A DNA stretch of 62,779 nt from the NCBI RefSeq assembly GCF_907163085.1, contig NZ_CAJQTX010000012.1, positions 1-62,779 of the forward strand. Reading direction: 5' to 3'. The position numbers and the translations under genes are program-made. The notes beneath the pieces are model-generated. The model was given only the letters and a program-made list of their open reading frames with translations, had not been told where the DNA came from and made no database searches. Origin of the DNA: Candidatus Accumulibacter sp. ACC003 (lineage in GTDB: Bacteria > Pseudomonadota > Gammaproteobacteria > Burkholderiales > Rhodocyclaceae). Positions 1 through 62,779 of this stretch are shown one piece after another (the stretch's first letter is position 1; every line of letters begins with the position of its first letter).

Positions 1-384
1 GGTTTCGGACGTTGCGCACGCGCATGGATTGGCGCGGCTGCATTGATCTTGTCTTCGGGGCGGAAGAGAGAAAGGCGAGAACTCAAGAGAGACCAACAGT
101 AAAAAAGTACGGTGGCGTAGTGAATAAAAAACGAAAAAGTATCCTCTTCCTTTACCTTTCCTCCAATGCAAGTTCGAAGAACAGCCTCGCGACTCGCCTG
201 CGAAGCAATGCCGCGGTTGGCTCACGTAAGACTCGTCCATTTGACATTGAGTGTAGAAGACGTAGGGTGAGGTAGAAAGGGAAAAGGAAATATTTCCTTG
301 ATATCGCTGAGAGTTGCCTCTTTTCCATATCCCCCTGTGTAATGTTGTCGAGCCATAGGCTCTGGCCCAGATCGTGAAGTTGTC
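1..384. other. No recognisable gene
   Basis: I see no open frame with a credible start, ribosome site or known protein pattern on either strand. This stretch is the start of the window and more AT-rich than what follows; it may be the edge of a contig. Confidence 0.4.
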
Positions 385-660
385 GTGTCGGGTTCATGTC
401 GTCTCCTGTTCAAGCTGCACCTGCAAAGCGACGCCAGCGAGCTGACCTTCGTCCGGAGCAGCGGCGGCCACAAGGTCGGCATCGTTAACGAGCAGTCGAT
501 CGGCCGTGGCTGCGCCCAGGAATTTCGCGCCATCTGCAGCGATCCGTGGAACATCTACCTGAACGAAAAATCCGGGAAGTTCAGCGAGCCGCTAATGCTC
601 ATCGGCCTGGCTGCAGGAATGTCTTTGATTGCGTGCGGCTGTTTACGGGCACCAGCGTAG
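385..660 (+). CDS. Uncharacterised reading frame, possibly a gene fragment
   Basis: A GTG-started frame of 91 codons. Its middle part (about residues 10-70) has the mixed polar/hydrophobic composition and codon use of a real protein, with a run like VGIVNEQSIGRG, followed by a hydrophobic C-terminus. I do not recognise the family. There is no good ribosome binding site and the first residues look non-native, so it may be the tail of a truncated gene or a chance frame. Function is not assignable. Confidence 0.22.
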   Translation: MSGSCRLLFKLHLQSDASELTFVRSSGGHKVGIVNEQSIGRGCAQEFRAICSDPWNIYLNEKSGKFSEPLMLIGLAAGMSLIACGCLRAPA

Positions 661-695
661 TGGAGTCTCCGGCAGTGGCGGTGCACCGCCATCGC

Positions 696-986
696 TCACT
701 TGACCCGCATGTCGTTCTTGACGGAGGTAGCGCCGCCGACGGCGCGTGCCATGGCAAGCGCCTTGTTGATCGCGGACTGCGAACTCACGAAGCCGCTCAG
801 TTGGACCGCCCCCTTGAAGGTTTCGACCTTGATCTCCACGGACTTCAGACCGGGCTCGTTGAATATGGCGGCTTTCACCTTGCTGGTGATAACGCTGTCG
901 TCCACATACTCGCCGCTCCCCTCCTCTTTCGAGCTTGACGCGCAACCCGTGGCAGACAGCAGCATGACGGCCAGGAAGCTGCGCAA
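696..986 (-). CDS. BON-domain lipoprotein (OsmY-like)
   Basis: Small outer-envelope lipoprotein of 96 residues. A short hydrophobic signal ends in a lipobox (LLSATGC, Cys at about 15), so the mature protein would be lipid-anchored in the periplasm. Residues 30-94 form a single BON domain (VITSKVKAAIF near the start, VQLSGFV in the middle, VKNDMRVK at the end), which in OsmY-type proteins binds phospholipid and helps the envelope under stress. The start is a TTG directly before RSFLAVMLL; no in-frame ATG lies close upstream. It lies directly downstream of the GlsB-like gene on the same strand, so the two are probably co-transcribed. The family call is firm; the physiological role is inferred from the family. 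Confidence 0.8.
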   Translation of the reverse strand: MRSFLAVMLLSATGCASSSKEEGSGEYVDDSVITSKVKAAIFNEPGLKSVEIKVETFKGAVQLSGFVSSQSAINKALAMARAVGGATSVKNDMRVK

Positions 987-1005
987 AGAAACTTGCCAAT
1001 CTCTT

Positions 1006-1296
1006 TCATGATTGATTCTCGATATCGACGCTAAAGAGAGCTTCCCGAACCTCGCGCAAAGCCGCGTGGTACATCAGCAGCAGCGCGCTTGCGCCGACGA
1101 CCGCCACATACAGGCTGTAGTGGTTGAATTCACCGACATCGGCCATCGCGAAGGTATTGAAGAGCCAGCCGCCGATGACGGCGCCGACAATCCCGAGAAC
1201 GATGTCGATGACGGCACCCTGCCCGCTTTCGCTAACCATCTTTACGGCGCCGAACCCGGCGATGAGTCCCAGTACGATCCATGCGAGTAAGGACAT
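1006..1296 (-). CDS. GlsB/YeaQ/YmgE-family stress membrane protein
   Basis: A 96-residue integral membrane protein of the transglycosylase-associated family. It opens with MSLLAWIVLGLIAGFGA, the usual first helix with its Gly-rich turn, then has the family's IDIVLGIVGAVIGGWLF second helix and a third hydrophobic segment near residues 62-76. The C-terminal ~20 residues are a charged tail. Members are small inner-membrane proteins induced by general stress; no enzymatic activity is established. A palindrome of the TGTACG type lies about 220 bp upstream (1516-1535). The BON lipoprotein gene follows within 20 bp. Confidence 0.85.
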   Translation of the reverse strand: MSLLAWIVLGLIAGFGAVKMVSESGQGAVIDIVLGIVGAVIGGWLFNTFAMADVGEFNHYSLYVAVVGASALLLMYHAALREVREALFSVDIENQS

Positions 1297-1515
1297 GATT
1301 GCCTCCCGTGACTGCAGCTGTCGGACCTCATCACTCTCAGCATCAGGCGGCAGGGCCCAACAATCGCTGCCGCCTCTTCACACCCGTTCGCGCGCATTGT
1401 TCAGCGCTGCGACCGTATAAGGCCATCTCCCGGACCGCAACACGAAGCTGACGGCGGGCGACTCGCGCACCGTGTCCAGTGCTCAACAGCAGCGTAGTCA
1501 CAAAGAAGCACGTGG

Positions 1516-1535
1516 TCTGTACGTTGGCGCGCATT
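1516..1535. promoter_or_regulatory. TGTACG-type palindrome, weakest copy
   Basis: TCTGTACGTTGGCGCGCATT. The left half matches the consensus seen at 2307, 2561, 7921 and 7988; the right half is degenerate (GCGCGCAT instead of CGTACACA). It lies upstream of the GlsB-like gene and is a candidate binding site for the same regulator. Confidence 0.4.
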
Positions 1536-1537
1536 AT

Positions 1538-1777
1538 TCAGTGCGGGAGGCGAGGTTTTCGAGTGCCCCGGGCGGGGCGCGCCAAGGACCCGGACGGACC
1601 GGGCGCCGCCAGCCTGCCGCCTTCCTCCTCCCAGTCGACAAGAGCGGCCTCCTGGCGGCTTTTCGCTTTCCTGCGAAGCCTATGGACCATCAGTGGGGCG
1701 AAGGCCGCCGGACGCGCCACCTCGCCACTGAGCCGGGGCGGAGGCATGACGTCAATGAAGCGTCTATAGCTGGTCAT
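1538..1777 (-). CDS. Small basic hypothetical protein
   Basis: A 79-residue frame starting MTSYRRFIDV, with an AAAGGAAA ribosome site about 6 bases before the ATG. It is rich in Arg, Pro and Ala and has no membrane segment or recognisable motif. The well-placed ribosome site is the main support; the composition resembles a GC-rich chance frame, so it may not be expressed. It lies between the GlsB-like and CsbD genes on the same strand. Confidence 0.3.
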   Translation of the reverse strand: MTSYRRFIDVMPPPRLSGEVARPAAFAPLMVHRLRRKAKSRQEAALVDWEEEGGRLAAPGPSGSLARPARGTRKPRLPH

Positions 1778-1866
1778 GATGTGTTTCCTTTGCGAAAGCA
1801 TCTGCCTCCGCGACCCTGACGCCGTGCGCGCCGTGCTGTGCCGAGCGGCGCACGGCAATGAATGGA

Positions 1867-2187
1867 TCAGGAGGCGTTCGACAGTGGGTAATCCGACAGT
1901 TGGTAATCCTTGTTGCGTTTTTCGAAGCGCTTGATCTGCGCGTTGGCTTTGTCCTTGGTGATGCCGTAGGCTTCCTGAATCTTGCCCGAGAGTTCGGCCC
2001 GCTTACCGGCAATCACCTCAAGCTGCTCTTCAGTGAGGTGGCCCCATTGCGCTTTCACCTTGCCCTTGAACTGCTTCCAGTTCCCTTCGACGATATCCCA
2101 GTTCGTATCAAGCTCCTTGTATTTATGGCCCGAACGGCGAAATTGCCAGTCGGCCATCCTTCGTTGCAACCCGCTTTTCGCCACCAA
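1867..2187 (-). CDS. CsbD-family stress protein
   Basis: CsbD-like general stress protein. The conserved core NWDIVEGNWKQFKGKVK begins about 28 residues into the longest frame and continues through WGHLTEEQLEVIAGKR and the helical C-terminus; family members are usually 60-70 residues, the length of that core to the stop. The natural start just before NWD reads ACG (2104-2106), preceded by AAGGAG at ideal spacing, where relatives have ATG AAC TGG. Either the gene uses the upstream start at 2187 (or an internal ATG), initiates at ACG, or carries a T-to-C change. A perfect-looking TGTACG palindrome lies upstream at 2307-2326. The family is certain; the biochemical role of CsbD proteins is unknown. 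Confidence 0.8.
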   Translation of the reverse strand: MVAKSGLQRRMADWQFRRSGHKYKELDTNWDIVEGNWKQFKGKVKAQWGHLTEEQLEVIAGKRAELSGKIQEAYGITKDKANAQIKRFEKRNKDYQLSDYPLSNAS

Positions 2188-2306
2188 AGCCTCGCGTAGA
2201 GCGACAGGCGAAGGAGGAAAAAGTGTACCGACCGCACTCGGCGGTCGTCGGATGGGCTGGAAACGCCTGATGACATGAGAAGCTTGGACGCATGACCCGG
2301 TGCCGT

Positions 2307-2326
2307 CTGTACGTTATCGTACGCAG
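2307..2326. promoter_or_regulatory. TGTACG-type palindrome upstream of csbD
   Basis: CTGTACGTTATCGTACGCAG: two half-sites CTGTACG and CGTACGCAG around a TTAT centre. It stands about 120-200 bp upstream of the CsbD gene and is one of the two best copies of a motif repeated in this stress-gene region. Dyad symmetry with a 4-base centre suits a dimeric Crp/Fnr-type or other helix-turn-helix regulator. Confidence 0.6.
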
Positions 2327-2560
2327 GCCGAACTCGAGTGCCGCCGACGATGGCTGTGTTGGGCCTGGCGCGGGGTAGCAGTTGCCAGACAGCTGGCCGC
2401 TTGAACCGTTGGATGCCACGATTGACGACTGACCTCAAAACTCGCCGTCGATTCTGGTGCAGCGATTGTGCTTGCACCCTGACCTCGCCCTTATTCGTCG
2501 CCCCGGCGAAAATCGACCGTGCTCACATGCGGCAGCGGGAGATCCCTTGAATGTGCTTTT

Positions 2561-2580
2561 TGTGTACGCAAACGTACAGA
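2561..2580. promoter_or_regulatory. TGTACG-type palindrome upstream of the 24-residue membrane peptide
   Basis: TGTGTACGCAAACGTACAGA, a strong copy of the shared palindrome. It ends 94 bp before the start codon at 2674, a plausible operator or activator position. The intervening sequence has no other gene. Confidence 0.6.
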
Positions 2581-2673
2581 GCTTTCGGCCCCAAACGGGT
2601 AGGGTAGGAACTAGTGACCTAGGCTCCCCGCATCCTCGCGATTGGGTCACTCAACCTCTAACGGAGAAATCAC

Positions 2674-2748
2674 ATGAACAGCATCATTTACCTCGTCGGC
2701 CTGGTCGTAGTCGTCATGTTTATCTTGTCGTTTTTTGGCCTGCGCTAG
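2674..2748 (+). CDS. 24-residue hydrophobic membrane peptide
   Basis: A very short gene. It has an ACGGAG ribosome site 8 bases before the ATG, then 24 codons and TAG. The product is a single hydrophobic helix (MNSIIYLVGLVVVVMF followed by a Phe-rich end closing on GLR), the right length to span a membrane once. From memory, near-identical short peptides occur in many beta- and gammaproteobacteria beside CsbD-type genes, usually unannotated. The TGTACG palindrome at 2561 lies in its promoter region. Function unknown; probably an inner-membrane stress peptide. Confidence 0.7.
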   Translation: MNSIIYLVGLVVVVMFILSFFGLR

Positions 2749-3044
2749 GGGTTGCAAAACTTGCCGCAGCTTCCAGTATCCGCGACCGAGGCGGGACGCG
2801 GACGCCAATCCGGCAAGGGGGCGTATGGCGCGGATGAAAGCAATCCGGCTCAAGATCCACTGGCTGCTCGACAAACGCCCAACCCGACCACAGCGTGCTG
2901 ACCGAGAGCGGCGAAGAAGAAGAGTCCCTTTGCCTTCAGGAACGCTAGGCTTAAGGTCCTCGCGCCCGATGCCAAAGAGGCCCGCGGCGGGGACTCTCCA
3001 AGTTGGGTTGCGCGCGACAAGCGGTCGCGCGCGGTTGCGACATC

Positions 3045-3239
3045 CTATTTCTTGTCGCCCTTGGCGGCGTCCTGGATGGCATCACCGGCCTTCTCGACCT
3101 GCTGTCCAGCCTTCTCTGTCGTCTTGTCGATTTCCTTGCCCGCTTTCTCTGCCGGGCCTTCCTTCTTCTGGCAGCCGGGTAGTGCGATGAGCAGCGCGCT
3201 CATGAGCAAGGCTGCGCTGATTGATCCGCCGAGTTTCAT
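3045..3239 (-). CDS. Small charged lipoprotein
   Basis: A 64-residue lipoprotein. The start chosen is the ATG at 3239 (MKLGGSISAALLMS), preceded by AGGAG; a longer in-frame extension lacks a ribosome site. A hydrophobic signal leads to the lipobox IALPGC at about residue 23. The mature part is a Lys/Glu/Ala-rich amphipathic helix of loose 11-residue character (AEKAGKEIDKTTEKAGQQVE), like small LEA- or apolipoprotein-like stress proteins. It belongs to the stress/envelope gene group around it. Exact function unknown. Confidence 0.7.
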   Translation of the reverse strand: MKLGGSISAALLMSALLIALPGCQKKEGPAEKAGKEIDKTTEKAGQQVEKAGDAIQDAAKGDKK

Positions 3240-3369
3240 CTCTGATTTCTCCTGGTAGTTTGATGGCCCCGCAGCGGCAGTGACCATGACGGTCGCGTCG
3301 ACGGCGGGATCAGGGCAAGGAGCGGGCGCGAGGCAGCTGCCGGGAAGGCCAGGCGCATCGCGCTTCGCA

Positions 3370-3585
3370 TCACTTGCTGACTTCGTGACCGATCACGCCG
3401 CCGACAACCGCGCCGCCGACCGTTCCGACGGCGCTGCCGCCCGTAAGAACGGCTCCTCCGACGGCACCGGCGCCGGCGCCAATGGCCGTGTTCTTGTCCT
3501 GCGACGACATGCCGGCACACCCACCGAGGCCGAACAAAACGCTTGCGGCGAGTGCGCCGAACGTAAATCTCTGAATCGTTTTCAT
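3370..3585 (-). CDS. Glycine-zipper 2TM lipoprotein (OsmB-like)
   Basis: A 71-residue lipoprotein. The signal MKTIQRFTFGALAASVLFG ends at lipobox GLGGC (Cys about 23). Residues 33-68 are a glycine zipper (GAGAGAVGGAVLTGG, then VGGAVVGGVIGHEV), which forms paired helices in the outer membrane. The family is common among osmotic and envelope-stress proteins such as OsmB. A weak ribosome site (TGAGGT) precedes the ATG. Confidence 0.8.
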   Translation of the reverse strand: MKTIQRFTFGALAASVLFGLGGCAGMSSQDKNTAIGAGAGAVGGAVLTGGSAVGTVGGAVVGGVIGHEVSK

Positions 3586-4068
3586 GGCTTACCTCATTGT
3601 CGAACATGGTGTTTCGGGGAGCTCATGCCTGGTCGACCACGGCTCGCAACTTGCCCAAGCACGTTTTCGCCCGATCAAGGCAATGATCTCCTGGTTCTTT
3701 TCGCCAGAACCGCGCCGCATTAAATCCGCGGGCATTGCCGCGGTGCAGATACTCCAGATGTTCCGGCCTGGATCACTTGCCCGAGACTACGCAGACCCGC
3801 GTTGCCGGTCTGTCTGCCAGCGAACATAGGCGCAGCAGCGTGGCGGCTCTTCGCACGCGGCACAGCTTGCGGGCGTCGCCCCAGCGCGCCAGGAATGCCG
3901 CCAATGGCCGGCCCATCCTCTAGCCGCGGCTGCAGGTTTTCAACGCCACCGACGGTGTCGTCCGCGTGCCTCGCCGAAGGCCTGCTTGAGTCAATAAGTA
4001 ACGGGCGTAGGCATTTCGCATCATGTATAGTAAGCACACCTTGAGCCTCCGCTACAGCCACCTCGGTG
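3586..4068. other. Intergenic, no supported gene
   Basis: About 480 bases between the glycine-zipper gene and the insertion sequence. Frames up to 113 codons exist on the minus strand but lack starts, ribosome sites and recognisable protein patterns. The right edge carries the left copy of the 8-bp target duplication of the insertion sequence. Confidence 0.4.
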
Positions 4069-4076
4069 CCCTAGCC
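4069..4076. repeat. Left target-site duplication
   Basis: CCCTAGCC, repeated exactly at 6491-6498 and immediately outside the inverted repeats of the insertion sequence. An 8-bp duplication is within the range made by IS4-family transposases. The intact copy implies a fairly recent insertion. Confidence 0.85.
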
Positions 4077-4244
4077 CTGCCCTTGCCCCACATCTTCAGC
4101 TAGCACGAGTTTTTCGTGTTGAGACAAAAGCCTTCGCACAGAGTCTGAAGCTGGGCATAGCCATGCCACATGATTTGATGTCCCGGGGGCGGATCGGTGG
4201 CACGGCCGAGGTAGCCACCCAGGCGAGCGACGAGAAGCACGGCA

Positions 4245-6470
4245 TCACCCAGTTGTTTGGGCTGAGGCAGTCTTTTTTTTTGCATAGGCCTCGAGCACCT
4301 CGATTTCGAGGTCGGAGAAGAGGACGTCAGGGGGAAGCCCGGGACATTCTCTGCCGAGCAGGGTCATCAACATGATCCGCCAGGCAATCACCAGATGGAT
4401 GGCAATGGCGCGTTGCAATCGCTCGGCGCTTCGATGCGCCAGGGCTTCGACGCGACACCCGCTCTTCAGGACGCGATGCCAGTCTTCAATGCGCCAGCGC
4501 AGGCAGTACCAGCGCAGACACTCCTGTGCCTGCTCGACGGTCGTGATTTCGCGCGTCGTCAGCAGAAACCACTCAAGCGCCTTGGCATCCTCTGGCGGAG
4601 CGGTTTCCCGCACGTGCACGACCCACAGCGTGATCGGCGCCTTCCCCTTGTGTGCGAGTGGTGGCGGTAGATCGACGCGCCGATAGCGCAAGGCGACCGC
4701 CGCACAGCGCTGCTTTCGCGGCGCACGGGCCTTCTGCTTGCTTTTCTTCGCTCGGGCACTTTGCCGAGGCACCGTGATATTCAAGCGGCCCTGCACCGGG
4801 CTTTGTCTGGCCGACTCGAAGAGACGCAGGGCCTCGCCGGTACAGCGGTCATGCTGGGCTCGGATCAAGAGATCGACGCGGGCGCGTTGGCGCTGCTCGT
4901 CGAAGAGCTCAAAGAAATCGGCCTCGCGATCCATGACACAGATCTGGCGTGTCGTGGGGAGCTCTTTGGCCAGTTGGCTGCACGTGCGCAAGCCCTCAAT
5001 CCAGGCGAAGGTCTTCTTCTCTTCAATCGGCACCGGCGTCGCCCCCGGCGGCTCGTTCTTCGCCGTGGCGATCGGCGCCGAGCACTGCGCAGCCAGGACG
5101 CCGAGCGGCAGGCCGTCGGTGCTCACCACCAGGGTCGAATGCAGGTGCAGTCCCCGACTCTGGGCACCGGTCTGGTTGCTCCCGATCACCCCCAAGCCCC
5201 CGCATTGCGCGAGTCCGGAATAATTGAGGTCGCTGCCATCCTGGATGCACAGGACCGTCGCCTGCGCTTTCATCCGCTGCAGGGTCCGTTGGCGGTGCGG
5301 TGCCAGGATCGCTTCAAGGGTGACGGCCGAGTCAGCGGCCTGGTCGATCAGCCGGTAGTGCCCCTTGACCGCGGCGCGGTCGCCTTGTGCCGCGCCGGAG
5401 AACGCGCGTCCGGGCATCGCCGCCAGCGTGCAGGCACTATCGACCAGGCGTTGGCTGAGCCGCTCATCCCCCAGTGCGGCCCCGGCAAACTCCTGCGCCG
5501 CCCACGCGTTGCCCTCCAGTCCCTCGGCGATCGTCAGCGCCGGTAGGCCGATCGGTTCGGGAAGCCCCAGTCGGCTGCGCCAGTCCGACGCCAAGGGATA
5601 GGCGTAGATCGCTTTGACCGTCTTGTTCTTCTGATGCGCGCGGTCTTGGCGGCCTCGACCTCGGGTTTGCCCGATGGCCTCCCAGTTCGCCGCCCGGTAA
5701 CAGGTTCCGGCAAAATGCGCGCTGTCGACGAAGCTTTCGACCAGCCAGGGCTGATACCCGTACTGCGTTTGGAAATCCCCGCCCAGGCGACGAAGAACCA
5801 TGCCCAGCACACGCGAGGCCAGGTTGTGACAAGCGACTGACGGCCGAATCAGAAAGCGGCTCATGCCCACGACCCGGTGCAACTGTTGCCGGCGCGTCGT
5901 CGCGTCCCAGCCCATCCAGCGGTCCCGATCCGCCAGTTGCAGGGCGGCGGCGCCGAATCCCAGACCGCCCAGCCAACCATGCGCCGAGCCGATCAGGTAA
6001 CGCATCTGTGCGCCCACCAGCGGCCCGGCCCCCTGTGGGTGTTCGCTCAGCATCAGTTCATTCCACAGCCGCATCTGATCGACCGTTTCAACCTGGAGTA
6101 GTGACAGTTCCTGAACCGCCTCCGCTTGCGCCGGTACACCGCTCGGCGCCTCGACCGGCTGTCCCAGGCGCCGTGGTCGGCGGCCTTCGACCGACACCCG
6201 CGGCCGTGCGCTGGGAAGGACAAAGTGACCGCCACGTTCCAACTCCCGCAGCGCCTTTATACAGCCACTGGTTTGTGCTTTCCCGCGCGCGTCGACAAAA
6301 CCGAAGTGCCCGCACACCGCGCCAACAAACGCCGAACGCGTAGAATGACCAGAGCTACCCAGAAGGTTGCAGATCGTTTCGATCGAATCCGTTTGGGCTA
6401 GCGTTCGTTTAATCTGATGTTGTTTTTCCATCCCGTCAGGATGGCCGACCCGCCTTGAAAAGTCCAGCAC
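4245..6470 (-). CDS. Transposase: DruA-like DUF4338 domain fused to IS4/Tn5-type DDE transposase, 3' frameshift
   Basis: A 741-residue frame (an internal ATG at 6431 is an alternative start). Residues ~20-305 are a DUF4338 domain, the family of Druantia protein DruA, with signatures QMRYLIGS, LHRVVGMSRFLI and FAGTCYRAANW. Residues ~318-385 match the Tn5-type N-terminal DNA-binding domain. The rest is the DDE catalytic domain: first Asp in CIQDGSDLNY (about 411), second in VMDREAD, and an intact Y-R-E-K signature in YCLRWRIEDWHRVLK. The frame ends in TASAQTTG, but the expected tail (GDAVLLVARLGGYLGR) continues in another frame to 4100. The shift lies at a run of nine A on the coding strand (4273-4281); eight A would restore one protein of about 790 residues. 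This may be programmed slippage, an inactivating slip or a sequencing error. Confidence 0.88.
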   Translation of the reverse strand: MLDFSRRVGHPDGMEKQHQIKRTLAQTDSIETICNLLGSSGHSTRSAFVGAVCGHFGFVDARGKAQTSGCIKALRELERGGHFVLPSARPRVSVEGRRPRRLGQPVEAPSGVPAQAEAVQELSLLQVETVDQMRLWNELMLSEHPQGAGPLVGAQMRYLIGSAHGWLGGLGFGAAALQLADRDRWMGWDATTRRQQLHRVVGMSRFLIRPSVACHNLASRVLGMVLRRLGGDFQTQYGYQPWLVESFVDSAHFAGTCYRAANWEAIGQTRGRGRQDRAHQKNKTVKAIYAYPLASDWRSRLGLPEPIGLPALTIAEGLEGNAWAAQEFAGAALGDERLSQRLVDSACTLAAMPGRAFSGAAQGDRAAVKGHYRLIDQAADSAVTLEAILAPHRQRTLQRMKAQATVLCIQDGSDLNYSGLAQCGGLGVIGSNQTGAQSRGLHLHSTLVVSTDGLPLGVLAAQCSAPIATAKNEPPGATPVPIEEKKTFAWIEGLRTCSQLAKELPTTRQICVMDREADFFELFDEQRQRARVDLLIRAQHDRCTGEALRLFESARQSPVQGRLNITVPRQSARAKKSKQKARAPRKQRCAAVALRYRRVDLPPPLAHKGKAPITLWVVHVRETAPPEDAKALEWFLLTTREITTVEQAQECLRWYCLRWRIEDWHRVLKSGCRVEALAHRSAERLQRAIAIHLVIAWRIMLMTLLGRECPGLPPDVLFSDLEIEVLEAYAKKKTASAQTTG
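4273..4281 (-). other. A9 slippery run at the transposase frameshift
   Basis: Nine consecutive A on the transposase coding strand. Reading them as eight joins the long frame to the conserved C-terminal segment encoded down to 4100. Homopolymers of this length are typical both of transcriptional slippage sites in IS elements and of base-calling errors. Confidence 0.7.
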
Positions 6471-6490
6471 TTATTGTGGGGCAAGGGCAG

Positions 6491-6498
6491 CCCTAGCC
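6491..6498. repeat. Right target-site duplication
   Basis: CCCTAGCC, identical to 4069-4076 and immediately outside the right inverted repeat of the insertion sequence. Confidence 0.85.
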
Positions 6499-6527
6499 CG
6501 GTCGCAACTGATGAAGGGAGAACCGCC

Positions 6528-7265
6528 ATGCCCTCGCTCCCGCATGTGTTTGCCGCGCATGACCCACGCCAGAACCACCTGCTCGCCGCCCTGCCAGCCG
6601 ACGAATACGCACGCCTTCTTCCCAGTCTGGAGTCGGTGCCGATGCCGCTCGCCGAGGCGCTCTACGAGTCGGGCATTGAGATGCGCCACGTCTATTTCCC
6701 GACCACCTCGATCGTCTCCCTGCTCTATGTCATGGAGGACGGCTCGTCGGCTGAGATCGCCGTCGTTGGCAACGAGGGGATCGTCGGCGTGTCGCTCTTC
6801 ATGGGCGGCGAAAGCACCTCGAGCCGAGCCGTGGTACAAAGCGCCGGGCACGCGTATCGCTTGAAGGGCCAGTTGCTGAAGGATGAGTTCTATCGCGCCG
6901 GCCCGATGCAGCGCCTGTTGCTGCGCTACACGCAAGCGCTGCTGACGCAGATGGCGCAGACGGCGGTGTGCAACCGCCACCATTCGCTCGACCAGCAGCT
7001 GTGCCGCTGGCTGCTGCTCTCCCTCGACCGCCTGTCCTCAAAGGAACTGGTGATGACGCAGGAACTGATCGCCAACATGCTCGGCGTGCGCCGCGAGGGC
7101 GTTACCGAGGCCGCCGGCAACTTGCAGCGCGCCGGCTTGATCGTGTATCAGCGCGGGCGCATCACCATACTCAACCGGCCGGGTCTCGAGGCGCGCTGCT
7201 GCGAGTGCTACGCGGTGGTCAGGAAGGAGTTCGAGCGCCTGCTCCCCGAGGTGGTCGCCTGGTAG
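6528..7265 (+). CDS. Crp/Fnr-family transcriptional regulator
   Basis: A 245-residue regulator. The start is the ATG at 6528 with AAGGGAG ahead of it; an upstream extension would begin inside the IS end. Residues ~20-150 are a cyclic-nucleotide-binding-like beta barrel (HVYFPTTSIVSLLYVMEDG, then VGNEGIVGVSLFMGG), without the Cys cluster of Fnr. Residues ~165-235 are the winged helix-turn-helix, with recognition segment MLGVRREGVTEAAGNLQRAG. This VRREGVT subgroup is common in betaproteobacteria; ligand and targets are generally unknown. It is the only such regulator in the stress-gene region and so a candidate reader of the TGTACG palindromes. The IS immediately upstream probably disturbs or drives its expression. 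Confidence 0.88.
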   Translation: MPSLPHVFAAHDPRQNHLLAALPADEYARLLPSLESVPMPLAEALYESGIEMRHVYFPTTSIVSLLYVMEDGSSAEIAVVGNEGIVGVSLFMGGESTSSRAVVQSAGHAYRLKGQLLKDEFYRAGPMQRLLLRYTQALLTQMAQTAVCNRHHSLDQQLCRWLLLSLDRLSSKELVMTQELIANMLGVRREGVTEAAGNLQRAGLIVYQRGRITILNRPGLEARCCECYAVVRKEFERLLPEVVAW

Positions 7266-7307
7266 GCCGAAGGATCGGCTTACCATCGCCATCGCTCCCG
7301 AAGTGTC

Positions 7308-7520
7308 GTGCGCGCTGCGTGGCAGCGCTGTGGCATGCGCCACCGCCAAGACCGTCGCCAATTTTCGGTCGAGCAGCAGCTCTGCCTTGATGACAATCGC
7401 TTGTCTGCCGAACAGCTGCTCATGACACCGGTACTGTTTGCCGGCATGCTTGGGGTGCGCCGGGAAGGAATTGGCGAAGCCGCCGGGGAAATTGCACGGT
7501 CATTGGCCGCCAAGGCGAGG
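7308..7520 (+). pseudogene. Degenerate partial copy of a Crp/Fnr C-terminal domain
   Basis: Just downstream of the Crp/Fnr gene, this frame encodes a decayed helix-turn-helix half: VEQQLCLDD, LSAEQLLMTP and MLGVRREGIGEAAGEI line up with LDQQLCRWL, LSSKELVMTQ and MLGVRREGVTEAAGNL of the intact neighbour. The sensor domain is absent and the frame runs into unrelated sequence after about 7500. It is the remnant of a tandem paralogue, not an expressed regulator. Confidence 0.7.
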
Positions 7521-7522
7521 CG

Positions 7523-7681
7523 CTATAACCTGCCCATCACCAACAGAACGAGCAGGATCAGCAGCACCAGGCCAACACCACCGCTCGGACCGTAACCCCA
7601 TCCCCGGCTGTGTGGCCAGGCGGGAAACACGCCAAGCAGGATCAAGACGACAACGATCAATAGAATCGTTCCTAGTGACAT
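7523..7681 (-). CDS. DUF3309-family small membrane protein
   Basis: A 52-residue protein starting MSLGTILLIVVVLILLG, with an AGGAG ribosome site 8 bases before the ATG. Two hydrophobic helices flank a conserved Trp/Gly linker (PAWPHSRGWGYGPSGG), the DUF3309 signature; the end is LLVMGRL. A longer in-frame extension has no ribosome site. Function unknown; such proteins occur with stress and envelope genes. Degenerate and good TGTACG elements lie upstream (about 7725, 7921 and 7988). Confidence 0.8.
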   Translation of the reverse strand: MSLGTILLIVVVLILLGVFPAWPHSRGWGYGPSGGVGLVLLILLVLLVMGRL

Positions 7682-7920
7682 TTCATTTCTCCTGGTAAAA
7701 GTACATCGTAGCGGTGCGGCGTTTGTGTACATCCGTGCTGCGCACCCGTGACACTTTCCTCGGGGCGACGTAGCTTGTCTGCCGGCTGTTGCCGCGCTTG
7801 CTCCAATATCACGACAGTTCTCCTTCTGCTGCTCTTGGCGACCATCGCCAGCAAGGTGGCTGAGCTCCGCAAGCGTTGCCATGCCCTTGATAGCGATCAT
7901 ACGCAGGCGAGAAAAAGCGT

Positions 7921-7940
7921 CTGTACGTCACCGCACACGG
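7921..7940. promoter_or_regulatory. TGTACG-type palindrome
   Basis: CTGTACGTCACCGCACACGG. The left half-site CTGTACG is perfect; the right half CGCACAC differs from CGTACAC at one base. It lies in the ~500-bp region between the divergent DUF3309 and DUF883 genes, which holds no gene. Confidence 0.5.
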
Positions 7941-7987
7941 AACCAGGCTTCACCGCCTCCGAGGCCGGCCGGCGACGGTAATAGTCC

Positions 7988-8007
7988 TGTGTACGCCGGC
8001 GCACAGA
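7988..8007. promoter_or_regulatory. TGTACG-type palindrome
   Basis: TGTGTACGCCGGCGCACAGA, a symmetrical copy with half-sites TGTGTACG and CGCACAGA. It is 67 bp from the copy at 7921 and about 180 bp upstream of the DUF883 gene. Confidence 0.55.
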
Positions 8008-8186
8008 CGCGATTCCGGGTCGATGCGAGCATTGCATGCGGACGGATGTCGGCGCTCAAATGCATGTCCTACTGTCGACAGAGGCAGCGGCATGCCGCGA
8101 ATGCGCTGTCCGCTTGCTCGTCATCACTGCTCACGCCGTCATCGCGTCGGTCGTGATGTCCCCACCATTCACTCGCCCCAAGGAAC

Positions 8187-8522
8187 ATGATGAATACCGA
8201 ATTGATCGCCCAAAAAGGGACCATCGAAAGCACCAAGCACAAGCTGGTCGCAGATATCAGGAGCGTGGCCGAAGACGCCGACCACCTGCTGAAGAAAGCG
8301 AGCACTTCAACCACCGAGGGATGGGAGGCGGCGCGCACGCAGATCGGCGCCAAACTGAGCGAGGCCAGATCCCGACTCGACGACGCGCGAATCGCGGTGA
8401 CCGACAACGCCAGGTCCGCCGCAGGTTCCACTAACGAGTATGCGGAAGACAATCCCTGGAAGGTCGCCGGGCTTGCCCTGGCCGTCGGACTGCTCATCGG
8501 CGTTCTTAGCAGTCGCCGTTGA
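8187..8522 (+). CDS. DUF883 (YqjD/ElaB)-family membrane-anchored protein
   Basis: A 111-residue protein. The ATG-ATG start follows AAGGA. Residues 1-85 form a long charged amphipathic helix (LVADIRSVAEDADHLLK, EARSRLDDAR). Then comes the DUF883 signature YAEDNPWKVAGLALAVGLLIG, a single C-terminal membrane anchor ending in LSSRR. In E. coli, relatives YqjD and ElaB sit in the inner membrane and bind ribosomes in stationary phase; that role is transferred by family. It sits among other stress proteins with TGTACG palindromes upstream. Confidence 0.85.
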   Translation: MMNTELIAQKGTIESTKHKLVADIRSVAEDADHLLKKASTSTTEGWEAARTQIGAKLSEARSRLDDARIAVTDNARSAAGSTNEYAEDNPWKVAGLALAVGLLIGVLSSRR

Positions 8523-8529
8523 TCCAGAC

Positions 8530-8851
8530 GTGGCGATGGCGCCGCTGCCTCTAGCGGCAGCGACGTCTCCGGCGCTGGCGGCGTAGTCTCTGGCGCTGGC
8601 CCCGAACTCTCTGCCCTTTCGGCAGCGCCCGCCTCGAGCGGCGCTTCGTTCTCCGCGGCTGCCTCGCGCCCCTTCTCCCACGGTGGCTTTGTACTCGGCG
8701 GCCGCGAGCTGCTGCCCGGGTTTTGATTCAGCCGATCGTGCAACTCCTTGACGCCGTGCAGCAGTCGCTTCGACACTTCCGGCAACAGCTCAGCTGGCAG
8801 CTCCTTCAGTCATTCGTCCGTCTGGAAAAGATCATGCTTGCTCAGGCGCAT
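8530..8851 (-). pseudogene. IS66-type transposase N-terminal remnant
   Basis: Reading the minus strand from MRLSKHDLFQTDE, an in-frame stop interrupts and the frame resumes as LKELPAELLPEVSKRLL, HDRLNQNPGSSSRPPSTKPP. The Asn/Ser/Pro segment is the typical N-terminal region of IS66-family transposases. Beyond about 8600 only low-complexity Ala/Pro/Glu sequence remains, and the frame then runs antisense into the DUF883 gene. No catalytic domain is present. Confidence 0.6.
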
Positions 8852-9513
8852 CGCGTCGTGGCTATCGTGCCGTCGTCATGGTCACAAATTACGCCGCAAA
8901 AACCATGGGGTTGGCGGCGTTTCTCAAGAGGGTGCGAACGGTTACGGGTGCTCGACGTCGCCTTTGGCGAGGATGCCAGCACCGTACGCAAAGACAAGGC
9001 CCCGCAGAATATTTCTCTCTTGAAGATGCTCGTTCTCGATTTGATTCGGCTGGATACGACCGATCAGAAGAAAACCAGCTTGCGCGTGAAGCGCAAGGCA
9101 GCCGCCGGGGATGACGACTTCCGGGCGAAGCTCATGGGCCTAATCAGACTGTGACGGCCGAGTGTCGAGGCCCTGATAAAGAGGCCAGGCTTGTGGGTCC
9201 ATGGCCAGCCAGTTTGCCGCCAGCGGCCGTTGGCCGGCAAAACCCTCGGAACCGCAGCTGTCGTAACACGCGGACTCACCCTTTCGACCCAAAACAGAAG
9301 TTCGGCGAAATACAAAGCACACCTTCGCGGTGCTGCGAAACTACCGGGTCCGGGCGCCTTTTACGAACTCAAGTGAAGCCCGAAATAATTCGAGATCTTG
9401 CTCGTAGTCTGCTGCGTCGGCCCTATCGATTTGAATCCACTCCCTCGAACTTGCCATTCCACCGGGTTGGAATGGAACGACGTTGCTTCTCGAGAATTGC
9501 AAATCGGACGCAG
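8852..9513. other. Intergenic with a hairpin; no supported gene
   Basis: About 660 bases with only short unconvincing frames. A perfect 8-bp inverted repeat (CCATTCCA / TGGAATGG, 6-base loop) lies at 9454-9475, just downstream of the IS4-type transposase gene. No T-run follows it, so it is not a classical terminator. I could not locate transposon ends here. Confidence 0.35.
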
Positions 9514-10890
9514 TCAACGGTGTCCGGCTGCCTCATAGGTATGCCAACAACAATGGCCGCAACTGGGCCTCGTAGAGCGCCTGCGAGGCGGGTTTGTGAA
9601 AACAGTGCTTAAAAACCGCAGGACTTGGCGGCTCACCTTGGAGGTGTAGCGGAATACCGGGGCAGTCCAGTCGGGGCGATCGGTCCCGTCGGTCGCCGAG
9701 GTCTGGCGCCGGTCCTGCTTGCGCAAAGCCTTCTCGTCCACGATTCCGTGCTGCCCCATTCTGTAGTGCACCAGCAGGGCCACCAAGAGGCTGGTGACAA
9801 CGGCCAGGCGGACCTGATTCTCGATGGCCGCCACACTGGCGCCCCATGCCTTGGCGAGGCTGAAGTCGTTCTTCCATGTGTCGAAACATTTCTCCTCCTC
9901 CCAGCGGCGGGAGTAGAGGAAGGCGATGACGCCGGGCGCGAGGTCGAACTCGTTGGTCAGAAACTCCACGAGATGTCCTCGTCGGCTGCGGAAGGTGATC
10001 AGGCGCCAGTGTTGGCGGGAACTGAGCAAGGTGATGCGCAGATCGTTGAGCACCCCGTCGTTGGCCGGGACATCCTCGATCTTTAAGGGCTCGGTGGACT
10101 CGACGCACAGGCTGCTTTTCATGCGCGTGATCATGGTCACGCCCAAGCTCTTTTTCCGGTCATCCCAAAACGTCGCGTCGATGAAAGCGCGGTCGACCAG
10201 CCACAGCGCGCCCTTGTCACGGGTCATGGCCTGCGCGGATTGGTCATAGTCGCGCAACAGAGTGATTTCGTGGCGACTGCGGGTGTCGACGTGCACGTCG
10301 GTGGGGCAACCCAGGCGCACGTCGTAGAAGCTCAACAGCGCGTGCCCCTTGGGATTGTCCGTCCCGCCCTGGCGGGGCGTACACCGCCCGTAGTGGGCGC
10401 TTTCGCTCTGATAGGTCCCATCCATTGCATACACCGGCCGTCCTTGCAGGGCTGGGAATTGCGCCAGGCGATCCGGCAGCGCGGCCCGGGCCTCGGTGAG
10501 CAACGGCGGCATCGCCGCCTCCAAGACCGTGCGGCGGCGGCGCGAGGACAGCGCGTCCGACCAGGTGGAACGTGCCAGCGGGACGCGCTGCGCCGTCCCC
10601 GGCTCGCAATGCAGCAGCGACTGCACCTGCTCGCGCAGGGTGCGCATGCCCTGCAGGTGGCGCAGCACCCCCAGGCCGATAAAATCCGCCATGCTCAACA
10701 CTCGCGATACCGCGTCGGTACCGCGCACCTGCGCCAAGGCACGAGCCATCGGCGCCAACAATTCACCCAAGACGGTTTGGTTCATGAGGCTATCCATGAC
10801 CGCAGTTAATCGTTCGGTATCCACAAGACACTCCAATAAGCTGTTGTTTATACAGCCAAAATTGCGAGTATTTTGCCAAACCTTTGTCAA
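9514..10890 (-). CDS. IS4-family DDE transposase
   Basis: A 458-residue transposase that looks intact. The catalytic triad is present: Asp in YAMDGTYQSE, Asp in LWLVDRAFID and Glu in the Y-R-E-K signature YSRRWEEEKCFDTWK, with Y-2-R-3-E-6-K spacing. The N-terminal 120 residues are helical and DNA-binding-like. The exact start is uncertain: the longest frame begins MTKVWQNTRN, but an internal MDSLMNQTVL is also plausible. It abuts a truncated IS4-type gene on its upstream side and may have caused that truncation. I could not define its terminal repeats with confidence. Confidence 0.85.
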   Translation of the reverse strand: MTKVWQNTRNFGCINNSLLECLVDTERLTAVMDSLMNQTVLGELLAPMARALAQVRGTDAVSRVLSMADFIGLGVLRHLQGMRTLREQVQSLLHCEPGTAQRVPLARSTWSDALSSRRRRTVLEAAMPPLLTEARAALPDRLAQFPALQGRPVYAMDGTYQSESAHYGRCTPRQGGTDNPKGHALLSFYDVRLGCPTDVHVDTRSRHEITLLRDYDQSAQAMTRDKGALWLVDRAFIDATFWDDRKKSLGVTMITRMKSSLCVESTEPLKIEDVPANDGVLNDLRITLLSSRQHWRLITFRSRRGHLVEFLTNEFDLAPGVIAFLYSRRWEEEKCFDTWKNDFSLAKAWGASVAAIENQVRLAVVTSLLVALLVHYRMGQHGIVDEKALRKQDRRQTSATDGTDRPDWTAPVFRYTSKVSRQVLRFLSTVFTNPPRRRSTRPSCGHCCWHTYEAAGHR

Positions 10891-10985
10891 GTGTTTTTCG
10901 CATTATTTTAAAAATATTTTTGCCGCCTCAATATCCGCGCCATAGAGCACGTCGATTTCGAACCTGCCGCTTTTCTATTAAATAC

Positions 10986-11999
10986 TCAAATTATCCGCGT
11001 ATAACACGACTGCGACGCCGCCTTGTGGTGGATTACCTGCTTCGGCCAAAATTCAAGCCGGACACCGTTGCGATTGGTCAGCAAGCGCCATTCGACCGGC
11101 TTGCAGCCGGCGGGCGCCCCGATTTCCGTGGCGATCAGGCAGGTCACTCTGATGTGGCGGCCGTCCGTGTCACGAGCCGGGAGGTCGACCGCATGGCTTC
11201 GCAACTGCTGGCGCACGATCCGTTTTGGCTGCCCGTGCCGCGATGCCAGAGTGAATTCGATCTCGCCGAGGGGCGCTTCGGCAAGAGTTGCCGCCCACAG
11301 TTTGCCGCCTTGCGGCAAACAGCGGTTGTGTTTGGCGCGAATCAGCCAGTCGGCCGGCGTTCCCAACGCCTGGGCGCGCTGCATCAGGCCGACGATGTCC
11401 GCTTCGCGGTCGGCCACATAGACCAATCGCGTTTGTGGCATCCCCGCCGCGGTTTCGGCGACCCGCTCGTAGCCTTCAATCCAGCGCGTGCTCTCGCTGA
11501 TGCCCGGCCGGCTTCCGTCGGCCGCTTTCGCTTCTCTCGCCCACATCCAGGCGTCGATCACCCCGAGCGGTTCACGTTCCGGGGTCACCGCATAGGTCGG
11601 GTGCAGATACATGCCGCGCTGGGCTTCGTACGAGAGCGGCCCGAGTCCTTCGATCTCCTGACCGTTGAAGTCCAGTTCGGTGGTGTCCTGAAGGCACAAC
11701 ACCACCGGGTGTTGTGCCATGCGCCTTTGGCTGCAATCCATGTGCGGTTGCAGGATCGATTGCCAGTTCAACCCGCGCTTGCCAGCGTGGGCCTGATCGA
11801 AGAAACGGTACGCCGCCACAGTCTCCGCCCAATCCCCACAGGCACCCGGTATGCTCGCCGTCGGCTGCTCTGCAAAGCGTGTCGCCAGTTTGATCAGCCT
11901 CCGTCTCAGACGTCCGTCCCCCAGTTCAGCCCCGCCAAATTCGTCTCCCGCCCAGTTTGCCATCGCCCGATCCTTATGAAAATGGGAAAGGGAAAGCAA
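10986..11999 (-). pseudogene. IS4/Tn5-like transposase, 3'-truncated
   Basis: A 337-residue frame related to the catalytic half of the 4245-6470 transposase but a different element. The start is probably the internal MANWAGDEFGG. The Tn5-type N-terminal domain is complete, and the first two catalytic Asp residues are present (CLQDTTELDF, YVADREADI). The protein breaks off right after VEWRLLTNR, where the Y-R-E-K helix with the catalytic Glu should follow; the last ~27 residues are unrelated. It therefore cannot be active alone. Sequences near 10988-11010 and 12066-12090 are imperfectly complementary, so the copy may be an internally deleted element between its own ends. Confidence 0.75.
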
Positions 12000-12373
12000 G
12001 GGGTATACCAGACAAAATCAGTCAACTATTTGTCAGGGCACATCGGGCGGCTACGTTATGCTGAGTGAGTTGTGTATAACGAATAAGGATAGATCGTGCG
12101 AAGCCACGATCTGATCCGTTTGTTGGACGAGCCCGGGCCGGAGCGCTGGGCGCGCCCTCTGCAAATATCTTTTTTGGATTTACCCCGCAGGCATGAATGC
12201 CGAAGGGCGGGGAGCGGGCCGTCGCCGCGCGCTGCGGCACCGTCAGCGAAGATCGCGCAAATCCGGCCGTTTTGGCGTCCCGGCCACTGAACTCCGGGCG
12301 ACCCCGTCACTCAGCTTGGGGAAACTGAAGTCCCAAAGGCGGCCGGACAGCGCTGTGAAGGCGGCTTACACGA
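12000..12373. other. Inter-element spacer
   Basis: About 370 bases between two transposase genes, with no supported gene. The left part may include the right end of the truncated IS4 copy. Confidence 0.35.
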
Positions 12374-13504
12374 TCAGGCAGCGATCGCGACGAGCGGTGG
12401 AGCAGCGACGAAGGCGGGCGATGTTGATCGAATACGCGTCCGGACAATTGACATCACGGAGCCACAGCACGGGCAAAGCATCGCTGGCCGCTCCTTGCGC
12501 GGCGGCGTGAAGCGGCTGGGATCGAACTTCAGCAAGCGGTGCAGCAAACTGATCAGGCGCTTGCAGTTGGCGTGCAGGAAGCCGAAATTGCGGGCGCGGC
12601 GAAAGCCCTTGGGTAGCACGTGCTGGAGGATCAGCCAGAGGAAATCGGCGCCGGCTAGCGAGCGCTTTTCCGACTTGCCGGTTTGTGCGTTGCGGTAGCG
12701 GAAGCTCACCCGCCCATCCTTACAAGCGAGGATGTCCTGTTCACGGATGACGCCGCGGTAGAGGTAACGACCGAGGTAGATCAGGGCCTTCTCGCCGCTG
12801 CCCACCGATTTGCAGTGCGCTACCCATTCCCGCGGATAGGACGCCGGCAGGCAAATGCCGGCCGCCTCGATCGCCGCCAGCATTTTGGCCCGGAAGACCT
12901 TGGCCATCGCCTTCTCGTTGAACAGGTAGGTGCCGTTCTTGCCGCGCCGCTTGCGTCGCCAGCGCTGCTTCGCGGCATCGATCGCTGCCGCGGGGACGAC
13001 GAGATGGACATGCGGGTGGAAGTCGAGCCGACGCGAGTGCGTGTGCAGGACCGCGATGGCGCCGGGCGTGCCCTGCAACTGCCGGTCGTTCTGACTGAAG
13101 CGGTGCACCGTTTCCCAGGCACAGCGCATCAAGCCATCGAAGACGACGTCGGCGTGCGCCGCAGCGAGCCCGCGCAATTCGGCCGGCAGCGTGAAGGTCA
13201 GCAGAAAGTAGTCGGCCGGGACGAGGCGCTCTATCTGACGTTCCAGCCATTGCTGGCTCTCGTGGTGCTGGCAGTGCGGGCAAAGGCGATGGCCGCAGGA
13301 ATGCGGAACGAGTTTTTGCTGATCGCAGCCTTCGCACTGGAGCTGCATCATCGGGCTGGCCGGGCCGCGGCAATCGCGCATCGCCGAGAGTGCCCGAAGC
13401 TGATCGAAGCTCAGGCGGTGGCGAAATTGCGTCATGAAGTCCGCTTCGAATTCGGCAATGACAGAGCCGAGGCGGATCATCGCGGCGTCCCCTTGCTCAG
13501 ACAA
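12374..13504 (-). CDS. IS91-family HUH transposase
   Basis: A 376-residue rolling-circle-type transposase. Near the N-terminus is a zinc-ribbon (CEGCD, then HRLCPHCQH), followed by FLLTFTLPAELR. The catalytic HUH motif is in FHPHVHLVVP (about residues 165-174), and the candidate nucleophile tyrosines are in IYLGRYLYRG. Such enzymes cut single-stranded DNA and transpose by a rolling-circle route. The gene overlaps by 28 bp the end of the adjacent tyrosine-recombinase gene on the same strand, an arrangement known for one branch of IS91-like elements. A second Cys pair near the C-terminus (CPCCGS) is a further possible zinc site. Confidence 0.85.
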   Translation of the reverse strand: MSEQGDAAMIRLGSVIAEFEADFMTQFRHRLSFDQLRALSAMRDCRGPASPMMQLQCEGCDQQKLVPHSCGHRLCPHCQHHESQQWLERQIERLVPADYFLLTFTLPAELRGLAAAHADVVFDGLMRCAWETVHRFSQNDRQLQGTPGAIAVLHTHSRRLDFHPHVHLVVPAAAIDAAKQRWRRKRRGKNGTYLFNEKAMAKVFRAKMLAAIEAAGICLPASYPREWVAHCKSVGSGEKALIYLGRYLYRGVIREQDILACKDGRVSFRYRNAQTGKSEKRSLAGADFLWLILQHVLPKGFRRARNFGFLHANCKRLISLLHRLLKFDPSRFTPPRKERPAMLCPCCGSVMSIVRTRIRSTSPAFVAAPPLVAIAA

Positions 13505-14411
13505 AAGCGGTCCATCAGCGCGTTGATGCGGTCGATGGCGTGATGCCGGGTTTGATCCGTCAGATGGGTGTAGCGAACCGTCGTGAGAATCGAGTGATGG
13601 CCGAGAATGCTCTGCACCTCGGTGAGCTCGACGCCCGCCTCGATCAGGTGCGTGGCATAGGCGTGACGCAAACTGTGCGGCGAAATGTTTTTTTTAGCCC
13701 GCAGGATTCGACCACCGCCCGCAGTGCCTTCTGAACGCCGCTGCGATTGAGCGGTGTCCTGGCGCTGCTCGCACCTGGCAAGCCGCCGCGGCGATTGGGA
13801 AACAGCAGAACGGGATTACGGTGGCGCTGCCAGAAACAACGCAGGAGTCGGTAGGTGGCCGTCGGCAGCGGCACCAGGCGATCCTTGTTGCCCTTGGCAT
13901 CGCGGATATGCACCCGCCCGCGCGCGCCGTCGATGTCGGCGACCGTCAGCCGTAAGCCTTCGCCCAGGCGCAGGCCGAGGCTGTAGAGGGTGAAGAAGAA
14001 AACGCGGTAACTGAGCACCTGCGTGGCCAGAAAAATCCGCTCGGTCTCCTCGACCGTGACGATGTCCGGCAGGCGCAGCGAGCGCGGCGGCTTGATCAGA
14101 CCGGGCGCCACCCAGGGTTTCTTCAGCACGTGCTCGTAGTAAAACTTGAGCCCGTACAGATCGAGCTTGAGCGAACTCCAGGAGTGCGTCTCACGCAGGT
14201 CGGCTAAGTAATCCAACAGGTCGGCCTCGCTCAGATCGTCGATCTGATGAGCGAAGTAATCTCCCACCCGGCGGACGGCGCGCGAATACGCGTCGATCGT
14301 CTTCGGCTGCAAGCCCTTGAGCTTCAGGTGCTTCTGGTGCAGCTCGTAGTTCGTGTCAAAAATCGTCGTTGCGACAGCGGACATCTCTTCCATCTTGCGG
14401 TAACCTCGCAT
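13477..14411 (-). pseudogene. Tyrosine recombinase of IS91-like element, frameshifted
   Basis: Phage-integrase/XerD-like recombinase. The N-terminal SAM-like core-binding domain is at residues ~20-110, and the catalytic domain begins with the first Arg in LGLRLGEGLRL. The frame is lost at GLKKTFRRTV. In another frame the sequence continues as RHAYATHLIEAGVEL, ILGHHSILTTVRYTHL, which holds the H-x-x-R, second His and Tyr nucleophile, and ends at 13477. The break is at a run of eight A on the coding strand (13688-13695); nine would restore about 310 residues. As read, the 255-residue product lacks the nucleophile. It may be a slippage site, a real mutation or a sequencing error. Confidence 0.8.
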
Positions 14412-14969
14412 TCGTCATGAACGTCCCTCGGATGAGGGGCGAGGTCACATCTTGAGTCAACGCGACGACAGCACCGGGGTTTCCTCCGCGTAGCGGCTTC
14501 GTCCAACGAGATGCGTTTAGAGCCGGGCGGCGGGTTCCGGATCAGTTAGCCGACGTTCGCGCCTGACGATTCTTCGCCGCCTCTACGTCTCTTCCTGGCC
14601 GAAAACCGCTGCTCGCTGATCGTACTACAAAGCGGCCCTTGACAGAAAATCGAGCTTGCCGAGCGGCGGTCCGGCCCAGTGAATTAGAAGTCAGTGGACC
14701 CAAGAGATGGCACTTGCCTTTTGCGTGCGCCACTGCGTGCGCCACTGCGGACGGACAACAGGGCGTTCTCGGCGGCCTCATCCAGAGCGCTCCCGAGCGG
14801 CCGCGCGGCTTGTCGTACAGCGACAACGCGGCGCTTGGCCGTGCTGCACATCACGCCCGTTGAGCCTCGCCGCGGGGCTGCGAGCACAGCTTATCGACGG
14901 CCCGATTGCGAGAGCGCGATACTGCCGACGCGCCGTTGGCCTTCCTCGTTTTATCAAGGAGCCAATCTC
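14412..14969. other. Intergenic, no supported gene
   Basis: About 560 bases between the recombinase and a hypothetical gene. Overlapping short frames exist in all phases without starts or known patterns. It may include the end of the IS91-like element, which I cannot place. Confidence 0.35.
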
Positions 14970-15239
14970 ATGACGCAGAAGCTCGTATCGCTGAATATCA
15001 GCGCCGACGACGTGGCGGCGATAGCCGCCGCGATCAATACCCGGCAAGGGAAACTCGCTGGCCTGCTCGAACTCTTGGCCGACCAGCGGCGCCGCCTGAC
15101 CAGGATGGACGACAAGTCGGAAGCGTTTCGCGGGAAGACGCTGATGGTCCTGGCGCAGAACAAGCCGATTATCCCGCCGGAACTCGATCTCGCCGAAGCC
15201 GCGCGTGATCTCCACAAGCTCGGTCTCTTGCGACGATAG
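14970..15239 (+). CDS. Conserved-looking hypothetical protein, N-terminal part
   Basis: An 89-residue frame starting MTQKLVSLNI, with AAGGAG 8 bases upstream. It is mostly helical (DDVAAIAAAINTRQGKLAGL, LDLAEAARDLHKLGLLRR). I do not recognise a named family. The TAG at 15237 is followed in the same frame by 65 further codons with the same strong coding character, so the native product is probably about 155 residues and this is its first part. Confidence 0.6.
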   Translation: MTQKLVSLNISADDVAAIAAAINTRQGKLAGLLELLADQRRRLTRMDDKSEAFRGKTLMVLAQNKPIIPPELDLAEAARDLHKLGLLRR

Positions 15240-15437
15240 CTGGCCAGCCTGCGGCAGCTGCTGGCGCGCGCCGACGACAGCGAAATGGCGCTCGCTAACG
15301 ACATCCTCAACGCCGCGCTCGCGGCTTGTGTGCTGGCCAGGGTCTTCGGCAAGGGCGCCGGGCTCGATGCCTTGAAAGAAACGGTGGCGGCTCGCTACAA
15401 CCGCAAGCGTAAACCGAGCCCGGTCGCCGCTCCCTGA
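15240..15437 (+). pseudogene. Continuation of the preceding hypothetical gene after an in-frame TAG
   Basis: Directly after the TAG, the same frame reads LASLRQLLARADDSEMALAN, then ILNAALAACVLARVFGKGAG and LKETVAARYNRKRK, ending at TGA 15435-15437. Composition and codon use are those of a real protein and there is no ribosome site of its own. A sense codon (such as Cys, Gln or Trp) mutated to TAG is the simplest reading; amber read-through is possible but unsupported. Confidence 0.55.
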
Positions 15438-15479
15438 GAGCCGCGCCAGGCTTCGCCCTCGGCACGCAAGCATCGGAGA

Positions 15480-15915
15480 TTCAGGCGCAAAGCTCCGACC
15501 GGCGATGGCAAGCTTCAGATTCCCTGCCGCAAGCGGATGAGCTTCGCTGGGCAAGCAGAAAAGCATGGGCCGCAAGGCAAAAAGGCTCGCACGCCAGGCG
15601 TCGATCTTCACTGCACATGAAAAATAGCCTCAAGTTCAAGTTTCTCGACCACGCGCGCGAGCCTTTCTGCTTGGCGCGCAAGAATAAAGATCATGCCGTG
15701 CAAGCCTCGCTGCTCGGCACGTCGAGCAAATAGGCTTGCGGGCCAGGCTCTTTGACTGGCGCGTGACGTTCGGAGTCTTGCCGCCACATTTCGGCATGAC
15801 GCCGATCGAGCAAAGAGCTTCGTCGTCGCGCTTCTCGGTCTGCCGAACGCAGATCAAACTCTCGCCCGAAGAGCATACGGGCTTGCGGATCGAGCAAAAA
15901 GCCTCGCGCACGCGC
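15480..15915. repeat. Degenerate repeat tract with an 84-bp core spacing
   Basis: The word TCGAGCAAA starts at 15722, 15806 and 15890, exactly 84 bp apart, each followed by a variant of AGCYT. Looser variants (GGCAAAAAGGCTC, GCGCAAAGCTCC) recur upstream to about 15484. Outside the core word the units are poorly conserved. On the minus strand the units read as Cys-rich 28-residue repeats beginning EAxCSI, without a convincing start or stop structure. The wider gap 15438-16311 holds no supported gene. Confidence 0.45.
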
Positions 15916-16311
15916 TTGCCCGGCTACTGCGCGGGCTTCGCCAAGCTTTTCGGGCCACCTCGCGCACCGCGCAGGCGACTCGCTCCTTGACCGGGCCGAT
16001 CGCTTTTCCGGGTGGCACGACGATCACCATCGGCCGCAGCGACGCGTGCGTGAGCCGGTGCGTGCAATAGCGTGCAGCGGCATGTGTGGCGCAACACCGC
16101 GTCGAGGGCGACGCTATCTTCGCGACGATCAATATGCCGCTGGGCAACGCGGGCAAGTGAGGCCGACACGTCGCCAACGAAAGCTCTCTGGATTGCCACG
16201 TCGGCTGCGCCTCCTCGCAATGACGCGGCGCGCCGATCACCCGCAGCGAGTGCTCGACGCCGCCATCACTTTTGCGGTAAAAAGGTAGCCATCTACCGGA
16301 GTTCGGAGCAG

Positions 16312-17130
16312 ATGATGGGCTTGTCCAGCGAAGAACAACGACCGACTCTTGCCGGCTCGGCGGAGAGTACCAAATGGAGCACGCAGCGCGTGCTGCAGGT
16401 GCATCAGTGGGCGCCGACGATGCTCTCGTGGCGCTGTACTCGTGACGAGCGATTTCGTTTCACGCCTGGACACTACGCGCGTCTCGGCGTCGAAAGCGAT
16501 GCCGGCGAGATCGTTTGGCGCCCTTTTTCGATGGTCTCGGCAGCCGCCGACGACGGCCTCGAATTCCTCGCCGTTTTGGTCCCTGGCGGCGCCTTTTCGA
16601 AGGTCCTGGCGAGCCTGAGCGTTGGCGACGCAATGCACTGCGAGCGGGCCAGTTTCGGCTTTCTCACCGTCGACCAGCTGGCCGCCGGTCGACAGCTGTG
16701 GATGCTGGCCAGCGGCAGCGGGCTCGGACCCTTCGTCTCCATTTTGCGCGATCCGTCGGTCTGGAGCCGTTTCGAACGGCTGTTCGTCGTCCATAGCGTG
16801 CGCCACGCTTCGGAACTCGCCTACCGTGCGGAAATCTGCGCGCTGGCCGACGACAACGCTGCCGTCGCCGGCAAGGCGCGCCTCGTCTATCTACCGGTGG
16901 TCACGCGTGAACCCGGCGCGACGGCGCTGCGCGCGCGAATCCCGCAACTCCTGGCAGACGGGCGACTTGAGGAGGCGCTGGAAACGCCGCTCACGGTCGA
17001 AGCGTCGCGCCTGATGGTCTGCGGCAACCCCGAGATGGCGCTCGAACTGCGGCGGATGCTTGGCGCGCGCGGTTTCGCTGCCGGTCGCCGCGGTATCGCC
17101 GGACAAATGGCTTTCGAGAAGTACTGGTAG
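16312..17130 (+). CDS. fpr: Ferredoxin--NADP+ reductase
   Basis: A 272-residue FAD enzyme that passes electrons between NADPH and ferredoxin or flavodoxin. The start is ATG 16312 (or 16315) after a GGAG-rich leader. The FAD-binding barrel comes first, with RPFSMVSA (the R-x-Y/F-S motif, about residue 65). The NADP domain has LASGSGLGPFVSILRD and VHSVRHASELAYR, then MVCGNPEM, and the chain ends in the family's aromatic terminus (MAFEKYW). Length and motifs fit the subclass I FprA type. It is a monocistronic-looking gene; its partner ferredoxin is not nearby. Confidence 0.88.
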   Translation: MMGLSSEEQRPTLAGSAESTKWSTQRVLQVHQWAPTMLSWRCTRDERFRFTPGHYARLGVESDAGEIVWRPFSMVSAAADDGLEFLAVLVPGGAFSKVLASLSVGDAMHCERASFGFLTVDQLAAGRQLWMLASGSGLGPFVSILRDPSVWSRFERLFVVHSVRHASELAYRAEICALADDNAAVAGKARLVYLPVVTREPGATALRARIPQLLADGRLEEALETPLTVEASRLMVCGNPEMALELRRMLGARGFAAGRRGIAGQMAFEKYW

Positions 17131-17261
17131 GCCAGCAGCGCCCCGCAAACGCCCGGCGGCTTCTCGCGCGGCGCGGATTTTCCCGAAGAGCTGCTGCCAG
17201 ACCGGCCAGGCGGGCTGCGTAACTCCGCAAGCATTTATCGCGACGGGCGACTGCATCCGAC

Positions 17262-17681
17262 ATGCCAGCTGCCGTTCCATCTGCCCTTCCATTCGACATG
17301 CCAGCTGCCGCCTCGGCGACGCTTTCGGCCGGCTGTCGCGGCTGCGGCGCTTGCTGCGCCGCTTTCCGCGTGTCGTTCTACTGGGCCGAGGCCGAGGTGC
17401 TCGGCTTACCGACGACGCTGATCGAGCAGATCGGCCCCTGGTACGCGTGCCTGGCCGGCACTGACGCGCCGTCGCCACGCTGCCTGGCCTTGCACGGTGA
17501 GCTGGGCAAGCGCGTGCTTTGCTCGGTCTACGAGCAACGCCCGTCGCCCTGCCGCGAAGTGCAGCCTGGCGACGGCCAGTGCACCAAGGCCCGCTGTCGG
17601 CATGCTCTGGCGGCGATCATCGCCAGCACGGGCGACGACGAATTCCGAGTTTCTGGAGGTCGGGTCCTGCCGAAAGTCTAG
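17262..17681 (+). CDS. YkgJ-type cysteine-cluster protein
   Basis: A 139-residue protein. Conserved cysteines appear as GCRGCGACC near residue 25, then PRCLAL, RVLCSVYEQRPSPCREV and GQCTKARCRHAL, the pattern of the zinc/iron-chelating YkgJ (UPF0153) family. The first ATG is at 17262, but an internal Met 12 codons later is equally possible. Metal binding is expected; the function is not known. It lies between fpr and the first pcm fragment. Confidence 0.75.
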   Translation: MPAAVPSALPFDMPAAASATLSAGCRGCGACCAAFRVSFYWAEAEVLGLPTTLIEQIGPWYACLAGTDAPSPRCLALHGELGKRVLCSVYEQRPSPCREVQPGDGQCTKARCRHALAAIIASTGDDEFRVSGGRVLPKV

Positions 17682-17714
17682 CGGTACGGCGCACGCGCGA
17701 CGCGCCGCCGACGA

Positions 17715-17973
17715 TCTCGCGCGACACGGTGACGGCTATCTGGGTTGGCCCGAGACGGCGCCCGTAGACGCGCTTATCATCAGCTGCGCACCCGATCACG
17801 GTCCGCCAGCGCTGCTCGATCAGCTCAAGGATGGCGGCCGGATGATCATTCCGCTCGGCGAAAGCGGCGACCAGACGCTCTCCCTGCTCAGGAAACGTGG
17901 CCACACGCTGCAGCAAGACGCCGCATTGCCGCTCCGCTTTGTCCCGATGACCGGTACGGGCGCCAATTGTTAA
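17715..17973 (+). pseudogene. C-terminal fragment of protein-L-isoaspartate O-methyltransferase (copy 1)
   Basis: Reads GDGYLGWPETAPVDALIIS, DHGPPALLDQLKDGGRM and PLRFVPMTGTGANC, the C-terminal third of Pcm. The SAM-binding N-terminal part is missing. The segment is repeated at 20139-20376 and is part of a ~0.42-kb direct repeat. Confidence 0.75.
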
Positions 17974-18161
17974 TTCGCCGCGCTGATCGTCGGTGCGCGT
18001 CATCCGTGCTGTGGGTACGTTTCGATGGCGGCCGCGCCAGCGCATCGCGCTTTTCGGTGGCCTTGAGCATCAGCAGCAGGACCGTGCCAGCGGCGATCAC
18101 CGCGGCCGCCAGGCAGAGGCCGGCCGAATAGCTGCCGAGACGCGTCGCCAGCCAGCCGGTG
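17742..18161. repeat. Direct repeat, copy 1 (pcm 3' end plus transporter 3' end)
   Basis: About 420 bp that align with 20139-20568 at roughly 90% identity with a few small indels. It contains the 3' end of a pcm fragment and, on the opposite strand, the last codons of a YbfB-like transporter. The pair brackets the tetR and mandelate-racemase genes. Confidence 0.85.
17996..18161 (-). pseudogene. C-terminal remnant of a YbfB/YjiJ-type MFS transporter
   Basis: Minus-strand reading gives GTVLLLMLKATEKRDALAR, matching GTVLLLLLKATEKRDAVAR at the end of the intact transporter (20403-21617). The rest of the gene is absent and the end is frameshifted. It is the part of the direct repeat duplicated with the pcm fragment. 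Confidence 0.7.
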
Positions 18162-18759
18162 TGGCCACCGCGCTATGTCCCTGTTCAGCTGTCCGCCGCT
18201 GCAACAGCGCGGCGGCGGCCTCGGCGGCAACCCTGACGTAGCTGGTATCGCGGTGGATCAAAACGAGAACGTGGCAACCCTCGATAAGCAGCACCACCTC
18301 GCGGGCCAACTGCCTGGCGTCGGCGATGCCGTGCTCGGCCAGTGTATCGGCGAGCCAGGCTTCAACCGCAGCCTTGTGCCGACGCGCCGCAAGGCGCGCG
18401 GGATGGCCTGGCGAATCGGCGAACTCGATTGCCGCTCGGGTGAAGCCCGAGCCGCGCCAGTGGCTCTGCGCCGCCCAGCGCTCGAAGGCGGCGAACAGAT
18501 TGGTCAGCATCTCGGCCGGGCCGCTGCTGCCGGGCTGCGCCCATTCCTGGATGCGCGCAAGCATCAGCGAGTGCTGGTCGGCGAGGACGGCATCGATCAG
18601 GGCGGCCTTGCTGTCGAAATGCTGGTAGAGCGTGCGCTTGGTAATACCCACCGCCGTGGCGATCGCATCGATACTTGTGCGCATGAAACCGGTCTTGTAG
18701 AAAAGCAGATAGGCGGCGGTGACGATCCTCTGCCTGGTGTTGCTCGCTCCCCTATCCAT
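18097..18759 (-). CDS. TetR/AcrR-family regulator
   Basis: A 220-residue repressor. The start chosen is MDRGASNTRQRIV (18759). The N-terminal helix-turn-helix follows the family pattern (TAAYLLFYKTGFMRTSIDAIA, then VGITKRTLYQHFDSKAALID). The helical ligand domain runs to about residue 195. The last ~25 residues (from about VATPAGWRR) are encoded by the antisense strand of the direct repeat and are not native TetR sequence, so the C-terminus was rebuilt by the duplication. It is divergent from the mandelate-racemase gene 125 bp away and is its likely regulator. Confidence 0.82.
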   Translation of the reverse strand: MDRGASNTRQRIVTAAYLLFYKTGFMRTSIDAIATAVGITKRTLYQHFDSKAALIDAVLADQHSLMLARIQEWAQPGSSGPAEMLTNLFAAFERWAAQSHWRGSGFTRAAIEFADSPGHPARLAARRHKAAVEAWLADTLAEHGIADARQLAREVVLLIEGCHVLVLIHRDTSYVRVAAEAAAALLQRRTAEQGHSAVATPAGWRRVSAAIRPASAWRPR

Positions 18760-18884
18760 CGCCGCGTGTCTCCCGGAAGGTATACCGAGGAGTGAGTGTA
18801 CTTCCAAAGCCACGCGGCTAGGATGAGATGCAGCGTCGGCGACCTTAGCGCCAGCGCCGGACGACAACGCTTAAGGAGCCAGAC

Positions 18885-19976
18885 ATGATGAGTCACCTCC
18901 CACTGAAAATCCGCGGCCTGAGAGTCCGTGCCGTCACCGTGCCGATGAGCGAGCCGCACCGCACAGCCAGCGGCACCATCACCGAGTCGCCGCTGGTGCT
19001 GACCGACGTGATTACCGACCAGGGCGTCGTCGGGCACAGCTACGTTTTCTGCTACTCGGCTATGGCGCTCAAGCCGACTGCGCTTCTCATCGCTGGGCTC
19101 GAAGCGCTGATCGCCGGCCGTGACCTTGCGCCGCTGGCGATCCAGCAACTGCTCGGCAAGCGCTTCCGCCTGCTCGGCCCGCAGGGGCTCACCGGCATCG
19201 CCATGGCGGCGATCGACATGGCCGTTTGGGACGCGCTCGCTCGCGCCTGCGGCCTGCCGCTGGTCCGCCTGCTCGGCGGCGAGCCGAAACCGATTCCCGC
19301 CTACGGCGCCACCGGCTACGACGGCGCCGCGGGTTCGGCGCGGGTCGCCGGCGCCTGGGCAGAACGCGGCATCAAGGGCGTCAAGGCCAAGATCGGCTAC
19401 CCAGATGTCGGCGAAGATATCGCCGTCGTCCGCGCGATGCGGCAAGCAGTTGGCGACGGCGTCGCGCTGATGGTCGATTACAACCAGTCGCTGTCGCCGG
19501 TCGATGCGATCGAGCGCGGTCGCCGCCTCGACGATGAAGGCCTGGCCTGGATCGAAGAACCCACCCTGGCGCACGACTACGCCGGCCACGCCCGTGTCGC
19601 CGCCGCCCTGCAGACACCGATTCAATGCGGCGAAAACTGGTGGGGCGCACAGGACATGCGCACGGCGATCGACGCCCAGGCCTCCGACTACATGATGCCC
19701 GATGTCATGAAGATCGGCGGTGTCAGCGGCTGGTTGCAGGCCGCCGCTCTCGGCGCAATGCACGGCATCCGGCTCTCCAACCACCTTTTTATCGAGGTCA
19801 GCACGCATCTGTTGTGCGCAACGCCGACTGCGCACTGGCTCGAATACGCCGAATGGTTCAACCCGATCATCGAGCAGCCGCTGCGCATCGTTGACGGCTG
19901 CGCGGTACTCGACGAAAGGCCGGGATCGGGAGTCGAGTGGAACGAGGAGGCGGTGAGCCGCTATCTGGTCAATTGA
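18885..19976 (+). CDS. mdlA: Mandelate racemase (enolase superfamily)
   Basis: A 363-residue enzyme, the family's usual length, with AAGGAG before an ATG-ATG start. It resembles Pseudomonas mandelate racemase along its whole length. The catalytic K-x-K is in GVKAKIGYP, the metal ligands are in MVDYNQSL, WIEEPTLAHDY and CGENWW, the His/Asp dyad is in PDVMKIGGVSGW and LSNHLFIEVSTHLL, and the final Glu is in AHWLEYAEW. All residues needed for 1,1-proton transfer on mandelate-type alpha-hydroxy acids are present. No other mandelate-pathway genes are in the window, so the real substrate may differ. It is bracketed by ~0.42-kb direct repeats. Confidence 0.87.
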   Translation: MMSHLPLKIRGLRVRAVTVPMSEPHRTASGTITESPLVLTDVITDQGVVGHSYVFCYSAMALKPTALLIAGLEALIAGRDLAPLAIQQLLGKRFRLLGPQGLTGIAMAAIDMAVWDALARACGLPLVRLLGGEPKPIPAYGATGYDGAAGSARVAGAWAERGIKGVKAKIGYPDVGEDIAVVRAMRQAVGDGVALMVDYNQSLSPVDAIERGRRLDDEGLAWIEEPTLAHDYAGHARVAAALQTPIQCGENWWGAQDMRTAIDAQASDYMMPDVMKIGGVSGWLQAAALGAMHGIRLSNHLFIEVSTHLLCATPTAHWLEYAEWFNPIIEQPLRIVDGCAVLDERPGSGVEWNEEAVSRYLVN

Positions 19977-20019
19977 TCGGAGCGCTCAATTCGGACGTCT
20001 CGCAAGCATCAGGCGGCCA

Positions 20020-20039
20020 GACCGAAGAAATGCGGGTCT
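20020..20039. repeat. Short exact repeat shared with 22677-22696
   Basis: A 20-base word beginning GACCGAAGAAATGC and ending GGGTCT, found here after the mandelate-racemase gene and again at the end of the AsmA-like gene. Its ends (GACC/GGTC) can pair as a weak hairpin. Confidence 0.5.
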
Positions 20040-20129
20040 TGAGGCGGTGTGCCATCGCCTGGACGGCGGAAGCGTCGTCGGCCAGCGTTGCGGGTTCGCT
20101 GAAACGGTCCCGCCAATGCGGATGATGTT

Positions 20130-20376
20130 CGTCGCGCTGGCCCTGGGTGGGCCCGAGGCTGCGCCCTTCGACGCGATTATTGTCACCTGCGCCCGCGATC
20201 ACGGTCCGCCAGCGCTGCTCGACCAGCTCAAGGATGGCGGGCGGATGAGCATTCCGGTCGGCGAAAGCGGCGATCAGACGCTCTCCCTGCTCAGCAAACG
20301 TGGCCACACCTTGCAGCAAGACGCCGTAGTGCCGCTCCGCTTTGTCCCGATCACCGGCACGGGCGCCAATGGTTAA
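20130..20376 (+). pseudogene. C-terminal fragment of protein-L-isoaspartate O-methyltransferase (copy 2)
   Basis: Reads APFDAIIVTCARDHGPPALL, DGGRMSIPVGESGDQTLSLL and PLRFVPITGTGANG. It is closely similar to copy 1 at 17715 and likewise lacks the N-terminal methyltransferase core. It ends convergently against the intact MFS gene. Confidence 0.75.
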
Positions 20377-20568
20377 TTCGCCGCGCTGATCGTCGGTGCG
20401 CGTCATCCGTGCTGTGGCGAGGTTTCGATGGCCGCCAGACGCGCCACGGCATCGCGCTTTTCGGTGGCCTTGAGCAGCAGCAGCAGTACCGTGCCAACGG
20501 CCATCACCGCCGCCGCCAGGTAGAGGCCGCCGACATAGCTGCCGAGACGCATCGCCAGCCAGCCGGTG
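20139..20568. repeat. Direct repeat, copy 2
   Basis: Counterpart of 17742-18161. In this copy the transporter end is in frame with the complete gene, so this is probably the original and copy 1 the duplicate. Confidence 0.85.
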
Positions 20569-21617
20569 ATCAGCGGGGCGATGATCTGCGCCGTGCCGTA
20601 GGCGACCGTCATCTTGCCCATCATCTTGGCCGGTCGCGTCGGATAGTAACGACCGGCCATGGTCAACACCAGGCTCACCGTGCCGATGAAGCTGCCGCCG
20701 AAGAGCAGCGCGCCGGCCAAGGCCGCCGCCAGGCTGTCACCGGTGACCGGCAGCAGGATGCCGACGACCTGCAGCAAGGCCGTCAGGATCAAGGCATTGA
20801 CCTCACCCGTGCGGCGGGCGATCAGGTCCCAGACGATGCACGCCGGCGCCGCCGCCACACCAATCGCCAGGAAGACCAGCGTGCCGCTGCCGGAAAGGCC
20901 GGGGAGATGGTCGATGATGGCGACGATAAACGTGGCGCTGACGACGTAACCGACGCCGGCGCAGAAATACGCCGCCATCAGCAGGCGCATGAAACTCGCG
21001 CTCGGTGGCGTGTCCACCATCGCCTGCCCGCTCTTGGTCAGCATGCTGCGATCGGGTGCCGGCAGCCAGCGCAGCGCGGGGATGAGCAGCAGCGCCCCGA
21101 ACAACGTGAACACCAACCACTGCTCGCGCCAGTCCAGCCAATGGCTCATCACTTGCACGGCGGCCGCACAGCTGGCAATTCCCAGACCGATCCCCGAAAA
21201 ATGGATCCCGAGTTCGCTGCGGTGATGATGGCGAATCAACCAATTGAGGATCAGCCCGGTGCCGAGCAGCATGCCGGCTGCACTGGCCAGGCCGGCAACG
21301 AAACGCGACAGCGCCCACACGGTCAGGTCGGTGGTCAAGCCCATCACCGCGGTACTGACAACCGCCACCACCAGGCCGATCCGGTACAGGCGGTCCTTGA
21401 GCACCAGATCGCTGATCAGCGAGGCGACGACGGCGCCGCTCAGGTAGCCGGCGTAGTTGATCGCTGCCAGCCAGGCGGCTGCGGCAACGCCGAGTCCCGC
21501 CTGTTGCTGCATCAGCGGCAGCAACGGCGTATAGGCAAAGCGGGCGACGCCGAGGACCAGCATCAGGCTGCAGATGCCGGCGCCGAGGACTCGGATACGT
21601 TCTTGCTGCTCGTTCAT
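20403..21617 (-). CDS. YbfB/YjiJ-family MFS transporter
   Basis: A 404-residue inner-membrane transporter starting MNEQQERIRVLGAG, with about 12 hydrophobic helices. The family's N-terminal signature is clear (MLVLGVARFAYTPLLPLM, then INYAGYLSGAV). Substrates are not known for most members. It is divergent from a LysR gene with a 100-bp shared promoter region, a classical regulator/transporter pair. Its last ~50 codons are duplicated upstream at 17996-18161. A much longer open frame continues upstream antisense to the LysR gene but is not coding. Confidence 0.85.
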   Translation of the reverse strand: MNEQQERIRVLGAGICSLMLVLGVARFAYTPLLPLMQQQAGLGVAAAAWLAAINYAGYLSGAVVASLISDLVLKDRLYRIGLVVAVVSTAVMGLTTDLTVWALSRFVAGLASAAGMLLGTGLILNWLIRHHHRSELGIHFSGIGLGIASCAAAVQVMSHWLDWREQWLVFTLFGALLLIPALRWLPAPDRSMLTKSGQAMVDTPPSASFMRLLMAAYFCAGVGYVVSATFIVAIIDHLPGLSGSGTLVFLAIGVAAAPACIVWDLIARRTGEVNALILTALLQVVGILLPVTGDSLAAALAGALLFGGSFIGTVSLVLTMAGRYYPTRPAKMMGKMTVAYGTAQIIAPLITGWLAMRLGSYVGGLYLAAAVMAVGTVLLLLLKATEKRDAVARLAAIETSPQHG

Positions 21618-21716
21618 GGCCAAGCTTCCCTGTGGTCTGGTGCCGACAAGATAACCGCTATAATTAGTCTCTACAAACGAATAGTTTAGATTTAACTCTT
21701 CTCTTTTGGAGATACA
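21618..21716. promoter_or_regulatory. Divergent MFS/LysR promoter region
   Basis: A 100-bp AT-rich gap between divergent start codons, the most AT-rich spot nearby. It contains TATAAT at 21659-21664 on the plus strand. LysR regulators usually bind such shared regions to control themselves and the divergent gene. I did not find an unambiguous T-N11-A box. Confidence 0.4.
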
Positions 21717-21719
21717 TTG

Positions 21720-22559
21720 ATGGAGCTGATCGCCCTGCGTACCTTCGCAGCGGTGGTTGATGAGGGAGGCATTCTGGCCGCTTCGCGCAAGCTGAATACC
21801 GTCCAGTCCAACGTCACCAGCCGCATCCGCCGGCTCGAGGAAGAACTCGGCACCGACCTCTTTTTTCGCAGTGGCCGTGGCCTCGCGCTGGCGCCTTCCG
21901 GGCGGATTCTCCTCGACTACGCGCGTCGCATGCTGCGCCTTGAACGCGAGAGCAGCGCCGCCGTACGACTGGTCGGCGACAGCGTCGGCGAACTGCACAT
22001 CGGCGCCATGGAAACCTTCACCGCGCTGCATCTGCCGCTGGCGCTGAAAGCGGTCCGCGCGCGACATCCGGGCCTGGAATTGCGCGTCGAAACGAACAGC
22101 AGCACGGCACTGGTCGACAAGGTATTGGCGCACAAGCTTGATTGTGCCGTCGTCGCCGGGCCAGTCGAACACCCCGACCTGCAGTTCGACGAACTGCTGG
22201 TCGAGGAACTGGTGCTCGTTTGCGCCGCCGGCGCCAACCCCGTCTTGCAATCCTTGATCCTTTTCCGGGAAGGCTGCGCGTATCGCACGCGCGCCCTCGC
22301 CTGGCAACGCGCCAGCGGCCACGCGGTGTCCGACGCCATGGAATTTGGCACGCTCGACGGCATCCTGGGCTGTGTCGCCGTTGGTCTGGGGTGGACGCTG
22401 ATGCCGCGGCGAGTGATCGAACAGTCGCCGCACGCCGCCGACCTCGCCGTCCAGGCGCTGCCGGACGAGATCAGCCGGGTGCCCACGGGCCTGATCTACC
22501 GGCGCGACGCGCCGCCGCTGCCGGCGCTGCGAACGCTCGCCGAGGCCGTCGCCTGCTAG
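21720..22559 (+). CDS. LysR-family transcriptional regulator
   Basis: A 279-residue regulator. The ATG at 21720 is preceded by TGGAGATACATTG, with GGAG well spaced; a TTG sits one codon earlier. The N-terminal winged helix is typical (MELIALRTFAAVVDEGGILA, then SRIRRLEEELGTDLFFR). The effector domain from residue ~88 has the usual two-lobed beginning (GELHIGAMETFTALHLP). The spacing to the divergent MFS gene suggests that transporter is its main target. Confidence 0.88.
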   Translation: MELIALRTFAAVVDEGGILAASRKLNTVQSNVTSRIRRLEEELGTDLFFRSGRGLALAPSGRILLDYARRMLRLERESSAAVRLVGDSVGELHIGAMETFTALHLPLALKAVRARHPGLELRVETNSSTALVDKVLAHKLDCAVVAGPVEHPDLQFDELLVEELVLVCAAGANPVLQSLILFREGCAYRTRALAWQRASGHAVSDAMEFGTLDGILGCVAVGLGWTLMPRRVIEQSPHAADLAVQALPDEISRVPTGLIYRRDAPPLPALRTLAEAVAC

Positions 22560-22676
22560 ACGGCAGGCGCGGTGCGCGCACCGGCGCACAGCTGGCGAGG
22601 CGGCGGGCAGAGCGCGTCCTGGAGATGTCGCACGATGGCCAAAAGCTGCCCCGGTTTGCCGTTGCACGGCCCCCTC

Positions 22677-22696
22677 GACCGAAGAAATGCGGGTCT
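22677..22696. repeat. Second copy of the 20-base repeat
   Basis: Identical to 20020-20039; it overlaps the stop codon of the AsmA-like C-terminal frame. It may mark a small mobile or regulatory sequence shared between the two loci. Confidence 0.5.
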
Positions 22697-23084
22697 ATGG
22701 CCGATCTGCCGAGAAAGCCTCGGAATAAGCGTCATACCACTTGCGCGGATTGAGTATTTTCCAGCTGCGCTCCTCGTCCTTGAGCTCGATGCCGACGCCG
22801 AATATCCCGTAGCTGGCGTACAAGCCACCCAGCATCTTCTCTTTGCTCAGCCGCAGATTGGCCAGCACCAGCAGCTTCTCGCGGTCAAGCCGCGTGTTAC
22901 TGAGCACGATGGCCTTGTCGCGGAGGCGCACCTCACTGCGACCGCGGACGTCGCGGATCGTCAACAATTTGTTCAGCCACTGCTGCTCTTTGCTCTGCTC
23001 GACGAAGAGATGCACGAGCAGGCCGCTGTCACGCAGGCGCAGGCGGATCTCCGCATCCAGGTCGAGTGGCTGCTTCCAGATCAT
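22695..23084 (-). pseudogene. C-terminal segment of the AsmA-like protein, separated by frameshift
   Basis: From its first ATG this frame encodes 129 residues (MIWKQPLDLDAEIRLRLRD), but coding sequence in the same frame begins upstream at about 23131 (DSWWGQIDIDRGRM). It is the natural continuation of the large gene that ends prematurely at 23134. The last residues (LYASYGIFGVGIELKDE and onward) resemble the end of AsmA-like domains. No ribosome site precedes it, so it is probably not a separate gene. Confidence 0.65.
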
Positions 23085-23133
23085 GCGCCCGCGATCGATG
23101 TCGATCTGTCCCCACCACGAATCGGCGCGCGCG

Positions 23134-26100
23134 CTACCGTCTTGCCAGCGAGGCGTTGTCGATCCGCAGCTGCGTTCCCGAGGCGTCGAAGCTCATCTTC
23201 TCCAGATTGCCATCGCTGAGACGCGTACTGATACGTAGGTCGCCCTTGATGGTCTGCTCCTTGACGTGCACCTCGACGCCGCGGGCCTGCATTTCGAGCT
23301 TGGCACTGCCGCGAACGCCGCTCAGCTTGAAGTTTCCGGTCAGCGTGGCTTTTCCGGAACCGATAGCGACGCCGGCCTTTTTCGGCAGGTAAGCGTTGTA
23401 GATGGAAATGTCGGGTATTTCGGCTGCTCCCAGGGTGATCAGCGTTTCCAGGTCACGCAGCCCCTGCGCGGAATCGAAGCGTTTGCCGACCGAGGTGATC
23501 TGAAAATCACGACCGCTGACATAAGGCTTCTTGTCGCTCAGCCTGCGCAGCCCGAAGGTTTTCAGGAATCCCTCCACTTTTCCCTCGGGTGCTGCCGCAT
23601 CGCCCTGGATTGCGGCCTTCAGAACGCCCTTGCCGCTGGCCTCGAAATCGAGAAAGCGGCTGACCAGATGCTCCGACTCGGCGGTCAGATGGCTGCCGGG
23701 TGCGAGCTGTCCTTGAGCCAGCCGCAGCTCGGCGTTCATTTGCGCATCGCCAGAAAATGCCAGCCCCTGATCAGCGGGAAGAAAGCTGTTGAGGAACGCG
23801 ATATTCGCCACCGACCCCTCGAGCTTGACGACGCCGCTGACCGGCGACAAGCGACCTGAGTCGGCCGACTTGCGCGCCAGCGGGGGCGATTTCAGGCGCG
23901 CCTCGGTGAGCGTGATGCGGGTCTGCAGTGGCCCGGCCTCGTCGTTTGCTGTCGCCTTTGCAGTCGCCGCCTGCATCTGCAGGCGGCTTCCCGAGAGGTC
24001 AAGGAAACCGCTCGCCGGATCCGCCTGTTTGATCACCAGATCGACGCCGAGCTGTCCGACCACCGCCTCGGTGAACAGCGTGCCGGCAATCTTCTCGCCG
24101 GCCAGATTGACCGTTCCCGACAGTTTCCGGCCGGCGTAGTTGAGACGCCCACTCGAACGCGCGCTGCCCGAGCTCAGACTGAAAGGCGGTTTGCCCGGGA
24201 AGTAACTGTTCAGCAGCGCGACATCGGGCAGCAGCGCGTCGTTCCAGGTCAACACCGCGCTCGGCTCGATGCGCTTGGCAGCAAGATCCAGCGGCGGGCT
24301 GGTCGCGGTCAGCTGCAAACTCTTGCCGCGCAGAAAAACCGCGCCGCCTTTCTGCTGGCGCACCTGCATATCGCGCAAGGCCAACTCGACGCGCAACTCC
24401 TCAGTCCTGGTGTTGGCGGCCGGCGGTCGAATCGCCGCCGATACGCCGCCCGAGCCGCTGGCCTCGAAGCCGGAAAAGCGGCCCAGCAGCCGCTTCGATT
24501 CGACCGTCAGGCTGCTGGGGGCTGCCAGGCGCCCGTCGTGCAGGCGCAGGTCCGCGCGCAGGCGGCCGCCACCGCCGAACTCGATGCCCTGCCGCGCTGG
24601 CAGGAAAGCATTCAGGAAATCGATGTTGGCCACCGTTCCCTCGAGCTTGACTTCGCCGCTGAGCGGCGGCCGTCCGGAATGATTCCTGAGCTCATCGAGC
24701 GACAAGGCCGATGTCAGTTGCGCCTGCACGATCTTGAGCTCGGTCTGCAAGGCGGCCGCGCCCGCGTCGCCTTTGGCGCCTTGCCGAGACGCCTGCATGC
24801 TGATGCGGCTGCCGGACAGATCCAGGCGCCGGTTCGCGAGATCGGCTTCCTTGAGGATCAAGTCAACCGCCAGCGTTCCGCTCACCGATTTATCAAAAAT
24901 GACGCCGGAGATCTTGTCACCTGCCAGCGCCAGGCTGCCGGAAGCGGCGCGCGCGGCGTAGGCGAAGCGGGCGTTCAAGCGCGCTTCTCCGGCGACCAGC
25001 CGGAAAGGCAGTCGGTCGGGTAGATAGGCGTTCAACAGCGCAATATTGGGCATTACGGCTTCCTGCCACTGCATCGAGACGGCCGGTTCGTCGGGCTTTT
25101 CGCTCAAGTTCAGCCGCGCGGCGATCACCTCGAGCCGAAAGCCCTGGGCCTGCAGGAAAAGCTCGTCTTGCGGCAGCCGGCGCATCCTTACATCGCGCAG
25201 TTCGACCTGTAGCCGTGTTTGCCTCTGGCCCTGCTCGAGCCCGACATCGCCATGCACCCGGCCCGCTCCCTGGACGAGGTGACGCTCGCCGGTGCCGGCC
25301 GCCAGGCGCTCGTCGAGAACGAGCGTCAAAGCCGGCGATTCGAAGGAGAGCTCACTGCCATCCAGCAAGCTGCCGTTTTCGATTTGCAGCTTTCCCTGCA
25401 GGCGGCCGCGGCCATCGAGTTGCAGCCAGTCGTTGTCGCTGAGATAAGCGTTGACGAAGCTGAACGACGCCAGATCGCCACTCACGTCGATACGGCCCGA
25501 AACAAACCGGGCCGCTGCGGCGCCGGGGTTTTCGCCGGGGACAAAGGCATCGATACGGATCTCGGCAGCGCTCTGCAGATCAGCGGCAAGCAGGTCGGAA
25601 CCGTGTTGGAGTTGACCAGAGCGCACTTGCACGCTGCCACGCGCCAGGGCCAGGGGCCCGTCGAGACGGTGATTGAAATCCTCCAGCCGCAGCTGCGCCT
25701 GCCCGCTGAAGCGGTAGCCATTGACGTCGAGCGCCTGGATTCGCCCGATGTCTGCATCGCTGACCGCGATGCTCCAGCCCGACCAATCGCTGGACTCTTC
25801 GCTTGCCGGCGGTGTCGGGGTCGGCGGCGGCGCGTCCGCAAGTGCGGCAGCAGTTGGCCGCTCGGCAGCACCGCTAGCGGCGCCAGCTGCCGGCGCAGAG
25901 GCAAGCGACAGCCGATCGCGTAACCCTGCCGTCAGGCTGTCCACCTCGACGCCTTGCAGCAGGAAGGTTTTGAAGAACAGACTACCCAGCGCCAGCCGGG
26001 CGTCAGCCTCGCCGATCGACAGCCACCACTTCTGCTGCGCAGTCTGAACGCTGGCCTTCAAGCCTGCGACATGTAGATGGCCCGGCACGATGGTCCAGGC

Positions 26101-26268
26101 GGAAGTCCATTCGACGCTGAAACGATCGGGGTTGCGGCTGAGCTTCTGCGGCACGAAAGCCGCGTTGAGCAGTATGTTCGCCGCTAGCAGATAGAGCATC
26201 TCGATAACGGCGAGCAAGGCGACGGCCTTTATGACCCGGCTTCGTAATCCTGGTTTGCTAGCGATCAT
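23134..26268 (-). CDS. AsmA/YhdP-like very large envelope protein, 3' frameshifted
   Basis: A 1,044-residue frame. One N-terminal membrane helix (IKAVALLAVIEMLYLLAANI) anchors a long periplasmic part built of beta-rich AsmA-like repeats. The same block recurs: LDLSGSRISMQ and LDLSGSRLQMQ, and KISGVIFDKSVSGTLAVDL versus KIAGTLFTEAVVGQLGVDL. Such bridge-like proteins are thought to carry phospholipid between the membranes. The frame stops at RIDNASLARR (TAG) through a one-base shift near 23140; the true product would be about 1,190 residues with the segment ending at 22695. A Pro/Ala linker at about residues 115-150 is low-complexity. Confidence 0.75.
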   Translation of the reverse strand: MIASKPGLRSRVIKAVALLAVIEMLYLLAANILLNAAFVPQKLSRNPDRFSVEWTSAWTIVPGHLHVAGLKASVQTAQQKWWLSIGEADARLALGSLFFKTFLLQGVEVDSLTAGLRDRLSLASAPAAGAASGAAERPTAAALADAPPPTPTPPASEESSDWSGWSIAVSDADIGRIQALDVNGYRFSGQAQLRLEDFNHRLDGPLALARGSVQVRSGQLQHGSDLLAADLQSAAEIRIDAFVPGENPGAAAARFVSGRIDVSGDLASFSFVNAYLSDNDWLQLDGRGRLQGKLQIENGSLLDGSELSFESPALTLVLDERLAAGTGERHLVQGAGRVHGDVGLEQGQRQTRLQVELRDVRMRRLPQDELFLQAQGFRLEVIAARLNLSEKPDEPAVSMQWQEAVMPNIALLNAYLPDRLPFRLVAGEARLNARFAYAARAASGSLALAGDKISGVIFDKSVSGTLAVDLILKEADLANRRLDLSGSRISMQASRQGAKGDAGAAALQTELKIVQAQLTSALSLDELRNHSGRPPLSGEVKLEGTVANIDFLNAFLPARQGIEFGGGGRLRADLRLHDGRLAAPSSLTVESKRLLGRFSGFEASGSGGVSAAIRPPAANTRTEELRVELALRDMQVRQQKGGAVFLRGKSLQLTATSPPLDLAAKRIEPSAVLTWNDALLPDVALLNSYFPGKPPFSLSSGSARSSGRLNYAGRKLSGTVNLAGEKIAGTLFTEAVVGQLGVDLVIKQADPASGFLDLSGSRLQMQAATAKATANDEAGPLQTRITLTEARLKSPPLARKSADSGRLSPVSGVVKLEGSVANIAFLNSFLPADQGLAFSGDAQMNAELRLAQGQLAPGSHLTAESEHLVSRFLDFEASGKGVLKAAIQGDAAAPEGKVEGFLKTFGLRRLSDKKPYVSGRDFQITSVGKRFDSAQGLRDLETLITLGAAEIPDISIYNAYLPKKAGVAIGSGKATLTGNFKLSGVRGSAKLEMQARGVEVHVKEQTIKGDLRISTRLSDGNLEKMSFDASGTQLRIDNASLARR

Positions 26269-26423
26269 CGCCTACTTCATCTTCAGCGTGGTGAACTGTT
26301 CGAAAGAGATACCTCTACTGAAACAAGCCCCCCGGATGCCGCGATTATCGCCCAGCCGGCTGGCCGCTGCGTAGCTTGCTCTGGTCAGCCGCCGGCCGCT
26401 TTGCAGCGCTTTGCCAGCAGCGC

Positions 26424-26855
26424 TCAGCGCCCCGGCAGGATCACCTCGACGCTCTTGCCGCCGTAGCCGAAGGTCTTGTCGCGGCCCTCGACGATGACCG
26501 TGCGTATGCCGCTGGGTATCTGCACACCGTAGAGATCACGGGTGAACGGTTGTTCGCCGGCGTGGTCATGGAACAGCGTGCGTTCGCCGTAGACGCGGCC
26601 GCCCTGGCCCAGTACGCGAAAAGCATCGGCATAGCGTTGTGGCGTATCGTAAGGCGAGGAGATCGTGACGTCGAAATCAAAGCGATCGCTTGCTCGCGCC
26701 TGTACCTTGGCGGCCAGAACGTCGGGGTACTTCTGTTGCGCGCCAGCGTCGGCACACGCGGAACCCGCGGTCAGGCAAAAAGCCGCCACGGCGACTGCGA
26801 CAAGCAGGGTGCGGCGACGCACCAGCGCGTGCCAGCCCAGCTCATCAGCATTCAT
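26424..26855 (-). CDS. Secreted conserved hypothetical protein
   Basis: A 143-residue protein with GGAG before the ATG at 26855. A charged start (MNADELGWHALVRRRTLLVA) is followed by a hydrophobic signal segment and an Ala-x-Ala-type cleavage site near residue 35, so export is expected. The mature domain is compact and beta-rich, with a His/Asp cluster (RTLFHDHAGEQPFTRDLYG) and the end YGGKSVEVILPGR. I recognise it only as a widespread uncharacterised periplasmic family. It lies between the AsmA-like and acetoacetyl-CoA synthetase genes on the same strand. Confidence 0.7.
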   Translation of the reverse strand: MNADELGWHALVRRRTLLVAVAVAAFCLTAGSACADAGAQQKYPDVLAAKVQARASDRFDFDVTISSPYDTPQRYADAFRVLGQGGRVYGERTLFHDHAGEQPFTRDLYGVQIPSGIRTVIVEGRDKTFGYGGKSVEVILPGR

Positions 26856-26968
26856 ATCGAGTTCTCCAAGGTGGGTCGTACCTGCTTGGCAGCCCGCGCC
26901 AGCGCCCGTCTTCTTCGCACGCGGCAAAGACGATGTCGCTGGTGCAGGCTGCTGTTGCACGTCCCACC

Positions 26969-28960
<1,992 letters not shown>

Positions 28961-28994
28961 CTCCCCTCCTCCTTGCTTCAGTCGGGCAATTTTT

Positions 28995-29399
28995 TCAGGA
29001 CAGCTGCGCGCGCCACTCGTCGGGAATCGCCACCGACTTGCCGCTGGCGACGTCCATCCAGACGATCTTCGCGTCGCCGGTGGCGTACAGCGTCTCGTCG
29101 CCCTGCAGGCGAATTTCGTAGTGCGTCGGCACGCTGCTGCGTCCCGGCTGGCCGCAGAACATCCTGATCTCGACCAGACCCGGGTAGTTGAGCGGCACCA
29201 GGAAGGTGCACGCGGCGTTGATGATCACCGGCGCCGTTCCGCGTGGCAGCACCGTGAAGCCCAGCTTTTCCAGGTACTCGACGCGCACCTGCTCCATGTA
29301 GCGGAAGTAGATGGTGTTGTTGACGTGTCCGTAGGCATCCATGTCGCCCCAACGAATCGACATCAGGCTGGTGTGGACTAATTTGCGTTGGCTTGGCAT
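28995..29399 (-). CDS. Acyl-CoA thioesterase, 4HBT hotdog family
   Basis: A 134-residue single hotdog domain. The start chosen is [13 protein letters not shown] with GGAAG upstream. The catalytic Asp is in the family motif [20 protein letters not shown] (YbgC/FadM-like). It would hydrolyse acyl-CoA esters; chain length cannot be told. It sits between the acyl-CoA dehydrogenase and aacS, probably in one transcript. Confidence 0.83.
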
Positions 29400-29497
29400 C
29401 GGCTTGCTTCCCGTTCTTTGGTGGGGCTTCAATGAGCAGCGCCGCCGTGCGCCCTGCCGAGCGCGGCGGCGGCCGCAGCTGCGGAGAACTGCGGTGC

Positions 29498-31291
29498 TCA
29501 GAACATGTCGTCAGTCAGCGCCAGCACGCCTTCGGCTCCGTCGGTGACGCTGCTCGCCAGTCCGGCCGCCTTCGACAGCACGTGGTCGGCGTAGAAACGC
29601 GCGGTAATGACCTTCGCCGGGTAGAAAGGATCGCGGTCACCGGCATCGATCCTGGCCTGCGCGATCAGCGCCGCGCGCGCCATCTGCCAGCCACCGGCGA
29701 CGGTACCGAGGAGCATCAGGAAGGGCACCGCGCCGGCCGACGCGGACCGAATGTCCGCGCTATAAGTGGCGACCAGCCAGTCGCCGGCTTCGTCCAGCGC
29801 GTCGACGCCGGCGTGCAGGCGTTTGCGAATCGCCACGAAGCTGCCAGCCGCCTGCCCGGCGAGTTCGGCGTCGAGCGCGCGCATGCGGCCGATCAGCGCG
29901 TTCAGCGTCGCGCCACGCTCGCGGCCAATCTTGCGGCCGATCAGGTCGTTGGCCTGGATGGCCGTGGTGCCTTCGTAGATCGTCGAGATCTGCGCGTCGC
30001 GCAGGTGCTGCGCGGCGCCGGTTTCTTCGATGTAGCCCATGCCACCGTGCACCTGCACGCCGATCGAGGCGATGCTGACGCCGCATTCGGTACTCCAGCC
30101 CTTGACCACCGGAATCATCAGATCGACGAAAGCCTGATTGCGTTGGCGCTCGTCGGCGTCCGGATGATGCGTCGCCGTATCTTGTGCGGCGGCAACCACG
30201 TAAGCCAGCGCCCTGCTCGCCTCGGCGTGCGATTTCATGGTCATCAGCATGCGCCGCACGTCGGGATGCGCGATGATCGCTACCTTCGGGCCACCGCGCA
30301 CGCCGACATCGCTGCACTGGATGCGATCGCGGGCGTACTCGCGCGCCCGCTGATACGAGCGCTCACAGGCGGCGACGCCTTCGAGACCGACGCCGAAGCG
30401 CGCCGCGTTCATCATGATGAACATGTACTCCAGACCGCGGTTCTCCTCGCCGACCAGATAACCGACGGCACCGCTATGGTCGCCGAAAGCCATGATCGCC
30501 GTCGGGCTGGCGTGGATGCCGAGTTTGTGCTCGATCGACACGCAGTAGGCGTCGTTGCGCTCACCGAGGCTGCCGTCGTCATTGACCATGAACTTCGGGA
30601 CGACGAACAGCGAAATTCCCTTGACGCCCTCGGGAGCCGTCGGCGTCCGCGCCAGCACCAGGTGCACGATGTTCTCGGCCATGTCGTGATCGCCGTAGGT
30701 GATGAAGATCTTCTGCCCGAAAACCTTGTAGCTACCGTCCGCCTGCGGCTCGGCGCGGCTGCGCACGGCGGCGAGGTCGGAGCCGGCGTTCGGCTCGGTG
30801 AGGTTCATCGTCCCGGTCCAGACGCCGGTGACCATCTTCTCCAGATAGTCGGCCTTGAGCTTCTCGGAACCCGTCAGCACGAGTGCTTCGATGGCGCCGT
30901 TGGTCAGCAGCGGGCACAGCGAAAACGAATGGTTGGCCGCTTTCCACATCTCGGCAACCGGCGCCGCGACAAGTTTGGGCAGTCCCTGGCCACCCCACTC
31001 GGTTTCGCAGGCCAGCGCCGTCCAGCCGCTGTCGGCGAACAGCTTGTACGCTTCCTTGAAGCCGGCCGGCATGGTCACCGCCTTGTCGTGCCATTTTGCA
31101 CCTTCGAGGTCACCCGTAATGTTGAGTGGCGACAGCACTTCCTCGGCGAAGCGCGCGGCTTCCTCGAGAACGGCATCGACCAGATCGGGAGTCGCTTCCT
31201 CGCAACCCGGCAACTGCGCCACCTGTTCAAGTCCGGCGAGTTCCTTGACGACAAATTGCATATCGCGGATGGGGGCAAAGTATTCGCTCAT
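29498..31291 (-). CDS. Acyl-CoA dehydrogenase, large (FadE/DmdC-like) type
   Basis: A 597-residue FAD enzyme. Conserved segments include GTMNLTEPNAGSDLAAVR (flavin/substrate loop), KIFITYGDHDM, and the catalytic-base region QISTIYEGTTAIQANDLIGR. A ~100-residue C-terminal extension (SADIRSASAGAVPFL onward) is typical of the large subfamily that includes 3-methylmercaptopropionyl-CoA dehydrogenase, so the substrate is uncertain. Electrons would go to EtfAB, encoded upstream on the same strand. It starts MSEYFAPIRDMQF after AAGGAGAATGAC. Confidence 0.88.
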   Translation of the reverse strand: MSEYFAPIRDMQFVVKELAGLEQVAQLPGCEEATPDLVDAVLEEAARFAEEVLSPLNITGDLEGAKWHDKAVTMPAGFKEAYKLFADSGWTALACETEWGGQGLPKLVAAPVAEMWKAANHSFSLCPLLTNGAIEALVLTGSEKLKADYLEKMVTGVWTGTMNLTEPNAGSDLAAVRSRAEPQADGSYKVFGQKIFITYGDHDMAENIVHLVLARTPTAPEGVKGISLFVVPKFMVNDDGSLGERNDAYCVSIEHKLGIHASPTAIMAFGDHSGAVGYLVGEENRGLEYMFIMMNAARFGVGLEGVAACERSYQRAREYARDRIQCSDVGVRGGPKVAIIAHPDVRRMLMTMKSHAEASRALAYVVAAAQDTATHHPDADERQRNQAFVDLMIPVVKGWSTECGVSIASIGVQVHGGMGYIEETGAAQHLRDAQISTIYEGTTAIQANDLIGRKIGRERGATLNALIGRMRALDAELAGQAAGSFVAIRKRLHAGVDALDEAGDWLVATYSADIRSASAGAVPFLMLLGTVAGGWQMARAALIAQARIDAGDRDPFYPAKVITARFYADHVLSKAAGLASSVTDGAEGVLALTDDMF

Positions 31292-31325
31292 GTCATTCTC
31301 CTTTGGTGTGAATGGCGCCGATCTT

Positions 31326-31350
31326 CCCTCTGCCCGGTGCGGGCGAGGGG
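31326..31350. repeat. REP-like palindrome
   Basis: CCCTCTGCCCG, GTG, CGGGCGAGGGG: a GC-rich hairpin in the gap between the dehydrogenase and cbiM-like genes, of the type dispersed in betaproteobacterial genomes. A related one is at 44819. It may attenuate transcription. Confidence 0.5.
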
Positions 31351-31537
31351 TCGGACGTTGAGACGGGGAATTCAGGGGGCCTGCTTCCCGCCCGTCGATC
31401 GATCCCGGCGAGCAAGCCGGGATGCGCTCGGCAAGTAAAGCTAACGGTCAGCACGGTCGCCGCAGTGCTTTCTGCACGCTGGCCGCGCCTTTCCCCTGCT
31501 GGTTTGCCGCCGGCCGACGACGCAGGAGTCCGGTGAA

Positions 31538-32203
31538 TCATTTTTTTCCGAGGAACTGCGCGTCGTCGAAATCGGCCAGCAGCTCCGGTCGATAAACGGC
31601 AAACAGCGTGGCCACCATGCCCGACAGCCAGGCCTCGGAAAAACCGAGCAGCAAGAAATAGGGCAGATATTCGCTCGTCAGGTAGTCGCCATCGTAGACC
31701 CCGGCCAGTGCCAACAGCGCGCACGCCGCCGTGCCGACGGCGATTACGGCCAGCGCCGAGGCGAAAAAGCCCTTGCCGAAGACGTAAATGAAGATGTGCC
31801 GCGGCAAGAGCCGGTCTACCAGGCGATGCAGCACCTCACTCACCGCGACACCGACTCCGGCCATCAACAGGGCGTTGAGCGCAAAGGTCTGCCAGCCGGC
31901 AAAACCATTGAGGCCGACGCCGAGCAAGACCAGGCAGAGGCCGATGAAGGCCAGCGCCCATCCGAAACACAGCGTGAAAACGCCGGCCCCAAGCAGGTGC
32001 AGCGAGAGGCCCGGTTTGACCCCCGCCTGCAAGTGCCAGAGCAGCAGCAGCGCGACGATCGTCGCCAGGAAGGCGTGCAGGCGGGTGCTGTCAGCCAGCA
32101 CGCGCCACGGCGCCCGCCACGCGGCAAAAAGCGCGAGCCCCACGAACAGCACCCATGACAGAACGATCCAGTGACCGTCGAGCAGGCCGTCCGGCAGGTT
32201 CAT
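31538..32203 (-). CDS. CbiM-like energy-coupling-factor transporter permease
   Basis: A 221-residue membrane protein with about six helices. The opening MNLPDGLLDGHWIVLSWVL and the later LHLLGAGVFTLCFGWAL and YLPYFLLLGFSEAWLSGMVA match the CbiM/NikM substrate-capture family for cobalt or nickel. The His-rich extreme N-terminus usual in CbiM is reduced to one His, so the metal is uncertain. No CbiN, CbiQ or CbiO is nearby. Its position next to etfA and close to a B12-dependent mutase locus fits cobalt supply, but this is inference. Confidence 0.7.
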   Translation of the reverse strand: MNLPDGLLDGHWIVLSWVLFVGLALFAAWRAPWRVLADSTRLHAFLATIVALLLLWHLQAGVKPGLSLHLLGAGVFTLCFGWALAFIGLCLVLLGVGLNGFAGWQTFALNALLMAGVGVAVSEVLHRLVDRLLPRHIFIYVFGKGFFASALAVIAVGTAACALLALAGVYDGDYLTSEYLPYFLLLGFSEAWLSGMVATLFAVYRPELLADFDDAQFLGKK

Positions 32204-32224
32204 GCCGCCCGCGGCTCGCTGCCG

Positions 32225-33157
32225 TTAGCCGAGCGCCGCCTGCAAAGCCGGCAGCACCTCGAAAAGATCGCCGACCAAGCCATAATCAGCGACCTGGAAG
32301 ATCGGCGCCTCGCCGTCCTTGTTGATGGCCACGATCACCTTGCTGTCCTTCATTCCGGCCAGATGCTGGATCGCTCCCGAGATGCCGACAGCAATGTACA
32401 ACTGTGGCGCAACGATCTTGCCGGTCTGGCCGACCTGATAGTCGTTGGGAGCGTAGCCGGCATCGACTGCCGCGCGCGAAGCACCCACCGCGGCGCCCAG
32501 CTTGTCGGCCAGCGGCTCGAGCAGTTTGTGGAAATTGTCGCCGTTGCCCATGCCGCGACCACCCGAAACAATGATCTTGGCGGCGGTCAGTTCGGGCCGT
32601 TCCGACTTGGTCAACTCGCGACCGGTCAGCTTGCTTTGAGCGAGATCGGCAGCCGCCGCCAGGTTCTCCACGGTCGCGCTGCCACCCTCGCCGGCCGCTT
32701 CGAAAGCCGTCGTACGGACGGTGATCACCTTGATGGCATCGCTCGACTGAACGGTGGCCAGGACGTTGCCCGCGTAGATCGGGCGAACGAAGGTGTCGGC
32801 GGCTTCGACGGCGACGATCTCGGAGATCTGCGCGACGTCGAGCAAAGCGGCAACACGCGGCATGAAGTTCTTGCCGCAGGTCGTTGCCGCGGCAACGATG
32901 TGCCCATAGGCCGCGGCGTTGGCGACGACCAATGCGGCGAGGTTTTCGGGCGACTGGTCGGCGTAGTGGGCCGCGTCGGTGAGCAGCACCTTAGTCACGC
33001 CGGCCACCTTCGCCGCCGCTTCGGCGGCGGCGGCGCAAGCACTGCCGGCGACCAGCAGGTGAACGTCAGCACCGATTTTGGTCGCCGCGGTGACGGCATT
33101 GAGCGTCGCCACCTTGAGCGAGGTATTGTCGTGTTCAGCAATAACGAGTATGGCCAT
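32225..33157 (-). CDS. etfA: Electron transfer flavoprotein alpha subunit
   Basis: A 310-residue FAD-carrying subunit of ETF. The C-terminal FAD domain is clear: [51 protein letters not shown] and [18 protein letters not shown]. It takes electrons from acyl-CoA dehydrogenases (here the large dehydrogenase and Mcd) to ETF:quinone oxidoreductase. It starts 2 bp after the etfB stop, so translation is coupled. Confidence 0.93.
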
Positions 33158-33159
33158 GA

Positions 33160-33909
33160 TCAGATCACCTTCGCTTCAGTTTTGAGTTTCATCACCAGAT
33201 CGGCGGCATCGGCCACCTTGATACCCGCGCTCCGCTTCGGCGGCTCGGCGACTTTCAGCGTCTTGAGGCGCGGCGCCACGTCGACTCCCAGCGCATCGGC
33301 GGTGATCGTTTCCAGCGGCTTGCGCTTGGCCTTCATGATGTTCGGCAGCGTTGCGTAGCGCGGCTCGTTCAAACGCAAGTCGACGGTCAACACCGCCGGC
33401 AGTGCGATTTCGATGGTTTCCAGACCGCCGTCGATCTCGCGGGTCACCGATGCCTGCTCGCCGGCGACGACAATCTTCGAGGCAAAGGTCGCCTGCGGCC
33501 AGTTCAGCAGACCGGCCAGCATTTGTCCGGTCTGGTTGGCGTCGTCGTCGATCGCCTGCTTGCCGCAGAGGACCAGCTGCGGCTGCTCCTTGTCACACAC
33601 CGCTTTGAGCAGCTTGGCGACGGCCAGCGGCTGCAATTCGACGTCGGTCTGGATCAGGATACCGCGGTCGGCGCCGATGGCCATCGCCGTGCGCAGCGTT
33701 TCCTGGCAGTTGCTTACCCCTGCCGAAACAGCGATTACTTCCGTGGCGATTCCGGCTTCCTTGAGGCGGACCGCCTCTTCAATGGCGATCTCGTCGAAGG
33801 GGTTCATCGACATCTTGACATTGGCCAGATCGACGCCGCTGGCGTCGGCCTTGACGCGCACTTTGACGTTGTAATCCACCACCCGTTTCACGGGAACGAG
33901 AATCTTCAA
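33160..33909 (-). CDS. etfB: Electron transfer flavoprotein beta subunit
   Basis: A 249-residue partner of EtfA with the signature start [18 protein letters not shown], an AMP-binding region and [17 protein letters not shown]. The start codon is TTG (33907-33909), preceded by AAAGGAGAAGGA. It is the first gene of a long minus-strand acyl-CoA gene row; three operator-like palindromes lie in the 420 bp upstream. Confidence 0.93.
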
Positions 33910-33998
33910 ATCCTTCTCCTTTATTTGTAGTAGTAATCGACATCAATGGCAGCCAGGGCAGCAGCCAGCACAGCACCAGGCGATGACCGAACAAGCCG

Positions 33999-34016
33999 CC
34001 ATACTGTGTCGTATGG
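33999..34016. promoter_or_regulatory. Operator-like palindrome 1 (CCATAC-N6-GTATGG)
   Basis: CCATACTGTGTCGTATGG, 90 bp upstream of etfB. Perfect 6-bp arms and a 6-base centre. Its start is 21 bp, two helical turns, from that of palindrome 2. Confidence 0.65.
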
Positions 34017-34019
34017 ATG

Positions 34020-34037
34020 GCGTACGGTACCGTATGG
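34020..34037. promoter_or_regulatory. Operator-like palindrome 2
   Basis: GCGTACGGTACCGTATGG, with a perfect 12-bp core TACGGTACCGTA. It is a variant of the same site adjacent to palindrome 1. Confidence 0.6.
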
Positions 34038-34196
34038 AAATGGCGCTGTCAACACCGCCTGCCCGGCCAGAGGAACGCTATTCGCTAATATTGCCTCAGC
34101 GGCGTGATTCAGGAAAGCACCGTGATCGACGCTGAGCGCTGCGTTTCGATAGTCACCGCCGCATTTGACATCAGCGAACGCTGACCCGACAATTGG

Positions 34197-34214
34197 CCAT
34201 ACTCTATCGTATGG
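34197..34214. promoter_or_regulatory. Operator-like palindrome 3
   Basis: CCATACTCTATCGTATGG, with the same arms as palindrome 1 and followed by the same ATGG. It is 115 bp upstream of the TetR gene, so the divergent region holds sites near both promoters, as expected of an autoregulated TetR repressor that also controls etfBA. Confidence 0.65.
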
Positions 34215-34328
34215 ATGGTGCAGGGTGCCGGACGCGTCGAGGCCTATCGACCCTAACAGCCATGGCCGTGTCAGACAAGGCTGTCGCGCTTGTCGCAGGC
34301 AGCTAACCGAGGAAGGAAGCAGACCAGG

Positions 34329-34901
34329 ATGAAAGCCGACAAAGCCAGCGCTCGCGCAACGCTCGACCGCGACGAATGGATCGAAGCCGCAATCGACTTG
34401 CTCGCCGAAGAGGGCGTGCAGGGAATGCGCGTCGAAGTCCTGGCCAAGAATTTTGGCGTCACCAAGGGCAGCTTCTACTGGCATTTCAAGGATCGCCAGG
34501 ACCTGGTGGTCGGCGTCCTCGAAAGCTGGCGCGACGGCCGCCTCCGCGACATCGACAAGCAAACCGTCGCCACGCCCGGCAGCGAGCGCGAGCAGTTGCT
34601 GCACTTGATCGATGTCTATGGCGCGACGCGCAACCGCAAGGGAATCTCGATCGAGCTGGCGGTCCGCGAATGGGCCAGGCGTGACGCGCATGCCGCGGCA
34701 ATCGTCGAGGAGGTTGATACCTGGCGCCTCGAATGCACTCGCAAGCTCTTTGTTCGGCATGGCGTCGCGGAGGAGGAGGCCAAGAGCCGCAGCCTGCTGC
34801 TCTACGCCTATGTCTTCGGTCAGAGCCTGATGGTCTGCGAGCCTTACGATCCGGCAGTCGGCGAGCGCAAGCGCTGGATTGCCGACCTGATCGTCACCTA
34901 G
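34329..34901 (+). CDS. TetR/AcrR-family regulator
   Basis: A 190-residue repressor. The ATG at 34329 is preferred over an upstream TTG (34290). The N-terminal helix-turn-helix is AAIDLLAEEGVQGMRVEVLA, then FGVTKGSFYWHFKDRQDLV. The C-terminal domain would bind an effector, perhaps an acyl-CoA given the genes around it. It is divergent from etfBA with three CCATAC/GTATGG palindromes between, so it is the obvious candidate to bind them. Confidence 0.87.
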   Translation: MKADKASARATLDRDEWIEAAIDLLAEEGVQGMRVEVLAKNFGVTKGSFYWHFKDRQDLVVGVLESWRDGRLRDIDKQTVATPGSEREQLLHLIDVYGATRNRKGISIELAVREWARRDAHAAAIVEEVDTWRLECTRKLFVRHGVAEEEAKSRSLLLYAYVFGQSLMVCEPYDPAVGERKRWIADLIVT

Positions 34902-35003
34902 CCGCGCGCAGCCAGGCTCGTACGCGCACCGCGAAGCCGGCCAGGACGAGCAAACTTCTTGCTGATTCGCGGACCGACGCCTTGTGCACTGAGGGATTCC
35001 CCG

Positions 35004-36515
35004 ATGAAACCGACCGCCAGCCAACAGTTCATCCTCGCTCTCGACCAGGGGACCACCAGCTGCCGCGCCATCGTCTTCGCGCGTGACGGGAGCTCTGTGG
35101 CGACCGCCCAACAGGAGTTCCCCCAGTACTATCCACAAGCGGGCTGGGTCGAACACGACGCCGGCGAGATCTGGCAAACGCAGCTGGCCGTTGCGCGCTC
35201 GGTACTGCGCGACAACGGCATCGGCGCGCGGCAGATTGCCGCGGTCGGCGTCACCAACCAACGCGAAACGACGCTCCTGTGGGATCGCGCCAGCGGCCAG
35301 GCGCTGCACCGGGCAATCGTCTGGCAGGACCGGCGCACCGCCGGGACCTGTGATGCGCTGGCGCGCGCTGGCCACGGCGAACTGTTTCGCCAGCGTACCG
35401 GCCTGGTCCTCGACGCCTACTTCGCCGGCACCAAGCTCAAATGGCTGCTCGATCACATCCCCGGCGCCCGGGCGCGTGCCGAGCGCGGCGAACTGGCCTT
35501 CGGGACGGTCGACAGTTGGCTCGCCTGGCAGCTTTCCGGCGGTCGCGTACACGTCACCGACGCGTCGAACGCCTCGCGCACCCTGCTCTTTGACATCCGG
35601 CGGCAGTGCTGGGACGAGGAGCTGCTGGCCTTGCTCGACATCCCGCCAGCGCTGCTCCCGAAGGTTGTCGACAGCAGCGGCGTGATCACCACGCTCGACA
35701 GCGAACTGCTTGGCGCCGCGATCCCGCTCGCCGGAATCGCCGGTGACCAGCAGGCGGCGACCTACGGCCAGGCCTGCCTGAGCCAGGGAATGGCCAAGAA
35801 TACCTACGGCACCGGCTGTTTTCTGCTGCTGAACACCGGCCAGCAGGCGATGGACTCCAGCCATCGGATGCTGGCGACGATCGGCTGGCAGCGACACGGC
35901 CAGACCACTTACCTGCTCGAAGGCAGCATCTTCATGGGCGGCGCGACAGTACAGTGGTTGCGCGACGGCCTCGGGCTGATTTCGCGCTCGGACGAAATCG
36001 AAGCGCTGGCCGCTTCGGTGGCCGATAGTGATGGCGTGTACCTGGTGCCGGCGCACACCGGCCTCGGCGCACCGTATTGGGATCCCTACGCGCGCGGCGC
36101 GCTGCTCGGCATGACCCGAGGAACGAACCGAGCACACGTCGCGCGCGCCGCGCTCGAAGCCATTGCCTTCCAGAGCGCCGACGTCTTGAGCGCGATGGAG
36201 AAGGATTCCGGCGAGCGCCTGCGCGAGCTGCGCGTCGACGGCGGCGCCGCAGCCAACAATCTGCTGCTGCAGTTTCAGGCCGACCTGCTCGGTGTGCCGG
36301 TGATACGCCCGCAGATCACCGAGACCACCGCCCTCGGTGCCGCCTACCTCGCCGGACTGGCGGTCGGCTTCTGGCACGACGAGGTCGAACTGGCGTCGAT
36401 GTGGCGTGCCGAACGGTGCTTTGAGCCACGCATCGGCAACGAGCAGCGCACGGAACTGCTCAGCGGCTGGCGCCGTGCCGTTGACCGTTGTCGCCACTGG
36501 CTGCCAGCGCAGTGA
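35004..36515 (+). CDS. glpK: Glycerol kinase
   Basis: A 503-residue FGGY-family kinase, standard length. It phosphorylates glycerol to sn-glycerol 3-phosphate. The ATP-binding start is [15 protein letters not shown]; other signatures are [51 protein letters not shown] and [26 protein letters not shown] precedes the ATG. No glycerol facilitator or glycerol-3-phosphate dehydrogenase is adjacent. The very long minus-strand frame antisense to it is not coding. Confidence 0.93.
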
Positions 36516-36567
36516 TAGCGCCGCAACCGAAAACATCCCCCAACCACCACACTGCTTCGGAAAGAAG

Positions 36568-36924
36568 ATGGAACGAATCGAACAAATCGAACAACAGGAC
36601 AGCAAGGCCTCCGAACCGTCACGTGCCACGATCGACGCTCTCGACGAAGCCGCGGTAATCGAATTTGGCGCCTCCTGGTGCGGCTATTGCATAGCGGCCA
36701 GACCATTGATTGCGCAGGCGCTGGCCAGTCATCCGCAACTCCGCCACATCCGCGTAGAGGACGGCCCGGGCCGCAGCCTGGGACGATCGTTCGGCGTCAA
36801 GCTCTGGCCGACGCTGGTTTTTCTGCGCCAAGGTCAAGGCGACAAGGAAGTCGCGCGCTTGATCAGGCCGGCTGACGCCGGCATGATCGAACGCGCCATG
36901 GCACAGATCGACGTCGCCGGGTAA
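36568..36924 (+). CDS. Thioredoxin-fold protein
   Basis: A 118-residue protein with a single thioredoxin domain and active site ASWCGYC (Cys pair about residues 38 and 41). The cis-Pro loop is KLWPTLVFLRQG. There is no signal peptide, so it is cytoplasmic. The Cys-Gly-Tyr-Cys centre differs from the classical CGPC. It starts 53 bp after glpK and is convergent with phaJ. Confidence 0.83.
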   Translation: MERIEQIEQQDSKASEPSRATIDALDEAAVIEFGASWCGYCIAARPLIAQALASHPQLRHIRVEDGPGRSLGRSFGVKLWPTLVFLRQGQGDKEVARLIRPADAGMIERAMAQIDVAG

Positions 36925-36936
36925 CGCTGCGGCGAC

Positions 36937-37386
36937 TTACTTGCCGGCCGCTTCGCGTTTGCTGCGCGAGGTTGGCATCAACATCGCTTCGCCGTCGATG
37001 ACCACCTTGTCGCCGACCGTGCACACGGTATCGAGTACAACCCGGCCCTTGTCGGCGAGGACTTCCTTGACTGTCACCTTGGCATGCACCGTGTCGCCGG
37101 GGCGCACCGGCGCGCGAAAACGCAGGGACTGGCTCGTGTAGATCACGCCGGGCCCGGGCAAACGGTTGCCCAGCACCGCCGAGATCAGGCTCGCCGACAA
37201 CATGCCGTGCGCGATGCGACCGCCGAACATCGTCGTGCGCGCGAAATCTTCGTCCATATGAACCGCATTGACGTCGGTGGACACGCCAGCAAACATGACG
37301 AGGTCGGCATCAGTAATGGTCTTGGCGATTTCTGCGCTCATACCGACAGACAAGTCTTCAATATCGTAACCGTTCTGAGGATTCAT
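36937..37386 (-). CDS. phaJ: (R)-specific enoyl-CoA hydratase, MaoC family (PhaJ-like)
   Basis: A 149-residue hydratase. The catalytic Asp/His motif is in DVNAVHMDEDFARTTMFGGR (Asp about 38, His about 43), followed by IAHGMLSASLISAVLG. It interconverts crotonyl-CoA and (R)-3-hydroxybutyryl-CoA and so links the PHB cycle to crotonyl-CoA, the substrate of Ccr encoded just upstream. AAAGG precedes the ATG. It could act on longer enoyl-CoAs; chain specificity cannot be read. Confidence 0.85.
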   Translation of the reverse strand: MNPQNGYDIEDLSVGMSAEIAKTITDADLVMFAGVSTDVNAVHMDEDFARTTMFGGRIAHGMLSASLISAVLGNRLPGPGVIYTSQSLRFRAPVRPGDTVHAKVTVKEVLADKGRVVLDTVCTVGDKVVIDGEAMLMPTSRSKREAAGK

Positions 37387-37666
37387 GGTAAGCCTTTCAG
37401 GGTGATTATCAGCACGGCCATCGCCGTGCCCAGGGAAAATGGTGCGGGCAATTGCCTGCGCCAGAAAGTTTCTGTTCCAGACACGTCGAATCGGGAACGC
37501 CTCGTGGACGAGAATATGGACTGCAAGACCACGAGTATCCTTGATCGGTGAAGCCGGGTCAAACGGCAGTTTTCATCGCCGTGGTCATCGATAACAGGTA
37601 TTCCGGTACCCATCACAGCAGAAAACTTCTCCGTTGAGTGGTCAATTCAGCGTCTATCAGCGTCGC

Positions 37667-38644
37667 TCAGTCGGTAGTAATCACCACTTTACCGGTAGAT
37701 TTTCGGCTCACCACCTGATCGAGCGCCTCGACTGCACTCTGCAGTGGATACGTCGCCGACACATGCGGTTTGATCACCCCGTCGAGATACCAGTCAATCA
37801 GCGTCTGGATACTGTCGGTCATCACCTGCGGATTAAATTCTGCGTAAGCCGGCCAGTTGATGCCAATGAGGTCCACGTTCTTGACCAGCAAATGATTGGC
37901 GGGAACCGGCGGCACGCTGCCGCTGGCAAAGCCAATGATCAGGATCCGCCCTTCGAAGGCGATGCTGCGCAGCGAAGCGGTAAATAGCTCGCCGCCAACC
38001 GGATCGTAGACCACGTCGGCGCCTCGACCGGCGGTCAGTTCCTTGATCCGCTGGCGGACGTCCTCGCGCCTGGCATCAATCAGATAATCGGCGCCGTGCG
38101 CAGCGGCCACCGCCAGTTTTTCCGGGCTGCCGGCCGTGGCAATGACCGTCGCCCCCAGCTGCTTGCCAATCGCCACGGCAGTCAATCCGACTCCGCCCGA
38201 GGCGCCATGCACCACCAGCGTCTCGCCGGCACGCAAGCGTGCTCGATGGCACAGGGCAATGTGTGACGTGCCAAACACCACCGGCAACGCCGCCGCATGC
38301 TCCCACGACATTTCGGCGGGTATCCGCAGGCAGCGCTTGCCATCGGCAACGACCTGCTCGGCATAACCACCGCACGGCGTCATGGCCAACACCCGATCAC
38401 CGCGGACGATCCCTTCTACACCGTTTCCCAATTCCAGCACCTCTCCGGAAACTTCAAAGCCCGGAGTAAAGGGAAGTGGTGGTTGCTTTTGATAGTGGCC
38501 GCGGGTAATCAGGCTATCCGCGAAATTCACTCCGCAAGCCCGCACCCGGATGCGCACCTGGCCCGGACCGGGACAGGGTTCCGCAAGCTCCTCGAGCCGC
38601 AGGGCAGCGGGACCGGTCAGCTCATGGCAGACGATGGCTCGCAT
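37667..38644 (-). CDS. NADPH:quinone oxidoreductase-type MDR protein
   Basis: A 325-residue zinc-free medium-chain reductase. The N-terminal GroES-like domain has VRACGVNFADSLITRGHYQ, and the Rossmann domain has LVVHGASGGVGLTAVAIGKQ. It reduces quinones or enones with NADPH; an enoyl-CoA or acrylyl-CoA substrate is conceivable given the locus. GGAGG lies upstream of MRAIVCHELTG. It follows ccr by about 140 bp on the same strand. Confidence 0.85.
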   Translation of the reverse strand: MRAIVCHELTGPAALRLEELAEPCPGPGQVRIRVRACGVNFADSLITRGHYQKQPPLPFTPGFEVSGEVLELGNGVEGIVRGDRVLAMTPCGGYAEQVVADGKRCLRIPAEMSWEHAAALPVVFGTSHIALCHRARLRAGETLVVHGASGGVGLTAVAIGKQLGATVIATAGSPEKLAVAAAHGADYLIDARREDVRQRIKELTAGRGADVVYDPVGGELFTASLRSIAFEGRILIIGFASGSVPPVPANHLLVKNVDLIGINWPAYAEFNPQVMTDSIQTLIDWYLDGVIKPHVSATYPLQSAVEALDQVVSRKSTGKVVITTD

Positions 38645-38781
38645 GCTGGGAAGTCCTCCATCGTTTCAGAGGCCCTCCCCGCCGCGAAGGACGGGAAGGG
38701 CTTTTGCAGACTCCCTTGCCTCGACAAGGGGCGACACAAGGCCAGGCGCCGGAATCGATCGAGCCGGCGCAGACCGGCCGA

Positions 38782-40536
38782 CTACTCGCCGATGATCCGG
38801 CGCACCACGTCGGTCATCGAAATCACGCCGACCGGCAGGCCCTTCTCGGTGACCACCAAGCGATGCATTCGCCGTCCGGTCATCAGGCTGACGGCGTCGC
38901 TCAACAACATCTCCGCGTCGCAGGTCGCACAACCCGGGGTCATCACCTCGCCGGCCCGCATGGCGCGTGCCTGATCCGGCGTCCGGCCCTGCCGCGCCAG
39001 CACCATGTCGGTCTGCGAGACGACGCCGACGGCAGCACCCTGACCATCCATCACCACCACCGCATGAATCTCGTTGCCAACCATGATCTTGGCGACGGCG
39101 CCGACGGTATCGTCCGGCGCGCAGGCAATGATGCCACGATGCATCAGATCGCGAACCTTGCTGCCGTCGTCGGCAATCGTGATCGGCTCGCCCTCGACAA
39201 TCCCGGGCAGCGGCGTGGACATCGGGTACGGCGCTGGCGTGGTGTGCACGTCGCCCTTGGGCAGGGTCGGATGAACCATCGCCACTGCCGGTTTGCCGCT
39301 GGCGCCGAGACCGAATTCGGCGGCGCCGATCAGCACCGACATGTTGCCGTGTGGGTGTTTGTTGTCAGCCATCAGCTGATGGGCAATCGGTAATTCTTCA
39401 TAGGTGAATGCCCGCGACATGCAGGGATCAATCTGGCCACTCAGCGCCAACTGGTTCATCTCGTTGCACTGCGTGGTATTGGCGAAATGCGAACCCTGCA
39501 GGCGCTTCTGCCGCATCCACAGGTAGCGCAAATCGACCGTCGCATTGTAGCCGCTGGTACCGGCGCAAACGACCACCATACCGCCCGTTTCACAAACGAA
39601 AATCGAAGTCGGGATGGTCGTTTCACCGGGATGCTCGAAGACAATGTTCGGCGCCCTCTTTTCACCCAGAACTTCCCAGATCTTCGCCCCGAAGCCGCGC
39701 ACGCCCTTCAACCACTTGGCGTAGCCGGCGTTGTCCTTCCAGTGCGGTAGCATGCCCCAATGATCGAAGTCATTGCGATTGATGCAGCCTTTGGCGCCGA
39801 GCTTCATGCAGTAGTCGTATTTGTCCTCGCCCGAGACGATGGCCACGGAGGTCGCGCCAACGGCTTTGGCAATCTGAATCGCCATCGAGCCCAGGCCGCC
39901 CGCGCCGCCCCAGATCAAGGCCACGTCGCCCTTTTTGATCGAACTGCTTTCCCAGCCGTGCAGCATCCGCCAGGCGGTTGCCGCAACCAGCGTGTAGGCC
40001 GCCGCCTCTTCCCAATTCATGTGTTTGGGCTTGGGCATGCACTGCTGCGCCTGCACGCGGGTGAACTGCGCAAAACTGCCGTAGTTGGTCTCGTAACCCC
40101 AGATCTTGAACGAAGGCGAGTACATCGGATCGCCGCCTTTCTTGACCCACGCGCAATTGCGATCATAAATCCCGCAATGCATGACCACTTCGTCGCCGAC
40201 CTTGACGTTGGTGACGTCCTTGCCGACCGCGTAGACGATGCCGGACGCATCGCTACCGCCGATGTGGAAATCCTCGGGCTCGCCAGCCTTGTTGCGAGCG
40301 CCAATGACGTTGACCGGAATACCCATTCCAGCCCAAACGTTGTTGTAGTTGATTCCAGCCGCCATCACGTAGACCAGCACTTCGTCATCGGCAATCGACG
40401 GCGTGCTCACCACTTCCTTCTGGAACGCTGCCGTCGGCTGGCCAAAGCGCTCGGCGCGAATCAGCCAGGCGTGCATCTGCTCCGGAACTTCGCCCAGGGG
40501 AGGTCTATCACCTACTTCGTAGAGTTGCTTACTCAT
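38782..40536 (-). CDS. ccr: Crotonyl-CoA carboxylase/reductase with C-terminal CBS-domain pair
   Basis: A 584-residue protein. Residues 1-~430 are a complete crotonyl-CoA carboxylase/reductase, which uses NADPH and CO2 to make ethylmalonyl-CoA. Residues expected to bind CO2 are present in INYNNVWAG (about 62-70), [13 protein letters not shown] (Glu 149) and [12 protein letters not shown] (His 350). The NADPH loop is [12 protein letters not shown] (209-220). After a Pro-rich linker, residues 460-584 form two CBS motifs ([15 protein letters not shown] and [20 protein letters not shown]; then [15 protein letters not shown] and [15 protein letters not shown]). Ordinary Ccr is about 430 residues, so the CBS pair is an added regulatory module, probably binding adenine nucleotides. 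AAGGAG precedes the ATG. It is the last enzyme of the EMC operon. Confidence 0.93.
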
Positions 40537-40568
40537 CAGGATGCTCCTTCGTTGGTTGAACTACTCGA

Positions 40569-41585
40569 TCAATCTGACGACTTGAATCTGGAAATAATAT
40601 GTTGCCGCAGGCGCTCGCATTCTTCGAATTGATTGGCTTCTTCAAGGCGTCTGCCGATTTCAGCGTAGCCGCCGAGCAGCTCGATGCCGAAAGTCCCGAA
40701 TTCTTCTTTCAACACCCGTAGTACCCAGCCGCTCTGGTGACGAGTCCGCAGTTTACCGAGCAGGCGCGCGTCGGCGAGAAAGACCCGGTGCCTGTCAAAA
40801 TGCCCATGCAGCTGTTGGATGCCGGTATTCATCGTTGCGCTCACCAGACACACCGGATAATCCCAACCGTCCCGGCGGTCGCTCCGGGGGGCACTGCGGC
40901 CAATCTCGCTGGCAGTCTTGTGCGCCGGCGCGCCAAGGTCAGACTTATTGACCGCGAAAATATCCGGAATCTCGATGATACCCGACTTCAGATACTGGAT
41001 CGTGTCACCCGAAGCCGGCTGCGCCACATAAAGGACGGTGTCGCCAATCTCGGCAATATCGATTTCCGTTTGCCCGACACCCACTGTCTCGACGACGACG
41101 ACATCGAAACACGCCAGCAGCAGCCAACTCATCGGCCAGACCTCGGTCGCGACGCCACCCAGCTGGTTGCGATTGGCCAGCGAGCGAATAAACAGGCCCT
41201 CGTCGTGTGCTGCGTTCTTGATGCGAATGCGATCGCCAAGCAAGGCGCCACCACCCAATTCGGGGCGACTCGATGGATCGACGGCCAATACTCCGACGGT
41301 CCTGCCGGCAAGCCGCCACTGGCGAATCATCGCCGAAACGAGCGACGACTTGCCGGCCCCGGGCGGCCCCGTGACGCCGATCAGATGGCCGTCGTTGAGC
41401 GCCCGCTCGCCAGCCAGCGCGGCCAGCAAGTGTGCCGAGCGCTGGCGCGCCCCGGCCAGCTTGTTGTCCAGCAGATTCAAGCCACTGGCCACTGCCGAAC
41501 GCTCGCCGCGCAGGATTCGCGCGGCCAACTGCTCGGGATCGGGAAGCTGCGCCTGGGTCATGCTTGGCTCAAGGCAGCGGCCCAA
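40569..41585 (-). CDS. meaB: Mutase-associated G3E GTPase MeaB
   Basis: A 338-residue G-protein chaperone that guards loading of adenosylcobalamin onto acyl-CoA mutases. Walker A is GVTGPPGAGKSSL (70-82), the Mg/switch regions are VDPSSRPELGGGALLGDR and VVVETVGVGQTEID, and the base-specificity motif is NKSD. The longest frame overlaps the end of ecm by 17 bp; an internal start (MTQAQLPDPE, 41561) gives no overlap. Its place directly after ecm says it serves that mutase. Confidence 0.92.
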   Translation of the reverse strand: MGRCLEPSMTQAQLPDPEQLAARILRGERSAVASGLNLLDNKLAGARQRSAHLLAALAGERALNDGHLIGVTGPPGAGKSSLVSAMIRQWRLAGRTVGVLAVDPSSRPELGGGALLGDRIRIKNAAHDEGLFIRSLANRNQLGGVATEVWPMSWLLLACFDVVVVETVGVGQTEIDIAEIGDTVLYVAQPASGDTIQYLKSGIIEIPDIFAVNKSDLGAPAHKTASEIGRSAPRSDRRDGWDYPVCLVSATMNTGIQQLHGHFDRHRVFLADARLLGKLRTRHQSGWVLRVLKEEFGTFGIELLGGYAEIGRRLEEANQFEECERLRQHIISRFKSSD

Positions 41586-43587
41586 GCCGCCCCAGACCGT
41601 TGGCTTCGCGGATCACGTCTACCATGTCGGCCATGATCGCATTGAGATTGAAATCCTTCGGCGTATAGACGGCGCTGACCCCCAGCGCTGCCAGTTTCGT
41701 TGCGTCCTCCTGCGGGATGATGCCGCCGGCGATTACCGGCACCTTCGCCAGGTCGCGCGAGCGCAGCTCCTCGAGGACCGCTTCGATAAGCTCCATATGG
41801 CTGCCCGATAGTATCGACAGGCCAACCATATGGACGCCCTCCTCCTCGGCCGCCTGGGCAATCTGTTGCGGCGTCAGCCGAATGCCATCGTAGACCACCT
41901 CGAAGCCGACGTCCCTGGCCTTGACGGCAACCTGTTCGGCGCCGTTGGAATGTCCGTCCAGCCCGGGTTTGCCGACCAGCAGTTTCAGGGGCCGGCCCAA
42001 AGCCGCACCGGTGCCGGCGACCCTGGCCCGGAGCTCGGTCACCTGATCCTTCTTGCCAAGTACGGCGCGGCTATCGATGGCGATGTCGATACCCGTCGGT
42101 GGTCTGAACTCGCCGAACACGGCGCGCAGCGAATCACCCCATTCACCGGTGCTGACTCCCGCCAGCGCGCAGCGAATCGAACTGGGCATGATGTTTTCAC
42201 CGCTCCTGGCGGCATCGCCAAGTCCCTGCAAGGCGGCCCGGACGTCGGCGTCGTTGCGCTTCTGGCGATGCGCCTGCAGCCTTTCGATCTGCTCACGCTC
42301 GGCCGCCGGATCGGTCTTCATGATGCCGCCGTCGCTACCCAGCGTCAGCGGCGACTCGGCGGTTTCCTGGAAACAGTTGACGCCGATGATCTTCAGCTCG
42401 CCCGATTCGATGGCGCGCAAGCGCTGCATATGACTGGCAACGAGTTCGCGCTTGACGTAACCGGACTCGATCGCGGCAATGATGCCGCCCTGCGCTTCGA
42501 CGTTTTCGATCTCCCTTCTGGCGCCGTCGACCAGTTGCTTGACCTTCGCGGCAATCACCGGCGAGCCATCGAGAATATCGGCGTACTCCAGCAGATCGGT
42601 TTCGAAGGCCATTACCTGCTGGATGCGCAGCGCCCATTGCTGATCCCAGGGTCGCGGCAAGCCCATCGCCTCGTTCCACGCCGGCAGCTGGATGGCGCGC
42701 GCCCGCGCGCCCTTGGAAAGCACCACCGCCAGCATTTCCAGAACGATCCTCTGGACGTTGTTTTCCGGCTGCGGCTCGGTCAGTCCGAGCGAGTTCACCT
42801 GCACGCCGTAACGAAAACGGCGAAGCTTCGGATCGCTGACCTGATAGCGGCGCAGCGTCAGTTCGTCCCACATTTCGCCGAAGGCCCGCAGCTTGCAGCA
42901 CTCCTCGACGAAGCGTATGCCGGCGTTGACAAAGAACGAGATGCGCTCGACGACCTGCGAAAACTCGCCTGGCTTGATCTCGCCAGACGCCTGTACCCGG
43001 TCGAGAACGGCCATCGCCGTACACAGCGCGTAGGCCAGTTCCTGAACCGGCGTCGCGCCTGCCTCCTGCAAGTGGTAACTGCAGATATTGGTCGGATTCC
43101 ATTTCGGTACATGCTTGATGGTGTAGTTGATGGTGTCGGCAATCAAGCGCATCGACGGGCCCGGCGGATAGATGTAGGTGCCGCGCGACAGGTACTCCTT
43201 GATGATGTCGTTCTGGGTGGTGCCGCTCAACTCTTTCGGATCGATTCCTCGCCTCTGTGCCAGGCCGATGTACAGCGACAACAACCACGGCGCCGTGGCA
43301 TTGATGGTCATCGCCGTATTCATCTTGTCGAGTGGGATCTGGTCGAACAACTGATCCATATCGTCGATATGCGAGATCGGCACACCGACCTTGCCGACTT
43401 CGCCCCTGGCCAATGGATTATCGGCGTCGTAACCGGTCTGCGTCGGCAGATCGAAGGCCACCGACAAGCCGGTCTGGCCTTTGGCAAGGTTGCTTCGATA
43501 GAGCGTATTGGACGCCCTGGCCGAGCTGTGACCACTATAGGTCCGCATCAGCCAGGGGCGGTCGCGTTTCGTTTGCATGCCATCCAT
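41569..43587 (-). CDS. ecm: Ethylmalonyl-CoA mutase
   Basis: A 672-residue single-chain B12-dependent mutase converting (2R)-ethylmalonyl-CoA to (2S)-methylsuccinyl-CoA. The N-terminal barrel carries the family start RPWLMRTYSGHSSARASNTL and GQTGLSVAFDLPTQTGYDAD. The C-terminal cobalamin domain has GKPGLDGHSNGAEQ (axial His about 546), GLSILSGSH and VIAGGIIPQED. The single-polypeptide layout and neighbours point to Ecm rather than methylmalonyl-CoA mutase. It begins 3 bp after the MaoC gene and is followed by meaB. Confidence 0.9.
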   Translation of the reverse strand: MDGMQTKRDRPWLMRTYSGHSSARASNTLYRSNLAKGQTGLSVAFDLPTQTGYDADNPLARGEVGKVGVPISHIDDMDQLFDQIPLDKMNTAMTINATAPWLLSLYIGLAQRRGIDPKELSGTTQNDIIKEYLSRGTYIYPPGPSMRLIADTINYTIKHVPKWNPTNICSYHLQEAGATPVQELAYALCTAMAVLDRVQASGEIKPGEFSQVVERISFFVNAGIRFVEECCKLRAFGEMWDELTLRRYQVSDPKLRRFRYGVQVNSLGLTEPQPENNVQRIVLEMLAVVLSKGARARAIQLPAWNEAMGLPRPWDQQWALRIQQVMAFETDLLEYADILDGSPVIAAKVKQLVDGARREIENVEAQGGIIAAIESGYVKRELVASHMQRLRAIESGELKIIGVNCFQETAESPLTLGSDGGIMKTDPAAEREQIERLQAHRQKRNDADVRAALQGLGDAARSGENIMPSSIRCALAGVSTGEWGDSLRAVFGEFRPPTGIDIAIDSRAVLGKKDQVTELRARVAGTGAALGRPLKLLVGKPGLDGHSNGAEQVAVKARDVGFEVVYDGIRLTPQQIAQAAEEEGVHMVGLSILSGSHMELIEAVLEELRSRDLAKVPVIAGGIIPQEDATKLAALGVSAVYTPKDFNLNAIMADMVDVIREANGLGRLGPLP

Positions 43588-43589
43588 GA

Positions 43590-44771
43590 CTAGCTCCTCT
43601 TCCTGATCAAGAGACGTCTCTCGATCTCAAAAATCTTCGCCTCGATCTTCTCCTTGCCGATCGCTTTCTTGTCGTTTTCCTTGATGAACAAGTCCTCGCC
43701 GTATTCGGCAAAGGCCGTGGCGGCGCTGATGTTCTTGACGCCGATCAGCTGCAAGGCGACGATACCGAACTTCGCGCCCAGGTCGCCTGGCGCGTCTTCG
43801 GCAGCCAATACGCGTGACAGTGCGGCAACGGTGTCGCCGCCAATCGTCGGCTGCGTGTGATAGCCCTCGGTAAAACCAAGCTCGCAAACACTGTTCTCGC
43901 TGACGTCGCGGCTGGCGAGGCCTTCCAGCCAAGCGAAAACCAGGCCACCATAAACGATCGGCTCACCGCTCATCTTGCCCGACAGGCCGGAACTGAAGAC
44001 GCTATCGAAATGCAGTGGATGCGTATTACCGACCGCGTAGGTCAGCGACAGGTGTTCGTCGGTGATTGTCCGGCCGTTGGCATGAACGATGATCTCGCCG
44101 ACGGGGAAATCCTCGAAATACGAATTTGGCCCGGTCAGGCCACCAGGAAGCGACTCCGGAAAATCCGGCAGGACGACCTCGGCATCGGCTACCCACGGGA
44201 AAGCCGGTATCGTCGTGGACCTCGGCAGGGGCGTCGTTGGCGGTCGATCGCCCTGGCCGGCGACCATGATCTTGCGTTCGTACTGCAACACCACCTGCTC
44301 GTTCTGATTGATCCCCAAAGTGCGGATGGTGACGATACCGGGCTTGCCGGCACCGCGCTCTTTGCGGTCGATGACCTTGGTCAGCGAGCGAATCGTGTCC
44401 ATTTGATAGACAGGCCGCAGGTACTGGGCATCGTAATAGCCGAGATTGGCCATCGCCTTTTCCGAGTCGTTCTGCACGCCGAGCGAGAGGACGACGTTGA
44501 AAACCATCTGCGGCGAAGCCACCAGGCCGGCGAAGCCACTGGCCCGGGCGTACTGATCGTTGATGTACAGCGGATTGCACTGCATGTAGTTGCGGGCAAA
44601 CGCCTCCATCTGGGCCGGGAAGAAAGTAAATCCACGCGGGTGAACAAATACCTGCCCCGGGACAAACTCCTCCAGATAGCGGCCATAGTGCGGATAGCGG
44701 GCTTTCTGCACGTCCACTTTTACCGTTTCGGCCAGTTCGACCTGCGCTTGGAAACGAATCGCTTGCGACAT
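43590..44771 (-). CDS. Tandem-hotdog MaoC-family hydratase
   Basis: A 393-residue protein with two hotdog (MaoC-like) halves. The first contains FPAQMEAFARNYMQCNPLYI, the second HLSLTYAVGNTHPLHFDSVF and EPIVYGGLVFAWLEGL. It sits between mcd and ecm in the EMC operon, so an enoyl-CoA or 3-hydroxyacyl-CoA in that pathway is the likely substrate. It is not the closest match to mesaconyl-CoA hydratase, which is encoded separately at 54994; it may be a second hydratase for mesaconyl-CoA or a related C5 ester. The precise reaction is not known. AAAAGGAAG precedes the ATG. Confidence 0.78.
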   Translation of the reverse strand: MSQAIRFQAQVELAETVKVDVQKARYPHYGRYLEEFVPGQVFVHPRGFTFFPAQMEAFARNYMQCNPLYINDQYARASGFAGLVASPQMVFNVVLSLGVQNDSEKAMANLGYYDAQYLRPVYQMDTIRSLTKVIDRKERGAGKPGIVTIRTLGINQNEQVVLQYERKIMVAGQGDRPPTTPLPRSTTIPAFPWVADAEVVLPDFPESLPGGLTGPNSYFEDFPVGEIIVHANGRTITDEHLSLTYAVGNTHPLHFDSVFSSGLSGKMSGEPIVYGGLVFAWLEGLASRDVSENSVCELGFTEGYHTQPTIGGDTVAALSRVLAAEDAPGDLGAKFGIVALQLIGVKNISAATAFAEYGEDLFIKENDKKAIGKEKIEAKIFEIERRLLIRKRS

Positions 44772-44818
44772 GGAATCTTCCTTTTACCGTGAAAGCCGCA
44801 TCCGCGACTCAGGAACAT

Positions 44819-44862
44819 CCCTTCTCCCCTGGGCGGGTGAAGGGTCGGGGATGGGCGAGACG
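44819..44862. repeat. REP-like palindrome
   Basis: CCCTTCTCCCCTGGGCGGGT then GAAGGG, a GC-rich hairpin related to the one at 31326 and similar to dispersed palindromes of betaproteobacteria. It stands between mcd and the MaoC gene inside the EMC operon, where it could adjust expression of downstream genes. Confidence 0.5.
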
Positions 44863-44928
44863 GTCATCCCTCTGCGGGTCTGTTGTCCCGAGATGTCATG
44901 ACCGTTGGCGCGCCGGCAGACGCCGCCG

Positions 44929-46608
44929 TTACGCCGCGTCGATCAGAGAGCGGGCGATGACCTTGAGAGCCAGCGTTTCTTCGGCGCCTTCGAAAATCGA
45001 CAGCACGCGTGCATCGAGGAAATAACGGCTGACGGGCGACTCCTCGGCATAGCCCATGCCGCCATGAATCTGCAGCGCTTCGCGCGTCAACCACTCGGCC
45101 GTCCGACACGTAAAGAGCTTCACCATGCTCGCTTCCATCTGCCCTGAACCCTGGTCCATCAGGCGCCCGACGGCGTAGGTAAACTGCCGGGAAACGGTCA
45201 GCAGAGTCGCCATACGCGCCAACTTGACCAGCGTTAGTTGAAAATCACCGATTGGTTTGCCGAATGCCTTGCGCTCACCGGCATAGGAAACAGCCCTTTC
45301 GAAAGCGGCTTGCATGACACCGATGGCGCGTGCGGCCGTTTGAATACGGCCGCCGGCAAAGCCGGCCATGGTGAAGTAAAAGCCTTTGCCTTCGCCTTGC
45401 GGACCGCCGACCAGGTTTTCGTCGGGGACAAAGACATTGTCGAAGAAAACCTCGTAGGAATGCATCCCGCGGTAGCCGATGGTCGAAATCGCCCGCCCGC
45501 TGAGTACGCCGCCCTGCGGCTGGCGATATTCGAAGTCGTGTCCGTCGTACGAGTCCTTTTCGACCAGGAACATGCTCAGCCCCTTGTGGCCGAGCGAGCG
45601 ATCGGCGTTCGAGCGGGCAAGAACCAGCAGCACGCCGGCCTTGCCGGCCATCGTGCACCAGGTCTTGACGCCGTCGAGCAGCCAGCCACCATCACACTTG
45701 CTCGCCTTGAGCCGCATCGCTGCGACGTCGGAGCCGGTATCGGGTTCGGTGACGGCAATCGCGCACAAGGGCTCGCCCATCGCGACCTGGGGCAACCATT
45801 TTTGCCGCTGCTCTTCCGTTCCACCCTTGAGCAGAGCCCGGCTGAGGATTTCCGGACGCGTGATCAGGCTGCCCGCGGCGCCAAGCGAGCCACGTGACAG
45901 CTCCTCGGTGACGACGATCATTCCCATGTTGTCTTCATGATCGTCGCTCTGGATACCACCGTAACGCTCGGGAATCGAAAGGCCGAAGCAGCCCATCTCG
46001 GTCAAGGGTTCGAGGATCTCTGGCGGAATGATCCGGTCCTCGCGATGAATTTCCTCGGCCAGCGGCATCACCACGTTGGTCGCCAGCTTGCGGAAGGCGT
46101 CCTGCATCATCATCGCGTCGTCGCTGAGCATGTAGGCACCACTGGCACCTGCCAATGCCGCGACATTTCGGCCCAGCGCTTCCAGATTCCCGGCGTCGAG
46201 CTGCTTCTGGCAAAAGGTCGCGAAGGTGGACGAGGCAAAAGCCGTCAGCTCACCCTGATTCAGACCGAAACTCTGCGGTCGCGCCCAGAAACGATTGTGG
46301 ATGTTCTGCAAGGCCTCGGCGCAAAACACCAGCGCCATCCGCTGTTCCAGGCAGAGAGCAGCGCCGGTCGTCGAGCCGGCGTCGGCAACTTTGCCGGCGT
46401 ACTCGAGCGCGAAACGCGCGGCGGTCGATTCCGCAGCACACCAGGCCAGCTCGAAACTGGCCAGCTGATGCGCGTCGAGTTTCTCGTTCGAGACGCCCTT
46501 GTCGCCGACGCATTGCTGCTTCATCCAGCGCAACGATTTCTTGATCACGGCGTCGGCTGATTGAAGGTACTGCACCGCTTCTTGCATGCCGCTGTTGAGC
46601 TCAGTCAT
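44929..46608 (-). CDS. mcd: (2S)-methylsuccinyl-CoA dehydrogenase
   Basis: A 559-residue acyl-CoA dehydrogenase with the ~170-residue N-terminal helical extension that marks Mcd among family members. The catalytic domain has AIAVTEPDTGSDVAAMRLKA, CTMAGKAGVLLVLAR and REALQIHGGMGYAEESPVSR, closing with VLSIFEGAEETLALKVIAR, which holds the catalytic base region. It oxidises methylsuccinyl-CoA to mesaconyl-(C1)-CoA and passes electrons to ETF, encoded at 32-34 kb. AAAGGGATGAG precedes the ATG. Confidence 0.9.
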   Translation of the reverse strand: MTELNSGMQEAVQYLQSADAVIKKSLRWMKQQCVGDKGVSNEKLDAHQLASFELAWCAAESTAARFALEYAGKVADAGSTTGAALCLEQRMALVFCAEALQNIHNRFWARPQSFGLNQGELTAFASSTFATFCQKQLDAGNLEALGRNVAALAGASGAYMLSDDAMMMQDAFRKLATNVVMPLAEEIHREDRIIPPEILEPLTEMGCFGLSIPERYGGIQSDDHEDNMGMIVVTEELSRGSLGAAGSLITRPEILSRALLKGGTEEQRQKWLPQVAMGEPLCAIAVTEPDTGSDVAAMRLKASKCDGGWLLDGVKTWCTMAGKAGVLLVLARSNADRSLGHKGLSMFLVEKDSYDGHDFEYRQPQGGVLSGRAISTIGYRGMHSYEVFFDNVFVPDENLVGGPQGEGKGFYFTMAGFAGGRIQTAARAIGVMQAAFERAVSYAGERKAFGKPIGDFQLTLVKLARMATLLTVSRQFTYAVGRLMDQGSGQMEASMVKLFTCRTAEWLTREALQIHGGMGYAEESPVSRYFLDARVLSIFEGAEETLALKVIARSLIDAA

Positions 46609-46649
46609 GACTCATCCCTTTCTTGATACCCGATCGGCTGTTGTTTTTC

Positions 46650-48092
46650 TTACTTGCTGGTTCGATTACTGACAATCCTGACAAACGAACGCGAGCGCAA
46701 TTCTTCAAGCGTAATCCCGGTCGCGAGAACTTCCTGCTCGGTGATCGCGCCGCACGCCATTCCTCGCAAGAAGAAGTTCAGCAAGCCCTGCCCTGTCGCC
46801 GCATCGTCGAAGGTATTACCGACCAGCGTCGCCTGCGCGGCCTTGTTCAAGAAAGCGTTCAACCGTGCCGAGGCGTCTTGCAGACTGCTCAGGAAGAAGG
46901 TGTCCATCGCCGCGTAGCGCACCGGCAACTGGCCCGGATTCAAGTCCCAGCCCTGATAGTAGCCATGCCGCAGCGAGTGCATGATATTGTCGTAGTGTAA
47001 TTTCCAGGCGCCATGAACGACGCCGCGATTCTCGTCCATCTGCTGGGCCGACAAGACGGCGTCCCTGGCCGCCTTGTGCGGGCCGATCGGCATGCTGGTG
47101 GTCGCGCCGTCGCTGATCGTGATACCGGTCCCGGCCAGGCTGACCTGCATCACATGACGAGCAAAATCGCACGCCGGATGGGTGTGAGTCTGATGAGCGG
47201 CGGTGATGTTGCATGAGGCGGTGTAATCGTAAGTGCCGAAAATCGCCGACCGGCAGCGGCCACCAGCAGCCGCAACGAGCAGCGGGACGGTGTTTTCGCC
47301 CTTGTGATTGATAATCGACTGCGTCGTTTCGATCATGATCTCCATCTTCAGCGAATCCTTGGCAAAACCAAGTCTGCCTTCGAGATTTTCGAGGATCTTC
47401 ACGAAAGTCGAAACCTGCCCCGGTGTGGTGACCTTGGGCAGCGTGACGATGAAGTTCTGCGGCAGCTTGCCGCCGGTTTTTTCGGCCAGCCGGCTCAGAA
47501 AAATATCCAGCGTGCGAATCGAGCGCAGCTTGCATTCTTCCGAGAACGTCTTGACGCGGATACCGATAAACGGCGAGAGCACGCCATCGCTCATCCCCTT
47601 GGCGACTTCGTCTGCCGCCGAGACGGCGTGGCCATCTTCTTCATCGTCAGGACGATTGCCGTAGCCATCCTCGAAATCGATGCGATTGTCTTCAATCGGC
47701 TCGCTTTGCAGCTTCTTTACGACGCGGTTGTAAACCGTGAAAGCCAGCCAGGCGGCTTGCTTGGTCTCACGCACCTGCTCGGGATTCGCTTCCAGCGCAC
47801 GCGTCAGGCTCGCCAGCTCCATGCTGTTGGTCGGCAAGGTATCGGCGCGCGGCAAACCGAGAGCACGGGCGAAAACACTGTAGCTGGGCGCATAGGTGTC
47901 GAGGGTCTTGAGCGCCACCTCGCCCAACTTGCCGGCAAAACCGGCCTTGAACAGATTGGCGCCGCCGTAAACCGTGTGCACCGGTTGCCGGTCGAAAGAA
48001 TCGGCCGGGTAATGCGACTTGAAAGCCTCATTGGCAGCGTGCAACTCGCCAGAATAGGAATTTACTTCGTCATCGGTCAGCGTGAGTTTCAT
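46650..48092 (-). CDS. CitE-like aldolase-family protein (DUF6986)
   Basis: A 480-residue protein of the HpcH/HpaI aldolase/citrate lyase superfamily, DUF6986 branch. The start is MKLTLTDDEVNSYSGE after GAGGAG. Barrel motifs include NFIVTLPKVTTPGQVSTFV, LKMEIMIETTQSI and IFGTYDYTASCNITAAHQ. It is the first gene of the EMC operon, so it may act on a malyl-CoA-type ester (lyase or thioesterase), but no activity is established for this branch and a true Mcl is present at 53917. The 650 bp upstream contain the presumed operon promoter. Confidence 0.75.
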   Translation of the reverse strand: MKLTLTDDEVNSYSGELHAANEAFKSHYPADSFDRQPVHTVYGGANLFKAGFAGKLGEVALKTLDTYAPSYSVFARALGLPRADTLPTNSMELASLTRALEANPEQVRETKQAAWLAFTVYNRVVKKLQSEPIEDNRIDFEDGYGNRPDDEEDGHAVSAADEVAKGMSDGVLSPFIGIRVKTFSEECKLRSIRTLDIFLSRLAEKTGGKLPQNFIVTLPKVTTPGQVSTFVKILENLEGRLGFAKDSLKMEIMIETTQSIINHKGENTVPLLVAAAGGRCRSAIFGTYDYTASCNITAAHQTHTHPACDFARHVMQVSLAGTGITISDGATTSMPIGPHKAARDAVLSAQQMDENRGVVHGAWKLHYDNIMHSLRHGYYQGWDLNPGQLPVRYAAMDTFFLSSLQDASARLNAFLNKAAQATLVGNTFDDAATGQGLLNFFLRGMACGAITEQEVLATGITLEELRSRSFVRIVSNRTSK

Positions 48093-48738
48093 GTCGCTCC
48101 TCCACAAATTTTGCACAACACAATTCCATCAGTATTATGCGATTGTCTTGATTAATTGTCCCCGGTAGTTAATAGGGATTCTATCGGCGATCGTGGAGCA
48201 AGGCAACACGATCGTTGAGCACACAAAGCTATCTCATGAATCTTATAAAAGACCCAAGATAGAAGAGTTGAGCGTGCCAGGCTTGCCGGTAGCGGCGATC
48301 GGGTGTTGTAGGGTTGGCTGCCTCGGCGCCAGCTGCGGGCGGCGGCGTCCTTTGCCGGCGGGAGCGTTCTGCTCGACTATCGCGCTCGATTATTCGCCAG
48401 GAAGGAATGGCCAGGGCGGCAAGGCCGGCCAATCGAACGGCGACGGCGCTTGCCAATGGCCAGCAGGTCGCTCTGAAAATCGTTTATTTCCTGGCGCGGC
48501 ACCGGCGAAGAACTGCTTTTCGCGCCGCCCGCAGGTCGCGCGGCGATGCTCCCGGCCGGGCGACCATCAACCGCCACCTGGTCATTCACCATGGCTTTTC
48601 GTTGGCGCCAGGCAGGGCGCCGTAATTCGCGCCGTTTAATGACTTGCGACTAGACCACAGGTGACTACCGGTGGCGAAAAAGCCGCTTTGCTCAGCGATC
48701 AGCGAGCCGGTGCACGGGACCGCGCTGTCGTCGCCCTA
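48093..48738. promoter_or_regulatory. EMC operon upstream region with inverted repeat
   Basis: About 645 bases without a gene, between the EMC operon start and the 3' end of meh. The part next to the operon (48100-48260) is strikingly AT-rich and likely holds the promoter. CGATCGTG at 48188-48195 is mirrored by CACGATCG at 48207-48214 (11-base gap), an operator-like dyad about 100 bp before the first start codon. The remainder shows nothing I can support. Confidence 0.4.
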
Positions 48739-49593
48739 CTACGCAGGCACCAGCTCGGCAGTGGCACGCATCGCCGCGACGCCGTCGGGTGCTTGCGCCT
48801 CGAGTGACATCTCGCCGTCCTTGCCCTTACAGATCAGACGAAACGGCGCCAGATCAAACAATGGCGCCAGTCCACGGAAACTGAAGCTTTGTATTGGCCG
48901 AGGCGCATGCTCGCGCAGCAGCTCGATCAGCAGCAGCGCGGTCAGCGGTCCATGCACGACCAGACCCGGATAGCCCTCTTCCGCGGTCGCATACTGCCGG
49001 TCGTAATGAATGCGATGCGCGTTGAAGGTCAGCGCCGAGAAGCGGAACAACAGTTTCGGGTCGGGCGTCACAATGCGCACCCAGGCGCCTGCCTCGACGG
49101 CCGGCCAGTCAATCACTTGCGGGCGAGCGACCGCCGGGCCCGGTTCGCGATAGACGATGTCCTGTTCCTCCTCGATGCACAAGACGCCATCCTGATAGAA
49201 GCGGTAGAGCAAGGAAACAAAGGCCAGCGAGCCCGATCGGCCGGTCGTCTGGCGGATATCGCGAATCAGCGCCTCGCGCCGCGCCGGCTGGCCGATCAGC
49301 AAGGGCTGGTGGAAGCGCATGCGCGCACCAGCGAACATCCGTCGCGGATAGGGAATCGGCGGCATGAAGCCACCACGCTGCGGATGCCCGTCGACATCGA
49401 GCTGCGCCTGCGCCGCCCTCGGCAGGAAGTAGAACCAGTGCCAAAGCGGCGGCAGCGCGCTGCCTTTGGCGAAACGCGTCCGTGTGTCGTCCAACGTCGC
49501 CGCCGCCGCCAATGCCGGTGCCAGAGCCAGTTCATCGTCGGCGATTTCCCGGCGACCGATCCATGCGGCGTAGTCTGTTATTGCGTCCGTCAT
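48739..49593 (-). CDS. meh: Mesaconyl-C4-CoA hydratase
   Basis: A 284-residue hydratase of the MaoC/FAS1-like type. The start is MTDAITDYAAWIGRREIA (49593). The first half has LPPLWHWFYFLP and RGGFMPPIPYPRRMFAGARM. The C-terminal hotdog holds LTFNAHRIHYDRQYATAEEG and PGLVVHGPLTALLLIELLRE. In the 3-hydroxypropionate bicycle this enzyme hydrates mesaconyl-C4-CoA to (S)-citramalyl-CoA. The call rests on family plus its place beside SmtA/SmtB-type transferases, mct, mcl and mch, the same set as in Chloroflexus. It is divergent from the rest of the cluster. Confidence 0.8.
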   Translation of the reverse strand: MTDAITDYAAWIGRREIADDELALAPALAAAATLDDTRTRFAKGSALPPLWHWFYFLPRAAQAQLDVDGHPQRGGFMPPIPYPRRMFAGARMRFHQPLLIGQPARREALIRDIRQTTGRSGSLAFVSLLYRFYQDGVLCIEEEQDIVYREPGPAVARPQVIDWPAVEAGAWVRIVTPDPKLLFRFSALTFNAHRIHYDRQYATAEEGYPGLVVHGPLTALLLIELLREHAPRPIQSFSFRGLAPLFDLAPFRLICKGKDGEMSLEAQAPDGVAAMRATAELVPA

Positions 49594-49823
49594 CAGGCCT
49601 ATCCTTTGTGCGTGTTGTCTGCGTGGGCGTTTGCCTAGTACAGCACAGTGGTCGAGCGAACTCAAGCCGCTTGACGGGCATCGCGCGCTGCGCTTGACGA
49701 CGGCCGAAGCGTGCGCCCGCAAGCCCCTTTTCCCATATACTGTGCGCACGGCGTCGGTGCAGGAACCGACGCGCGACACGGGAGTCGAGCCCCTTTGCGG
49801 CTCTGCTGTCGGGAGGAGCAGCG

Positions 49824-51179
49824 ATGGAAGAGGGAAACGTGTCGACCGGATCGGCCCCACCGCGGTCGGCGCCAGGCGGCAGCGCGAGCGCCGGCGATTC
49901 GCGCACCAACAATGGCGAGCAAGGGCTGGAAAAAGCTCGGGACAGGGAGCACGACGACGACGAATGCGCGTCCGAAAACCCTCTGCTGCCGATGGACGGC
50001 CTACGCGTCATTGACGTCGGCACTTTCCTCGCCGGCCCGTACGCGGCGTCAATGCTCGGCGAATTCGGCGCCGAAGTTCTCAAGGTCGAACACCCGATCG
50101 CCGGCGACCCGATGCGGCGCTTCGGCACGGCGTCCAAACGTCACGACGCAACCCTGGCCTGGCTTAGCGAGGGCCGAAATCGCAAGTCGGTGACGCTTGA
50201 CCTCCGCCAGCGTGAGGGCGTCGACCTCTTTCTCAAACTGGTCGCCAAATCCGACGTCCTGATCGAGAACTTCCGACCGGGCACGATGGAGGAGTGGGGC
50301 CTCGGCTGGAATGTCCTGAAGGACGCCAACCCGGCGCTGGTGATGCTGCGCGTCTCGGGTTACGGGCAGACCGGCCCCTATCGTCGGCGCTCCGGCTTCG
50401 CGCACATCGCGCATGCTTTCGCCGGACTGTCGTACCTCGCCGGCTTCCCGCATGAAACGCCGGTGCTGCCCGGCACTTCGCCACTCGGCGACTACCTGTC
50501 CAGTCTCTACGGCGCGATCGGCATCCTGGTCGCGCTGCGCCACAGCGAGGCCACCGGCGAAGGGCAGATTGTCGACATCGGCATTTATGAGGCGGTTTTT
50601 CGCCAGATGGACGAGATCGCCGCGGCTTACGGGCTGTTCGGCAAGGTGCGCCAACGCGAAGGCGCTGGCAGTTTCGTCGCTGTCCCGCATGGCCATTTCC
50701 GGACCATCGACGACAAGTGGGTGGCCATCGCCTGCACCACCGACAAAATGTTTGAACGTCTCGCCGCAGTAATGGGCCGCCCCGAGCTGGCGGCGACCGA
50801 CCGCTACGGCAATCAACGCAAGCGCCTGGCAGCGCGCGACGAAGTCAACCGGATAGTCATCGACTGGGTCGAATCGCTGACCCGCGACGAGGTCATGGCG
50901 CTCTGTATCGACGGCGAAGTGCCGATCGGCAAGCTCAACAGCATCGCCGACATCTTCGAGGACGAGCATTTCATCGCCCGCGGCAACCTGGCGCATCTGA
51001 CCGAGGAAGGACTCGGTGAGGTCGTCGTTCCGGGCGTCGTGCCGACGCTATCGGCAACGCCCGGTCGCATCTCGAACCTCGGGCCACCACTCGGCAACGC
51101 CACCTACGAAATCCTGCGCGAACTGCTTGGCATCTCGGCGCAGGAAATCAAACGTCTGCGGCAACGCAAGATCATCTGA
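49824..51179 (+). CDS. Family III CoA-transferase, SmtA/SmtB-type (first)
   Basis: A 451-residue CaiB/BaiF-type CoA-transferase. The ATG at 49824 has AGGAGCAGCG upstream, so an unusual ~55-residue charged N-terminal extension is probably translated before [20 protein letters not shown]. The catalytic Asp is in [12 protein letters not shown] (about 223). Other signatures are [19 protein letters not shown] and [14 protein letters not shown]. By position it corresponds to one subunit of succinyl-CoA:(S)-malate/citramalate CoA-transferase; from memory the order meh-smtA-smtB-mct-mcl-mch occurs in Chloroflexus, which would make this SmtA. It is paired with a close paralogue 22 bp downstream. Confidence 0.8.
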
Positions 51180-51201
51180 AGCGGCAACGGCGAGGACTCT
51201 G

Positions 51202-52428
51202 ATGACTACTGCTCCAACCGAGACCAGGCTGCCACTTGAAGGCATTCGCGTCATTGACGCCGCGACGATCATCGCGGCGCCGTACAGCGCCTGCATCCTG
51301 GGAGAGTTCGGTGCCGACGTGATCAAGGTCGAGAACCCCAAGGGTGGCGACGGCTTGCGCAACTTCGGCACCGCGACCAGCCGCAAGGACACCCTGACCT
51401 GGCTCAGCGAAGCGCGCAACAAGAAATCGGTGACCCTCGACCTGCACCTGCCCGAAGGCGTCGAGCTGTTCAAGAAACTGATCGAGAAATCCGATGTCCT
51501 GTGCGAAAACTTTCGCCCCGGAACGCTCGAAAAGTGGGGTCTTGGCTGGGACGTGCTGCACGAGCTGAACCCCCGCCTGATCATGCTGCGCGTCACCGGT
51601 TACGGACAAACCGGCCCCTACCGCGACCGACCCGGTTTCGCGCGCGTCGCGCACGCCGTCGGCGGCATCGCTTTTCTCTCGGGAATGCCGCGCGGAACCC
51701 CGGTGACGCCGGGATCGACGACTCTCGGCGACTACCTCACCGGCCTGTACGGCTGCGTCGGCATCCTGATGGCCTTGCGCCATCGCGATCGCACCGGCCA
51801 GGGACAATACATCGACGCCGCGCTGTACGAATCGGTTTTTCGCTGCACCGACGAGTTGGCGCCCGCCTACGGCATGTTCGAACGAGTCCGTGAGCGGCAC
51901 GGTCCGACGCACAACGACTTTGCTTGCCCGCACGGCCATTTCCCAACCAAGGAGGATGGCAAGTGGGTGGCGATTTCCTGCGTGACCGACAAACTCTTCG
52001 AGCGCCTGGCGATTGCCATGAAGCGACCCGAGCTGGCGGCGGCACATGTCTACGGCGACCAGAAGACACGGCTGGAAAACCGCCACGACGTCAACGAAAT
52101 CGTCCGGGACTGGTGCGGTTCGCTGCGCCGTGAAGAAATCCTCGACCGCTGCTTCGCCGCCGGCGCGCCGGCCGGTCCTTTGAACAGCATTGCCGACATT
52201 TTCGGTGACCGGCAGTTTCATTCCCGGCGTAACCTGGTAGCGATCGACGAGGACGACATTGGCGAGACCGTAATCGTCCCGTCGGTGCTGCCGCGCCTGT
52301 CGGTGACGCCTGGCCGAATCAAGCATCTCGGGCCGCGCCTCGGCCAACATACCGACGAAATACTCGGCGGTCTGCTGGGAGTAGACGCGGCCGAAATCGA
52401 GGAATTGCGCAAGAAACGCGTCATCTGA
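51202..52428 (+). CDS. Family III CoA-transferase, SmtA/SmtB-type (second)
   Basis: A 408-residue paralogue of the preceding gene, starting [20 protein letters not shown]. Catalytic Asp in [12 protein letters not shown] (about 177). The pair would form a heteromer moving CoA from succinyl-CoA to malate or citramalate; malyl-CoA is a substrate of the Mcl encoded downstream. Synteny makes it SmtB-like. The two proteins share [22 protein letters not shown] and the end pattern LGPxLG..T.EIL, indicating an old duplication. Confidence 0.8.
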
Positions 52429-52627
52429 GCAGCAATGCCGGCTACGGCGCTCCCGCAGCCAAGGCTGGCGTCGCTGAGTTGGCCGACGCGAAAACCCGTG
52501 GCACGCGACATCGTTATCGGCCGGGCCAACGAATGCAAGGAATGCAACGAATGGGCGAGAACGCGTTGCGACCGCCTGGTGTAGCTATTTGCCGCCGCAG
52601 GGCGCACAAGCAGGAGTGGTAAAGCTT

Positions 52628-53849
52628 ATGGATGGAATTCTCAAGGGCATGCGGGTCGTCGAAGGCTCGGCTTTCGTCGCGGCGCCGCTCGGTGGCATGA
52701 CGCTGGCGCAACTCGGTGCCGACGTGATCCGTTTCGACCCGATCGGTGGCGGCCTCGATTATCATCGTTGGCCACTAAGCCGCAATGGCCAGCACAGCCT
52801 TTTCTGGGCGGGCATGAACAAGGGCAAGCGCTCGATCGCCGTCAACCTGCGCAATCCTCGTGGGCAGGCCTTGCTGACGCAGCTGATCTGTGCGCCGGGC
52901 GATAACGCCGGCCTCTTCAGCACCAACTTCCCGGCCACCGGCTGGCTCAGCTACGAGGCCCTGAAAGCACATCGCCCGGACCTGATCATGGTCAACCTGA
53001 CCGGACGCCGCGACGGTAGCTCGGACGTCGATTACACCGTCAACCCGCAGGTCGGCCTGCCCTTCATGACCGGGCCCAACACCTCGCCGGACGTCGTTAA
53101 CCACGTTTTCCCGGCGTGGGACTTCATCAGCGGCCAGATGATTGCCATTGGCATGCTCGCTGCCGAACGACAGCGGCGCCTGACCGGTGAAGGGCAGCTG
53201 GTACGCCTGGCGCTGAAAGACGTCGCGCTGGCGATGATCGGCAACGTCGGGATGATCGCCGAGGTGATGGTCAACGACGCCGACCGGCCGAAGCAGGGCA
53301 ACTACCTGTACGGCGCTTTTGGCCGCGACTTTGAAACGCTCGACGGCAGAGCGCCTGATGATCGTCGGCCTGACGCGCAGACAGTGGCGCGACCTGGTCA
53401 AGGCGACCGGTTTGAAAGAGCCGATCGACGCACTTGGCGTCCGCCTCGGCCTCGACCTCGACGACGAGGGCAATCGTTTTCGCGCCCGCCAACAGATTGC
53501 CGCGCTGATTGAGCCATGGTGCCAGGCCCGTACGCTCGCCGAAGCGGCCGAAATCCTCGATGCGCATCGCGTCTCCTGGGGCCCTTATCGCAGCGTTCGC
53601 GAGGCGCTTGCCAATGATCCCGATTGCTCGATCGACAATCCGCTGTTCAGCATGACCGAGCAGCCTGGCGTTGGCTCCTATTTGATGCCGACGACGCCAC
53701 TCGACTTTTCTCGCTCGCCACGCGTGCCGGCGCAGCCGGCGCCGCTGCTCGGCGAGCACACCGACCAGATACTGCTCGACGTTCTCGGCATGAGTGAAGC
53801 CGAAGTCGGCCGTCTGCACGACGCCGGCGTGGTCGCCGGACCAGCCTGA
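52628..53849 (+). pseudogene. mct: Mesaconyl-CoA C1-C4 CoA transferase, frameshifted
   Basis: Family III CoA-transferase that moves CoA within mesaconate from the C1 to the C4 carboxyl. It begins MDGILKGMRVVEGSAFVAAP with AGGAG upstream. The catalytic Asp is in FPAWDFISGQMIAIGML (residue 165, the position I recall for Chloroflexus Mct). The first frame is lost after GRDFETLDG. One extra base near 53348 shifts into the frame ERLMIVGLTRRQWRDLVKAT, which carries the rest to 53849; removing it gives a protein of about 405 residues. All neighbours are intact, so a sequencing error or a very recent mutation is more likely than an old pseudogene. Confidence 0.85.
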
Positions 53850-53916
53850 ACCCTTCGTCAACGACGGCTTTGCCGCCTTTCGCTATCAGACACTTCTTTT
53901 CACCAGGAAAAATGCC

Positions 53917-54960
53917 ATGAAGCTACCCGTTCATTTCTACAAGCCGCTCGCCATTGGCGCACCACAACCGCTGCGCGAACTGCCGGTGCGACCCGAGAGA
54001 ATGATCCATTTCTTTCCTCCGCACATCGAGAAGATCCGCAGCAAGGCACCCGAAACGGCGACCAAATGCGACGTCATGTGCGGCAACCTCGAGGACGCCA
54101 TTCCCATCGACGCCAAGGACGCCGCGCGCGCCGGCTTCATCGAGCTGCTGAGCGGACACGACTTCGGCGACACCGGCATGTGGGTGCGGATCAACGCTCT
54201 GAACAGCCCGTGGGTACTCGACGACATCACCGAGATCATCAAGCACGTCGGCAACAAAGTTGACGTGATCATGATTCCCAAAGTCGAGGGGCCGTGGGAC
54301 ATCCACTTCGTCGATCAATACGTCGCGCTGCTCGAAGCCAGGTATGGCGTCCGCAAGCCGATCCTCCTGCACGCTCTGCTCGAGACCGCGCAGGGGGTGA
54401 CCAACGTCGAGGCGATCTGCGGCGCCAGTCCGCGGATGCACGGTCTGAGCCTCGGCCCGGCCGATCTGGCGGCCTCACGTGGCATGAAGACGACACGGGT
54501 AGGCGGCGGGCATCCCGGCTACGGCGTCCTTGCCGACCCCGAAGAAGGACGCGAGCAGCGCGCTTTCTTTCAGCAGGACCTCTGGCATTACACCGTCGCG
54601 CGAATGGTCGACGCAGCCGTCGCGCACGGCCTGCGCTCGTTCTACGGACCGTTCGGCGATCTCAAGGACGAAGCCGCTTGCGAAGCGCAGTTCCGCAACG
54701 CCTTCCTGATGGGCTGCTCGGGTGCCTGGTCGCTGGCGCCCAACCAGATCGCCATCGCCAAACGCGTCTTCAGCCCCGACGTCAAGGAAGTACTGTTTGC
54801 CAAGCGCATTCTGGAAGCGATGCCGGATGGCAGCGGCGTGGCGACAATCGACGGCAAAATGCAGGACGATGCGACCTGGAAGCAGGCCCGGGTGATCGTC
54901 GATCTGGCGCAACTGGTTGCCCGGCGCGATCCGGACCTGGCGGCGGCGTATGGACTGTAG
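53917..54960 (+). CDS. mcl: Malyl-CoA/beta-methylmalyl-CoA/citramalyl-CoA lyase
   Basis: A 347-residue CitE-superfamily lyase. The start [14 protein letters not shown] follows AGGAAAAATGCC. Substrate and Mg ligands lie in [40 protein letters not shown] and [18 protein letters not shown]. It cleaves malyl-CoA to acetyl-CoA plus glyoxylate, beta-methylmalyl-CoA to propionyl-CoA plus glyoxylate, and in the bicycle also citramalyl-CoA to acetyl-CoA plus pyruvate. Between mct and mch it can serve both branches. Confidence 0.9.
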
Positions 54961-54993
54961 AGCGGCCACGCGAAGTGGCGAGGACAATCGACA

Positions 54994-56058
54994 ATGAGTG
55001 AAAAAACCAGATGGGGCAATTTCTTTGAGGATTTCCACGTCGGTCAGACGATCGTGCATGCGACGCCGCGGACGATTACCGAAGGTGACGTGGCGCTGTA
55101 CACCGCGCTGACCGGCTCGCGTTTTGCCCTGACGTCGGCCGACACCTTCGCCCACAGCTTGTCCTTCCCGCGTTCACCGGTGGACAGTTTCTTGGCCTTC
55201 AACGTGGTATTTGGCAAGACCGTTCCCGATATCTCGCTCAACGCTATTGCCAACCTCGGCTACTCGACCGGGCGCTTCGGCCACCGCGTCTATCCCGGAG
55301 ACACACTCACCGCGGATTCGACGGTGATCGGGCTCAAGGAAAATCGCGACGGCAAAACCGGCATCGTCTACGTGCGCTCGTGTGGCGTCAATCAGCGTGG
55401 CCAGATCGCGCTCGATTACTGCCGCTGGGTGATGGTTCGTAAGCGCGATCCGGCGTCGCCGGCGCCCGAAACGGTGATTCCCGAGCTTCACGACGCCGTT
55501 GCGGCGAGCGACCTGGTGATTCCCGCCGGCATCCGGGTGGACGGCTACGACACCACCCTCTCGGGTAGCACCGACCTATGGGACGACTATCGCGTCGGCG
55601 AAAGAATCGATCACGTCGACGGCATGACCATCGAAGAAAGCGAGCACATGATGGCCACCCGCCTGTACCAGAACACGGCGCGGGTGCACTTCAACCAGCA
55701 CGCGGAAAAGAGCGGGCGTTTCGGACGCCGGATCGTCTACGGTGGTTACATCATCAGCCTGGCGCGCTCGCTGTCGTTCAACGGCCTGGCCAATGCCTTC
55801 AGCGTCGCGGCGATCAACGCCGGCCGGCATGTCGCGCCGGCTTTCGCCGGCGACACGGTGTACGCCTGGTCAGAAATCGTCGAACAGATGTCCTTGCCTG
55901 GCCGCCATGACCTTGGCGCGCTGCGCGTGCGGACGGTGGCGACCAAGGACCGCAGCTGTGCCGACTTCCCGTACAAGCAGGCAGACGGCAGCTACGATCC
56001 AAGCGTGCTCCTTGACTTCGACTATACGGTCCTGATGCCGAAGAGACCGGGGGCGTAG
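54994..56058 (+). CDS. mch: Mesaconyl-C1-CoA hydratase (beta-methylmalyl-CoA dehydratase)
   Basis: A 354-residue tandem-hotdog hydratase that closely follows the known Mch family: GNFFEDFHVGQTIVHATPRT at the start, VFGKTVPDISLNAIANLGY, STGRFGHRVYPGDTLTADST, then HVDGMTIEESEHMMATRLYQ and GRRIVYGGYIISLARSLSFN in the second half. It interconverts mesaconyl-C1-CoA and beta-methylmalyl-CoA. CGAGGA precedes the ATG, and it follows mcl by 33 bp. It is the shared node of the EMC pathway and the bicycle-type branch. Confidence 0.92.
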   Translation: MSEKTRWGNFFEDFHVGQTIVHATPRTITEGDVALYTALTGSRFALTSADTFAHSLSFPRSPVDSFLAFNVVFGKTVPDISLNAIANLGYSTGRFGHRVYPGDTLTADSTVIGLKENRDGKTGIVYVRSCGVNQRGQIALDYCRWVMVRKRDPASPAPETVIPELHDAVAASDLVIPAGIRVDGYDTTLSGSTDLWDDYRVGERIDHVDGMTIEESEHMMATRLYQNTARVHFNQHAEKSGRFGRRIVYGGYIISLARSLSFNGLANAFSVAAINAGRHVAPAFAGDTVYAWSEIVEQMSLPGRHDLGALRVRTVATKDRSCADFPYKQADGSYDPSVLLDFDYTVLMPKRPGA

Positions 56059-56486
56059 GCGATTGCCGGCGAGGACTGCGGCGTCAGCACGCAGGCAAGC
56101 GAGTGGCAGCGCGCGGCGCATCGGCAACACCTGGGACGCCTTCGGCCGCAGGCCGCCGTTCCCTGGACGACGCGCAGAACTGACGCCGTCTGCCGGCGGC
56201 AGAGGTTACCGCGCTTGCCAACGGTCGTCGTGTGTCGAGCCCCTCATAATGGCCGTCATGACCTTCTCCTGCCACTTGCCGTGCGCATTCCGGCTTGTAC
56301 GCCGGGATCGTTCGGCGGGCGACAAGAAGGAAGATTGATGAGTCGCGGACGCAACTTTCATTGTCACCAAACGCGAGTCTGCTGATAACGCACCGTATCG
56401 TTGTTTTCAATGAACTCGAACTGAGCTATGCTGGCGACCAAAAAAACGACAGCGATGTACAACCGCAGTTCAACACTGGAGGAAAC
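56059..56486. other. Intergenic, upstream of the por operon
   Basis: About 430 bases without a supported gene. The por promoter should lie in the AT-richer part (56330-56480). I see no clear operator or terminator. Confidence 0.4.
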
Positions 56487-57083
56487 ATGTTCCAAGTCCG
56501 AATACACGGTCGCGGTGGCCAAGGCGTGGTCACCGCTGCCGAGATGTTGTCGATTGCCGCATTCGAGGAAGGTCGCCATGCGCAGGCCTTCCCGAGTTTT
56601 GGATCGGAGCGCACCGGCGCTCCGGTAGTCGCTTTCTGTCGGATCGCCGACCAGGAGATCAGGCTGCGTGAGCCCATCATGGAGCCCGACGCGCTGATCA
56701 TTCAGGATCCGACGCTGCTGTTCCAGGTCGATGTCTTCTCCGGCCTCAAAAAAGGCGGTTTCATCCTGATCAACACCAGCCGCAGCTTCACCGAGCTCGG
56801 CCTCGGCGACTTCGTCCGTGATTGGCCGAAAGAGCGGCTCTGTACGGTCCCCGCGACCGATATCAGTCGCAAGCACGTCGGCCGGCCAATGCCCAACGTC
56901 CCCTTGCTGGCGGGCTTTGCCGCCGCGTCGGGAATCATCCGCCTGGAGTCCGTGATCAAGGCGATCAACGCCAAGTTCTCGGAGAAGATAGCCAGCAACA
57001 ATATCGCTGCCGCCAAAGAGGCTTATCAGTTCGTCACCGACGAGATCGCCGGGGCAAGTCAGCAGGAGGCCGCACATGCTTAA
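56487..57083 (+). CDS. porG: Pyruvate:ferredoxin oxidoreductase gamma subunit
   Basis: A 198-residue 2-oxoacid oxidoreductase gamma subunit. Signatures are MFQVRIHGRGGQGVVTAAEM and AFPSFGSERTGAPVVAFCRI. It forms the CoA-binding/gamma part of the enzyme that interconverts pyruvate plus CoA with acetyl-CoA, CO2 and reduced ferredoxin. ACTGGAGGAAAC lies before the ATG. It overlaps porA by 8 bp. Confidence 0.9.
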   Translation: MFQVRIHGRGGQGVVTAAEMLSIAAFEEGRHAQAFPSFGSERTGAPVVAFCRIADQEIRLREPIMEPDALIIQDPTLLFQVDVFSGLKKGGFILINTSRSFTELGLGDFVRDWPKERLCTVPATDISRKHVGRPMPNVPLLAGFAAASGIIRLESVIKAINAKFSEKIASNNIAAAKEAYQFVTDEIAGASQQEAAHA

Positions 57084-58329
57084 ACAGACTGAAGGTTCAC
57101 ACGCCGTTGCCGAGGCCGTCGGCCTTTGCCGGCCCGAGGTCATTTGCGCCTACCCGATTTCGCCGCAAACGCACATCGTCGAAGGCCTGGGCGAGATGGT
57201 CAAGTCAGGAGAGGTCGCCGACTGCGAGTTCATCAACGTCGAGTCCGAGTTTGCCGCGATGAGCGTCGCCATCGGCTCGTCGGCAACCGGTGCCCGCACC
57301 TATACCGCAACGGCTTCGCAGGGCATTCTGTTCATGTGCGAGGCGGTCTACAACGCTTCCGGCCTCGGCCTGCCGATCGTCATGACCGTCGCCAACCGTG
57401 CCATCGGCGCGCCGATCAACATCTGGAACGACCACACCGACGCGCTCTCGCAGCGCGACAGCGGCTGGATCCAGCTCTTCGCCGAGACCAACCAGGAAGC
57501 GCTCGATCTGCACATTCTGGCCTTCAAGCTGGCCGAAGAAGTGAGCCTGCCGGTGATGGTCTGCATGGACGGCTTCATTCTTACGCACGCTTACGAGCGC
57601 GTCGATGTACCCACCCAGGAACAGGTCGACGAGTTCCTGCCACCTTACGAACCACGCCAGGTACTCGACCCCAGGGATCCGGTATCGATCGGCGCGATGG
57701 TTGGCCCGGAAGCTTTCTCCGAAGTCCGCTACCTCGCGCACGCCAAGCAGATGCAGGCTCTCGAACTGATCCCGAAGTTGGCCGCCGAGTTCAAGGCGAT
57801 ATTTGGTCGCGATTCGGGCGGTCTGACGCACTCCTATCTGACCGACGACGCGGAAACCATCGTCGTCGCGATGGGTTCGATTCTCGGAACGATCAAGGAC
57901 GTCGTCGACGAAATGCGCCAGGCGGGCGTGAAAATCGGCGTTCTGGGAATCGGTTCATACCGTCCTTTCCCACTCGAGAACGTCCGCGCGGCACTGCAGA
58001 ACGCCAAGCGCGTGGTGGTCCTCGAGAAGAGTCTGGCGGTCGGCATCGGCGGCGTCGTGTCGACCGACGTGCGCATGGCGATGTCCGGGCTGCAGCTCGA
58101 AGGCTATACCGTGGTTGCTGGACTCGGCGGGCGAGCGATCACCATGAAGTCACTGCACGCGCTGTTTGGCAAAGCCGTCCGCGACGAACTCGAACGCCTG
58201 ACCTTTCTCGATCTCGACTGGGACGTGGTCAACAAGCAACTCGAACGCGAGCGCACGACGCGCCGTTCGGGTCCGGCAGCTGAAAGCATGCTGCGCGACG
58301 TCGGCGTCATCGCCGCCCGGATGGGCTGA
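57076..58329 (+). CDS. porA: Pyruvate:ferredoxin oxidoreductase alpha subunit
   Basis: A 417-residue alpha subunit (pyrimidine-binding half of the thiamine-diphosphate site). Motifs are ICAYPISPQTHIVEGL, the thiamine-activating Glu in FINVESEFAAMSVAIGSSAT, and INIWNDHTDALSQRDSGWIQ, a segment typical of pyruvate-type rather than oxoglutarate-type enzymes. The C-terminal transketolase-like domain is complete. Confidence 0.9.
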   Translation: MLKQTEGSHAVAEAVGLCRPEVICAYPISPQTHIVEGLGEMVKSGEVADCEFINVESEFAAMSVAIGSSATGARTYTATASQGILFMCEAVYNASGLGLPIVMTVANRAIGAPINIWNDHTDALSQRDSGWIQLFAETNQEALDLHILAFKLAEEVSLPVMVCMDGFILTHAYERVDVPTQEQVDEFLPPYEPRQVLDPRDPVSIGAMVGPEAFSEVRYLAHAKQMQALELIPKLAAEFKAIFGRDSGGLTHSYLTDDAETIVVAMGSILGTIKDVVDEMRQAGVKIGVLGIGSYRPFPLENVRAALQNAKRVVVLEKSLAVGIGGVVSTDVRMAMSGLQLEGYTVVAGLGGRAITMKSLHALFGKAVRDELERLTFLDLDWDVVNKQLERERTTRRSGPAAESMLRDVGVIAARMG

Positions 58330-58340
58330 GGAGAACCACC

Positions 58341-59354
58341 ATGAGCTTCCAACCCGTTCACTTCTATCAGACCGGCACCTTCACCGTCGGCAATCGCCTG
58401 CTCGAACCGGCAGAACGCAGCGTCCAGGCCAATATCGAGCGCACCAACTCACTGAACTCCGGACACCGCGCGTGTCAGGGCTGCGGTGAAGCACTCGGCG
58501 CACGCTACGCCATCGATGCGGCGATGAAAGCCGCCAGTGGTCGCCTGATTGCCGCCAACGCCACCGGCTGCCTCGAGGTCTTCTCGACGCCCTACCCGGA
58601 AACGTCTTGGCAGATCCCGTGGATTCACTCGCTGTTCGGCAACACCGCCGCGGTGGCCACCGGCATCGCCGCAGCGATCAAGGTGAAAAGACACAAAGGC
58701 CAGATGGACGACGTCCGCGTCGTCGCCCAGGGCGGCGACGGCGGCACCACCGACATCGGTTTCGGCTGCCTCTCGGGGATGTTCGAGCGCAATGACGACG
58801 TCCTCTACATCTGTTACGACAACGGTGGCTACATGAACACCGGTGTGCAACGCAGTTCTGCGACGCCACCCGCCGCGCGCACGGCAACGACCATGCCGGT
58901 CGGTCCCGAACCCGGAAACGCCTTCGGCCAGGGCAAGTTCGTCCCGGCAATCGCCATGGCGCACGAGATTCCCTACGTTGCCACGGCCACCGTTGCCGAC
59001 CTTCGCGATCTCGAATACAAGGTCACCAAGGCCATGGGCATGCGTGGTGCACGCTACATCCACATTCTGGTGCCCTGCCCTCTGGGCTGGGGAGCGGCTT
59101 CCGAAAACACCATCCTACTGGCACGCCTGGCCAAGGAAACCGGTATCTTCCCGGTCTTCGAGGCAGAGAACGGCGAGGTCACCGACGTACTGAAGATTCG
59201 CCGTAAGCAACCCGTCGAGGAATATCTGCGGCTGCAGAAGCGCTACGCGCACCTCTTCGGAAAGAACCCGGCGGTAGCAACGATCGCCCGCCTGCAAGCG
59301 GCGGCAGACAAGAATATTCGGAAATACGGACTGCTCGACCAGGAGGCGAACTGA
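58341..59354 (+). CDS. porB: Pyruvate:ferredoxin oxidoreductase beta subunit
   Basis: A 337-residue beta subunit with the thiamine-diphosphate/Mg motif AQGGDGGTTDIGFG and YICYDNGGYMNTGVQRS. Cluster-binding cysteines include RACQGCGEALGARY. The delta (2x[4Fe-4S] ferredoxin) subunit of four-part Por enzymes is absent; instead a GltD-like flavoprotein gene begins on the stop codon (TGATG overlap), suggesting transfer to NAD(P). Confidence 0.9.
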   Translation: MSFQPVHFYQTGTFTVGNRLLEPAERSVQANIERTNSLNSGHRACQGCGEALGARYAIDAAMKAASGRLIAANATGCLEVFSTPYPETSWQIPWIHSLFGNTAAVATGIAAAIKVKRHKGQMDDVRVVAQGGDGGTTDIGFGCLSGMFERNDDVLYICYDNGGYMNTGVQRSSATPPAARTATTMPVGPEPGNAFGQGKFVPAIAMAHEIPYVATATVADLRDLEYKVTKAMGMRGARYIHILVPCPLGWGAASENTILLARLAKETGIFPVFEAENGEVTDVLKIRRKQPVEEYLRLQKRYAHLFGKNPAVATIARLQAAADKNIRKYGLLDQEAN

Positions 59355-60990
59355 TGGAAAAAACCCTTTGCCATTACCCTAGACCCCGGCTCTTCGCTGG
59401 CCAACCACACCGGTTCGTGGCGGACTTCGCGGCCGGTCTATGTCGACCGCTTGCCGCCCTGCAACAAGCAGTGCCCGGCGGGTGAAGACATTCAAGGCTG
59501 GCTGTTTCACGCCGAATCGGGCGACTACGAAAGTGCCTGGCGGCACTTGACCCGCGACAACCCCTTCCCGGCGATCATGGGCCGCGTCTGTTACCACAGC
59601 TGCGAGGGTGCCTGCAACCGCGGCCAGATCGACGCGCCAGTCGGCATCAATTCGGTCGAGCACTTCCTCGGCGACGAGGCACTCAAGCGCGGCTGGAAGC
59701 TGACGCCACCGAGCAGCGAATCCGGCAAGCATGTCCTGGTTGTCGGCGCCGGACCTTCCGGCATGTCGGCCGCCTACCACCTGCGCCGGCAGGGTCACCA
59801 GGTCACGGTGTACGAGGCCGGACCGCTGCTCGGCGGCATGATGCGCTTCGGCATCCCCAAGTACCGCCTGCCACGCGACGTGCTCGAGGCAGAAATGCAG
59901 CGCGTCGTCGAACTGGGCGTCACGGTCAAGCTGAACAGCAAGGTCGACACATCCTGACCACCATGCAGGAAGGCAAGTTCGACGCGGCTTTCCTGGCCGT
60001 CGGCGCGCACATCGGCAAACGGGCGCGCATCCCGGCTGGTGACGCCGCGAAGATCGTCGACGCCATCTCGATGCTGCGCAGCATGGAGGCGAAGAAAAGC
60101 CGATGCTCGGTCGCCGCGTCGTCGTCTATGGCGGCGGCAATACGGCCATCGACGTCGCCCGTACCGCCAAACGGATGGGTGCCGAACCGCTGATCGTCTA
60201 TCGCCGTACCCGCGACAAGATGCCGGCGCACGACTTCGAGATGGAAGAAGCGATCCAGGAAGGGATCATGGTCAAGTGGCTGTCGACCATCACCCAGGCG
60301 GATGAATCGTCATTGACCATTGAAAAAATGGCCCTTGTCGCAACAAGTAGGATCCCACAGCCACGGCGAAGTCGAGACAATCGGAGCCGACGCGCTGGTG
60401 ATGGCCTCGGCAAGGATCGTCGATCTCGGACTACCCAGGAGTTCCGGCAGGCATGAGCGACGGCGTGGTAAGGTCGGGGCCGAACATGATGACCGGTCAC
60501 CGGGCATTTCGCCGGTGGCGACCCAGGGTTCAAGCGAGCGCAACGTCCCGTTCGGACGGTCATGGCAAGCAAGCGGCACGGCACTCGACGCATGGTTGCG
60601 TGGAGAGAAGACACGTCACCCCGCACGCAGAATGAAGTCCGCGATGTTCGAGAAGCGCAATACAGGGTTTACGCCGAAGCACCTTAAAACGATGCGGCCG
60701 ATGCTCGACAGCATCGTGCAATGACCTTCGACGAGGTCCGGGTGGCTCACGAAAGCAAGCACTGTTCGAAGCGCGCCGCTGCCTGTTCTTGCGGCAACGT
60801 GCTTCGAATGCGACAACTGCTACGGGGCGTCTGCCCGGAACAATGCGTGGATCAAGCCGGCCCGGCAAGCGTTTGCCTTCAAACTATGAATACGCAAGGG
60901 CGGCGGCATGTTGCGTCGAACGAATGTCACTGCGGTCGATCAAGATGGAGCAAGCAGAAGAGATCTGGCTCGATGCTGGCGCCAGCGCCG
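59354..60990 (+). pseudogene. GltD-like NAD(P)/FAD oxidoreductase with C-terminal ferredoxin region, many frameshifts
   Basis: Coding for one protein of about 540 residues is recognisable, spread over at least five frames. After ATG 59354 an early shift leads to PPCNKQCPAGEDIQGWLFHA and CYHSCEGACNRGQIDAPVG, then the FAD motif VLVVGAGPSGMSAAYHL and MMRFGIPKYRLP. A shift near 59950 gives TTMQEGKFDAAFLAVGAH. Another near 60092 gives the NAD(P) motif VVVYGGGNTAIDVARTAKRM and MPAHDFEMEEAIQEGI. Beyond 60340 only patches remain (GPNMMTGH, CSCGN, CFECDNCYG), the last from a [4Fe-4S] domain. It would link Por to NAD(P). As written it cannot make the protein; dense short indels suggest sequence error. 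Confidence 0.75.
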
Positions 60991-61133
60991 CAAGCTCCTC
61001 GCTCTGACCCGTTGCGGGTCGGGAGCGCGTAAAACGCAGTGACGGGGCAGGCCGGGAGCACCCACTCAGGGATCCTTCGAGCGTGCCGCTCGCAGCGCGC
61101 TTTTTCTTTTCCGTCAATCCCACGAGGGTATTT

Positions 61134-62779
61134 ATGTCACAACAAACCAAGACGTTCTCCTAATTTGGTGCAGCCGAACCGAAGGGCGAGCCCAGAAAAT
61201 TTGCTGGGAGGAACGGTGTGCCAAACTGGCCGAGATGTGCCGCCTGGGAATCGCCCGTACACCCGGTCGCGATCGGTGCCCCGAAGTCTGCACCGTACAC
61301 AAAGGCCAAGGGCCAGGACGCCGGGCTCAAGCTGATCGGGCCGACGTCCGCGACAGCGTTGCTTCATTGAAACAGGAGTGGGCAAGAAATTCGGCGAACC
61401 TCCGATCGGATCCGTGTCTGCTATCCGTGCGCTCGGGTTGCGGGGTCAATGCCGGGGAGATGGACACCATTCCTGAACTCGGTCCTCTCAAACGACGCAG
61501 CTGTCGCGGACGGCTCGCAAGACCGGCAACGAAACGCATTGCTGGGACTCGTACCGTCGTTTTGGCAGATGTACGGCGCCGTGGTGAGGGCCTCAAGCCG
61601 TATCAAGATGGAGAATTACCCTTCGAGAGTGGTCACGAATGCTCAGGAGAAGAAGGGCGTCGAGCTCGATACCCTTAGTCGACACCGACGAAGACGAAAG
61701 AACTGGTGCGCGCTTTCAAGGGGTGATTCGTGCCAGAGTGGCCGCGAGTTCCGACGATACGTGGAGAAACTTGGGGCGGTGATGGCAGTTTCCAGAGTGG
61801 AAACAACGACGTTGCGCAGGTGTACCGCGAATTGCAACGAATACGCGAATGGGGAACAGCGGGAACGTCCAGGCCATGGTCTTCGGCAACCTCGGTGACA
61901 ACAGCGCCACCGGTTGTTCGCCTTCATGCGCAGAAGCGGTTACCCCCCGGTGAAGACCTCTCAACGGGAATGTCTGTCAGCAAAGGGCGAGAGCCGGCGC
62001 GCCGGCAACCGTACGCCGCACAGATCACCGGTCGAAGGTTCGAGCCCTGGGCGCAAACTGGCGCTGGTTCCGTGAAGACGACCGGCGCCGCGCTTCCCGT
62101 CGCTTGAAGAGCTGATGCCGACATCTACGCGCAGCTGCTGCACGCCGCGCCCAACTCGAGGATCACTACAAGGACATGCAGGGACGCGAGGTTCACGATC
62201 CAGGAAGGCCGACTGGGTGCGCCGACGGAGCGGCAAAACGTAACCGGGCGCATGCGATGGTGGCATCTCGATGGAAATGCTCGCAGGGCCTGATGTAAAA
62301 AGAAGCCGCGGCCGTGTGGGCCGGATCTCCTCAACGAACTGCTGCACCCGGGGTTCGACCCGGCAGCGATCAAGAAGGCGCGTTAGCTGCCCCACGGCCT
62401 GCGGCTCGCAGGCGCCGCCAAACGGACAGATCGTCATTCTTGCGACGCAGCTGAAGACTGGGTCGAAAAGGCAAGGCCGTGATCCTCTCCGCCAGGAAAC
62501 CTCACCGAGGCCCTACGCGGGATCGAGTTCGCGAAGGGTATCTGACAGCCGGGGCGGTATGACCTCGCACGCTGCCGTCGTCGGGCCGGAGAAGGGAAGT
62601 GCTGCAATTTCCGGCCGCGGCCGCATCCGTGTCGACTCCACGCGCGCACCATGACGGTCGCGGACAAGGTTACCAGGAAGGCGAGGGATTTCGCGACGGC
62701 CCGAGGCGAGGTATACGAAGGCCAGTGACGAACAAGGAAGCCGAAGCTCACGGCGACTCGGCGCACTGATGATCTCACC
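61134..62779 (+). pseudogene. ppdK: Pyruvate phosphate dikinase, broken by many indels and cut by the window end
   Basis: Fragments in register along the gene identify PpdK, which converts pyruvate, ATP and phosphate to PEP, AMP and pyrophosphate. ATG 61134 opens MSQQTKTF. Next come NLLGG- and PPG-like N-terminal pieces, then DPCLLSVRSG, VQAMVFGNLGDNSATG (about 61862-61912), DIYAQLLHAA (62119), and near the end RQETSP and GGMTSHAAVVG (62553-62585), the phospho-histidine motif. Between them the frame changes every 50-150 bases. The conserved order of motifs with random indels fits low-quality sequence at a contig end better than natural decay. The gene continues past the window. Confidence 0.75.

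Follow-up and report, generated by a model that had tools for sequence, protein, structure and literature searches.

Crotonyl-CoA carboxylase/reductase (Ccr) consumes NADPH and CO2, acts on an intermediate, crotonyl-CoA, that is common to the synthesis and use of PHB, and is used in carbon-fixation engineering. CBS pairs dimerise, and the dimers change upon ligand binding; as part of an enzyme or complex, as in IMP dehydrogenase, CBS-type pyrophosphatase, arabinose-5-phosphate isomerase and AMPK gamma, they are associated with nucleotide regulation. Ccr is among the enzymes described in a passage of a preprint (PMC12632816) as the fastest CO2 fixers, and part of PMC10966969 describes the Ccr of K. 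setae as a tetramer with half-site reactivity and with both open and closed subunits, whose CO2-binding residues are N81, F170, E171 and H365.

We analysed a stretch of 62,779 nucleotides from Candidatus Accumulibacter sp. ACC003 (contig NZ_CAJQTX010000012.1), hereafter the window, in which a Ccr gene continues into a CBS pair. The minus strand of positions 38782..40536 translates without interruption from ATG to stop into 584 residues, and the plus strand of the same interval contains stops. Pfam places ADH_N at residues 50-171, ADH_zinc_N at residues 214-364 and two CBS stretches (PF00571) behind them, the best of which, residues 461-514, scores 80.2 bits where the cut-off is 24. An initial annotation had proposed, naming no strand, that Ccr and CBS domains are joined here in one frame, and this is confirmed over all 584 residues with domains above the curated cut-offs. 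Both halves also proved as complete as it had supposed, the Ccr part through a TIGR01751 match and the CO2-site residues N65, Y148, E149 and H350, and the C-terminal CBS pair through its two PF00571 stretches and a modelled fold. Its statement that known Ccr proteins end near residue 430 agrees with the 47 unfused rows of our tree set, which are 399-434 aa long when counted from the aligned start.

The same in-frame fusion occurs in 61 unique full-length proteins, the window protein included, which rules out an error of sequencing or assembly. We looked for a stop between the two domains in the copies from other genomes, leaving aside those that are fragmented or truncated at contig ends (e.g. 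G976, G996 and L087), and found none. A frame break in a Propionivibrio MAG (G195; L013/L014/L064) falls inside the Ccr part, at about residues 159-168, and since the Mcd and Ecm genes on that contig are also in pieces, it resembles indel errors of this particular assembly. In the window's own genome (5.39 Mb, 13 contigs) no second Ccr was found, the next match reaching 45 bits at 30% identity; with only one Ccr found, controlling the enzyme would amount to controlling the step.

The Ccr part (residues 1-411; 39304..40536, minus strand) has the medium-chain dehydrogenase fold and matches the carboxylating reductase model TIGR01751 over residues 17-412 with 558.8 bits, against an NCBIfam cut-off of 378.55; its nearest solved chains are AntE 4y0k, 9kva, and Ccr 4gi2 and 6na3. 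We mapped the CO2 pocket through chain 6na3, whose numbers correspond to those of the paper plus 2, an offset adopted because all four positions then fit simultaneously. On this mapping N65 (40342..40344) is equivalent to N81 of the K. setae enzyme, Y148-E149 (40090..40095) to F170-E171 and H350 (39487..39489) to H365, all on the minus strand, and these positions, like the GGAGGLG loop, are invariant in 61/61 fused proteins. The replacement of F170 by Y148 has a precedent in 4gi2, which likewise has tyrosine. Judged by its sequence, the window's Ccr part is most likely a working carboxylase/reductase of the ethylmalonyl-CoA (EMC) pathway.

Behind it, residues 412-455 (39172..39303, minus strand) form a linker in which the 61-protein alignment reveals a conserved TPxPYPMSxPLP, with P442 and L443 in all 61 fused proteins, P438 in 60 and S440 in 59. 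As aligned, this motif is kept beyond the needs of an idle tether. Conservation of PYPMSxPLP to this degree, strong for a linker, is what would be expected of a docking strip, and could thus reflect a structural role in which the CBS pair ties together subunits or EMC enzymes (the MeaB-like GTPase, the mutase), or drives filaments, with no regulatory ligand. The general tendency of CBS pairs to dimerise would suit such a role, as would the MeaB-Ccr gene order, which is kept in Accumulibacter and across most of the EMC-type loci examined from Competibacteraceae. We nevertheless judge it distinctly improbable, as both nucleotide motifs of the pair are near invariant and a module of purely structural purpose could do without them.

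These motifs lie one in each repeat on the minus strand. The first CBS motif (residues 461-514; 38995..39156, by PF00571) contains G504-V-V-S507-Q-T-D510 (39007..39027), and the second (residues ~526-580, with limits set by eye from PF00571 and the AF2 model; 38797..38961) contains G570-V-I-S573-M-T-D576 (38809..38829); both have the form GxxS/TxxD, in this family a motif of ribose-binding type. Across the fused proteins G504, T509, D510, G570 and D576 are present in 61/61, S507 in 60/61 and S573 in 59/61. S507 is lost in L111, and S573, C472 and C536 are all lost in L112 and L114, which also give the weakest CBS matches among the fused proteins and count against a regulatory reading of the domain. 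The cysteines raise a further alternative, a thiol switch in which C472 and C536/C539 sense oxidation at the anaerobic-aerobic change. C472 is found in 59/61 and C536 in 58/61 fused proteins, but C539 is found in just 50/61, C536 is absent from L112, L114 and L120 as well as from the fused protein L149, and a cysteine at such a CBS strand position is in general common in the family; we consider a switch of this kind very unlikely.

To gauge constraint, we calculated dN/dS for 120 pairs of 16 ungapped 584-codon sequences (the window and 15 chosen named loci). The medians are 0.066 for the Ccr part, 0.172 for the linker (118 usable pairs) and 0.111 for the CBS part, figures to be read with a median dS of 0.7 to 1.0, that is, partial saturation. 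The CBS part is under purifying selection. Together with the 61 unique full-length proteins and the presence of the fusion in every Ccr-bearing genome of the genus (23/23), this ratio already contradicts the idea that the CBS pair is a passenger domain without function, or an artefact of assembly or annotation, which we regard as scarcely credible.

Structural modelling was informative for the CBS pair and uninformative for its placement. A full-length AF2 model based on 35 aligned fused proteins reached a mean pLDDT of 57.9 and a pTM of 0.41, with residues 392-453 below 50 in a model poor overall; on account of that mean it was rejected as a guide to domain arrangement, and it allows no statement on where the CBS pair sits. 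The CBS pair modelled alone has a mean pLDDT of 91.2, and the best 50 solved folds matching it are, judged by their titles, all CBS proteins. Among these 50 are AcuB with AMP, ADP, ATP or Ap4A, CBSX2 with AMP, and Atu1752, and also proteins not known as energy sensors, for instance the zinc-bound Hypoxic Response Protein I (1xkf) and the pair from arabinose-5-phosphate isomerase (4o9k, 3k2v). The modelled fold therefore fits a nucleotide sensor, yet names no ligand. The CBS pair might instead regulate Ccr through NAD(P)H, acyl-CoA, S-adenosylmethionine, Ap4A or c-di-AMP. The GxxSxxD motif suits the ribose of any adenosine-bearing ligand, the matched fold of AcuB accommodates Ap4A alongside the three adenine nucleotides, and, since NADPH and CoA thioesters are what Ccr works with, sensing of redox or CoA state would make equal sense. 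EMC genes are moreover discussed in part of PMC12604563 as a redox, not an energy, valve. The sequence offers no positive sign for any single one of these ligands, and we hold control through one of them to be unlikely.

The genomic context is that of the EMC pathway, to which the initial annotation had assigned the carboxylation step: the fusion gene lies within an EMC-type cluster on the minus strand, its enzymes named by context and mutase identity. Directly upstream is a MeaB-like GTPase (40569..41585; TIGR00750, 210.4 bits, below the cut-off of 240.75), followed by a B12-dependent mutase (41569..43587; MM_CoA_mutase and B12-binding domains), probably ethylmalonyl-CoA mutase (Ecm), which over partial stretches is 67-81% identical to mutases beside unfused alphaproteobacterial ccr genes. 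Beyond it are a mesaconyl-CoA hydratase-like protein (Mch; 43590..44771), named by context with 67.4 bits to the 2-methylfumaryl-CoA hydratase model, whose cut-off is 560, and an acyl-CoA dehydrogenase (44929..46608), by context probably methylsuccinyl-CoA dehydrogenase (Mcd), for which all NCBIfam models score below cut-off. On the downstream side, also on the minus strand, are two neighbours conserved by synteny, a PIG3-type quinone oxidoreductase (37667..38644; TIGR02824, 265.3 bits, below the cut-off of 296.8) and a MaoC-type hydratase (36937..37386; PF01575, 89.9 bits), the latter a conserved neighbour in Accumulibacter loci.

Several other genes of the window deserve mention in their own right. 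A DUF6986 protein (46650-48116; PF22484, 588 bits) adjoins the putative Mcd gene, shows a faint HpcH/HpaI aldolase match and might serve a malyl-CoA lyase-type step. Near the EMC cluster, at 48739-49860, 49824-51179, 51229-52425 and 55012-55962, are genes for an FAS1_DH-type dehydratase, two family III CoA-transferases (58% alike) and a mesaconyl-CoA hydratase-like protein, a set that to us resembles the glyoxylate-assimilating half of the 3-hydroxypropionate bi-cycle. Enzymes of this bi-cycle are reported, in part of PMC6593406, for Accumulibacter and Competibacter. A CbiM-type cobalt uptake gene (31538-32203) shares this region with the B12-dependent mutase and adjoins two ETF subunit genes.

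Searches for the fusion across genomes placed it in Accumulibacter, Propionivibrio, Competibacteraceae and six alphaproteobacterial families. Within the genus Accumulibacter, 23/28 genomes carry Ccr, in each case fused and with matches spanning residues 1-584. Two of the other genomes of the genus, G079 and G186, have Ccr sequences identical to those in records named Candidatus Accumulibacter aalborgensis (L053) and necessarius (L073), which places the window in Accumulibacter. The family sample adds little to this: 6/199 genomes match (E <= 1e-100), five of them genus members, the window's own included, and the sixth G195. Sampling of the order of G266 (family f71) yielded matches to the Ccr-CBS query in 22/40 genomes, comprising 23 full-length fused copies, one partial copy that crosses the junction (G981) and five further pieces, which come from G976, G969 and G996; among the matches listed for these 40 genomes there is no unfused Ccr that is complete. 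The alphaproteobacterial order of G837 presents a mixture, with 112/199 genomes matching and 16 fused copies, 15 of which cover nearly the whole query and one of which begins at residue 177 (G1118); nine belong to f284, four to f245 and one each to f265, f268 and f281. No fused copy was found in the other 96 of the 112 Ccr-bearing genomes, where the unfused matches end at about residues 405-430 with four exceptions, three of them partial (G1047, G1057, G1087) and one (G1116) reading across two stop codons as far as residue 479. A further fused copy, in family f298, emerged when 289 alphaproteobacterial genomes were searched with a CBS profile. At wider scales, the class sample contains 4/369 matching genomes (three fused, one of which is the window's own, and one unfused, G236) and the phylum sample 61/398 (two fused, again including the window's own). 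Outside Pseudomonadota, fusions were sought through plasmid records: among the 52 with Ccr (E <= 1e-60), Streptomyces and Rhodococcus included, coverage of the query never exceeds 75%.

With the linker and CBS part as query, named genomes yielded 46 loci, among which one (L091) consists of linker only and another (L092) is a different CBS protein. The named carriers include many Accumulibacter, Propionivibrio (P. aalborgensis among them), Competibacter, Contendobacter and other Competibacteraceae, together with MAGs labelled Rhizobiales and Rhodospirillaceae. As some carrier MAGs are named for soil, river or lake, its range goes beyond phosphorus-removing sludge. The link to organisms that cycle polyphosphate and PHA, drawn in the initial annotation, is thus upheld in part: Accumulibacter, Propionivibrio and Competibacter/Contendobacter are among the carriers, and so are the soil, river and lake MAGs and the alphaproteobacterial families.

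Individual records from these surveys show some peculiarities. The linker-only locus (L091:6001-6081) reproduces 81 bases of linker-coding sequence exactly, on a different contig of the Competibacteraceae MAG that also has the fused ccr, and we take it as an assembly or duplication scar. A MAG labelled as a Synechococcaceae cyanobacterium (L085) contains a piece of a fused ccr, with 86% identity to that of the window across residues 80-411, and is probably mis-binned. Four alphaproteobacterial genomes (G837, G1190, G1152 and G1158; L132, L134, L135 and L136) have both a fused and an unfused Ccr, and in all four the unfused ccr adjoins the mutase gene. An identification of the alphaproteobacterial family f284 with Defluviicoccus, which would have made it a third lineage of glycogen accumulators, was considered and is unsupported, each of two 16S probes matching 0/16 genomes when exact matches are required; these probes cover few known Defluviicoccus according to a passage of PMC10958769, so the result is no disproof.

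Trees of the Ccr part place the fused proteins together. In a quick tree of 109 rows (126 minus 17 identical; 62 fused and 47 unfused), all 62 fused rows lie on one side of a branch with an SH-aLRT of 92, and in a careful tree of 40/62 fused and 13/47 unfused rows they form one clade with support 98/93, recovered in 99% of 200 bootstrap trees. Closest among the unfused proteins is that of G236, 414 aa long and encoded beside an Mcd-like gene, followed by four alphaproteobacterial proteins that end in GQG(A/K), approximately where the fused ones continue. These nearest relatives lack CBS domains, which counts against the regulatory reading. A single gain of the CBS pair is the simplest account, although change counts do not separate gain from loss. 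We also looked for a source of the CBS pair. No separate CBS gene, as a pre-fusion state would show, was detected by CBS profile in the 0.8 to 3.4 kb downstream flanks of the unfused sister ccr genes (L115-L119), and a search of 61 family genomes for a stand-alone CBS ancestor gave two fused copies and nothing else at E <= 1e-18; in the 289 alphaproteobacterial genomes, where up to 14 candidates per genome were scored, two genes pass 1e-25 and both are Ccr fusions.

Accumulibacter and Propionivibrio stand near Competibacteraceae in these trees. We dropped the claim that the Accumulibacter copies are nested within Competibacteraceae, as they appear in the careful tree, since the quick tree makes the two groups sisters; the 12 Competibacteraceae rows as one clade are not rejected (p-AU 0.251), and in view of this conflict and test no direction of transfer can be assigned. 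A clade of Competibacteraceae that includes the deep copy L120 is rejected (p-AU 0.0145), an indication that this family obtained ccr from several sources. Identities between the window and Competibacteraceae are mostly 83-87% for Ccr (79% for L088, 76% for L120), 69-71% for the mutase (near-complete copies) and 46-51% for the MeaB-like protein; these uneven neighbour identities, with the patchy spread of the fusion, suggest horizontal transfer of ccr without proving it. In both trees the fused Ccr of Accumulibacter iunctus (L069) stands next to Competibacteraceae and apart from the Accumulibacter group, and its cluster neighbours are, unlike the Ccr itself, Accumulibacter-like, a possible gene-level replacement.

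In some of the other carriers a carbonic anhydrase gene lies near the fused ccr. Eight records from Propionivibrio, Competibacteraceae and one unclassified MAG show this arrangement (L058/L093, L060, L065, L067/L147, L082/L126, L087, L122/L144 and L145), the call being made by Pfam Pro_CA for the L082 protein and by 79-92% identity to L082 for the others; the window's fusion locus has no carbonic anhydrase match. The blocks of carbonic anhydrase and ccr span L082:3987-9238, L144:2171-7357, L145:2380-7632 and L147:6043-14550. The ccr copies in L082 (the G971 sequence), G983 (L144) and G984 (L145) lie between the carbonic anhydrase and a GTP-dependent PEP carboxykinase; a gene for a LysR regulator follows further upstream, and each of these three genomes has another fused copy besides the carbonic-anhydrase-linked one. 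In G1001 a PEP carboxykinase gene separates two fused copies on a single contig. This grouping of carbonic anhydrase, ccr and PEP carboxykinase is in keeping with a block for CO2 handling and lends support, short of proof, to the fused enzyme being a managed carboxylation point; around the second copy of some Competibacteraceae it looks as if CO2 supply and nucleotide state were handled together.

We lean, by a modest degree, towards reading the CBS pair as a built-in regulator that tunes Ccr by binding adenine nucleotides, with the energy state setting flow through the EMC pathway, because the fusion is read in one frame, the motifs are intact, the CBS part is under purifying selection, its fold matches CBS proteins, no second Ccr was found in the genome and the context is that of EMC. 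The Ccr of this pathway would have acquired a C-terminal CBS pair (a Bateman module) as a regulatory domain, whose two sites would take up AMP, ADP and ATP. Binding may alter the pairing of CBS modules on neighbouring subunits, a change that could pass through the conserved linker to the ease with which Ccr moves between open and closed states; as the K. setae Ccr is an open/closed tetramer and CBS pairs form dimers, one pair per subunit could shift that balance. The energy state would in this way direct crotonyl-CoA, CO2 and NADPH towards ethylmalonyl-CoA rather than PHB, by activation or by inhibition, between which the sequence cannot tell.

The EMC pathway has been discussed in storage-polymer bacteria. 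EMC is named in part of PMC8956781 as the propionyl-CoA source for PHV in Contendobacter, and a portion of PMC12604563 describes raised EMC genes under low phosphate in Accumulibacter, above all type I, and discusses EMC there as a redox outlet. More tentatively, and with considerable doubt, we suggest that the fusion is an energy-gated, CO2-fixing Ccr that arose once and was apparently passed between competing storage-polymer lineages, the glycogen-accumulating Competibacteraceae and the polyphosphate-accumulating Accumulibacter, and Propionivibrio, where it would switch crotonyl-CoA between PHB and ethylmalonyl-CoA. If so, the fused Ccr would decide whether crotonyl-CoA goes to PHB or to ethylmalonyl-CoA, propionyl-CoA and PHV, and the switch would set how NADPH is settled when the ATP supply moves from polyphosphate to glycogen. 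The presence of the fusion in several storage-polymer bacteria, competitors among them, suggests an unrecognised control point for diverting stored carbon. Opinions still differ on the pathway by which polyphosphate- and glycogen-accumulating organisms balance anaerobic redox, as a passage of PMC12604563 notes, and a regulated Ccr would bring into that debate a testable protein, on both competing sides. For engineering, a natural Ccr with a nucleotide-sensing tail would provide a ready on/off handle.

We found no paper on a CBS-bearing Ccr in a search of the literature that covered open-access sources and little of the subscription journals, and a term search of PMC8956781, PMC12604563 and PMC9041414 returned no mention of CBS. 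Compared with described systems, the window protein shares its catalytic part, CO2 pocket and GGAGGLG loop with known Ccr (TIGR01751; K. setae 6na3/6owe, M. extorquens 4gi2) and with AntE (4y0k), and differs from known Ccr, which ends after the catalytic part, in about 170 additional residues of linker and CBS pair. The fold of that pair is like those of Atu1752 (3fhm), AcuB (9s52 and relatives) and CBSX2 (4gqy), with TM-scores by query of 0.76-0.87 at identities of ~16-30%; these we take to be free-standing CBS pairs, whereas that of the window is fused to Ccr. In uniting enzyme and CBS pair it resembles IMP dehydrogenase, CBS-type pyrophosphatase, arabinose-5-phosphate isomerase and AMPK gamma, and its CBS part gives weak, sub-cut-off matches to the IMPDH, KdsD and manganese-dependent diphosphatase models, but the catalytic domain differs from all four. 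CBS-controlled enzymes are thus already known, and a CBS-bearing Ccr is a new variant among them.
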